Shown: positions 1-43,738 of the stretch, piece after piece
Layout: every line of letters starts with the position of its first letter
Numbering within the stretch: the stretch's first letter is position 1
DNA from: Prochlorococcus sp. AG-670-O17
GTDB lineage: Bacteria; Cyanobacteriota; Cyanobacteriia; PCC-6307; Cyanobiaceae
Reading direction: 5' to 3'
Assembly: GCA_003211315.1 (NCBI GenBank)
Contig: QCTC01000001.1
Span: forward strand, 1 to 43,738
Length of the DNA stretch: 43,738 nt
Translations under genes and position numbers: made by a program
Notes under the pieces: model-generated
Told to the model about the DNA's origin: nothing
Databases searched by the model: none
The model's input: only the letters and a program-made list of their open reading frames with translations

Positions 1-898
1 CTTCTTGACTACCCCAATATCTACCCCAAATATATTTTTCATTTTTTATACACATTGACATTGCAATCGTTTTTTCAGAATCATTTCTTGATGCACTAAA
101 AAACAATAGATTTCTTTTATTTTCAAGAATGTTTTCAAAAAATTCAGAGGTAAGATATTTGCTACCCCATACTCCCCATCTCAAACAATGCTGCTCGTAG
201 AAATTATGCATTTTTTGAACCATTTCTAGATTTATATCCTCTTCTGTATGAATTTTGATCTCGAGATTTTGTTTTGAAATTGATTTTCTTTCTTTTTTAA
301 TGTTTTTTCTTTGATTAGAGTTGAATCTTGATAAAAAATCATCAAATGTCTTTTCCCCATTATTCTTCCATTCACTACTTGTATTTATCCATTCCTGATA
401 TCCTAAGGATTGTAGATGTTTTCCCCAATCTTCGTTTACATATAAGAAATTGCAACTCAAGATATTATTTTTCAAAGCAAAGTCATCAATATGTTTTATT
501 AATGAATTTGTAATTTCTATTTTATTTTTATTTTCTTTATATAAAAATTCGTATCCATTAATAGGGCTGTAAGGGCTCATCCCAATTAGCTTAGGATAAT
601 AATTTAAATTTAAATCTTGAGCTAATTTTGCAAAGGATTGATCAAAAATAAATTCTCCATAACTATGATTTTTAAGAAAAAGTGGAGCTATTCCGCATAT
701 TTCTTCATTTTTATAAGCAATAAAATATAAAGGTTGCCATCCAGTTTGTCTTGAGACACTTTTCGATAATTCAAGGTTATAGAGCCATTCCCATTCATAA
801 AATGGATTGTTGCTTTCTTTTCTTAATTCATTCCATGTTTCTTTATTTATTTCTTGAATTGATAGTTTAATTTCAATTTTGTGCTCAATATGATTCAT
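1..898 (-). CDS. DUF482/COG3146-like (GNAT-type, peptidogalycan biosynthesis-like) protein, C-terminus truncated by window edge
   Basis: Minus-strand reading from ATG at ~898 is open to position 1: MNHIEHKIEIKLSIQEINKETWNELRKESNNPFYEWEWLYNLE...GWQPLYFIAYKNEEICGIAPLFLKNHSYGEFIFDQSFA; absent from the ORF track because it runs off the edge. Confidence 0.75.
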   Translation of the reverse strand, partial: MNHIEHKIEIKLSIQEINKETWNELRKESNNPFYEWEWLYNLELSKSVSRQTGWQPLYFIAYKNEEICGIAPLFLKNHSYGEFIFDQSFAKLAQDLNLNYYPKLIGMSPYSPINGYEFLYKENKNKIEITNSLIKHIDDFALKNNILSCNFLYVNEDWGKHLQSLGYQEWINTSSEWKNNGEKTFDDFLSRFNSNQRKNIKKERKSISKQNLEIKIHTEEDINLEMVQKMHNFYEQHCLRWGVWGSKYLTSEFFENILENKRNLLFFSASRNDSEKTIAMSMCIKNEKYIWGRYWGSQE

Positions 899-910
899 AT
901 TTTTTTTACT

Positions 911-1573
911 TTAATCATCTTTAGTGTTTCTTATGTAATGAATATATATTTCATTTCTATCTAATTCTTGAATCGATTTTATATTCCAAAATTGCTTTAA
1001 ATTAAAAATTTTATTTGTTTGTTCAGCAGGTATCCATGTAAATTTCCCTCCAATAATTCTTGGGGCTATTGTAATTTTGATTTCATCAATCAAATCTTCT
1101 TTTATAAAAGAATTTATAAGATTTGCTCCACCAAGAAGTGCTAGACGATTGATTCCAGCTTTTTTTATACTTAACAAGGTTTTACTCCAGGAATTTTTGA
1201 AGAAAATTTCTTTATCAAAATCTTTACTCTCTATTCCATCTTTTTTGTTAGAGCTGATTAACCATCTTTTAATTGGTTGATTGAAATAATTCCAATCTTT
1301 TTTAAATTTTTTGCTATTGGAGGCGACTATAGAAATAGGCTGATTTTTTGAAATTTTTATTTCGCCATTTTTACAATGATTTTTTACTAAATATGTACTT
1401 TGATGAGCTTTTAGAGTTCCCAATCCAAAAATAGTAGCGTCAACTATTGATAAGTTTTCATCTAACATTCTCCTATCTTCCTTACTCCCAAGATGAGATT
1501 CTCCTCCACTTGGGAAGGCAATCCTTCCATCTAAACTAGAAGCGATAATGATCGCTATGCTTGGAGTATTCAA
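911..1573 (-). CDS. RibD C-terminal reductase-domain protein (riboflavin/pyrimidine reductase family)
   Basis: SLDGRIAFPSGGESHLGSKEDRRMLDENLSIVDATIFGLGTL and LALLGGANLINSFIKEDLIDEIKITIAPRIIGG motifs. Confidence 0.85.
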   Translation of the reverse strand: MNTPSIAIIIASSLDGRIAFPSGGESHLGSKEDRRMLDENLSIVDATIFGLGTLKAHQSTYLVKNHCKNGEIKISKNQPISIVASNSKKFKKDWNYFNQPIKRWLISSNKKDGIESKDFDKEIFFKNSWSKTLLSIKKAGINRLALLGGANLINSFIKEDLIDEIKITIAPRIIGGKFTWIPAEQTNKIFNLKQFWNIKSIQELDRNEIYIHYIRNTKDD

Positions 1574-2496
1574 GCTTGAGCAACTAAAGAGTTAGTAAGA
1601 TTTTTTTGCAAAGAATTTGGTACGCTTTGTTCAACATAAATTTCCGCAGCATTATTTGGGCTCTCTTGAAGTTTTATCTTGTGCAGATTTGCTCCAATTT
1701 TTTTAATCGGAGATGAGAGAATATCAGCAATGTGTAGTGCAATATTTTCACATGTTGGGACGCAAGTTTTAAAATATTCGATATCTTTATTTAAGAAAGT
1801 ATGATCAAACGGTTCAACTATAAGATCATCAATAATTGCTTGTAATGAAGGTAAATCACATATCATCCCAGTTCTTGGATCAATTTTCCCTCGGACAGTT
1901 ACTTCAAGAAAATAATTGTGTCCATGTCCATTTACCCTGGCACATTTCCCATAAATCTTCTTGTTTTCATCAAGAGAAATCTCATCTTTTGCTAATCGGT
2001 GAGCAGCATTAAAATGACTTTGAATTGTTAATAAAGCTTCCATGTTTTTCCCATAGTAATCTGCCCATAAAGTTGGGCTTTCAAAAAGTCTTAAACTTGT
2101 AAGAGGTAGTTCATCTTTTAAACGATTCCAGATAACTTTTACTAGAGCCTCAGTCGTTGGAAGAATGCCTTCTTGACTATGAATATTGAATTCAGGCCAT
2201 ACGTCATTTAAAAAACGAAAATCTAATTGTCCAGTGACCTTACTCTTAATAGAATGTTTTACATCAGAAAGATTAAGGACCATTCCATCCGAGTCAAGTT
2301 TGCCCCCCATTGATACGATAAGTTCGTAATTATGGCCATGTCCTGGAGCTATACTACATTTCCCAAAAAGAGAGAAATTATCTTCTGAGCTTTTTTCAGG
2401 AAGCCAATAACGATGACTCGAACTAAAACAGGCACGTCGAGTTATGACGCATTCACGTCCCTGGCCATGTAATGGTTTGGTATGTGTAAAAGTCAT
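1570..2496 (-). CDS. Tandem-domain 6-pyruvoyl-tetrahydropterin synthase / QueD family protein
   Basis: Two PTPS-like domains: FSSSHRY...GKCSIAPGHGHNYEL and FNAAHRL...GKCARVNGHGHNYFLEV. Confidence 0.85.
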   Translation of the reverse strand: MTFTHTKPLHGQGRECVITRRACFSSSHRYWLPEKSSEDNFSLFGKCSIAPGHGHNYELIVSMGGKLDSDGMVLNLSDVKHSIKSKVTGQLDFRFLNDVWPEFNIHSQEGILPTTEALVKVIWNRLKDELPLTSLRLFESPTLWADYYGKNMEALLTIQSHFNAAHRLAKDEISLDENKKIYGKCARVNGHGHNYFLEVTVRGKIDPRTGMICDLPSLQAIIDDLIVEPFDHTFLNKDIEYFKTCVPTCENIALHIADILSSPIKKIGANLHKIKLQESPNNAAEIYVEQSVPNSLQKNLTNSLVAQA

Positions 2497-2546
2497 AAAT
2501 GTCTGTAATAATACTATCTTAAGGTTTTATATACTCTTTTGTCTGT

Positions 2547-3104
2547 ATGGAAAAATCTATTATTGAGAAAACAAACAAAATAATTAAAGGAAGAAGTATA
2601 TATTTGATAGGTATGATGGCTAGTGGTAAATCTAAAACTGGTCCAGTATTAGCCGAGTTATTGAGGTACAAGTATATTGATCTGGATAAATTAATAGAGA
2701 ATATAGCAAAAAAAACAATTAATGAAATGTTCCAGGAAGATGGAGAAAAAGCATTCCGAGAACTAGAAACAAATTGCTTAAAAGAAACAATTAAAATCCC
2801 TTCTTTAATTGTTTCTACTGGCGGAGGAATTATTTCTAAACCAGAAAACTGGGGTGTTTTAAGGCAAGGAATTATTATTTGGATTGACACAAAGCCAGAG
2901 ATTGCTCTTGAGAGGTTGAAAAAAGATATTGAAAATAGACCTCTATTACAGGGAAAAAATTTAAGTGATTTATATAACCAAATTTTTCAATCTAGAAAAA
3001 ATTTATATTCTCAGGCTGACTTAAGAGTTGAGGTTAATAACGAAGATGTTGAAGAAGTTGCAAAACAAATAGTTTATGGAATTTACAAAAAAATTATAAA
3101 TTAA
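2547..3104 (+). CDS. aroK: Shikimate kinase
   Basis: IYLIGMMASGKSKTGPVLAELLRYKYIDLDKLIE; STGGGII; NRPLLQG. Confidence 0.92.
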   Translation: MEKSIIEKTNKIIKGRSIYLIGMMASGKSKTGPVLAELLRYKYIDLDKLIENIAKKTINEMFQEDGEKAFRELETNCLKETIKIPSLIVSTGGGIISKPENWGVLRQGIIIWIDTKPEIALERLKKDIENRPLLQGKNLSDLYNQIFQSRKNLYSQADLRVEVNNEDVEEVAKQIVYGIYKKIIN

Positions 3105-3358
3105 TCAGGTTCCACTCTCACAGCAAACCATTTAATAACGAATCCAAATTTTATTTCTAATTCATAAGTACTTTCTAATAATTCTTCGAGAAATTCCTCA
3201 TTGGAATAATCTTTTTTTTGATATATAGTTGATGAATCAACCTTATGAAGCCAATTTCTTAACCATAATATTGCTTCTTTTTTAGTTACTATTTTTTCTT
3301 TTGAATCTGGCTCTAATAATACAAAATGGTCTTCAGATCTTATTAATGGATTAGACAT
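3101..3358 (-). CDS. Small conserved cyanobacterial protein, possibly Crr7-like (chlororespiratory reduction 7)
   Basis: 85 aa, FVLLEPDSKEKIVTKKEAILWLRNWL; family call from memory of the motif. Confidence 0.5.
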   Translation of the reverse strand: MSNPLIRSEDHFVLLEPDSKEKIVTKKEAILWLRNWLHKVDSSTIYQKKDYSNEEFLEELLESTYELEIKFGFVIKWFAVRVEPD

Positions 3359-4067
3359 GATTAAAAATTTTTTAGGATTAATTATTTTTCTAATTATTCA
3401 AGTAATTTCTTTAGATAATGCATTTGCTTTCAATGATCATAATGTAAGAGAATTTTTAGATGAAAGAGAAAATTTATGGCCAGAACTATACTTACCAAAT
3501 TTTAAATTTTCAAATACTTCTAGAGATTTAATTTATCCTAATTGGTTTGAGGGTAATTGGCTTGTTACTTCTCAAGATTTAGAAGATGAGTCTCAAGCAC
3601 CAGTGATTTACAGAGTAAATTTTTTCAAAAATAATTTAAATGAAGTTATTGGTAATCGATCTAAAAATTCTGAGTCAATTGGTAAAGCGATATTTGGTGA
3701 TACTTTGATTAAAGTTGTTAATGATCCTAAATCAATTAACAAACAAATTACTTATTTAAAAGATGATCTATATATAGATTCAAGGATCACAGGAAGAAAT
3801 CAAATTCAAGATGATGATATGTTTTTTGCTGACGAATTAGTTATTCAAACTCTTCATAAACGAGGAGCATCTAGGGTTAATCAGGTCGAGACAATTAGCA
3901 AATTTCAAAAATGTAATCGTCATAATTCCAATTCAGAGAATACTTTAAAACCTAATATCTGCGGTTTTCAATATATTGCTACATACGGTTCAAAAGTTGG
4001 AGATCCCTTAGTGCATGCAATTAAAACTAGTAAATTTAAATTATCGTTTGAATTTATTGAGAATTAG
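3357..4067 (+). CDS. Conserved cyanobacterial secreted/lumenal hypothetical protein (DUF6816-like)
   Basis: N-terminal hydrophobic signal segment; NWFEGNWLVTSQDLEDESQAPVIYRVNFF. Confidence 0.6.
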   Translation: MIKNFLGLIIFLIIQVISLDNAFAFNDHNVREFLDERENLWPELYLPNFKFSNTSRDLIYPNWFEGNWLVTSQDLEDESQAPVIYRVNFFKNNLNEVIGNRSKNSESIGKAIFGDTLIKVVNDPKSINKQITYLKDDLYIDSRITGRNQIQDDDMFFADELVIQTLHKRGASRVNQVETISKFQKCNRHNSNSENTLKPNICGFQYIATYGSKVGDPLVHAIKTSKFKLSFEFIEN

Positions 4068-4779
4068 CACTAAAAAGATATTCTTCTATGTTGTTTCTCC
4101 AAATAAATATATTTTCTAAATAAGGATTATTTATGTATTCTTGACAACCTTCCCCTGAAAGAATTGGTCCCGATGATTTTGGAAATTTAAGAAGAGATAA
4201 TTGTGCAGCAATTGCAATATCAGCTATTGATAAATTATCACCTATTAAATATTTTTTATTAATTAGGGCTTTAGATAAAGCCTCTAATATTTTTTGCAGT
4301 TCTAAATTGTCTTTGGTAGAAAAAACTACATTAGAAATTTTACTAAGATTTTTAAAAGGTAATTTATCAACTAAACCTTTTACTGAAGATGGTATTTCGT
4401 CTGGAAGTAAAGCAGTTCGTAGTTGTGGATTCTCTATTGCTGATTTAATCAGAGCTTTTCTACAAGTTGAAGCCATAGTAGTGTCAGCCCAATCTTCTAT
4501 TAATTTGCATTGTGCAAACAATAAAGGATCTTCTGGAAAAAGTGGATTATTATCATTTTTTTTATTTATATATTCGCAAATAATTGTAGAGTCACTAATA
4601 ATTTGATCATTATCATCAACAATTATTGGGACTTGTTTTTGACCTGATATCTTAAAGATTTCAAATTGACCTAAGCCTGGCGTAACTTCTTCAACTCTAT
4701 ATTGCAATTTCTTAGCGTGAAGAGCCATTCTTGTCTTTAAGCAAAAAGCGCTATGTCTAAATTGATATAATGTAATCAT
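4054..4779 (-). CDS. Glutathione S-transferase family protein
   Basis: MITLYQFRHSAFCLKTRMALHAKKL...KQVPIIVDDNDQIISDSTIICEYI; thioredoxin-like plus helical C-domain. Confidence 0.88.
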   Translation of the reverse strand: MITLYQFRHSAFCLKTRMALHAKKLQYRVEEVTPGLGQFEIFKISGQKQVPIIVDDNDQIISDSTIICEYINKKNDNNPLFPEDPLLFAQCKLIEDWADTTMASTCRKALIKSAIENPQLRTALLPDEIPSSVKGLVDKLPFKNLSKISNVVFSTKDNLELQKILEALSKALINKKYLIGDNLSIADIAIAAQLSLLKFPKSSGPILSGEGCQEYINNPYLENIFIWRNNIEEYLFSANSQ

Positions 4780-4824
4780 GCTGTTTAATGTTTGTTAAAA
4801 CTTAGCTAAAAAAGTAATCAAATT

Positions 4825-5037
4825 GTGGAGCTAATGGGCCAATTTTTCTCTAATGTTGCAAGATATCCTAAGTATTTAATTTCTATTATTGCTGGAGGAT
4901 TAGTTGCATTACTAGAACCTTTATTTAAAAATAGATCAAATCCATTAACATTGGTTGGTTTAATTTCTTCAGTAATAAGTGCCTTCATAACATTATATTT
5001 CGTACTAAAAGCAATGACTAATCCAATCAACTTATAA
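4825..5037 (+). CDS. DUF751 / Ycf33-like small membrane protein
   Basis: GQFFSNVARYPKYLISIIAGGLVALLEPLFKNRSNPLT; GTG at 4825 or ATG at 4834. Confidence 0.75.
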   Translation: MELMGQFFSNVARYPKYLISIIAGGLVALLEPLFKNRSNPLTLVGLISSVISAFITLYFVLKAMTNPINL

Positions 5038-5042
5038 CAATA

Positions 5043-5441
5043 ATGCCTAATAATTATCGGATTGCAAAAGTTTCTTCTTTGTTGAAAAAAGAGGTAACTC
5101 TTATTTTGCAGAATGATTTGGAAAATGATCTATTAAGGAGTAATTTTATTAATATTTCAAAAATAGATTTATCAGGAGATTTGCAATTTTGCAAGATTTA
5201 TATAACTTCAACTGCTGAAGAAGCAATAAGAAAAGAAATTGTTGAAGAATTAAATCTTGCTAAGAGCTATATCAGGCATACTTTAGGTCAAAGAATAGAG
5301 ATGAGAAGAGTACCAGAAATGACTTTTAAAGACGATACAGTATTAGAAAAAGGATTGTCAGTACTCAAGCTCCTTGCGGAATTAAAAAATAAAAAACATA
5401 ATCAAGATTCAAAAGTTGAGGGAAATAATAAAAATGTCTGA
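5043..5441 (+). CDS. rbfA: Ribosome-binding factor A
   Basis: RIAKVSSLLKKEVTLILQNDL...YIRHTLGQRIEMRRVPEMTFKDD. Confidence 0.92.
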   Translation: MPNNYRIAKVSSLLKKEVTLILQNDLENDLLRSNFINISKIDLSGDLQFCKIYITSTAEEAIRKEIVEELNLAKSYIRHTLGQRIEMRRVPEMTFKDDTVLEKGLSVLKLLAELKNKKHNQDSKVEGNNKNV

Positions 5442-6225
5442 GCTCTCTTTGAATCAAAAAAATATAATTATTACTCGATCAAAAGATAAGATATCTGATA
5501 TAAAAAAGTTATTCACTAATAAAGGAGCTCAAATATTTGATTTTCCAGCAATTGATGTTGGATATCCCGATGATTTAAATCCTCTTGATGATGCCTTAAG
5601 CGAAATTAACGATTTTCACTGGATTATTTTTACCAGTAGTAATGGAATACAATTTGTAGATGAGAGATTAAGGAATTTAAATACTTCATTAAAAGAATGT
5701 TCGAAGAAAATAAAAATTGCTGTAGTAGGGGAGAAAACTTCCTTAACTCTAAGCGATTTAGGTATTGAGGCTGATTTCGTCCCCCCAGAATTTGTAGCAG
5801 AAAGTTTAATTGAAAATTTTCCGGTATCAGGATATGGACTCAGAGTTTTTTTGCCAAGAGTTCAAACAGGAGGAAGAAATTTCATAGCTGATGAATTCAG
5901 GAATTCTGGTTCGCGTGTTGTAGAGGTTCCAGCCTATGAAACAAGATGTCCGGATTCAATTCCTGTAGAAACAATAAATGCCATCTCTAACAGAAAAATT
6001 GATGCAATGGTTTTTTCAAGTGGTAAAACAGTATCAAATTCTTCTTTCTTGCTTGAAAAAGAATTTGGGGAAGAATGGTTAACCTATCTAGAAAATGCAA
6101 AATTATTAACTATTGGACCTCAAACTTCAAAAATATGTGAAAAAACTTTTGGCAGAGTTGATAGAGAGGCGGTTAAGTACACTTTTGAAGGATTATTAGA
6201 TGCTGCAATTGATATTTTTAATTAG
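5434..6225 (+). CDS. hemD: Uroporphyrinogen-III synthase
   Basis: IIITRSKDK..., DFHWIIFTSSNGIQF, VPAYETRCP, MVFSSGKTV; ATG at 5434 preferred over 5416. Confidence 0.88.
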   Translation: MSELSLNQKNIIITRSKDKISDIKKLFTNKGAQIFDFPAIDVGYPDDLNPLDDALSEINDFHWIIFTSSNGIQFVDERLRNLNTSLKECSKKIKIAVVGEKTSLTLSDLGIEADFVPPEFVAESLIENFPVSGYGLRVFLPRVQTGGRNFIADEFRNSGSRVVEVPAYETRCPDSIPVETINAISNRKIDAMVFSSGKTVSNSSFLLEKEFGEEWLTYLENAKLLTIGPQTSKICEKTFGRVDREAVKYTFEGLLDAAIDIFN

Positions 6226-6688
6226 TTAATTCATTTTTGTAATTTTTTTCTACTAAATCTCGAAATCTATCAATATTTGCTTGTAATTCATTAGTTACCA
6301 TTTTACCCAGAATTTTTTCTTCCATAAATCGAGCAATCATTCTAGGTAATTCATAGGTAACAGCTAAGTTTACTGATGTTAATTGGTCTCCTTTTGACTC
6401 AAAAATAACAGAACCTTGAGTTGGTAATCCTCCTATAGATTTCCATTTTAATTTATTTTTCTCAATCCTTTCTGTTATTTGCGCCTTCCATTTAAATTTG
6501 AATCCATTAGCAGATAAAGTCCATTCAGTCAGATCAGGTAAAGTTGATGTCTCTTGATCAATTGTTTTTACGGATTCAATCCAGCTCATCCACAGAGACA
6601 TGGAATCCAAATCACTCCAAGTGTTCCAAACGTTATCTAATGGCGCATTTACAATTGTAATTACGTCATGTTTAAGCCAAGTACCCAT
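6218..6688 (-). CDS. SRPBCC (START/COQ10-like) family protein
   Basis: VITIVNAPLDNVWNTWSDLDSMSLWMSWIESV; adjacent to zds. Confidence 0.75.
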   Translation of the reverse strand: MGTWLKHDVITIVNAPLDNVWNTWSDLDSMSLWMSWIESVKTIDQETSTLPDLTEWTLSANGFKFKWKAQITERIEKNKLKWKSIGGLPTQGSVIFESKGDQLTSVNLAVTYELPRMIARFMEEKILGKMVTNELQANIDRFRDLVEKNYKNELTN

Positions 6689-6690
6689 AG

Positions 6691-8172
6691 TTAGCTGACC
6701 GCTAGATTCTTTGCTAATTCGGCTTTCTTATCTAAAATTGCTGCTGCTGCAAGATGACCGCTCATAGTAGCCCCCTCCATTGAATCTATATAGTCTTGTT
6801 TTGTATAACTACCTGCCATAAAGAAATTTGATATTGAAGTCTTTTGATCAGGTCTATATGAGTCCATACCTGGCGATTCTCTATAAAGTGATTGTGGAAC
6901 TTGTACTACATTACTCCAAAGTAATTTTAGATTTTTTGAAGAAGGAAATAGACGACGCACTTCAGAATCAATTTCTTTAGTGATTCTTTCTGTTGATCTA
7001 CCCATCCAACGATCTCCAGGAGTCAAAACACATTGGAGTAAAGATCCCATTCCTTCCTTTCTATAATCTACGGGACTTGCTAAAGCTAAATCTGCGAAAC
7101 AACTGAAAGATGCATCTGCTGAATATAAAAGATTATCTAAACCTGTAGGGTTTTGACTTTTGTTATCATTATTTAATTCAGTAACCCATCCATCATATCT
7201 TAATTGAATTGTTGCTACTGCAACAGCTCTGAGTTTTTTTAAACCCTCAAACTCTTTAAATTGATACCATTCTTTAGGAACTATTTTTTTAATTCCAGGG
7301 ACATCACAAGCAGCGAGAAATGTATCAGCAAATATAGCCTTAGGGCCTTCAGGAGTGGATATTTTAAGTTGCGTGACCGAGTAGGAGGAAGATTCTTTTT
7401 CAAAAATAATTTCGTCCACCTTATGATTTAAGTGGATTTTGCATCCTTTTTTTGTGATGTAATCAACGATAGGTTTTGTTAGCCATTTATGAGGGGATCC
7501 TTTTAAAAGATTAAGTTTAGAGGCTTCAGTCTTAGATGCAAACATCATAAAAATAGTTAACATGCATCTTGCCGATATATCTTGACAATTTATGAAACCT
7601 AATGCGTATGCAATTGGATCCCACATCCTTTCAAGACTTCTTAAGCTTCCGCCATGATTTAAAAACCATTCTTTAAAGCTTATTTTATCCAAGTCTCTTA
7701 TTATGCTCATTGCACCCTCGTAATCTACTAATCCTCTAACTATCGGACTGGTTCCCAAAGCTAATGCATTTCTTAACTTATCTACCCAAGTCAATTGTTC
7801 TGTAGTGAAAAAAGCCTTTAGACCGTTAAAAGGAGCTCCTAAGGCAAATCTAAAATCCAAAGATTTTAAATCGCCACCGTTATTTATAAATAGATGAGTA
7901 TGTTCTTTCGGAAGCAAATTATCTAATGCTCCAACTTTTTTCATGAGTTTAAATAGATTTGCATAGTTATAAAAAAATACATGTAATCCCATTTCTATGT
8001 GGTTACCATCTTTATCTTCCCAACTTCCAACTTTTCCACCCCAGAATGATCTGCTTTCGTAAATCTCTACTTCGTGACCTTCATCAACTAGATTAACTGC
8101 TGCTGTTAAACCCGCTAACCCAGAACCTACTATTGCTATTTTCACTTTTTTATTAGAATTATAACAAATCAA
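6691..8172 (-). CDS. zds: Zeta-carotene desaturase
   Basis: [62 protein letters not shown]. Confidence 0.92.
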
Positions 8173-8245
8173 CTTTGTATATCGTTTGAAATATGCATGA
8201 TGTGTCTATATTTTTTATAGTATAATTACACGTTTATATGTATTT

Positions 8246-8638
8246 ATGGAAAATATAAAAATAGAAGAAAAAATAAAGACCTCAGATGATGGTAATGGAA
8301 TTTTAATAACCAATGATGCCATAGAGCAAATATCTTCTTTATTGCAGAATCAGACTGATAAGAAAGCTCTAAGAGTTGGGGTAAGATCCGGAGGATGCAG
8401 TGGTATGAGTTATACGATGGATTTTATTGGTGGAGATGAAATAAATGCAGATGATAAAGTATATGATTATTCATTAAGTTCCGAACAAACCTTTAAAGTA
8501 ATATGCGACCCAAAAAGTCTTCTGTATATTTACGGCATGCAACTAGATTTCAGTAAAGATTTAATTGGTGGAGGTTTTAATTTCGTTAATCCTAATGCTT
8601 CACAAACTTGTGGCTGCGGAAGCTCTTTTGCAGTTTAG
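8246..8638 (+). CDS. Iron-sulfur cluster assembly accessory protein (IscA/SufA/ErpA type)
   Basis: LRVGVRSGGCSGMSYTMDFIG ... TCGCGSSF; three conserved Cys. Confidence 0.92.
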   Translation: MENIKIEEKIKTSDDGNGILITNDAIEQISSLLQNQTDKKALRVGVRSGGCSGMSYTMDFIGGDEINADDKVYDYSLSSEQTFKVICDPKSLLYIYGMQLDFSKDLIGGGFNFVNPNASQTCGCGSSFAV

Positions 8639-8649
8639 AAAAAAAATAT

Positions 8650-9078
8650 ATGACAGATGACCTTAATCCAATTGAAACCGATTTCAATGCTGCTTTATCT
8701 AGATATCAAGATGGCCAAGAGTTAATACCAATTGCACAAGATTTTCAAAAAATCATTCAACAAATACCCAACCACTTTGCTGCTTGGACTTGTCTATCTT
8801 GGTTACAGCTTCTATTAAAGAATAATGAAGAAGGATTAGCAGCAGCTAAAGAGGCGGTTCGCTTAAATCAGCAAGACCCGCAAGCAAGAATGAATTTGTC
8901 CTTAGCTCTTTTGGCTACAAATAATAAAGGTGTTAGAGAGCATGTTGAATTACTAAAAAAAATGGCAATGATGATGCCTGATGTAAAGAAAGAGTTAAAA
9001 GATTCAGTTAAAGACGGATTTAATAGATATCCAAACTGGCCAGAATTAACCAAAATTAATAAATGGTTAGAATTTTAA
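8650..9078 (+). CDS. TPR-like conserved cyanobacterial protein
   Basis: MTDDLNPIETDFNAALSRYQDGQ...FAAWTCLSWLQLLLKNNEEGLAAAKEAVRLNQQDPQARMNLSLAL. Confidence 0.75.
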   Translation: MTDDLNPIETDFNAALSRYQDGQELIPIAQDFQKIIQQIPNHFAAWTCLSWLQLLLKNNEEGLAAAKEAVRLNQQDPQARMNLSLALLATNNKGVREHVELLKKMAMMMPDVKKELKDSVKDGFNRYPNWPELTKINKWLEF

Positions 9079-9079
9079 A

Positions 9080-10273
9080 TTGTCCAGAATTTTAATATTA
9101 AGTAATGGACATGGAGAAGATTTATCTGGTAGTTTATTAGCCAAATATTTTGTAAAGAAAGGCGATCTTGTAGATGCACTACCTATTGTAGGTGATGGTG
9201 AAAATTATAAAAAAGTAAATATAAGAATTATGGGTAAAACCAAAAAATTTAGAACTGGTGGTATTGGTTATAATTCTTTTAAGGGCAGAATATTTGAAAT
9301 ATTTGGAGGACAAATAATTTACTTTTTTAAAAAATTATATTTGTCTTATAAATTAAGAAATAAATATGATTTTTATTTAGTAATTGGAGATATAGTTCCT
9401 GTTTTTTTTGCATGGTTTGCAAAAAAAGATTTTTTTACATATTTAGTAGCATATTCTAGTCACTATGAGGGAACATTGAAATTACCTTGGCCCTGTAATT
9501 TTTTTTTAATCTCAAAATATGCAAAAAAAATATATGCTAGGGATTTTCTAACAGCAGATGATTTAACTCAACAATTAAGAAAAAAAGTATCTTTTTTAGG
9601 TAATCCATTTATGGATAAATTTTCTTTTTTTGAAAATAAATCGAAAATCGTCCCTTTTAATATTGGGTTATTTCCTGGAAGTAGATTTCCTGAACTTTTA
9701 GATAATTTGAAATTGATTTTAGAAGTTTTAGAGACAATGTCTAAGTTGAAATATTTTGAGAATATCGCATTCAAGTTTGCAATAGTAAAAGCTCTTTCTA
9801 TAGAAGAAATTAGGCAGATACTAAATCAAAGAAAATGGATTTATATAGAAAAAAAAGGAAAAAATGATGGTCTAGAATTTACATATGGATTTATTACGAT
9901 TAATTTGAACTGGAATCTGTTTGAAGAAATATTATTTAAAAGTAATTTCGTAATAAGTATGGCTGGAACTGCATCAGAGCAAGCAATCGGTTTAGCAAAG
10001 CCAGTTATTCAAATTGAAGGGAACGGTCCGCAATTTACAAAATCTTTTGCAGAAGCTCAAAGACGATTACTTGGTAGATATGTTTTTTGTTCTACAAATT
10101 ATATGAATAAGAAAGATCAAATAAATCAGACAATAAATCTAATCCTTAAAGTTATTTATCTGATAAAGCTAGACAAAAAGTTTTTGATTTCTTGTCTTGA
10201 TAATGCAAATCTAAGAATCGGAGAGAGTAATTCATGTCTTAAGATAATTAATGATATAAAAGGGTTTCATTAA
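9080..10273 (+). CDS. Lipid-A-disaccharide synthase-related glycosyltransferase-like protein
   Basis: ILILSNGHGEDLSGSLLAKYF; GLFPGSRFPELLDNL; SMAGTASEQAIGLAKPVIQIEGNGPQFT; TTG start. Confidence 0.8.
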   Translation: MSRILILSNGHGEDLSGSLLAKYFVKKGDLVDALPIVGDGENYKKVNIRIMGKTKKFRTGGIGYNSFKGRIFEIFGGQIIYFFKKLYLSYKLRNKYDFYLVIGDIVPVFFAWFAKKDFFTYLVAYSSHYEGTLKLPWPCNFFLISKYAKKIYARDFLTADDLTQQLRKKVSFLGNPFMDKFSFFENKSKIVPFNIGLFPGSRFPELLDNLKLILEVLETMSKLKYFENIAFKFAIVKALSIEEIRQILNQRKWIYIEKKGKNDGLEFTYGFITINLNWNLFEEILFKSNFVISMAGTASEQAIGLAKPVIQIEGNGPQFTKSFAEAQRRLLGRYVFCSTNYMNKKDQINQTINLILKVIYLIKLDKKFLISCLDNANLRIGESNSCLKIINDIKGFH

Positions 10274-10275
10274 AA

Positions 10276-10545
10276 ATGACTAAGGAGAAATCTGAATCAA
10301 AGTTGAAAGTGATTATTGATAACTTTTTATTGATAAATTTATTCGTTGTTATTTTTTTTGCAATATTTTTTATTTTTGCAGTAATTATGCAAATTAATGG
10401 AGTATTTATTTTCCTTGATATTTTTCAGAATCTTTGGAATCCACTCATCACACCTTTAATCACTATTCTAATTATTAGTGCGGTAGTTAATGGAATTAAT
10501 TCTTGGTGGAGGCGTAAATGGCTTTCTCAAGAAGAGGATATTTAA
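10276..10545 (+). CDS. Small hypothetical membrane protein
   Basis: 89 aa with two hydrophobic segments. Confidence 0.6.
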   Translation: MTKEKSESKLKVIIDNFLLINLFVVIFFAIFFIFAVIMQINGVFIFLDIFQNLWNPLITPLITILIISAVVNGINSWWRRKWLSQEEDI

Positions 10546-11428
10546 ATTTATATATTTTTTCTTGTAATTTAATACTGATTACTTTTTGGCCCTCTAGTAC
10601 TAATTTTGCCCCATCACCTAATAATAATTTCAGTATAGTTCCTGGCACTGGGAGTAGATCAGGTCTTTTGAGGCATCTACCTAAAGTTTTGGAGAAATAC
10701 TTCATTAATACTGGCTCCGGTGCAACAGCGTTATATACCCCAGAAAATTGTTTATCTACTAATGCTTTAATTATTAATCCACATAAATCACTTCTATGAA
10801 TCCAACTCATCCATTGATTCCCATCTCCGATTGGACCTCCCAGTCCAATTTTAAATACTGGAAGCATTTTTCCTAGTGCTCCTCCTTCTGCTTCTAAGAC
10901 TATTCCGATTCTGAAAATTACTAATCTTGAGAAAAATGGTTTTCCGTTCGCAACTTCCTCCCATTTATTGCAAAGGTTAGCTAAAAAATCGTTACCACTC
11001 TGACTATTTTCATTGAACTCTTGAGTTAAACTTGTTCCATAAAAACCTATTGCCGAACCATTTATTATGACTTTAGGATTGATTCTGGATTTTTTAAGGG
11101 TTTCCATCAAAAACTTAGTTGAATTAATCCTGCTTTTTTCAATCTCTTCTTTTTGAATAGAAGTCCACTTTTTATCTGCTATTGGTTCACCAATTAAATT
11201 AATTATCCCATCAGAATCTTTTAAATTAATTAATAGATTTTTATTGCTCCAGTTTTGTTTTTTTGAAAGATCTATTTTAAGAAATTTAAATTTATCTAGC
11301 GGAATATTTATCTTCAAATTATTAATATTTTTTCTACTGATAATGCAAAGTTCGTGGCCTTCTTTGAGTAAAGCTGGGACTAACTCTTTCCCCACAAAAC
11401 CCGTACATCCAAGGAGTAGCAGACGCAT
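10496..11428 (-). CDS. TIGR01777-type NAD-dependent epimerase/SulA-homolog
   Basis: MRLLLLGCTGFVGKELVPALLKEGHEL; INLIGEPIADKKWT; SAIGFYGTS; WIHRSDLCGLI. Confidence 0.88.
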   Translation of the reverse strand: MRLLLLGCTGFVGKELVPALLKEGHELCIISRKNINNLKINIPLDKFKFLKIDLSKKQNWSNKNLLINLKDSDGIINLIGEPIADKKWTSIQKEEIEKSRINSTKFLMETLKKSRINPKVIINGSAIGFYGTSLTQEFNENSQSGNDFLANLCNKWEEVANGKPFFSRLVIFRIGIVLEAEGGALGKMLPVFKIGLGGPIGDGNQWMSWIHRSDLCGLIIKALVDKQFSGVYNAVAPEPVLMKYFSKTLGRCLKRPDLLPVPGTILKLLLGDGAKLVLEGQKVISIKLQEKIYKFKYPLLEKAIYASTKN

Positions 11429-11571
11429 ATTTTTAATTATGTAATAGATCTAGACTATTAAAATTTTGTATCGATTGTAATTATTATGATGTAATCAATT
11501 TAAAAAAAAATTAATGAAAAAAGTTTTTGTATAATAAATTTAGAAATCTAAATGAATTAATAAATCTCATC

Positions 11572-11814
11572 ATGACTGAGTCGATACCCAAGAAGCCTCT
11601 TAAGAAAGGAAGCTTAGTCTTTATAGATAAAAGTATTTATGACAATAGTGTCGAAGCATTAGCTAGTGATCAAGATTTACCTAGTTATATATTTGAAGGC
11701 CCTGGGGAAATTCTAAGTATTAAAGAAGAATATGCTCAAGTAAGGTGGCGTCGGCCAGTGCCAGATGTTTGGTTTAAATTAGACCAAATCAAAGAATATA
11801 TAGTTGCAGAATAG
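11572..11814 (+). CDS. ndhO: NAD(P)H-quinone oxidoreductase subunit O
   Basis: LKKGSLVFIDKSIYDNSVEALASDQDLPSYIFEGPGEILSIKEEYAQVRWRRPVPDVW; TATAAT-like box around 11528. Confidence 0.88.
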   Translation: MTESIPKKPLKKGSLVFIDKSIYDNSVEALASDQDLPSYIFEGPGEILSIKEEYAQVRWRRPVPDVWFKLDQIKEYIVAE

Positions 11815-11818
11815 TTAT

Positions 11819-12496
11819 TCAGAAAATTATAGATTTTTTATCATAAGCCATTTTTGATTGGATTCTTTTTGCTTCTTTCATCATTTCTTTACCATCAAAT
11901 AAATAATCATCAACATATCCTTGTGTGTACTTATCCAGTTCCGATAAAGCATCCTTAACCTGAGAAAAACAATGATAAAGATCTAAACCTAAAGAGGATA
12001 TTGAATTCGGCACAGATATTGACTTATAAAGTTTATCAACTTTTTCAATTTTTCTTTGGGAAACAGTAATGTAACTGCAAAAATTATCCATCAATTCTTC
12101 ATCATATGGATCAGCAGATAGTTCTTTTATTTCTTGACTCAAAGGTTTGATTATTTGGCTAATAAATCTATTGGTAGGAGTATAAATATTTTTTATCCAA
12201 TTTTTAACTTCATTATCTTTTATTGTAGAACTATATTTTGTTGTATTAACTTTCTCTTCCCAATTTTCATTTCTGAAATTAGATGATTGTTTTAATGAAA
12301 ATAAGTTTTTATCATATTGTTCTTTTTTAAAAGGATCATTAAGAGTCTCCCATGCATCTTGTATTGCAAGAAACCTATCTTTTTCGCCTCCTGCATCGGG
12401 GTGATGTTGTTTAACTAAGCGACGATAAGAAGATTTAATTTCACCTTGAGTTGCATTTTCTTTTACCTCTAATTCTTTATAAAGATTTTTGATCAT
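11819..12496 (-). CDS. DnaJ-domain protein
   Basis: NLYKELEVKENATQGEIKSSYRRLVKQHHPDAGG. Confidence 0.88.
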   Translation of the reverse strand: MIKNLYKELEVKENATQGEIKSSYRRLVKQHHPDAGGEKDRFLAIQDAWETLNDPFKKEQYDKNLFSLKQSSNFRNENWEEKVNTTKYSSTIKDNEVKNWIKNIYTPTNRFISQIIKPLSQEIKELSADPYDEELMDNFCSYITVSQRKIEKVDKLYKSISVPNSISSLGLDLYHCFSQVKDALSELDKYTQGYVDDYLFDGKEMMKEAKRIQSKMAYDKKSIIF

Positions 12497-12511
12497 ATCT
12501 AATACCTTTGC

Positions 12512-13480
12512 CTATAGATAACCGTCTTCTCTAGCTTTAATTACAGTGTTTGATTCAAACATTGCTGTAGATAAATATCTTTCACCAAAACTCGGAAGAA
12601 TCACTATTAATCTTTGATTAATAAGCTCTTCCCTTTGACCTATTTTGATTGTTGCAGCCAATGCAGCTCCGCTACTAATTCCTGATAACAGACCCTCTAA
12701 TCGAGCTAATAACCTTCCATAATAAAATGCTTCGTCATCATCTATCTTGAAAATTTCATCTATTAATTTAGTATCAAGTACCTTAGGAACGAAGCCTGCA
12801 CCAATCCCTTGTATAGAATGAGAACCTGCTTTTTCTCCTGAAATTACAGCGCTTTTTGCGGGTTCAACAGCATATATTTTGCAATTTGGATTAACTTTTT
12901 TTAAAAATCGAGAACATCCAGTTATAGTTCCACCAGTGCCAACTCCAGTAACTAATCCATCAATATTGTGATTTGATTGATCCCAAATTTCTTTAGCTGT
13001 TGTCCTTTCATGAATTTCTGGATTTGCGAGATTTTCAAACTGATTAAACTGAAAGCTATTGGTAATACTCGAAGATAATTCACTTGCCAAATCTAATGCT
13101 CCTTTCATTCCTTCTTTGCCTGGAGTGAGTTGTAATTCTGCTCCATATGCTCTTAGCATTGCCCTTCTCTCAATACTCATGGTATCTGGCATAGTTAATA
13201 TCAATTTATAGCCTTTAGCTGCTGCAACCATTGCTAATGCTATTCCAGTATTTCCACTTGTTGCTTCAATTAAGGTTGTTTCCCCGGGTAATATCAAACC
13301 ATCTTTTTCGGCTGAATTTAACATCGAATAAGCGATACGATCTTTCACAGACGCTGATGGATTAAAACTTTCAAGTTTCGCTATTATTTCTGGATAACAC
13401 TGACAGTATTTTTTTATACGATCTAATTTTACTAATGGTGTATTGCCAACTAAAGAAGTAATATCAGCTGCTATTTCCAT
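12512..13480 (-). CDS. cysK: Cysteine synthase (O-acetylserine sulfhydrylase)
   Basis: LVGNTPLVKLDRI; SVKDRIAYSM; EATSGNTGIALAMVAAAKGY; GVGTGGTITG. Confidence 0.94.
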   Translation of the reverse strand: MEIAADITSLVGNTPLVKLDRIKKYCQCYPEIIAKLESFNPSASVKDRIAYSMLNSAEKDGLILPGETTLIEATSGNTGIALAMVAAAKGYKLILTMPDTMSIERRAMLRAYGAELQLTPGKEGMKGALDLASELSSSITNSFQFNQFENLANPEIHERTTAKEIWDQSNHNIDGLVTGVGTGGTITGCSRFLKKVNPNCKIYAVEPAKSAVISGEKAGSHSIQGIGAGFVPKVLDTKLIDEIFKIDDDEAFYYGRLLARLEGLLSGISSGAALAATIKIGQREELINQRLIVILPSFGERYLSTAMFESNTVIKAREDGYL

Positions 13481-13638
13481 AGAAAAAAATATTTACAAAA
13501 TTAAATTTGTTCATTACTATATTAATTGCATTTATATGTCTTTTATGAAAAATTTTTAAATTGAACTTAATTTCAAAACAACTTCTTAGAAAAGATTGTT
13601 CTATAGTTTGTTTATAATACAAAATTTACAACTCTTTT

Positions 13639-13908
13639 ATGTATTCTCTTGAAATAAGTCTTAGATATTCCCCCTTTCCACTTTCAATTCAGAAGAAAGA
13701 GTATGAGGATATTAAAAGAATCTATGATGAAATCAAAGGTTTTATGAATAGTAATAACCAAAATTCCTCTTTGATCGAGTTAAGTTGTGAAAAAGTTCAG
13801 GATAAATTGATAACTGTTCTTGCTAAAGAGGTTATTTCTGTTCAGATTTATGAAAAATCTGCAGTAGCTGGTGGATCAAAAAGGCCTGGATTTTCCTTAG
13901 ATATTTAA
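13639..13908 (+). CDS. Conserved hypothetical protein
   Basis: 89 aa, upstream of and 1 nt from the ABC ATPase ORF. Confidence 0.65.
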   Translation: MYSLEISLRYSPFPLSIQKKEYEDIKRIYDEIKGFMNSNNQNSSLIELSCEKVQDKLITVLAKEVISVQIYEKSAVAGGSKRPGFSLDI

Positions 13909-13909
13909 A

Positions 13910-14593
13910 ATGATCCAGATCGAGGATACTTTTCAAAATGAAGTACCTAATTTAACTTTCAAAGATGTGAGTTTTTCATGGCCAGGAAAAAATGAGCATG
14001 TAATAAATAATTGTAATTTTTCTATTAATAAAACTGGGTTGTGGATGATCGTTGGCAAAAATGGAAGCGGAAAGAGTACCTTGCTGAAGTTAATTAATGG
14101 ACTTCTAATACCGAGCAGTGGAGTTATACATAATTTGGCGAATATTGGGATGGTTTTTCAAAATCCTGATCATCAAATATTAATGCCAAACTGTAGGAGT
14201 GAACTTCTTCTGAATATAAATCACAAATTAAGTAGAAAAGATATTACTAGTAAAATTAATAATGCACTAAATAAGGTTGGATTAGCTGGATTTGATAAAA
14301 GGTCGATTCATACATTAAGTGGCGGTCAGAAACAACGTTTAACTATTGCTTCTTCCTTGATAAGTGATAAGAATTTTATTCTTATGGACGAGCCCACAGC
14401 GCTATTAGATAGTACTAGTCAATTAGCAGTTTTAGAAATAATTAAGGGCCTTACAAATAATAAAAAAAATCCATTTACTGCTTTATGGATTACTCATCGT
14501 TTAGAGGAATTGAGTTATGCAGATGCAGTTGCAGAGATGAAGAATGGAAATTTATCAGATTGGAAGGAACCATTAAACTTTCAATATAATTAG
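13910..14593 (+). CDS. ABC transporter ATP-binding protein, ECF/CbiO-like
   Basis: Walker A GKNGSGKST, Q-loop FQNPDHQI, signature LSGGQKQR, Walker B FILMDEPT. Confidence 0.88.
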   Translation: MIQIEDTFQNEVPNLTFKDVSFSWPGKNEHVINNCNFSINKTGLWMIVGKNGSGKSTLLKLINGLLIPSSGVIHNLANIGMVFQNPDHQILMPNCRSELLLNINHKLSRKDITSKINNALNKVGLAGFDKRSIHTLSGGQKQRLTIASSLISDKNFILMDEPTALLDSTSQLAVLEIIKGLTNNKKNPFTALWITHRLEELSYADAVAEMKNGNLSDWKEPLNFQYN

Positions 14594-14642
14594 GCTGTAC
14601 CCCTTGTCATAGGGTACATATAAGAGTTAGATTTTTATATAT

Positions 14643-14714
<72 letters not shown>

Positions 14715-14730
14715 TTCAATAAACGTCAAG

Positions 14731-14778
14731 AGACTTCAAGTAACGTCATGCAATGTCATGCTACTTGGGGTCTTTTTT
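14731..14778 (+). terminator. Rho-independent terminator downstream of tRNA-Asn
   Basis: AGACTTCAAGTA / TACTTGGGGTCT can form a 12-bp stem (two G-U), followed by TTTTTT. Confidence 0.7.
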
Positions 14779-15346
14779 AATCTACATAATTTGTTAGTAT
14801 CTTTTTTCTCATATATTTATATTCTTCTTCATCAATTGTTCCTTTCTTAAGTAAATCTTCAACTTCATTAAGTCTGTCTTGCAATGTCATCGGCAACTTC
14901 TTTTTTCTTGATGGACTCAGATAGAAAATTAATAATATAATTCCTCCAATAAAAGGAACAAAACTGATAAGAATCCACCACGGGTTTTTGGCGGCATCTC
15001 TCAGACGACGAACTTGAAGAGAAATACTTGGGATTGAAGAAACTAGTGAAAAAGCATAAATTGGCATCAAAATATATGGTCCTATATCCCTGCCATCTGC
15101 ATACCTATAAGGATTCCCAAATATCCAATAAATATCTTTAAAAAGACAAATTCCAATTATGACTGATAGACCTAAGTGTAATAAAAACCATGCTTGTATG
15201 ATCCAAAAATCCCCTCTTTTTGTAATACCTTTAAAATCTAAAGATCTTTTCCAAAATTCTTTAAAAAAATCTATTTTGTAGGAATTATCAAATGATATTG
15301 AAATAAAACCAATGACATAGAAAAAAATAAAAATTACTGTAAGCAT
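14777..15346 (-). CDS. DUF805-like membrane protein with C-terminal SHOCT-like motif
   Basis: FWKRSLDFKGITKRGDFWIIQAWF...SLQVRRLRDAAKNPWWILISFVPFIGGIILLIFYLSPS; tail LNEVEDLLKKGTIDEEEYKYMRKKIL. Confidence 0.8.
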   Translation of the reverse strand: MLTVIFIFFYVIGFISISFDNSYKIDFFKEFWKRSLDFKGITKRGDFWIIQAWFLLHLGLSVIIGICLFKDIYWIFGNPYRYADGRDIGPYILMPIYAFSLVSSIPSISLQVRRLRDAAKNPWWILISFVPFIGGIILLIFYLSPSRKKKLPMTLQDRLNEVEDLLKKGTIDEEEYKYMRKKILTNYVD

Positions 15347-15401
15347 ATATTGTTCTTTAAATATTCGATATCATTTTAAGTCAATTATTTTTTAAAGCAC
15401 A

Positions 15402-15593
15402 TTACCAATCACTTCTTTTGCCATCTATCCATTGATCAATTTGATATTTAAGAAATCCAATTCTTTGAGTGGATAGTTTATGTTTTGGCGGAAATGTTCC
15501 TTTTTCAACTGCACGATTGATAGTTGAAACAGAAATTCCAATTAGATTTGATACTTCTTTGATGCTCAAAAAATGACGATTTTGATAGTCCAT
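15402..15593 (-). CDS. AlpA/excisionase-like helix-turn-helix protein
   Basis: FLSIKEVSNLIGISVSTINRAVEKGTFPPKHKLSTQRIGFLKYQIDQWIDGK. Confidence 0.82.
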   Translation of the reverse strand: MDYQNRHFLSIKEVSNLIGISVSTINRAVEKGTFPPKHKLSTQRIGFLKYQIDQWIDGKRSDW

Positions 15594-15608
15594 AATGCGA
15601 ATAAAATG

Positions 15609-15630
15609 TGTGGCATTTATGTGGCATTTA
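15609..15630. repeat. Two exact tandem 11-bp repeats TGTGGCATTTA (unit 1 right arm)
   Basis: 15609-15619 and 15620-15630. Confidence 0.9.
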
Positions 15631-15697
15631 TTGGATTTTTCCGATTTTCTTACTTCAGAAGCAGTCAGAGTACTTCAAATCGCCTCTTTAAGACTCT

Positions 15698-15707
15698 CGC
15701 CCGGGGA
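15698..15707 (+). repeat. tRNA-Asn 3'-end core repeat, copy 2
   Basis: CGCCCGGGGA followed by GTTC, as at the tRNA. Confidence 0.9.
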
Positions 15708-15734
15708 GTTCCTTAACAAAATCAAGAACAATCA

Positions 15735-15760
15735 AGAGACCCCATAAGTCTCTTTTTTTT
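15735..15760 (+). terminator. Terminator-like hairpin after core copy 2
   Basis: AGAGAC-cccataa-GTCTCT followed by a T run. Confidence 0.7.
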
Positions 15761-15854
15761 GTGACTATAACTGGAGTTAGAGGAAAATAGATATTCAGCA
15801 CATTCCAATAATAACAATGAGTTTTGACTTTAAAAACTATGATTTTTTGAAAAT

Positions 15855-15898
15855 AGTTAGTGTAAAGTTAGTGTAATTCTAAAAAATAGTTAGTGTAA
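15855..15898. repeat. Three 11-bp motifs AGTTAGTGTAA in 11-bp phase (unit 2 left side)
   Basis: Copies at 15855-15865, 15866-15876 and 15888-15898, with an 11-nt gap before the third. Confidence 0.9.
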
Positions 15899-16068
15899 TT
15901 TCAGAGATATTAATTTACGTATTTATATCAATTTTTGCAATCATTTTTAAATAATTCTGCCGACTCTTCACATCCTAGTTCTGCTGCTTTCTTCAAATCT
16001 TCACAAGCACCTTTCCTATCTTCTCTTTTCCTTGCATACACTGTTAAAGAAACTTGATTTACAGAGAA

Positions 16069-17325
16069 TCAATCTTTTTTATATGTTGCAACTACTTTTG
16101 TATAATCAAATGTAATTTCTTTCTTATCAAGAGCATTTTTATGTTTTGATTCAATTTCTTTCCCGATTTTAATATCTTCATTTGAACCTATTTTGTCTCC
16201 TAACTTTTGTCTAGATTCACCCCGTTTTTGATAAGAAATATAATGTTTAGGATTTATATCTATCGCTTTATTGCAATCATCTAAAGCGCCTTGATAATCG
16301 CACAAACCATATTTAGCAGATCCTCGAAGATAATAAGCACTTGCATAGTTAGAATCAATTTCTATTGCTTTACTAAAGTCATCCATTGCTCCTATATATT
16401 CAAAACTCATTAATTTGCCAAGTCCTCTGTTGCTATAAGAATAAGCATCTTTAAGCGTTATATATAATTCAGGACATGTCTTAACTTGGAAAGACTTATT
16501 TTGCTCATATTGTTCCTTTAAAATACAAACTGCTTCTGAACGATTTTTTTGTGAGTCAGAATCATTAGGATCAATTTCTATTGCTTTAGAGAAGTCATCA
16601 ATAGCACCTTGTATATCTTTTGACATTGCTTTTGCCATTCCTCTATGACTATAAACAGGAGCAATATTAGGATCAATTTCTATTGCTTTAGAGAAGTCAT
16701 CAATAGCACCTTTTAAGTCTTTTAAAATACCTTTGGAAATTCCTCTATTGATATAAATATCAGGGAAAATATCAGGACACTTTTTAGCAAGGTTAGGTTC
16801 CATTTCTATTGCTTTAGTAAAGTCATCTATCGACCCTTGTAAATCTTTTAAACCTTCTTTTATTAATCCTCTATCTACATAAACTTCAGCAATATTAGGA
16901 TTTATTTCTATGCCTTTATTCAGATCATCGATAGAACCTTTTAAATCCTGCTGATACATCTTTACCTTTCCACGCATAATATAAGCGTTCCCACCTTTTT
17001 CTATATTAAAATTTGGATCTGCATCAATAACTGCACTAAATAAATTTTTTGCTGTGTCTAAATTAGAATCGATATAGATAATCCCCATAAAGAAGTAATT
17101 AAAAGAATTATTCATATTTATTTCTTGAGATTTATTAATATCATCGAATGCGCCCTTAGTATCATTAAGTAAATGCTTGCAAAATCCTCGATAAGAATAA
17201 GCATTTCCAAAACTTGAATTTAATTTAATTACTTTATTAAAATTATTTAATGCGTTTTCGAGATCATTATTCCAGAAGTTTTCAACACCAGCATTATAAA
17301 AATTGAGTTCTTCAATCTCAGACAT
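16069..17325 (-). CDS. TPR-repeat protein (reading continues in frame past the TGA to 15928)
   Basis: Repeated 34-aa units ...GAIDDFSKAIEIDPN...; in-frame continuation 15928-16068. Confidence 0.85.
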   Translation of the reverse strand: MSEIEELNFYNAGVENFWNNDLENALNNFNKVIKLNSSFGNAYSYRGFCKHLLNDTKGAFDDINKSQEINMNNSFNYFFMGIIYIDSNLDTAKNLFSAVIDADPNFNIEKGGNAYIMRGKVKMYQQDLKGSIDDLNKGIEINPNIAEVYVDRGLIKEGLKDLQGSIDDFTKAIEMEPNLAKKCPDIFPDIYINRGISKGILKDLKGAIDDFSKAIEIDPNIAPVYSHRGMAKAMSKDIQGAIDDFSKAIEIDPNDSDSQKNRSEAVCILKEQYEQNKSFQVKTCPELYITLKDAYSYSNRGLGKLMSFEYIGAMDDFSKAIEIDSNYASAYYLRGSAKYGLCDYQGALDDCNKAIDINPKHYISYQKRGESRQKLGDKIGSNEDIKIGKEIESKHKNALDKKEITFDYTKVVATYKKD

Positions 17326-17408
17326 AGTTTAATTTTTTAATTCTGATATATATCTAGTTCCTTTTTTTTCTAATGATTCCTAAACTTAAATCTATTAATT
17401 TATAAAAT

Positions 17409-17430
17409 AGTTAGTGTAAAGTTAGTGTAA
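17409..17430. repeat. Two exact tandem 11-bp repeats AGTTAGTGTAA (unit 2 right arm)
   Basis: 17409-17419 and 17420-17430. Confidence 0.9.
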
Positions 17431-17499
17431 TTTAGTAAATATTCAGAATTAGGGGTTCAAGAGTAGTCATACCAAGTCATTAGAGACTTGTTCGAAAAT

Positions 17500-17509
17500 C
17501 GCCCGGGGA
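17500..17509 (+). repeat. tRNA-Asn 3'-end core repeat, copy 3 (extended match)
   Basis: TTCGAAaatCGCCCGGGGAGTTCAATAAAC versus tRNA TTCGAATCCCGCCCGGGGAGTTCAATAAAC. Confidence 0.92.
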
Positions 17510-17526
17510 GTTCAATAAACATCAAT

Positions 17527-17574
17527 AGACTTCAAGTAACTTCATGCAATGTCATGCTACTTGGGGTCTTTTTT
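17527..17574 (+). terminator. Terminator hairpin, copy of the tRNA-Asn terminator
   Basis: AGACTTCAAGTA...TACTTGGGGTCTTTTTT, nearly identical to 14731-14778. Confidence 0.7.
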
Positions 17575-17589
17575 AATCTATATTTTTGC

Positions 17590-18200
17590 TTAGGATTTGT
17601 TTCTCATGTATTTATATTCCTCTTCATCAATAGTGCCTTTTTTAAGTAAGTCTTCTACTTCAGAAAGTCTGTCTTGCAATGTCATAGGTAATTTTTTTGT
17701 TCTTGATGGACTCAGATAGAAAATTAATAATACAATTCCTCCAATAAAAGGAACAAAACTGATAAGAATCCACCACGGGTTTTTGGCGGCATCCCTTAAA
17801 CGTCGCAATTGAATAGAGATACTTGGGATAAAAGTTATTATCGAAAAACCAATAAATAAATTTTAAAAATTTGAATAAACCACAATACATCAAAAAACCG
17901 ATCTATCTGTGCACCACCAAAAGAAAAAATCCTATCTGACTAAAACATTCATTAACTACAGCAATGTTAATGATTAATATCAATAGATAGACATACTGCA
18001 ATAAAAAAAACTTGAGTAATCCAGAAACCCTTTCGTTTTGTAGTACCTCTAAAGTCAAAAGAACTTTTCCAGAATTGCCTGTAATGAATAAAATATTTTT
18101 TTTGAATTTATTGCATTTCTTGGGTCTCTTGAATTGCTATACAAGCAAAGTAGATTCCTGGGATAAAAATCAAAATTATTATAAATATAATTTCTACTAA
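17590..18200 (-). pseudogene. DUF805-SHOCT-like pseudogene
   Basis: C-terminal 72 aa intact (LRDAAKNPWWILISFVPFIGGIVLLIFYLSPS...); upstream reading contains stops; N-terminal FWKSSFDFRGTTKRKGFWITQ remnant near 18010-18080; upstream limit approximate. Confidence 0.8.
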
Positions 18201-18262
18201 AAAAAATCGTTCATTCCCTTTTTATTTTTATTTTTTATAAAAAGTCAATTTATAAAATCACT

Positions 18263-18457
18263 TTACCAAGAATTTATTTTCCCATCTATCCACTGATCAA
18301 TTTGATATTTAAGAAAATCAATTCTCTGAGCAGATAATTTGTGTTTTGGAGGGAATGTACCTTTTTCTACTTGGCGATTGATAGTTGAAACAGATATTCC
18401 AATTAAGTTTGATACCTATTTAATAGTTAAAAAGGGACGATTTTCTTGATTGATCAT
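18263..18457 (-). pseudogene. AlpA-like pseudogene interrupted by one in-frame TAG
   Basis: MINQENRPFLTIK*VSNLIGISVSTINRQVEKGTFPPKHKLSAQRIDFLKYQIDQWIDGKINSW; TAG at 18416-18418 replaces the Glu codon of unit 1. Confidence 0.85.
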
Positions 18458-18478
18458 GGTGGGAATATGGTGGGAATA
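18457..18478. repeat. Two exact tandem 11-bp repeats TGGTGGGAATA (unit 3 right arm)
   Basis: 18457-18467 and 18468-18478. Confidence 0.9.
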
Positions 18479-18546
18479 TTCCTGAAATTCATGACTTTTT
18501 ATATCAATTTAAGTCAGGCACTATTAGGAAAGGTCTACCCGACTTT

Positions 18547-18556
18547 CGCCCGGGGA
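18547..18556 (+). repeat. tRNA-Asn 3'-end core repeat, copy 4
   Basis: CGCCCGGGGA followed by TTTT rather than GTTC. Confidence 0.85.
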
Positions 18557-18673
18557 TTTTTATAACTACTTAAGTAAAAGGTATAGAGTTCTTCAGGTCT
18601 CTTTTTTATTGAAAATATAACTACCTAATAGGGAAAAAATTTAAAAAGCTGCTCATAAACAACTTCAAAATAG

Positions 18674-19033
18674 TTAATCATCCCACATGTCTTGTTTACT
18701 CTTTTCGATATTATTTTTCTCAAGCAACTCTAATCTATGATCTTTCGAATCTTCTTCAAAATTTTGTAAGTTTTCGATATTTGCATATTTTTGTTGAACA
18801 TCTAAAATTACAATGTCAAATTGATCCCCATAAAATTTAGACATTTCCATCCATGCTTCCATTTCTTCTTCTTTTCCAATTGTGTCGTTTATCTGATGGC
18901 TAACTATTTCTAAAACAAATTCTTTCAACTCTTTATGACTCATACATTCAACTTTTTTTTGAACGTAAAGTTCTTTTAGATGTTGTAACTGCTTTTTAGA
19001 TAAATCTGTATAAGTAATAGAATTTTTTTTCAT
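18674..19033 (-). CDS. Hypothetical protein
   Basis: 119 aa, no recognised domain. Confidence 0.6.
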   Translation of the reverse strand: MKKNSITYTDLSKKQLQHLKELYVQKKVECMSHKELKEFVLEIVSHQINDTIGKEEEMEAWMEMSKFYGDQFDIVILDVQQKYANIENLQNFEEDSKDHRLELLEKNNIEKSKQDMWDD

Positions 19034-19460
19034 TAATATTCAGTTTGTTTTCATAATAAAATTAACCATTAGCATCTTAAAAATGATTTTAAGTCACTAA
19101 ACATATACACATTATTTTATGAATAAAAATTCATTATGAAAACAAAGATTTCAATTAGAAAGTTAATAATCACCTTTTTTAATAATCTCATAGATATTTA
19201 TATCTCATATTCTGATTAGATTTAACTTGCCACTAATTAATGAATTTATATTAAATTATTAAGTAATTATTAAGCAAATCGAAAGAATTTATAAAATTTA
19301 TAATTTTTTTTAAGCTAATATTTCCTTCGAATCCTTTGAAGACATTAGTTTTTTTATTATAATTGCTTATATAAGTTTTTAAATTAAGTCTGCAATAAAT
19401 GTAAATTATTGAGAGAATCATTATACAAAATCCCAATCTCAGTTTGATAATCTGTTAGAT

Positions 19461-20222
19461 ATGAACATTTCAATCCTTTTAATAGAAGATGATCGTGATA
19501 TGCGTGAATTAGTATCTGGACATCTTGAGCATTCTGGTTTTGATGTTCAAAAAGCTGAAGATGGTATCAAAGGTCAAGCTTTAGCGCTTCAATATTCTCC
19601 AGACTTAATTCTTTTAGATTTAATGTTACCTAGTGTTGATGGTTTAACACTATGCCAAAGACTGAGAAGAGATGAAAGAACTTCAAATATTCCTATACTA
19701 ATGATTACTGCTTTAGGTGGACTTAAAGATAAAGTGACTGGATTTAATTCAGGTGCTGATGATTACATCACAAAACCATTTGATTTAGAAGAACTAAGCG
19801 TTCGTATTAAAGCTTTATTGAGAAGAACTAATAGAGCACAATTGAATTCAACTAATCAACAAGAAATTTTAAATTATGGACCTCTGACTCTTGTCCCCGA
19901 AAGATTTGAAGCTATTTGGTTTGAATCTGCTGTGAGACTTACCCATTTAGAATTTGAGTTACTTCACTGTTTGCTACAAAGACATGGTCAAACAGTTTCT
20001 CCAGCACTGATTTTAAAAGAAGTATGGGGTTATGAACCTGACGATGATATTGAGACAATTAGAGTTCACGTTAGACACTTAAGAACAAAATTAGAACCAG
20101 ATCCTCGCAAGCCAAAATATATAAAAACTGTTTATGGAGCAGGATACTGCTTAGAATTACCTGTCGGAGCTAAGGTTGATAATGGTATGCAAGAGTTTGC
20201 AGAATCTACAATTAAAACTTAA
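19461..20222 (+). CDS. rpaA: OmpR-family response regulator RpaA
   Basis: Receiver [12 protein letters not shown] plus [20 protein letters not shown]...[22 protein letters not shown], characteristic of RpaA. Confidence 0.88.
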
Positions 20223-20244
20223 TCAAAACATTAGTTGAGCAACT

Positions 20245-21204
20245 TTATAAATCTTCAATTGCTATTTTTAATAAAGTTACTTCCCAAGCTAGTCGTGGTT
20301 GTATAAAACCTTTCAGATATACTTTCAAATCTTCTAGTTTTTTGATTATTTTTCTGTTTTTAGTTTTTGCCCAATATTTTTGTTGTACAAAATTTATTAA
20401 AAACGTTTGTTGATCAATGTCTAGTTCTTCAGAGATTATTTTTGTGATTCTTAGTATTTCTAAATTATCACTTAATGGAAAGTCTAACTTTTCTTTAATT
20501 TCTTTTGGTAATTCTTTCCAAAGTTTTATATCTTTCAGTATTTTTCCTGGAGATCCATTTGCTGAATTAATAAAATCTTGTAAATCTATTTCTTCATAAA
20601 TATCTAAGATTGAAGAATCTAAGTTATTTCTTATGAAAATATCAAGCTGTTTGTATGAAAAAGATTTAAATCTTATAAGTTGACATCTTGAGATAATAGT
20701 ATCCAAAAGTAAGTTTAACCTAGAAGTTAAAAGAATAAATATACCGTTAGCTGGCTCCTCTAGTGTTTTTAAAAGACAATTAGATGCTGCTTCATTCAAA
20801 AGGTGAGCATCATCAATTAATACAATTTTAACTAGAGATTCAATAGATTTTTGACCTAGAAAAGTCTTTAAATTTCTAATTTGCTCTATTCTTATTGTTC
20901 CTTTATTATTTTTTAAAGGTTCAGCTTCTGAACGATTTATAAGATTACCTTTTAAAAAATATGTGGGCTCAATTAATAAAAAATCAGGGTGGTTATTATC
21001 TAAAAATTTTTTTTCAATATTGGAATTAGACGAATATTTATTGAAAATTTCTTTAATAAATTTAATAGCGGTTTGTTTTTTCCCTATACCTTCCGGACCA
21101 TAGAATATATAACCGTTGGAAAATGCTTTTCTATTAAGTATGATTTCTAGATTTTCATTAACTTCTTTATTAATTAAAAGATTTTCAGTTTTAAGATCAA
21201 TCAT
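20245..21204 (-). CDS. holB: DNA polymerase III subunit delta'
   Basis: [53 protein letters not shown]; adjacent to tmk. Confidence 0.88.
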
Positions 21205-21841
21205 TATTTACTTGAGAAAACTTTTTTAGTAAGGTTTCTTTTATTTCATTAGAAATAGTATTAATATCTTGTGCAGCAGATATTGTTGTCCAATTTTTTT
21301 CTTTGGCGATCAACCTAAAACCTTCATTAACTTTTTTTAGAAATTCTATACCTTCAGATTCTATTCTATCTGGAATCAACTTTTCCCTTCGTAAAACACT
21401 CTCTTCTGCTGAAATTTCTAAAAAAATAGTTAGGTCTGGGTATTCTCCTTGACAAACAATAGATTCGATTTTTTTTATAATCTCCATATTTATATTCCTA
21501 CCATAACCTTGATAAGCAATTGTAGAGTCACAAAATCTATCACTAAGTACCCAATCTTGGTTTTCTAAAGCAGGTGATATGGTTTTGGAAATATGTTCTG
21601 CTCTGTCGGCAGAATAAAGCAATAATTCAGCCAGTGAAGAAGGTTTATTATTTTTATTATTGTCAAGTATTAAATTTCTAATTTTTTTACCTAATAAGCT
21701 TCCTCCTGGTTCTTTAGTTTTTACTAATTTCGAATTTCCCCTCAAAAGACCACTAGTAGGGATCCATCTAGAAATTTCATCAATCTGGGTTGTCTTACCG
21801 CAACCATCAATTCCTTCGATAACAATAAATTTACCCCTCAT
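21197..21841 (-). CDS. tmk: Thymidylate kinase
   Basis: [47 protein letters not shown]. Confidence 0.94.
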
Positions 21842-24139
21842 TTATTCTAAAGATAAAGCATTTATTACAACGGTTATTGAACTCGTTGCCATCAATAATG
21901 CTGCGATTGATGGTGTAAGAAGAATGCCATATTTTGGAAATAGAATACCTGCAGCTATCGGAATTGCTATCAAGTTGTAGCCAAAAGCCCATAATAGATT
22001 TTGTTTAATTTTTCCTATTGTTCTTTTTGCAAGACTAAGTGCATAAGGTAATCCAGATAAATGATCTCCCATTAACACAACATCTGCATTTGCTTTCGCA
22101 ATCTGAGTACCTGAACCAACTGCTATTCCTAAATCTGAAGCTGCCAAAGCAGGTGCATCATTTATCCCATCTCCAATCATGGCAATTTTATTGTTTTTCT
22201 TTAAATTTTCAATTATTTTTAATTTCATTTCTGGAAGGAGGTCCCATTTTATTTCAGACTCTGGACTATCTAATTTCTTTGCTAACTCAACTACAGTTTC
22301 CTTTCTATCTCCACTTAAAATTTTGATATTATAATTATCTTCTCTTAATTTTTGAAAAGAACTAATAGAATCTTCTCTTAATAAGTCACCTAATAAAATA
22401 AATCCGAGTAACTCATTATTGATACATACTCCAACAATAGAATGGGATTTGTTTTCTTCAGCTTTTAATATTTTGTTTGATTTACTGTCAATTATGACTC
22501 CTTTGCTTTTCAACCATTCAACACTTCCAATATTGATTAACCCATCAATTGACTGAAGTTCTCCTGAAATACCTCTACCTGATTCTGTATTGATGTTTTT
22601 GATTGTTAACAAGCTAAGATTTTGTTTTTTGGCTTCATTAACTAATGCGCTAGCTATGGGATGTCGGCTTTGACTTTCTAAACTTGCCGATATTTTTAAT
22701 AGGAATAATTTATCATTAGTATTTAAATAATCGATTACAAAAGGTTTCCCTTTAGTCAATGTACCTGTTTTATCAAAAATAATATGGTTAATTTTTGATG
22801 CCATTTCTATTTTGTCTCCGCCTTTAAACAAAACGCCTTTTTTTGCAGCTTTACCTGAAGCAACAGTTATAACAGTAGGAGTAGCAAGGCCCAAAGCGCA
22901 AGGACAAGCTATTACTAAAACAGCAATTGAGAGTTGAATGGCTAGAGATAAAAAATTTTCAGCATTACTACCTAATGAATTATGTAAAGTATGGTTGGAA
23001 GTGGTTATCAATCCATGGTGATTGTTTATTAACAAATCGGGCCAAATTTGTTTTGCCCCTTTCCACCAGAAAAAGAAGCTTGAAGTTGCAATAAAGAGTA
23101 CAAAGTATGTAAATTTCCCTGCAATTCGATCAGCGATTCTCTGTATAGGAGGTTTTTTAGATTGAACTGATTCAATAAGTTGAACTAGTTTTGCTAGAGA
23201 AGTTTCTTCACCTACTTCGGTAACCTTTAGTCTTAAAGTGGAATTTAAATTTAAAGACCCATTAAGTAAATGTTCACCTGAGTGAACATCTATAGGTTTA
23301 GATTCACCTGTAATATGGGAAACATCTACAGATGAATTTCCATTAATAACAATGCAATCAGCAGGTACACGATCTCCAGCTAATAATTGAATCTCATCTC
23401 CTATTTTTAAAGAATGTACTCTGACTGATTTGACCTTATTTGCTTCTATATAAATGTTTGCCATTTCTGGTTGGAGATCTAATAATTCTCCAATTGAAGA
23501 ACCAGTTTGATACTTTGCTCTTTCTTCTAAAAAACGTCCAATGAGAATAAACCCCAATAACATCACTGGTTCATTAAAAAAACAAGGAAAACCAGTAGAA
23601 GGAAATATTAATGATAATAGACTTGTTGTATAAGCACTAGTTACTCCCAGAGCTACCAAAGAATCCATATCTGGTCGATTCTTTATAAATGATTTAAATC
23701 CTTTGATTACAATTTCTCTTCCGGGAAAGAATAACGCTATTGTGGCCAGTGCAGCATGAAAGAATAAATTTCCTAATATTGGTAAATTTAAATAACCTCC
23801 TTCTGCTAAATGTCCTAACCCTGAAAACAATAAAAGTAAAAGTGCAAAATTAAGTTTTTTCCATTGATTAATCCATTTCTTTTTTTTTTCTAATTGAACT
23901 TTATTTACTTTTTTTGAAAAATCATTTATGTAAATCTTTGAAGGAAAACCACTTTGTTTCAGGTTTTCTAAAACCTTATCAATATTTGGAACAGTTTTAT
24001 TAATTTCAAAATAGGCACTTTCAGTAAGTAAGTTAACAGAAACATTTTCGACCCCATCCGAATTTTTTAATATATTTTCTACTGTGTTAACACACCCCCC
24101 ACATTTCATACCGGTAATATTTAATTGAATACTATTCAT
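21842..24139 (-). CDS. Copper-type P1B ATPase
   Basis: HMA GMKCGGCV; CPCALGLATP; DKTGTLTKGKP; MIGDGINDAPALAASDLGIAVGSG. Confidence 0.93.
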   Translation of the reverse strand: MNSIQLNITGMKCGGCVNTVENILKNSDGVENVSVNLLTESAYFEINKTVPNIDKVLENLKQSGFPSKIYINDFSKKVNKVQLEKKKKWINQWKKLNFALLLLLFSGLGHLAEGGYLNLPILGNLFFHAALATIALFFPGREIVIKGFKSFIKNRPDMDSLVALGVTSAYTTSLLSLIFPSTGFPCFFNEPVMLLGFILIGRFLEERAKYQTGSSIGELLDLQPEMANIYIEANKVKSVRVHSLKIGDEIQLLAGDRVPADCIVINGNSSVDVSHITGESKPIDVHSGEHLLNGSLNLNSTLRLKVTEVGEETSLAKLVQLIESVQSKKPPIQRIADRIAGKFTYFVLFIATSSFFFWWKGAKQIWPDLLINNHHGLITTSNHTLHNSLGSNAENFLSLAIQLSIAVLVIACPCALGLATPTVITVASGKAAKKGVLFKGGDKIEMASKINHIIFDKTGTLTKGKPFVIDYLNTNDKLFLLKISASLESQSRHPIASALVNEAKKQNLSLLTIKNINTESGRGISGELQSIDGLINIGSVEWLKSKGVIIDSKSNKILKAEENKSHSIVGVCINNELLGFILLGDLLREDSISSFQKLREDNYNIKILSGDRKETVVELAKKLDSPESEIKWDLLPEMKLKIIENLKKNNKIAMIGDGINDAPALAASDLGIAVGSGTQIAKANADVVLMGDHLSGLPYALSLAKRTIGKIKQNLLWAFGYNLIAIPIAAGILFPKYGILLTPSIAALLMATSSITVVINALSLE

Positions 24140-24257
24140 ATTTTTACGATGAAAGCAAATTAATGCTTATTTTTATTAATTACTATAATAATAAATGTTA
24201 TAGACTTTTTAAATAGTTGATGGTTTATTAACTAATTTAATTTTATTACACAAAAAA

Positions 24258-24779
24258 GTGCCTAACAATCAAAACAGAGACAATTTCATTGATAAAGCTT
24301 TTACTGTAATTGCTGAATCTATTGTAAAGATAATGCCTATTGCTGATAAAGAAAAAAAAGCTTACATATATTATAGAGATGGTTTAGCTGCACAAAATAA
24401 TGGCGATTATTCTGAAGCTCTGAACTATTATGAAGAGAGTTTATTACTTGAAGAAAATAAAATTGATAGAGGAGAAACTTTAAAGAATATGGCAATAATT
24501 TATATGAGTAATGGAGAGGAAGATCGATCTATAGAAACTTATCAAAAGGCCTTAATTGAAAATCCAAAACAGCCATCTTGCCTTAAGAATATAGGCCTAA
24601 TATATGAAAAAAGGGGAAGGAATGCTGAACAAAATGGTGATTTAGATCAAAGAGACATTTGGTTTGACAAGGCTGCCCAAGTTTGGTCTAAGGCAGTAAG
24701 ACTTTATCCTGGTGGATACTTAGATATTGAAAATTGGTTAAAAACTTCTGGAAGGAGTTCAATTGATATTTATCTTTAG
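24258..24779 (+). CDS. ycf3: Photosystem I assembly protein Ycf3
   Basis: [35 protein letters not shown]...; GTG start. Confidence 0.93.
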
Positions 24780-24790
24780 ATTTGTATAGA

Positions 24791-26143
24791 TCAATCTTTA
24801 AATGCATAGTTCATAGCCTCATTGATATTTGAAATTTCTTTAATCTGTATTAGTTTTTGAAACCTATCTTTAATTTCAGCAGTAGTTTTAGGTACTAAAA
24901 TATTTTTAATACCAAGCCTAATCGACGCATCAATTCTGGCTTTAAGATTGCTTGCTTGCCTTACCTGACCGCTTAAACCTAATTCTCCAATAAACGCACA
25001 ATTTATCAGAGGTGGAATATTTTTTAAGCTTGATAAGATTGATATTGCAACTCCTAAATCTGAAGATGGATCATTTATTTCAAAACCACCTCCTGTAGCT
25101 ACATAACAGTCATATTCTGATAATTTAATCCCAACATGTTTTTCAATGACTGCTAATATCTGATGCAATCTGTTGATACTGATTCCAGTTGTTGTTCGTC
25201 TTGGATTATTGTAGAAAGTTTTATTTACTAAAGCCTGAATATCTATTGCAAATGATCTCGATCCTTCATTTGTAATAGTGGTTGTGACACCTGATATATT
25301 TTCTTTATTCGTAAATATTGAACTAGGATTAAGAACTTCTTTTAAACCATTTTCTAACATTTCGAAAATTCCAATTTCAAAAGTTGATCCAAACCTATTT
25401 TTTACACTTCTTAGTAACCTATGGGAGGCAATATTATCTCCTTCAAAATTCAGTACAACATCTACTAGATGTTCTAAAGTTTTTGGACCTGCAAGGGCTC
25501 CATCTTTCGTAACGTGGCCTATTATTAAAAGGGCTATATTATTTTCTTTCGCAAGATTCTGAAGTTCAGATGAACAAGACCTTACTTGGGAAACAGATCC
25601 TGGAGAACTTTCCATTTCATCATTATTAATAGCTTGGATGCTATCAATAATCGCAAAACCAGGTTTTACTTTTTTAATCTCTTCGATAATTAAAGATAAA
25701 TTGGTTTCGGCGTAAATTTTTAAATCGAGGCTTTTTTGATTTAATCTTTCCCATCTGAGTTTCACTTGTTCTAATGATTCTTCTGCAGTGACATATAAAA
25801 CTTTTTCATTAAGGGAAATATTCCCTGCGGATTGAAGCACTATTGTACTTTTACCAATTCCTGGTTCTCCCCCAAGTAAAACTATAGATCCCGGTACAAT
25901 TCCACCTCCCAATACTCTGTCAAATTCTTTAAACCCGCTCGTAAATCTTGATATAGTATCTATTTGTATTTCGTTAAACAGCTTAGATTTTTTACTTTTA
26001 TTAACATTGGTTTTTTTAGGTCTAGCGTTTTTTCTTTCTTCAACGATCGTATTCCATTCATTACAATTTACGCATCTGCCGAAGTATTGAGAAGTTTCAG
26101 ATCCGCAATTTTGACAAATAAAAGTCGAAAATTTACTAGACAT
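24791..26143 (-). CDS. radA: DNA repair protein RadA/Sms
   Basis: Zinc motif FICQNCGSETSQYFGRCVNCNEWNT; Walker A GGEPGIGKST; C-terminal Lon-like domain. Confidence 0.94.
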   Translation of the reverse strand: MSSKFSTFICQNCGSETSQYFGRCVNCNEWNTIVEERKNARPKKTNVNKSKKSKLFNEIQIDTISRFTSGFKEFDRVLGGGIVPGSIVLLGGEPGIGKSTIVLQSAGNISLNEKVLYVTAEESLEQVKLRWERLNQKSLDLKIYAETNLSLIIEEIKKVKPGFAIIDSIQAINNDEMESSPGSVSQVRSCSSELQNLAKENNIALLIIGHVTKDGALAGPKTLEHLVDVVLNFEGDNIASHRLLRSVKNRFGSTFEIGIFEMLENGLKEVLNPSSIFTNKENISGVTTTITNEGSRSFAIDIQALVNKTFYNNPRRTTTGISINRLHQILAVIEKHVGIKLSEYDCYVATGGGFEINDPSSDLGVAISILSSLKNIPPLINCAFIGELGLSGQVRQASNLKARIDASIRLGIKNILVPKTTAEIKDRFQKLIQIKEISNINEAMNYAFKD

Positions 26144-26250
26144 TATAGTTTTTGATTAGATTGAGGAACTGAGATGTTTTGGATTTTGCCCCTCTACAAG
26201 TTAGATTGGGTTAAAGATAAATTCTCTTACTGATTAGCTAATAGAAACAA

Positions 26251-26997
26251 ATGGCTGTATCTAGTCAAACAAAAGAAACAATACTTGTCGCTGATGACGA
26301 GGCAAGCATTAGAAGAATTCTCGAAACTCGTCTATCAATGATTGGTTACAAAGTAGTAACTGCTTGTGATGGTAAAGAAGCATTAAAATTGTTCAAAGAT
26401 TATGATCCTGACTTGGTTGTACTTGATGTAATGATGCCTAAATTAGATGGATATGGAGTTTGTCAAGAATTAAGAAAAGACTCAGATGTACCTATTGTCA
26501 TGTTGACCGCATTAGGAGACGTTGCAGATAGAATTACAGGATTAGAATTAGGAGCTGATGATTATGTTGTTAAACCATTTAGTCCAAAAGAATTAGAAGC
26601 TAGGATTAGATGTGTATTAAGACGAATAGATAAAGAGCAACTTCCTGGAATGCCAAATTCAGGTTTAATTTTGGTTACGGACATTAAAATTGATACAAAT
26701 CGAAGACAAGTTTTTAAAAGTGATGAAAGAATCAGGTTAACAGGCATGGAATTTAGTCTTTTAGAACTTTTAGTCAGTAGATCAGGAGAGCCATTTAGTC
26801 GAGGAGAGATTTTGAAAGAAGTTTGGGGTTACACACCTGAAAGACATGTAGATACAAGAGTAGTAGACGTGCATATATCCAGATTAAGATCAAAATTGGA
26901 AGCTGATCCTGCAAATCCTGAATTAATTCTTACAGCAAGAGGTACAGGATATCTTTTTCAGAGGATAGTTGATATATCTCCATTTGAAGGTAAATAA
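26251..26997 (+). CDS. rpaB: OmpR-family response regulator RpaB
   Basis: ETILVADDEASIRRILETRLSMIGYKVVTACDGKEALKLF...DVMMPKLDGYGVCQELRKDSDVPIVMLTALGDVADRITGLELGADDYVVKPFSPKELEARIRCVLRR. Confidence 0.9.
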   Translation: MAVSSQTKETILVADDEASIRRILETRLSMIGYKVVTACDGKEALKLFKDYDPDLVVLDVMMPKLDGYGVCQELRKDSDVPIVMLTALGDVADRITGLELGADDYVVKPFSPKELEARIRCVLRRIDKEQLPGMPNSGLILVTDIKIDTNRRQVFKSDERIRLTGMEFSLLELLVSRSGEPFSRGEILKEVWGYTPERHVDTRVVDVHISRLRSKLEADPANPELILTARGTGYLFQRIVDISPFEGK

Positions 26998-28398
26998 ATG
27001 GAAAAAGATTTTTCTACTAAAAAGTCTAAAGCTATAAGAAGATTAGTTATTTGGTATAAAAAAAATTCTGCTGTGACTTCAATAGTTGATACTGCTGCTA
27101 ATTCTGCTTTAACTGCAAGTAATGTTGCGGGTAACGTGGTCTCTAGTGCTGGTTCTGTTGTAAGTACTGCAGGTAATGTTGCAGGTAATGTTGCGGGCAA
27201 TGTAGTCTCTAGTGCTGAATCGGTTGTTAACACTGCTAGTAGTGTAGTTTCAAGTGCTAGCTCAATTGCAAAGAATACATTGCAGCCATTAGTTTTTGAC
27301 CCTTTAAAAAGGTTACAAAATAGCGATAATTTGATTAGTAAAGAAGAGGTATTAAATTCTGAGAGGATTTGGATCGCAGTTGATGGTATGGGGGGAGATT
27401 ATGCACCTGTACCTATTTTGGAGGGATGTCTCGAAGCTATTAATAGATTTCCTATAAATATAAAGTTTGTAGGCAAAATTGAAAAAGTTAGATATGAAGC
27501 AGAAAAAGTCGGTCTAATAGATTTGTTAGAAAAAGAAATTGATAATAATCGTCTTGAATTGATAAATAGTGGTGATCCCATAGGGATGAATGAAGAAGCG
27601 ACAGCAGTACGCAGAAGAAAAGATGCGAGTATAAATGTTGCTATGGATTTGATTAAAACTAATAAGGCAAAAGCTGTTTATTCCGCAGGTAACTCAGGGG
27701 CTCTTATGGCCTCTGCAATATTTAGGATAGGGAGATTGAAAGGTATCGAACGCCCTGCAATAGGAGCATTATTTCCAACTAGAGATCAAACTCGACCTGT
27801 ATTAGTTCTTGATGTCGGAGCAAATACTGATTGCAAGCCATCTTATCTACATCAATTCGCACTTCTTGGTGATGTTTATGCCAAAGATGTTTTACAAATA
27901 GAAAAACCACGAATTGGCTTATTAAATATTGGAGAAGAAGAATGTAAAGGGAATGATTTATCTTTAAAAACATTTGAATTACTATCTAATGAAAAAAGTT
28001 TTAATTTTGGGGGTAATTGTGAAGGAAGAGATGTTTTATCTGGTGATTTTGATGTAGTAGTTTGCGATGGCTTTACAGGAAACATATTACTTAAATTTCT
28101 TGAGTCAGTTGGAGGAGTTCTATTAGATATTTTAAGATCCGAACTGCCTAGAGGAAGAAGGGGGAAGGTTGGTTCTGCATTTTTAAAAAGTAATTTACTA
28201 AGAATTAAGAAAAGGTTAGATCATGCTGAACATGGCGGAGCGTTGTTGCTTGGGGTAAATGGTATTTGTGTAATTGGCCATGGTAGTAGTAAGTCTTTAT
28301 CTGTAGTAAGTGCTCTTCGTTTGGCTCATTCTGCTGTAAATCATAATGTTATGGAAAATTTAAATCAACTTCAAAAGCTTCAAGTTTTAAATTCTTAA
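26998..28398 (+). CDS. plsX: Phosphate acyltransferase PlsX with ~120-aa repetitive N-terminal extension
   Basis: WIAVDGMGGDYAP...SGDPIGMNEEATAVRRRKDASINVAMDLIKTNKAKAVYSAGNSGALMASA; extension rich in VSSAxSV/AGNV. Confidence 0.92.
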   Translation: MEKDFSTKKSKAIRRLVIWYKKNSAVTSIVDTAANSALTASNVAGNVVSSAGSVVSTAGNVAGNVAGNVVSSAESVVNTASSVVSSASSIAKNTLQPLVFDPLKRLQNSDNLISKEEVLNSERIWIAVDGMGGDYAPVPILEGCLEAINRFPINIKFVGKIEKVRYEAEKVGLIDLLEKEIDNNRLELINSGDPIGMNEEATAVRRRKDASINVAMDLIKTNKAKAVYSAGNSGALMASAIFRIGRLKGIERPAIGALFPTRDQTRPVLVLDVGANTDCKPSYLHQFALLGDVYAKDVLQIEKPRIGLLNIGEEECKGNDLSLKTFELLSNEKSFNFGGNCEGRDVLSGDFDVVVCDGFTGNILLKFLESVGGVLLDILRSELPRGRRGKVGSAFLKSNLLRIKKRLDHAEHGGALLLGVNGICVIGHGSSKSLSVVSALRLAHSAVNHNVMENLNQLQKLQVLNS

Positions 28399-28451
28399 AA
28401 CATATTTTGTCAGATTTGTGTTTGACTTATATAAGTAATTAGATAACTCTT

Positions 28452-29459
28452 TTGGAAGGAATAAAATTAAATCAAATTGGAGTCTCATTTAAAGGTAGTG
28501 GAAGTTATGTGCCAAATCAAATCCTTACGAATCAGAAAATTAGTAAGAAAGTTGATACTAGTGATGAATGGATAAAATCTAGAACAGGTATCTCTCAGAG
28601 AAGAATTTCTGGATTATCAGAGAATGTTAGCGAGATGGGTTATAAGGCAGCATTAGGAGCAATTGAGATGGCTAAATGGGATATTGAAACAATTGATCTA
28701 ATAATTTTAGCTACATCAACTCCAAATGATTTATTTGGTTCTGCTCCTGAAATTCAATCAAAACTGGGTGCAATTAATGCGGTTGCGTTTGATTTGACAG
28801 CTGCTTGCAGTGGTTTCTTATTTGCTGTAATAACAGCTAGTCAATTTTTAAAAGCAGGAAGTTATAAAAGAGCAGTAGTAATAGGCTCAGATCAACTTTC
28901 AAGTTATGTAGATTGGAATGACAGAAGAAGTTGTATCTTATTTGGAGATGGAGCGGGCGCAATAGCAGTTGAGGTAACAAATGAATTAGATAATTTAATT
29001 GGCTTTACTATGAGGACCGATGGCCAAAGAGGTGCTTTCTTAAATCTTCCATCTCAAAATAATCAAGATCTAATTATTGATGATATTAATTTTTCAAGTG
29101 GGGGTTTTTCTTCAATTGAGATGAATGGACAAGAAGTATATAAATTTGCAGTTAGAGAGGTACCATTAATTATTGATGATTTATTTCAAAAAACAAATTT
29201 TAATTCTGAGAAAATTAATTGGCTTTTATTACATCAAGCAAATCAAAGAATATTAGATTCTGTTGGAGACAGGTTAAATGTTTCGTCAGAAAAGATTCTC
29301 AGTAATCTAAGTAACTATGGAAACACTTCAGCGGCAACAATTCCTTTAATGCTAGATGAGGCTATAAGAAATAAGAAAATTAAAGAAAATGATATTATTG
29401 CCACAAGTGGTTTTGGCGCTGGGTTAAGTTGGGGTGCAGCCCTTATTCGATGGGGATAA
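28452..29459 (+). CDS. fabH: 3-oxoacyl-ACP synthase III
   Basis: GSGSYVPNQILTNQKISKKVDTSDEWIKSRTGISQRR; ACSGFLFA; HQANQRILDSV; TTG start. Confidence 0.94.
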   Translation: MEGIKLNQIGVSFKGSGSYVPNQILTNQKISKKVDTSDEWIKSRTGISQRRISGLSENVSEMGYKAALGAIEMAKWDIETIDLIILATSTPNDLFGSAPEIQSKLGAINAVAFDLTAACSGFLFAVITASQFLKAGSYKRAVVIGSDQLSSYVDWNDRRSCILFGDGAGAIAVEVTNELDNLIGFTMRTDGQRGAFLNLPSQNNQDLIIDDINFSSGGFSSIEMNGQEVYKFAVREVPLIIDDLFQKTNFNSEKINWLLLHQANQRILDSVGDRLNVSSEKILSNLSNYGNTSAATIPLMLDEAIRNKKIKENDIIATSGFGAGLSWGAALIRWG

Positions 29460-29472
29460 AAAAGGTTTTATT

Positions 29473-30369
29473 ATGACAGTCGCTTGGGTATTTCCTGGTC
29501 AGGGTTCACAAAAAACTGGGATGGCAAATAAAATTATAGATTTGCCATACGCAAAATATAGGTTTAATTATGCCTCTGAAGTATTTGAGAGGAATTTATT
29601 TGAAATTTGTGAACTAAATGCTGATAAAAAAAATCTATCTGATGATTTAAATAACACTAATAACACTCAGATTTGTCTTTTTCTCGTGGAATCAGTCTTA
29701 TTAGACTCTTTAAAAGAAAATGGTTATAAACCAACCTATATTGCTGGTCATAGTTTAGGTGAAATTACTGCTTTATATTGTGCCGATGTCTTATCTTTTG
29801 AAGATTGTGTAAAACTTATAAAAGTTAGATCTGGATTAATGGCAGATGCCGCAAAGGGATCTATGGCAGCATTAATAAGTTTTGATAGAGATCAGTTAGA
29901 TTTACTGATAGAAGAGATTGACGATCTTGTAATAGCGAATGACAATAGCTCTTCTCAAGTTGTTTTATCAGGCAGTGAAAAAGCTTTAGATAATATTTCA
30001 AAACGAATTAAGGCAAAAAGATTCCTTAAACTAAATGTTTCAGGTGCTTTTCATTCCCCATTTATGAAAAAACCATCATTTCAATTCTCAAAATATTTAG
30101 ACGCTCTAGAATTTAATCAGCCTTCTATACCTGTTATAAGTAATTCTAATCCATCTCTATGTAATGATCCCAATGAGCTTAAGGTTAGGTTTAAAAATCA
30201 AATGTGTAATGGTGTTAAATGGCGTCAAACTATGGATTTAATGAAAGAAAATAGAATTCTTCAAATGGTAGAAATCGGCCCATCTAATGTCTTAGGCGGT
30301 CTAGCTAAAAGGCATTTTAAGGATGTAAAAATTTCTCAAGTTTCTTCTGGAGATCAAATTCAATACTAA
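29473..30369 (+). CDS. fabD: Malonyl CoA-ACP transacylase
   Basis: VFPGQGSQKTGM; AGHSLGEITALYCADVL; ATG at 29473. Confidence 0.93.
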   Translation: MTVAWVFPGQGSQKTGMANKIIDLPYAKYRFNYASEVFERNLFEICELNADKKNLSDDLNNTNNTQICLFLVESVLLDSLKENGYKPTYIAGHSLGEITALYCADVLSFEDCVKLIKVRSGLMADAAKGSMAALISFDRDQLDLLIEEIDDLVIANDNSSSQVVLSGSEKALDNISKRIKAKRFLKLNVSGAFHSPFMKKPSFQFSKYLDALEFNQPSIPVISNSNPSLCNDPNELKVRFKNQMCNGVKWRQTMDLMKENRILQMVEIGPSNVLGGLAKRHFKDVKISQVSSGDQIQY

Positions 30370-30373
30370 TTTT

Positions 30374-30994
30374 ATGAAAAGATATTATTATCAAAAATTA
30401 ATTTATAAATTAGTAAGCCAAGTAATTATTTTCCCGATTTATAAATTTATATTTAGAGGCAATTTAATTGGGAGAGAAAACATTCCTCAAAAAGGTTCTT
30501 TCATAATGGTATCTAATCACGGGTCTCTGCTTGATCCTCCTTTATTAGGTCATGCTATTGGTCGTAATATATCTTTTATGGCTAAGTCAGAACTTTTTAG
30601 AATCCCATTACTTGGTTTTATAATAAAATCCTGTGGAGCTTATCCCGTAAAGAGAGGCATAGTAGATAAAACAACTATTAAAATTGCATGTGAAAAACTA
30701 TCAAACAATAATTGTATTGGTATTTTTATTGACGGGACTCGCCAAAAAGATGGTCGAGTAAATAAGCCAAAACAAGGAGCAGCTCTTCTATCTTTTAAAA
30801 ATCAAAAAATGTTATTACCAGTTGCAATTATAAATTCAAATAGATTAGTTAGACTAAAGTTTTTTATTCCATTTTTCACAAAAATAGTTATTAAAGTTGG
30901 GAAACCGATTAATCCACCTGAAGGTGCATCAAAAAATGATTTAGGTAAAGTAACTCATTATTTGCAGGAAGCCATAAATAATATGCTTGAATAA
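30374..30994 (+). CDS. plsC: 1-acyl-sn-glycerol-3-phosphate acyltransferase
   Basis: MVSNHGSLLDPPLLGHA; GIFIDGTRQKDG. Confidence 0.88.
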   Translation: MKRYYYQKLIYKLVSQVIIFPIYKFIFRGNLIGRENIPQKGSFIMVSNHGSLLDPPLLGHAIGRNISFMAKSELFRIPLLGFIIKSCGAYPVKRGIVDKTTIKIACEKLSNNNCIGIFIDGTRQKDGRVNKPKQGAALLSFKNQKMLLPVAIINSNRLVRLKFFIPFFTKIVIKVGKPINPPEGASKNDLGKVTHYLQEAINNMLE

Positions 30995-30998
30995 ATGG

Positions 30999-31634
30999 TC
31001 AGTTAATTGGGGATATTGGATATAGTGGCAAAGCTTTCTCCCAAGTATTATAACTTGAATTTTTATTAGATAAATTCAATAGTTCTTTTAAATCTTCAGT
31101 ATCAGAATATTCTGCTTGATAAGAAGGCTCTATATTTTTTAATTCTTTAAAAATTTTAGGAAGAACTGTTTCTTTGATAGTAACTTTGTTATTTGGTTTT
31201 TCAGAAATGCAAATATCATATTTTCCTGCAATATATCCTCTTCTTTTTAATCTTTTGAAAATCCAAAATGAATTATTAATGTAATAGATATTATTTTGCG
31301 TAGCAATTCTTTTTGCCATCAATTCAAAAGAACTAAAACTATCTAATGAGCAATTTATTTGCTGAGCGAGAGTTCTTGCTAATACAATGATTTGTCTGGA
31401 TGCATTAAAGTTTGATGGTCCTATACTTACAGATATTTTATTAATTCTTTTTAAATTTTCTTTTGTAATAAAATTTGTAAAATCAACAATTAAATTATTA
31501 CATAAATCTTTCTCAAATTTTTTTGTAAAAAAGTTTTCGGAGTTGTTATTTTCTCTATAGGCGAAGCCAAAAGATTCATCAGTACTATGAATTGCTAAAG
31601 TTAATTTATTATGGTTTTTGAATTTGTAAGGCAT
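30999..31634 (-). CDS. tsaB: tRNA threonylcarbamoyladenosine biosynthesis protein TsaB
   Basis: LTLAIHSTDESFGFAYRE; ISVSIGPSNFNASRQIIVLARTLAQQINC. Confidence 0.82.
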   Translation of the reverse strand: MPYKFKNHNKLTLAIHSTDESFGFAYRENNNSENFFTKKFEKDLCNNLIVDFTNFITKENLKRINKISVSIGPSNFNASRQIIVLARTLAQQINCSLDSFSSFELMAKRIATQNNIYYINNSFWIFKRLKRRGYIAGKYDICISEKPNNKVTIKETVLPKIFKELKNIEPSYQAEYSDTEDLKELLNLSNKNSSYNTWEKALPLYPISPIN

Positions 31635-31640
31635 TTACCT

Positions 31641-31892
31641 TTAAAGAGGTAACTCTAAACCTGGCATACATTTAGACCACTTACCAGCTTCTTCTGAAAA
31701 ACTTGAACAAGATTGAACATCCCAATCAATTTTAAATTCCCCATTTAAATCTTTGATTATACTTACGTGAATGTAAGGTTTTTTTGGTTTAAAATTAGGA
31801 ATATCACAAATGTGCTCAACACCATGATTTTTTTCAACATCATGATATGTCATACATTTATCAACTAATTTACAGTTAATACAAATGCACAT
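31641..31892 (-). CDS. ycf34: Ycf34 family protein
   Basis: MCICINCKLVDKCMTYHDVEKNHG...SCSSFSEEAGKWSKCMPGLE; ATG at 31892 preferred over TTG at 31898. Confidence 0.85.
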   Translation of the reverse strand: MCICINCKLVDKCMTYHDVEKNHGVEHICDIPNFKPKKPYIHVSIIKDLNGEFKIDWDVQSCSSFSEEAGKWSKCMPGLELPL

Positions 31893-33126
31893 TATCAAGA
31901 AAGAAAATCTTAAAGATCATATTCTCACTGATCATACACTAATTATTAATGAAATAGAAAGAAGTATAAAATTTTATAGATGGGATTTTATTTTATCTTC
32001 TTTACCTTCTGGATCTTATTTAGTAGGTGGATATATAAGAGATTTAATTTTAGGAAGATTAAATTCAGTAATTGATGTTGATATCGTAGTTCCAAAAAAT
32101 GCTATTAATGTTGGTAAAAAAATTGCAGATAAATTTGAAGGCAAATTTATTATTCTTGATGAGGCAAGAGATGTAGTAAGAATTATTTTTAAACATATCT
32201 CAATTGATATCGCTTCTCAAATTTCTACTTCTATTGATATTGACTTATTAAGTCGAGATTTTTCAATTAATGCTGTTGCTTTTTCTTTTGAAGAAAAACT
32301 TCTGATTGATCCATCAAATGGAATTAAAGATCTACAGCTTGCTTTTTTGAGAACTAATGCGAAGCAGAACTTATTGGATGATCCATTAAGAATTTTAAGA
32401 TGCTTACGTTTTGTTTCTGAATTAGATTTTGATGTTGATTTGAATTTAATAGATTTTATTAAAGCTTATAAAAATCGATTAAGACTTGTTTCTAATGAAA
32501 GAATTAATTATGAAATACAGCGAATAATAAGAGGGAAAAAAGCATCGCAGGCTATAATTTTAATAAATAAATTTAGAATTTTTGATTATATACAGTCAGA
32601 AAAAAATTTGATATTTTTTGATTTAGAAAAAATTAATTTTGAAGAATTTAATAAATTTGAAAAGGAAAAATTTTTACCCTTATTTTATCTTGTTCAAATT
32701 TTAGACGAATTTTCTTTGAAAAATTTAAAGTTTAGCAAATCTGAAATTTCAAAAATTAGGCTATTAAGAAAATGGAATCTCTTATTGAAGACACAAACTA
32801 TTTATGAATTTAATGAGAGAGAAAGATTTGATTTACATCAAGAGTTAGAAACTTTTCTTCCATCTTTTATTCTTTTCTTGCCACAATCACTATATATAAA
32901 TTGGCTCGCTAGATGGCGAGATAAAGATGATAAATTATTTCATCCGTCGAATTTGATAAAAGGAGAAGTTGTAAAAAAATATTTAAAAATCCAAGATGGA
33001 CCTACCTTGGGGAAGGTTATTAATTATCTTTCTAGGGAACTTGCATATAATAGATTGGATAATTTTGATGAAGCTATATATAAAGGAAAGCAATGGATTC
33101 AACAAAATGCGCCAAAATGTGATTAA
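31885..33126 (+). CDS. CCA tRNA nucleotidyltransferase/poly(A) polymerase family
   Basis: SYLVGGYIRDLILGRLNSVIDVDIVVP; SRDFSINAVAFSFE; DPLRILRCLRFVSEL. Confidence 0.9.
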   Translation: MHIIKKENLKDHILTDHTLIINEIERSIKFYRWDFILSSLPSGSYLVGGYIRDLILGRLNSVIDVDIVVPKNAINVGKKIADKFEGKFIILDEARDVVRIIFKHISIDIASQISTSIDIDLLSRDFSINAVAFSFEEKLLIDPSNGIKDLQLAFLRTNAKQNLLDDPLRILRCLRFVSELDFDVDLNLIDFIKAYKNRLRLVSNERINYEIQRIIRGKKASQAIILINKFRIFDYIQSEKNLIFFDLEKINFEEFNKFEKEKFLPLFYLVQILDEFSLKNLKFSKSEISKIRLLRKWNLLLKTQTIYEFNERERFDLHQELETFLPSFILFLPQSLYINWLARWRDKDDKLFHPSNLIKGEVVKKYLKIQDGPTLGKVINYLSRELAYNRLDNFDEAIYKGKQWIQQNAPKCD

Positions 33127-33183
33127 ATACACATAGCTTAGTTTTGTTTAAAGTTCAGACTTCAAATTATTTTTTAAAAATTT

Positions 33184-33603
33184 ATGAGCATTCGTATTTA
33201 CATTGGCAATTTACCACAAGTATTTAATCCAAAAGAATTTGATAGTTATTTAAAATCAGTATCGGATTCTATTAGGTTTAAAGCTGTTTTAGATAAAGAG
33301 ACAAAAGAGTGTAGAGGATTTGGTTTTGCTACAACAAATAATGAACAAAATGCAAATTTAATAATCGAAAAGCTTAACGGTTCTGAATTTAATGGCTCCA
33401 AATTGAGAGTTGAACTTTCAGAAAAGAAAGATTCTTCCTCACATAAGAGAAATAGTTTAGGCTCCAATAAAAATAAAAAGAGGAAAGATTTTAAGAAGAT
33501 TGTTCATAGTGATGCACCTAATCTTGAAGCCCCAGATCCAAGATGGGCTGGCGAACTTTCTAAATTAAAAGATTTGTTAGCTAATCAGAAAGCCCCTGCT
33601 TAA
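33184..33603 (+). CDS. RRM-domain RNA-binding protein
   Basis: RIYIGNLPQVFNPKEF...ECRGFGFATTNNEQNANLIIEKLNGSEFNGSKLRVELSE. Confidence 0.92.
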   Translation: MSIRIYIGNLPQVFNPKEFDSYLKSVSDSIRFKAVLDKETKECRGFGFATTNNEQNANLIIEKLNGSEFNGSKLRVELSEKKDSSSHKRNSLGSNKNKKRKDFKKIVHSDAPNLEAPDPRWAGELSKLKDLLANQKAPA

Positions 33604-33609
33604 GCTTAG

Positions 33610-34518
33610 CTATTTGATCCTTGAGATTAAATAGGAAATTGGTATTTCAAGCGCTTTAACTGAATTCTTTACAAAAGCTCTATTATTAAATACATCATAA
33701 TCTAATCTTTCAATAGAATCTAATATTCCTCTATAAAGGCGTAAAGATGTCCAGACAGGCCATCTTGCATCTGCAGATAACCACTTAATGCCATCTTCAG
33801 ATTTTTTGAACCAATCCCGAGCCCTTGTTAATTGAAAATTCATAAGCATCTTCCACTGATTATTTATCACTCCTTTTAATAATTCTTCTTCAGAATAATT
33901 AAATTTATTCATATCATCCTGAGGTAAATATATTCTACCTCTTTGCCTATCTTCACCAACATCTCTTAAGATGTTAGTAAGTTGATTTGCTATTCCTAGA
34001 GCTATTGCCGCTTCTGATGAGTCAGGTATGTTGCTCCAAGGGGCTGATGTATAGGCACTATCTATGCCCATCACATTCTGAGTCATTAATCCTACTGTCC
34101 CTGCTACGCGATAACAGTAAAGCTGTAGTTCAGAAAAACTTTTGTATCTAAATTTTTCAAGATCCATTCTTTGACCCTCAATCATATCTAAATATGGTTC
34201 TATATTTTGTGGAAATTTTTCTATTGTATCGAAAAGAACAGCATCTAAGTCTGATTGTATTTTTCCTTTGAAAACATTTTTTGTGTTTTCTTCCCATTCA
34301 TTCAAGTTATCGGAAAGTTCCTCAGTTGTCTTGGTTGAAGCTTCAATGCTATCCATGATTTCATCAGTTCTCCGACACCAAACATAAATCGCCCAAATCG
34401 CTCTTCTTTTTTCGTAGGGTAATAAAAGTGTCCCTAAATAAAAAGTTTTAGCCCATTTTTGAGTTTCTTTTTGGCATATTTCATATGCTTTATTAAGTTG
34501 GGATAATGAATTTTTCAA
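33610..34518 (-). CDS. crtB: Phytoene synthase
   Basis: YLGTLLLPYEKRRAIWAIYVWCRRTDEIMD; NQLTNILRDVGEDRQRGRIYLPQDD. Confidence 0.94.
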   Translation of the reverse strand: MKNSLSQLNKAYEICQKETQKWAKTFYLGTLLLPYEKRRAIWAIYVWCRRTDEIMDSIEASTKTTEELSDNLNEWEENTKNVFKGKIQSDLDAVLFDTIEKFPQNIEPYLDMIEGQRMDLEKFRYKSFSELQLYCYRVAGTVGLMTQNVMGIDSAYTSAPWSNIPDSSEAAIALGIANQLTNILRDVGEDRQRGRIYLPQDDMNKFNYSEEELLKGVINNQWKMLMNFQLTRARDWFKKSEDGIKWLSADARWPVWTSLRLYRGILDSIERLDYDVFNNRAFVKNSVKALEIPISYLISRIK

Positions 34519-34539
34519 AAAAGGTTTTATTCTTGAGGT

Positions 34540-36003
<1,464 letters not shown>

Positions 36004-36050
36004 CTAAAGTTAAGACATAATTGTTTTTTTTGTTGATTATTTTTCAGATT

Positions 36051-36398
36051 ATGGAAAAAATGCTTTTAAAGTCAACTACTAGGCATGTAAGGATATTTAC
36101 TGCTGATGTGGTTAATAACGATTTAATATTCCATCCTAATAAATTAACTCTTGACTTAGATCCTGATAATGAATTCATTTGGAACGAAGATTCCTTAAAA
36201 AAAGTAAATCAAAAATTTACTGAACTTGTTGAAGAAAGAGCCGGAAAAAGTTTAGATGATTATGAACTTCGTAAAATAGGATCAGAAGTTGAAGGTTTAA
36301 TCAAATATTTGCTTCAAAATGGATTACTAAGTTACAACCCAGAATGTAGAGTCATGAATTATTCAATGGGTTTACCTAAGACTAAAGAAATACTGTGA
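36051..36398 (+). CDS. ndhM: NAD(P)H-quinone oxidoreductase subunit M
   Basis: [40 protein letters not shown]...[19 protein letters not shown]. Confidence 0.9.
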
Positions 36399-37018
36399 AT
36401 AGATATCCTAATAGGGGTCCAAGAAGAGACCCTGACAACAATTCTTACTCCTCAAATTCAAGGGATCGAGATAGTTATACCCAACGGAGTAGAAGAATAT
36501 CTGCTTCTAACTCTGGACAAAAAAATAATTTTAGTACTGGAACAATTGCTGTACTTGCTGGAGTTTTGATATTAGGGGTAGGCATAGGAAGTGCTATTAC
36601 CAGTACAACAGATGGAGGGCAGGGCAATATAGCTAGTCAACAACAATTAGACATGGCAGTTCCAGACCCCGAATTTTGTAGGCAATGGGGAGCAAGCGCT
36701 TTTGTGATTGATGTAGAAATGTATACAACACTAAATCCTTCAACTAGTTTCGTAACACAACCGGCATTACAACCTGGTTGCGTTATACGAAGGGAGAATT
36801 GGACAGTGTTACAAAAACAAGGAGCTATAAGTAATGAGGATGTTAGAGAATGTAAGCAAAGAATGAATACTTTTGCTTACATAGGGTCAATAAGAGATAA
36901 GCCTATAGTTAAATGTGTTTATCAGACTGATGTCAATGAAAACAAATTTATCATTAAAGGAGATGGCCAAGCTGAAGATGGAGGGGTGGGAATCAATAAG
37001 GAAGCTATTCAATTTTAA
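36395..37018 (+). CDS. DUF3172-like conserved cyanobacterial protein
   Basis: [26 protein letters not shown]...[43 protein letters not shown] start. Confidence 0.75.
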
Positions 37019-37968
37019 ATTGAGTTATTTTGTCTTAATGGACTTTCAGAGCTTGCAAATTGAGGCAATATGTACTTTTTAAACGCTTCAGATGCTCTAG
37101 ATGTGTATCTAGATGGATTTGTAATTAATTTCAACTCTCTTTTTACTTCTAAATCAGCTAAGTGGGGTTTGTTAATTGACCCACCTGCTAATTCTCGCTC
37201 AATTGAAACAACAGGTAAAAAAGCAACACCAAGACCAGATTGAACCGCATTTTTGATTGCTTCAAGAGAATTTAACTCCATTTCTATTCTTAATCTTTGA
37301 ATATCAAGACCTGAATCCTTTAAAAGTTTATCAACAACTTTTCTCGTTGTTGATTGAGAATCTAATGTGACGAAATTTAGTTTGTATAAATCTTCTTTCA
37401 TCAGTTCTTTCTTGTTGGCAAGTGGGTGTTTTGTTGGCAATACAAGAGCTAATTCATCAGTTGCATATGGAATTATTTGTAATAGGTTTTCTAAATCGCT
37501 TGGCAATTGACCACCAATTATAGCTAAATCAATTTGTCCATTCGCAACGCTCCAACCTGTTCTTCTAGTACTGTGAACCTGTAGTTGGACAGATACATCA
37601 GGATATTTTTGACGAAAAAGCCCGATCATCCTTGGCATTAAGTAGGTACCGGTAGTTTGACTAGCTCCAATTATGAGTGTTCCACCTTTTAAACTATTTA
37701 AATCTTCAATAGCTTTGCAAGCTTCATCACATTGATTAAGGATTCTTTCGCAATATTCAAGTAATAGCTTACCTCCTTCAGTTAAAAGTGCTTTTCTACC
37801 ACCTCTGTCAAAAATTGTTATTTCAAGTTGTTTTTCTAAATTTTGAATTTGTAAACTGACAGCCGGTTGGGTCACATAAAGTAAATCTGCAGCCTTTTTA
37901 AAACTTCCTTGAGCTGCAATAGCTTTTAATATTCTTAATTGGTCAAGAGTAAAAGGTAACTCGGGCAT
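37015..37968 (-). CDS. LysR-type transcriptional regulator (RbcR/Ycf30-like)
   Basis: [61 protein letters not shown]. Confidence 0.88.
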
Positions 37969-38051
37969 TATTTTATGCCTGCAATTTAAGCCTAATTCTA
38001 ATACCTAAGGGTATTATTGTTAATAATAAATAACTTGTATTTTGGAATTAT

Positions 38052-38780
38052 ATGGAGACTCACAAAACTTCCTTGATAATTTTGGTATTAATATTAATTT
38101 TTGCAGTTATTCATAGTGGAGGTGCTGCTTTAAGAACCAGGGCAGAGGCTTTTATGGGCCCAAGATTATGGAGATTGCTCTTTGTTTCTTTAAGTTTGCC
38201 ATCTGCAGTGATTTTAATTAGTTATTTTTTAGCTCATAGATATGATGGAATTAGATTATGGAATTTTCAGGGTAATAACTATGTATTTTTGTTAGTTTGG
38301 ATCTTAACTGCCATCAGTTTCTTATTTCTATATCCTGCAACATATAATTTATTAGAAATTCCTTCAGTTTTAAAACCACAAGTAAGAATATATGGTACTG
38401 GAATAATGAGGATTACAAGACATCCGCAAGCATTTGGCCAAATTATTTGGTGTTTAGCTCATACATTATGGATTGGGACATCATTTACATTTATAACTTC
38501 CCTAGGGCTAATTTTTCATCACCTTTTCGCAATATGGCATGGTGATAAAAGATTAGAAATTAAATTTGGTGAAGAATTTTATAAGTACAAAGAAAGTACT
38601 TCAATAATCCCTTTTATGGCAATATTTGATGGAAGACAGCAAATAAAAGTAAAGGAATTTTTTAAACTATCGCAACTTGGGATATTAATTGCCATTTCAA
38701 TAATCTGGTGGTCTCATAAATATATAAATATTGCTGTTACAACTTTTAATTCATCTTTAATGTCTAAAATTTTCAATTAG
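38052..38780 (+). CDS. NnrU-family membrane protein
   Basis: IHSGGAALRTRAEAFMGPRLWRLLF...GIMRITRHPQAFGQIIWCLAHTLW. Confidence 0.82.
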   Translation: METHKTSLIILVLILIFAVIHSGGAALRTRAEAFMGPRLWRLLFVSLSLPSAVILISYFLAHRYDGIRLWNFQGNNYVFLLVWILTAISFLFLYPATYNLLEIPSVLKPQVRIYGTGIMRITRHPQAFGQIIWCLAHTLWIGTSFTFITSLGLIFHHLFAIWHGDKRLEIKFGEEFYKYKESTSIIPFMAIFDGRQQIKVKEFFKLSQLGILIAISIIWWSHKYINIAVTTFNSSLMSKIFN

Positions 38781-38813
38781 CATTCTAATATTGATGTATA
38801 AATATTATTAAAA

Positions 38814-40829
38814 ATGCCACAAGCTTCAGAAATTGCCTGGTTGATTCCTGTTTTTCCACTTATTGGAGCGGTGTTTTCTGGATTGGGCTTAATATGTGCG
38901 AATAAAAAAATCAATAATTCCAGAGAAATTGTTTCAATCAGTCTTTTGTCATTTGTTGGTGTTTCTGCTGTGATCAGTTATAAAACATTAATTGAGCAAA
39001 TAAATGGTTACCAATCAGTAGAAAAATTATTTGTTTGGGCAAGCGCAGGAGATTTCACAATACCAATGGGATTTGTTCTTGACCCTTTAGGTAGCGTAAT
39101 GCTCACATTGGTAACCACTATTACTTTATTAGTCATGATTTACTCCCATGGTTATATGGCTCATGATAAAGGTTACGTAAGATTTTTTACATATTTAGCA
39201 CTCTTCAGTAGTTCAATGATGGGATTAATTATTAGCCCAAATTTGTTGGAAATATATGTTTTTTGGGAATTAGTAGGAATGTGTTCTTATCTATTAGTCG
39301 GTTTCTGGTACGACAGAGATGGTGCAGCAAATGCTGCTCAAAAGGCATTTGTTGTAAATAGAGTTGGAGACTTTGGATTATTACTGGGAATTCTTGGTCT
39401 ATTTTGGGCTACAAAAAGCTTTGATTTTAATGAAATTGCCTTAGGAGTAGCACAATCAGTTTCAGAGAATTCATTGCCAGTCTGGGCTGCATTATTACTT
39501 TGTTTTTTAGTCTTCTTAGGACCTATGGCAAAATCTGCTCAATTTCCTCTTCATGTATGGCTTCCAGACGCTATGGAAGGACCAACCCCTATTTCAGCTC
39601 TTATTCATGCAGCAACCATGGTTGCTGCTGGAATATTCTTAGTAGCAAGGCTCCAACCTCTCTACTCATTATTCCCTTCAATTCAATTCATTATTGCTTT
39701 AGTTGGCACTATTACATGTTTCTTAGGTGCCTCTATTGCGTTAACCCAAATGGATCTCAAAAAAGGTTTGGCATATAGTACAGTTTCTCAGCTAGGGTAT
39801 ATGATGCTTGCGATGGGTTGTGGTGCTCCAGTAGCAGGAATTTTTCACTTAATAACACATGCATGTTTCAAAGCAATGTTGTTTTTAGGGTCCGGTTCAG
39901 TAATTCATGCTATGGAAGAAGTGGTTGGTCATCAACCTGTACTTGCACAAGATATGAGGTTGATGGGCGGTTTAAGAAAGAAAATGCCCTTTACTTCTAC
40001 CACTTTTTTAATAGGTTGCGTAGCCATAAGTGGTATTCCTCCATTAGCTGGGTTTTGGAGTAAAGATGAAATATTGGGAAACGCCTTTATCTCATTTCCA
40101 GCTTTTTGGTTTGTGGGATTTTTAACAGCTGGAATGACCGCCTTTTATATGTTTAGACTTTATTTTTTAACGTTTGAAGGGGACTTTAAAGGGGGAAATA
40201 AGGAATTACAAAAAGAACTTTTATTAGCTTCAAAAATTAATATAGAAGAAGATGAACATGAAGAAGAACATGGTTCACTTCATGAGTCTCCATGGTCCAT
40301 GACATTCCCACTGGTTTTCCTAGCAGTACCTTCAGTAATAATTGGTTTTATGGGATTTCCTTGGGATAGTAAATTTGCAAACTTATTAGATCCCGAAGAA
40401 GCATTAATTGCTATAGAGTCATTTGAATTAAAAGAATTTTTACCCCTAGCTATTGCATCTGTTTTTATTGCCTCAATAGGTATAACTATTGCTTATCAAG
40501 CTTATTTTGCTAGAAAAATTAACTTATCAATATTATTCGCGCAGAGATTTCCAACTGTTAATAAGTTTTTATCAAATAAATGGTATTTAGATGATATTAA
40601 TGAAAAACTTTTTGTGAAAGGCAGTAGAAAACTTGCAAAGGAAGTTTTAGAAGTTGATTCTAAAGTCGTAGATGGAGTTGTAAATCTTACTGGACTTGTA
40701 ACATTGGGAAGTGGAGAGGGCTTAAAGTATTTTGAAACCGGTAGAGCTCAATTCTATGCTCTGATAGTTTTTGGAGGAGTAATTTTGTTGGTAGCAATAT
40801 TTGGTTTCCAATCGCCCCAAGTAACTTAA
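38814..40829 (+). CDS. ndhF: NAD(P)H-quinone oxidoreductase subunit 5
   Basis: FVLDPLGSVMLTLVTTITLLVMIYSHGYM; QFPLHVWLPDAMEGPTPISALIHAATMVAAGIFL. Confidence 0.94.
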   Translation: MPQASEIAWLIPVFPLIGAVFSGLGLICANKKINNSREIVSISLLSFVGVSAVISYKTLIEQINGYQSVEKLFVWASAGDFTIPMGFVLDPLGSVMLTLVTTITLLVMIYSHGYMAHDKGYVRFFTYLALFSSSMMGLIISPNLLEIYVFWELVGMCSYLLVGFWYDRDGAANAAQKAFVVNRVGDFGLLLGILGLFWATKSFDFNEIALGVAQSVSENSLPVWAALLLCFLVFLGPMAKSAQFPLHVWLPDAMEGPTPISALIHAATMVAAGIFLVARLQPLYSLFPSIQFIIALVGTITCFLGASIALTQMDLKKGLAYSTVSQLGYMMLAMGCGAPVAGIFHLITHACFKAMLFLGSGSVIHAMEEVVGHQPVLAQDMRLMGGLRKKMPFTSTTFLIGCVAISGIPPLAGFWSKDEILGNAFISFPAFWFVGFLTAGMTAFYMFRLYFLTFEGDFKGGNKELQKELLLASKINIEEDEHEEEHGSLHESPWSMTFPLVFLAVPSVIIGFMGFPWDSKFANLLDPEEALIAIESFELKEFLPLAIASVFIASIGITIAYQAYFARKINLSILFAQRFPTVNKFLSNKWYLDDINEKLFVKGSRKLAKEVLEVDSKVVDGVVNLTGLVTLGSGEGLKYFETGRAQFYALIVFGGVILLVAIFGFQSPQVT

Positions 40830-40913
40830 TAACAAATGTGTGTCTTCACTGTCCATGGGATGAAAAAATCTAGATAATTTCTAGAATTTGTTTAAGATCA
40901 ATTTCTTATTCAT

Positions 40914-42554
40914 TTGAGCAGCTATTTTTTTACACATTTTGCACTTCATACAATAGGAACATTGGGTGGAGGTTTATCTGATTTTCCTTGGCTATCAGTG
41001 TCTATTCTTTTCCCCATTGGAAGCGCATTTTTGATACCTTTTTTCCCTGACAAAGGAGAGGGTAAACAAGTAAGGTGGTTTGCTTTAAGTGTTGCTTTAA
41101 TTACTTTTCTAGTAACTGTAGGATCTTATATAAACGGTTTTGATATCAATAATGAAAATGTTCAACTTAAAGAAAGTATAAATTGGCTTCCAAACCTAGG
41201 ACTTACATGGTCAGTTGGCGCTGATGGAATTTCAATGCCTCTTATATTATTAACTAGTTTTATAACAGCGCTAGCTGTCTTAGCTGCATGGCCAGTAAAG
41301 TTTAAACCAAAATTATTTTTCTTTTTAATACTTATCATGGACGGAGGGCAAATAGCTGTTTTTGCCGTTCAAGATATGCTCCTATTCTTTTTAAGTTGGG
41401 AACTGGAACTTTTGCCAGTATATTTACTTTTAGCTATCTGGGGAGGAAAAAATAGACAATATGCAGCTACAAAATTCATTATCTATACAGCCGGGAGTTC
41501 TATCTTTATCCTTTTAGCTGCATTGGCAATGGGTTTTTATGGAACTGAAGTTCCAAATTTTGAGTTTGCTCATTTGGCTAATCAAGATTTTGGCCAAAAC
41601 TTTCAAATCCTTTGTTACATAGGTTTATTAATTGCTTTTGGTGTTAAGCTCCCAATTGTCCCTTTGCATACTTGGCTCCCTGATGCTCATGGGGAGGCTA
41701 CAGCTCCTGTTCATATGTTATTGGCAGGTATTTTATTGAAGATGGGTGGATATGCTCTTTTGAGATTTAATGCACAGCTATTACCTATTGCACATGCTCA
41801 ATTCGCTCCACTATTAATAGTTCTTGGAGTAGTCAATATAATTTACGCTGCATTAACATCATTTGCGCAAAGAAATCTTAAAAGAAAAATAGCATATAGT
41901 TCAATTAGTCATATGGGTTTTGTTCTAATTGGAATAGGAAGTTTTAGTAGTCTTGGCACAAGTGGAGCGATGTTGCAAATGGTAAGTCATGGATTAATTG
42001 GAGCAAGTTTATTTTTTCTTGTTGGAGCAACTTATGACAGAACAAAGACTCTAAAACTAGATGAAATGGGAGGAGTAGGACAAAAAATGCGCATTATGTT
42101 TGCATTGTGGACCGCCTGCTCTCTTGCTTCTCTTGCTTTGCCAGGTATGAGTGGATTTGTTTCTGAATTAATGGTATTTACCGGATTTGTTACTGATGAA
42201 GTTTATACTTTGCCTTTTAGGGTAATTATGGCATCTTTAGCGGCAATAGGCGTGATACTTACCCCTATTTATTTACTATCAATGTTACGTGAGATTTTCT
42301 TTGGTAAAGAAAATCCAAAGTTAACTGAAGATAAGAATTTAATTGATGCAGAGCCACGAGAGGTATACATTATAGCCTGTTTACTTTTACCAATAATCGG
42401 GATAGGTTTATACCCAAGGTTAGTTACAGAAAGTTATTTGGCTACAATAGATAATTTGGTTGATAGAGATTTAAATGCTGTGAAAACTATTCCAAAGACA
42501 AATATTTTTGCGGGAAATAAATCAAATCAAATATTGAAAGCACCAACTATGTAA
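40914..42554 (+). CDS. ndhD: NAD(P)H-quinone oxidoreductase subunit 4
   Basis: [75 protein letters not shown] start as in the track. Confidence 0.94.
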
Positions 42555-42649
42555 TTTTCTTAATATGTTTAATATTTTTTGGCAAAACATTTGATATAAA
42601 GATATCTTGAAAAAAATTATATCTATTTAAAGTAATTTATTCTAAATCT

Positions 42650-43498
42650 ATTAATGGGTCACAGCTAGGACCTAGATTACTAATTAAATTCCTTCAAGAT
42701 GCAGCTGGAAGGGGTGATCTAGATCCATGGGACATTGATGTTATAAGTGTTATAGATACTTTTTTAGAGCAGTTTAATCATGATTTACAATATTCATCTA
42801 ATGATCAAATTTCATATCAAAAAGACTTATCTGAGACAAGTGAAGCATTTTTTGCCGCCTCTGTATTAGTTAATTTAAAAGCTCAAGTTTTAGAATCTGA
42901 TGTATTTCAAGAAGAAACATTAGATTTTGAAGAAGAAATTGGGATGGAGGATCAAGAATGGATTAATCAAGAATTTGATATACCAAAATATCCTGAAAAA
43001 TATTTAAGAAGAAGATCTGTAGCTCAACCCGTTATTAAACGTACATCAACATTAGGAGAACTTGTTAGTCAACTAGAATCTATTGCAGAAATAATTGAAA
43101 CGCAAGATCTTTTGCTTATGAAAAGGAAAAGAAATAAAAAATATTCTGATAAGGTTTTGATCTCTAAAGTTCAATCTTTAGCACATCGCGAAAAGCTTCC
43201 TGAAACAACTAAAGCACTTGGCAAGTTTCTTGATGGATGGGAAAAGGCTTTACAATGGACTGATTTTGAATATTTAGTTAATAAATGGCAGACAGTAGTA
43301 AAAAGTGATTTAGACAAAGATAGATTGGGGGTATTTTGGGCTTTGTTATTTTTATCATCAGAAAATAAAATTGAATTAAAACAACAATATTCTCTCTATG
43401 GCCCAATACAAATTAAAAGGATTATTCCAGATGGAGGATTAGCTCAATTACCTATTGAAAATCTTGAGGTTTCAGAAGCTTCTTCGACTGCTGCTTAG
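42650..43498 (+). CDS. scpA: Segregation and condensation protein A (start uncertain, no ATG/GTG/TTG in frame)
   Basis: Frame of the 42944 ORF stays open to 42611; GSQLGPRLLIKFLQDAAGRGDLDPWDIDVISVIDTFLEQF...AFFAASVLVNLKAQVLE precedes the track start. Confidence 0.82.
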   Translation: MNGSQLGPRLLIKFLQDAAGRGDLDPWDIDVISVIDTFLEQFNHDLQYSSNDQISYQKDLSETSEAFFAASVLVNLKAQVLESDVFQEETLDFEEEIGMEDQEWINQEFDIPKYPEKYLRRRSVAQPVIKRTSTLGELVSQLESIAEIIETQDLLLMKRKRNKKYSDKVLISKVQSLAHREKLPETTKALGKFLDGWEKALQWTDFEYLVNKWQTVVKSDLDKDRLGVFWALLFLSSENKIELKQQYSLYGPIQIKRIIPDGGLAQLPIENLEVSEASSTAA

Positions 43499-43548
43499 TA
43501 GTAAAAGAGCAATAAAGTATAATCTTTAAAAAGAGGTATATAGAGCTG

Positions 43549-43738
43549 ATGAAGGCAATGATACTTGCAGCAGGCAAAGGAACTCGCGTTCAGCCAATAA
43601 CGCATATTATTCCTAAACCAATGATTCCTATTTTACAAAAACCTGTGATGGAATTCCTCTTAGAACTGTTAAAAGAGCACGGTTTTAAAGAAATAATGGT
43701 AAACGTTTCTCATCTTGCTGAGGAAATTGAAAACTACT
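43549..43738 (+). CDS. Sugar-nucleotidyltransferase family protein, truncated by window end
   Basis: MKAMILAAGKGTRVQPITHIIPKPMIPILQKPVMEFLLELLKEHGFKEIMVNVSHLAEEIEN. Confidence 0.88.
   Translation, partial: MKAMILAAGKGTRVQPITHIIPKPMIPILQKPVMEFLLELLKEHGFKEIMVNVSHLAEEIENY

Follow-up and report, generated by a model that had tools for sequence, protein, structure and literature searches.

Tycheposons, as Hackl et al. in 2023 are said to have described them, are cargo islands at tRNA genes in Prochlorococcus that are moved by tyrosine recombinases.

Attachment sites of related layout are described elsewhere. Helper-embedded PICIs carry a doubled motif with a 12-bp period at about −81 bp of the attP center and a co-oriented copy at about +132 bp (PMC10111431). 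The attP site of ICEMlSymR7A contains five IntS arm motifs, TGKTGGTATC, all of which are needed (PMC11963761), and the usual site layout for excisionases is a set of direct repeats one helical turn apart, to which they bind (PMC7498355). Here we compare with these systems a tRNA-Asn island in a 43,738-nucleotide stretch of Prochlorococcus sp. AG-670-O17 DNA (43.7 kb; "the window" is the whole of this stretch).

Results

The island begins at a tRNA-Asn(GTT) gene, the integration target (14642..14715, + strand; ARAGORN). An exact search of the window found four copies in the island of the core, CGCCCGGGGA, which is derived from tRNA-Asn. The first, located by core search, lies within the tRNA 3' end (14704-14713, + strand), and exact copies on the + strand close units 1, 2, and 3 on the right (15698..15707, 17500..17509, and 18547..18556, respectively). 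Unit 1 (14714-15707) encodes a DUF805 protein and a 63-aa AlpA protein, and unit 2 (15708-17509) encodes a TPR protein; unit 3 (17510-18556) repeats the unit 1 type in broken form. The cargo of unit 1 is a 189-aa DUF805 membrane protein with a SHOCT-like C terminus (14777..15346, − strand; Pfam PF05656, 1.2e-16), and its alpA-like gene (15402..15593, − strand; Phage_AlpA), a proposed excisionase and regulator gene, matches Pfam PF05930 at 3.2e-9 and the AlpA-family PDB chain 8c3t at an E value of 0.0045. The cargo of unit 2 is a 418-aa TPR-repeat protein (16069..17325, − strand; Pfam TPR), and Pfam analysis of the window found neither alpA nor an integrase among the genes of this unit. In unit 3, alpA (18266..18448, − strand; 82% identity to the unit 1 gene) is interrupted by an in-frame TAG, and the DUF805 remnant (17590..17893, − strand) has broken frames. 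The AlpA-type excisionase gene is thus intact in unit 1, broken in unit 3, and absent from unit 2. A DUF7326 gene (window 18674-19033) lies in the right flank of the island; since similar flank DNA is found 3' of the island in many relatives, this region looks like native flank rather than cargo.

A sequence-only reading of this DNA had placed a pair of perfect, abutting 11-mers near the right end of each unit, and all of its coordinates were confirmed: TGTGGCATTTA x2 in unit 1 (15609..15630, + strand, 15 bp upstream of the alpA start), AGTTAGTGTAA x2 in unit 2 (17409..17430, + strand), and TGGTGGGAATA x2 in unit 3 (18457..18478, + strand, abutting or overlapping the alpA start region). The distances from pair to core that it gave, 67, 69, and 68 bp for units 1, 2, and 3, also held. 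Its count of exactly two 11-mers per unit does not apply to unit 2, whose left end (15855..15898, + strand) adds a pair (15855-15876) and a single copy (15888-15898) of AGTTAGTGTAA, so that this unit has the same 11-mer at both ends. It had further placed an AGTCA 30 bp before each core. The position is correct (15663, 17465, and 18512), but AGTCA is not a lone motif; it is the second of four TCA-type motifs that lie at an exact 10-bp spacing between pair and core. This array reads TTCA/GTCA/TTCA/CTC in unit 1 (15655..15687, + strand, with AGTCA inside), TTCA/GTCA/GTCA with a fourth position that is not conserved in unit 2 (17457..17489, + strand), and ATCA/GTCA/ATTA/GTC in unit 3 (18504..18536, + strand). 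We propose the pairs as integrase arm sites and the arrays as AlpA sites.

The window contains four exact tandem 11-mers, all inside the island, whereas 0.05 are expected under an order-3 Markov model, so they are not due to chance; exact tandems at period 10 and at periods 13-24 are absent from the window. The combination of a constant geometry with an 11-mer that differs per unit, first remarked on in these three units, is general among related tRNA-Asn right ends. Allowing one mismatch, 33 of the 45 other right ends that we checked for a missing tandem or altered spacing have a tandem 11-mer; nearly all of these 33 pairs end 67-73 bp before the core (one ends at 88), and any other tandem period is found in only 1-4 of the same 45. 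In 60 related loci (900 kb), of which 40 were picked via AlpA and the rest mainly via integrase, and none via tandems, 47 exact tandems have period 11, compared with 3 of period 10 and 8 of period 12. Among 18 tRNA-Asn loci sampled independently of AlpA and of tandems, 5 had exact tandems at period 11, 1 had them at period 12, and none had them at other periods.

Such tandems might also have been common background in this genome, a concern raised in the sequence-only reading. We estimated the genome-wide background from 578 kb of fetched loci (39 loci, L062-L100). They contain 33 period-11 tandems, of which 28 are no more than 200 bp away from a core copy, a zone that makes up 5% of the bases (29 of 578 kb). 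Away from cores they are scarce, with 5 in 549 kb versus 28 in 29 kb. At periods 8 and 9, 1 of 16 tandems each lies within 200 bp of a core in these loci. The tandem 11-mers are confirmed as real and as general in related loci.

In many units, the two ends match each other. Of 27 units, 13 carry an exact copy of their right-end 11-mer in their own left end, and 18 carry one with up to one mismatch, always co-oriented; opposite-strand copies number 0 of 27. In the control, 11-mers of other elements were found in the left end in 2 of 502 cases exactly and in 19 of 502 with up to one mismatch. L083 is a complete element at tRNA-Asn with the order tRNA, left pair, cargo, int, alpA, right pair, array, and core; its tag is ATGGTCGGGAA, and the tags of L095 (in its arms) and L096 are ATGTTGGGAAT and ATGGTGGGGAA, respectively. 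When the ends of unit 2 are joined as a circle, arm sites lie at −91, −80, +157, +168, and +190 of the core. Arm sites on both sides of the core in a circular form are therefore present in unit 2, whereas units 1 and 3 have the right arm only; no left arm is recognizable in either (best match, 3 mismatches). Because they lack this arm, units 1 and 3 may be stuck or defective, and unit 2, with both arms kept, should be the most movable of the three.

Other loci contain mini-units of 185-227 bp that consist only of a core, one left end, one arm pair, one array, and a core (L068, minus strand, 6814-7040; L064, 6933-7123; L065, 8258-8443; L090, 8210-8421; L086, minus strand, 8485-8712). These look like solo-LTR scars, as might arise from recombination between co-oriented left and right arms. 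L086 (minus strand, 5284-7992) and L087 (543-3008) encode large cargo proteins of 902 and 821 aa, which by eye look like predicted helicase or restriction subunits and are possible defense genes.

The arm and array regions each repeat at a period of their own. Across 33 non-redundant right ends, self-match reaches a z score of 17 at lag 11 in the arm region (−97 to −62) and 15 at lag 10 in the array region (−47 to −6). TCA starts at −43 in 25 of the 33 right ends, at −33 in 27, at −23 in 18, and at −13 in 10. Direct repeats one helical turn apart beside the core, the layout of an excisionase array, are thus present. By eye, other words occur in the same 10-bp phase, namely, GGCA four times in L091 and GAC-type words in L106 and L087. 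In L091 (minus strand, core at 9961), GGCA replaces TCA in exact 10-bp phase and no alpA is recognized, possibly reflecting a different excisionase specificity. AlpA relatives were found in 46 of 266 genus genomes, and AlpA-like small genes are present in many integrase loci. We consider the 10-bp-phased array to be, most likely, the site at which the AlpA excisionase is predicted to bind. The suggestion of directionality-factor sites in the sequence-only reading is accordingly favored for AGTCA, as one of the four phased motifs to which binding is predicted.

Distances between right ends were also compared with distances between their AlpA proteins. Arm distance correlates strongly with array distance (0.71) and weakly with AlpA distance (rho, 0.21), the latter being expected from the physical linkage of AlpA and arms. 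The array follows AlpA no better than the arms do (0.19 versus 0.21), and the grounds for assigning it to AlpA are therefore layout, the shared TCA word, and precedent.

The 11-mers themselves could instead be AlpA operator sites that serve regulation of the protein's own promoter and are unrelated to recombination. AlpA regulates by binding DNA, units 1 and 3 have the pair directly at the start of alpA, and the authors of the helper-embedded PICI study left AlpA open for their doubled motif (PMC10111431). Yet unit 2, which lacks alpA, has a pair at both ends, and in elements with alpA the 11-mer also occurs at the end that is distant from this gene. Moreover, the proposal that specificity is swapped between related elements finds support here, since AlpA proteins with 75-100% identity are paired with unrelated 11-mers, as in window units 1 and 3, where AlpA identity is 82%. 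Where AlpA proteins are at least 70% identical, 65 of 149 unit pairs have 11-mers at least 4 edits apart. The AlpA recognition region STINR (including TINR) is near-invariant and the TCA motif is hardly altered, while the 11-mers differ completely. Family-wide, motif similarity tracks the integrase N terminus (see below). AlpA is thus disfavored both as the binder of the 11-mers and as the protein that sets their sequence, and we regard the operator explanation as improbable.

Among genomes of the genus, 23 of 266 encode P4/CP4-like integrases, as do 42 of 400 in the family. The tandems that adjoin int in Cyanobiaceae loci have an 11-bp period in 15 cases and a 12-bp period in 24. Most int-adjacent motifs fit a TGTTG..GGA-like pattern, and several of these tandems lie ~70 bp from a tRNA-Ser-like core, together with an AlpA-like small gene and 10-bp-phased words of their own. 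The integrases in L079, L082, L083, L095, L096, and L113 have the doubled motif at the same end. The 12-bp arm period occurs in other integrase clades of Cyanobiaceae (e.g., L103, L148, L152, and L207).

Short tandem direct repeats at one helical turn are typical of iterons, and satellites of this kind can replicate. The 11-mers might on that account be iterons, or sites of another replication or packaging protein, that are near the ends by chance. Against this stand the fixed distance to the tRNA core and the strict co-orientation at both ends, the lack of a replication initiator gene in the small window units, and the presence of the same motif class beside integrase genes in both tRNA-Asn and tRNA-Ser elements. 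We therefore consider such an origin highly improbable and retain the reading of the 11-mers as integrase arm sites.

A profile built from 13 of these integrases matches the N-terminal (arm-domain) structures of CP4-like integrases, 3jtz/3rmp, at an E value of 2.2e-4, and it also matches lambda Int, 1z1b. Pfam did not call an arm-binding domain in these integrases, so the link to this domain rests on the profile match to 3jtz. Whether the 11-mer co-varies with a recombinase or with AlpA had been raised as a question, and covariation is seen, more closely with the integrase N-terminal part than with the catalytic part, and only at the rho of 0.21 given above with AlpA. Motif distance correlates with N-terminal distance at a rho of 0.38 and with catalytic distance at 0.30, and in partial Mantel analysis the N-terminal part given the catalytic part retains 0.28 (P = 0.001) versus 0.14 for the catalytic part, all with motifs curated by hand and integrases related by descent. 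Because the motif list was hand-curated and the integrases share ancestry, this correlational result is support and not proof. Taken with the matched ends and the adjacency of P4-like int genes, the N-terminal tracking favors the earlier inference that the 11-mers are recombinase arm sites, to which binding is predicted.

No P4-like integrase was found at an E value of 1e-10 in the genome that carries the island, which is 82% complete, so any movement of the units would need an integrase from elsewhere. Scans of IMG/VR and the GTDB contig set with single integrases for close relatives yielded no confirmed relative. A 389-aa tyrosine recombinase is encoded beside a cobO-like gene at L001 832-2001. 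It has same-size counterparts in most genus genomes, which suggests a fixed, possibly domesticated recombinase, and no tandem of period 9-13 is present in its surroundings. For these two reasons, this resident protein is not favored as the mobilizer.

Junctions in other genomes show insertion from core to core directly. In L222, tRNA-Asn abuts DNA that aligns closely with the right flank in the window from base 38 on, which is what an empty site should look like. Direct fusion of tRNA-Asn to a unit 2 left end occurs in L246 and L068, and in L082, a unit 2-type left end comes right after the right end of another unit. These four junctions indicate that units come and go precisely at the core. 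Of the hallmarks of tycheposons, integration at a tRNA 3' end with core duplication is thus found here, in the four cores and the L222 junction; a tyrosine recombinase gene is encoded in none of units 1-3, as judged from ORFs and Pfam.

The units could nonetheless be dead remnants, old ends left by deletion or recombination, whose geometry has been kept by common descent only. The genes of unit 3 are broken, left arms are missing from units 1 and 3, the solo units of 185-227 bp are scar-like, and the genome, at 82% completeness, has no P4-like integrase. On the other hand, perfect tandems have been kept, the 11-mers differ by unit, and core-to-core joins vary among genomes; these features speak for recent movement of some units at least. 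Even if the units were remnants, the identity of the sites would be the same. We regard remnants as a serious though somewhat doubtful possibility.

Discussion

We conclude, with a probability of roughly 0.83, that the right end of each unit is a P arm in which the 11-mers are integrase arm sites and the TCA array is an AlpA excisionase site, the binding in both cases being predicted from the DNA. This P arm would belong to an attachment site used by a P4/CP4-like tyrosine recombinase, with the doubled 11-mer acting as an arm-type site for the integrase N-terminal domain and having a sequence specific to one integrase variant. On the TCA array, several AlpA-type winged-helix excisionases would align, one per helical turn, and bend the DNA, and the crossover region would lie within the tRNA 3' end, CGCCCGGGGA. 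The co-oriented second copy of the doubled motif, at the left end of complete elements, would form the P' arm, so that arms would flank the core on either side in the circular form. Units 1-3 of the window have no integrase and would need one in trans. With the arms placed immediately upstream of alpA (or alpA-int), integrase bound there probably regulates this promoter as well. Scans of the region detected promoters at the background level (23 found versus 21 expected), so the suggested autoregulation rests on position only.

A further, more tentative idea, which we think rather unlikely, is that the 11-mer is an address tag. Each arm-domain variant would lift only units with its own tag, and integrase-less cargo would ride on a helper and switch helpers by swapping the 11-bp pair. 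Neither the core nor the excisionase can distinguish among the units at this tRNA, since all of them share the core and have nearly identical AlpA proteins.

A rule follows for Prochlorococcus and its relatives: an 11- or 12-bp pair, ~70 bp, a 10-bp-phased array, and a tRNA core mark element ends, which can be found even where there is no integrase, and the rule predicts which integrase moves which cargo. The loci also supply naturally matched pairs of integrase arm domain and DNA tag with which an arm-recognition code could be deciphered, as well as a route to asking how integrase-less cargo moves in very small genomes.

The units resemble tycheposons in being islands with cargo that are inserted at tRNA genes of Prochlorococcus; those in the window span 1-1.8 kb and have no recombinase. 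Arm sites on tycheposons are not described in the literature accessible to us, although an earlier mention in Hackl et al. 2023 is possible. With that proviso, and as far as the accessible literature goes, what is new is the spread of this layout through marine picocyanobacterial islands, a tag that differs by element among units whose AlpA is near-identical and whose core is shared, the presence of the tag in integrase-less units, and a second, 10-bp-phased module.

The layout itself is of a known kind, as the doubled motif of PICIs and the arm sites of ICEMlSymR7A attest. Helper-embedded PICIs share with these loci a tandem motif on both sides of the core (−91/−80 and +157/+168/+190 in unit 2), a tyrosine integrase, and AlpA; however, PICIs have one motif clade-wide and sit in enterobacterial prophage genes, whereas the motif here is element specific, the target is a picocyanobacterial tRNA gene, and integrase-less units carry it too (PMC10111431). 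The 11- and 12-mers here (such as TGTTGGGAATA and TGTTGGTGGATA) are close to the IntS P/arm consensus TGKTGGTATC of ICEMlSymR7A, and a tyrosine integrase with a winged-helix excisionase is common to both, but ICEMlSymR7A is a full conjugative element with its own int and experimentally tested arms, while the sites here are known from sequence (PMC11963761). Finally, the phased array resembles those of lambda Xis, P2 Cox, 186 Apl, and P4 Vis, which are likewise one-turn direct repeats in an attachment site (PMC7498355); compared with them, the units described here have four predicted copies at exactly 10 bp, with TCA in AlpA-bearing units and GGCA or GAC elsewhere.
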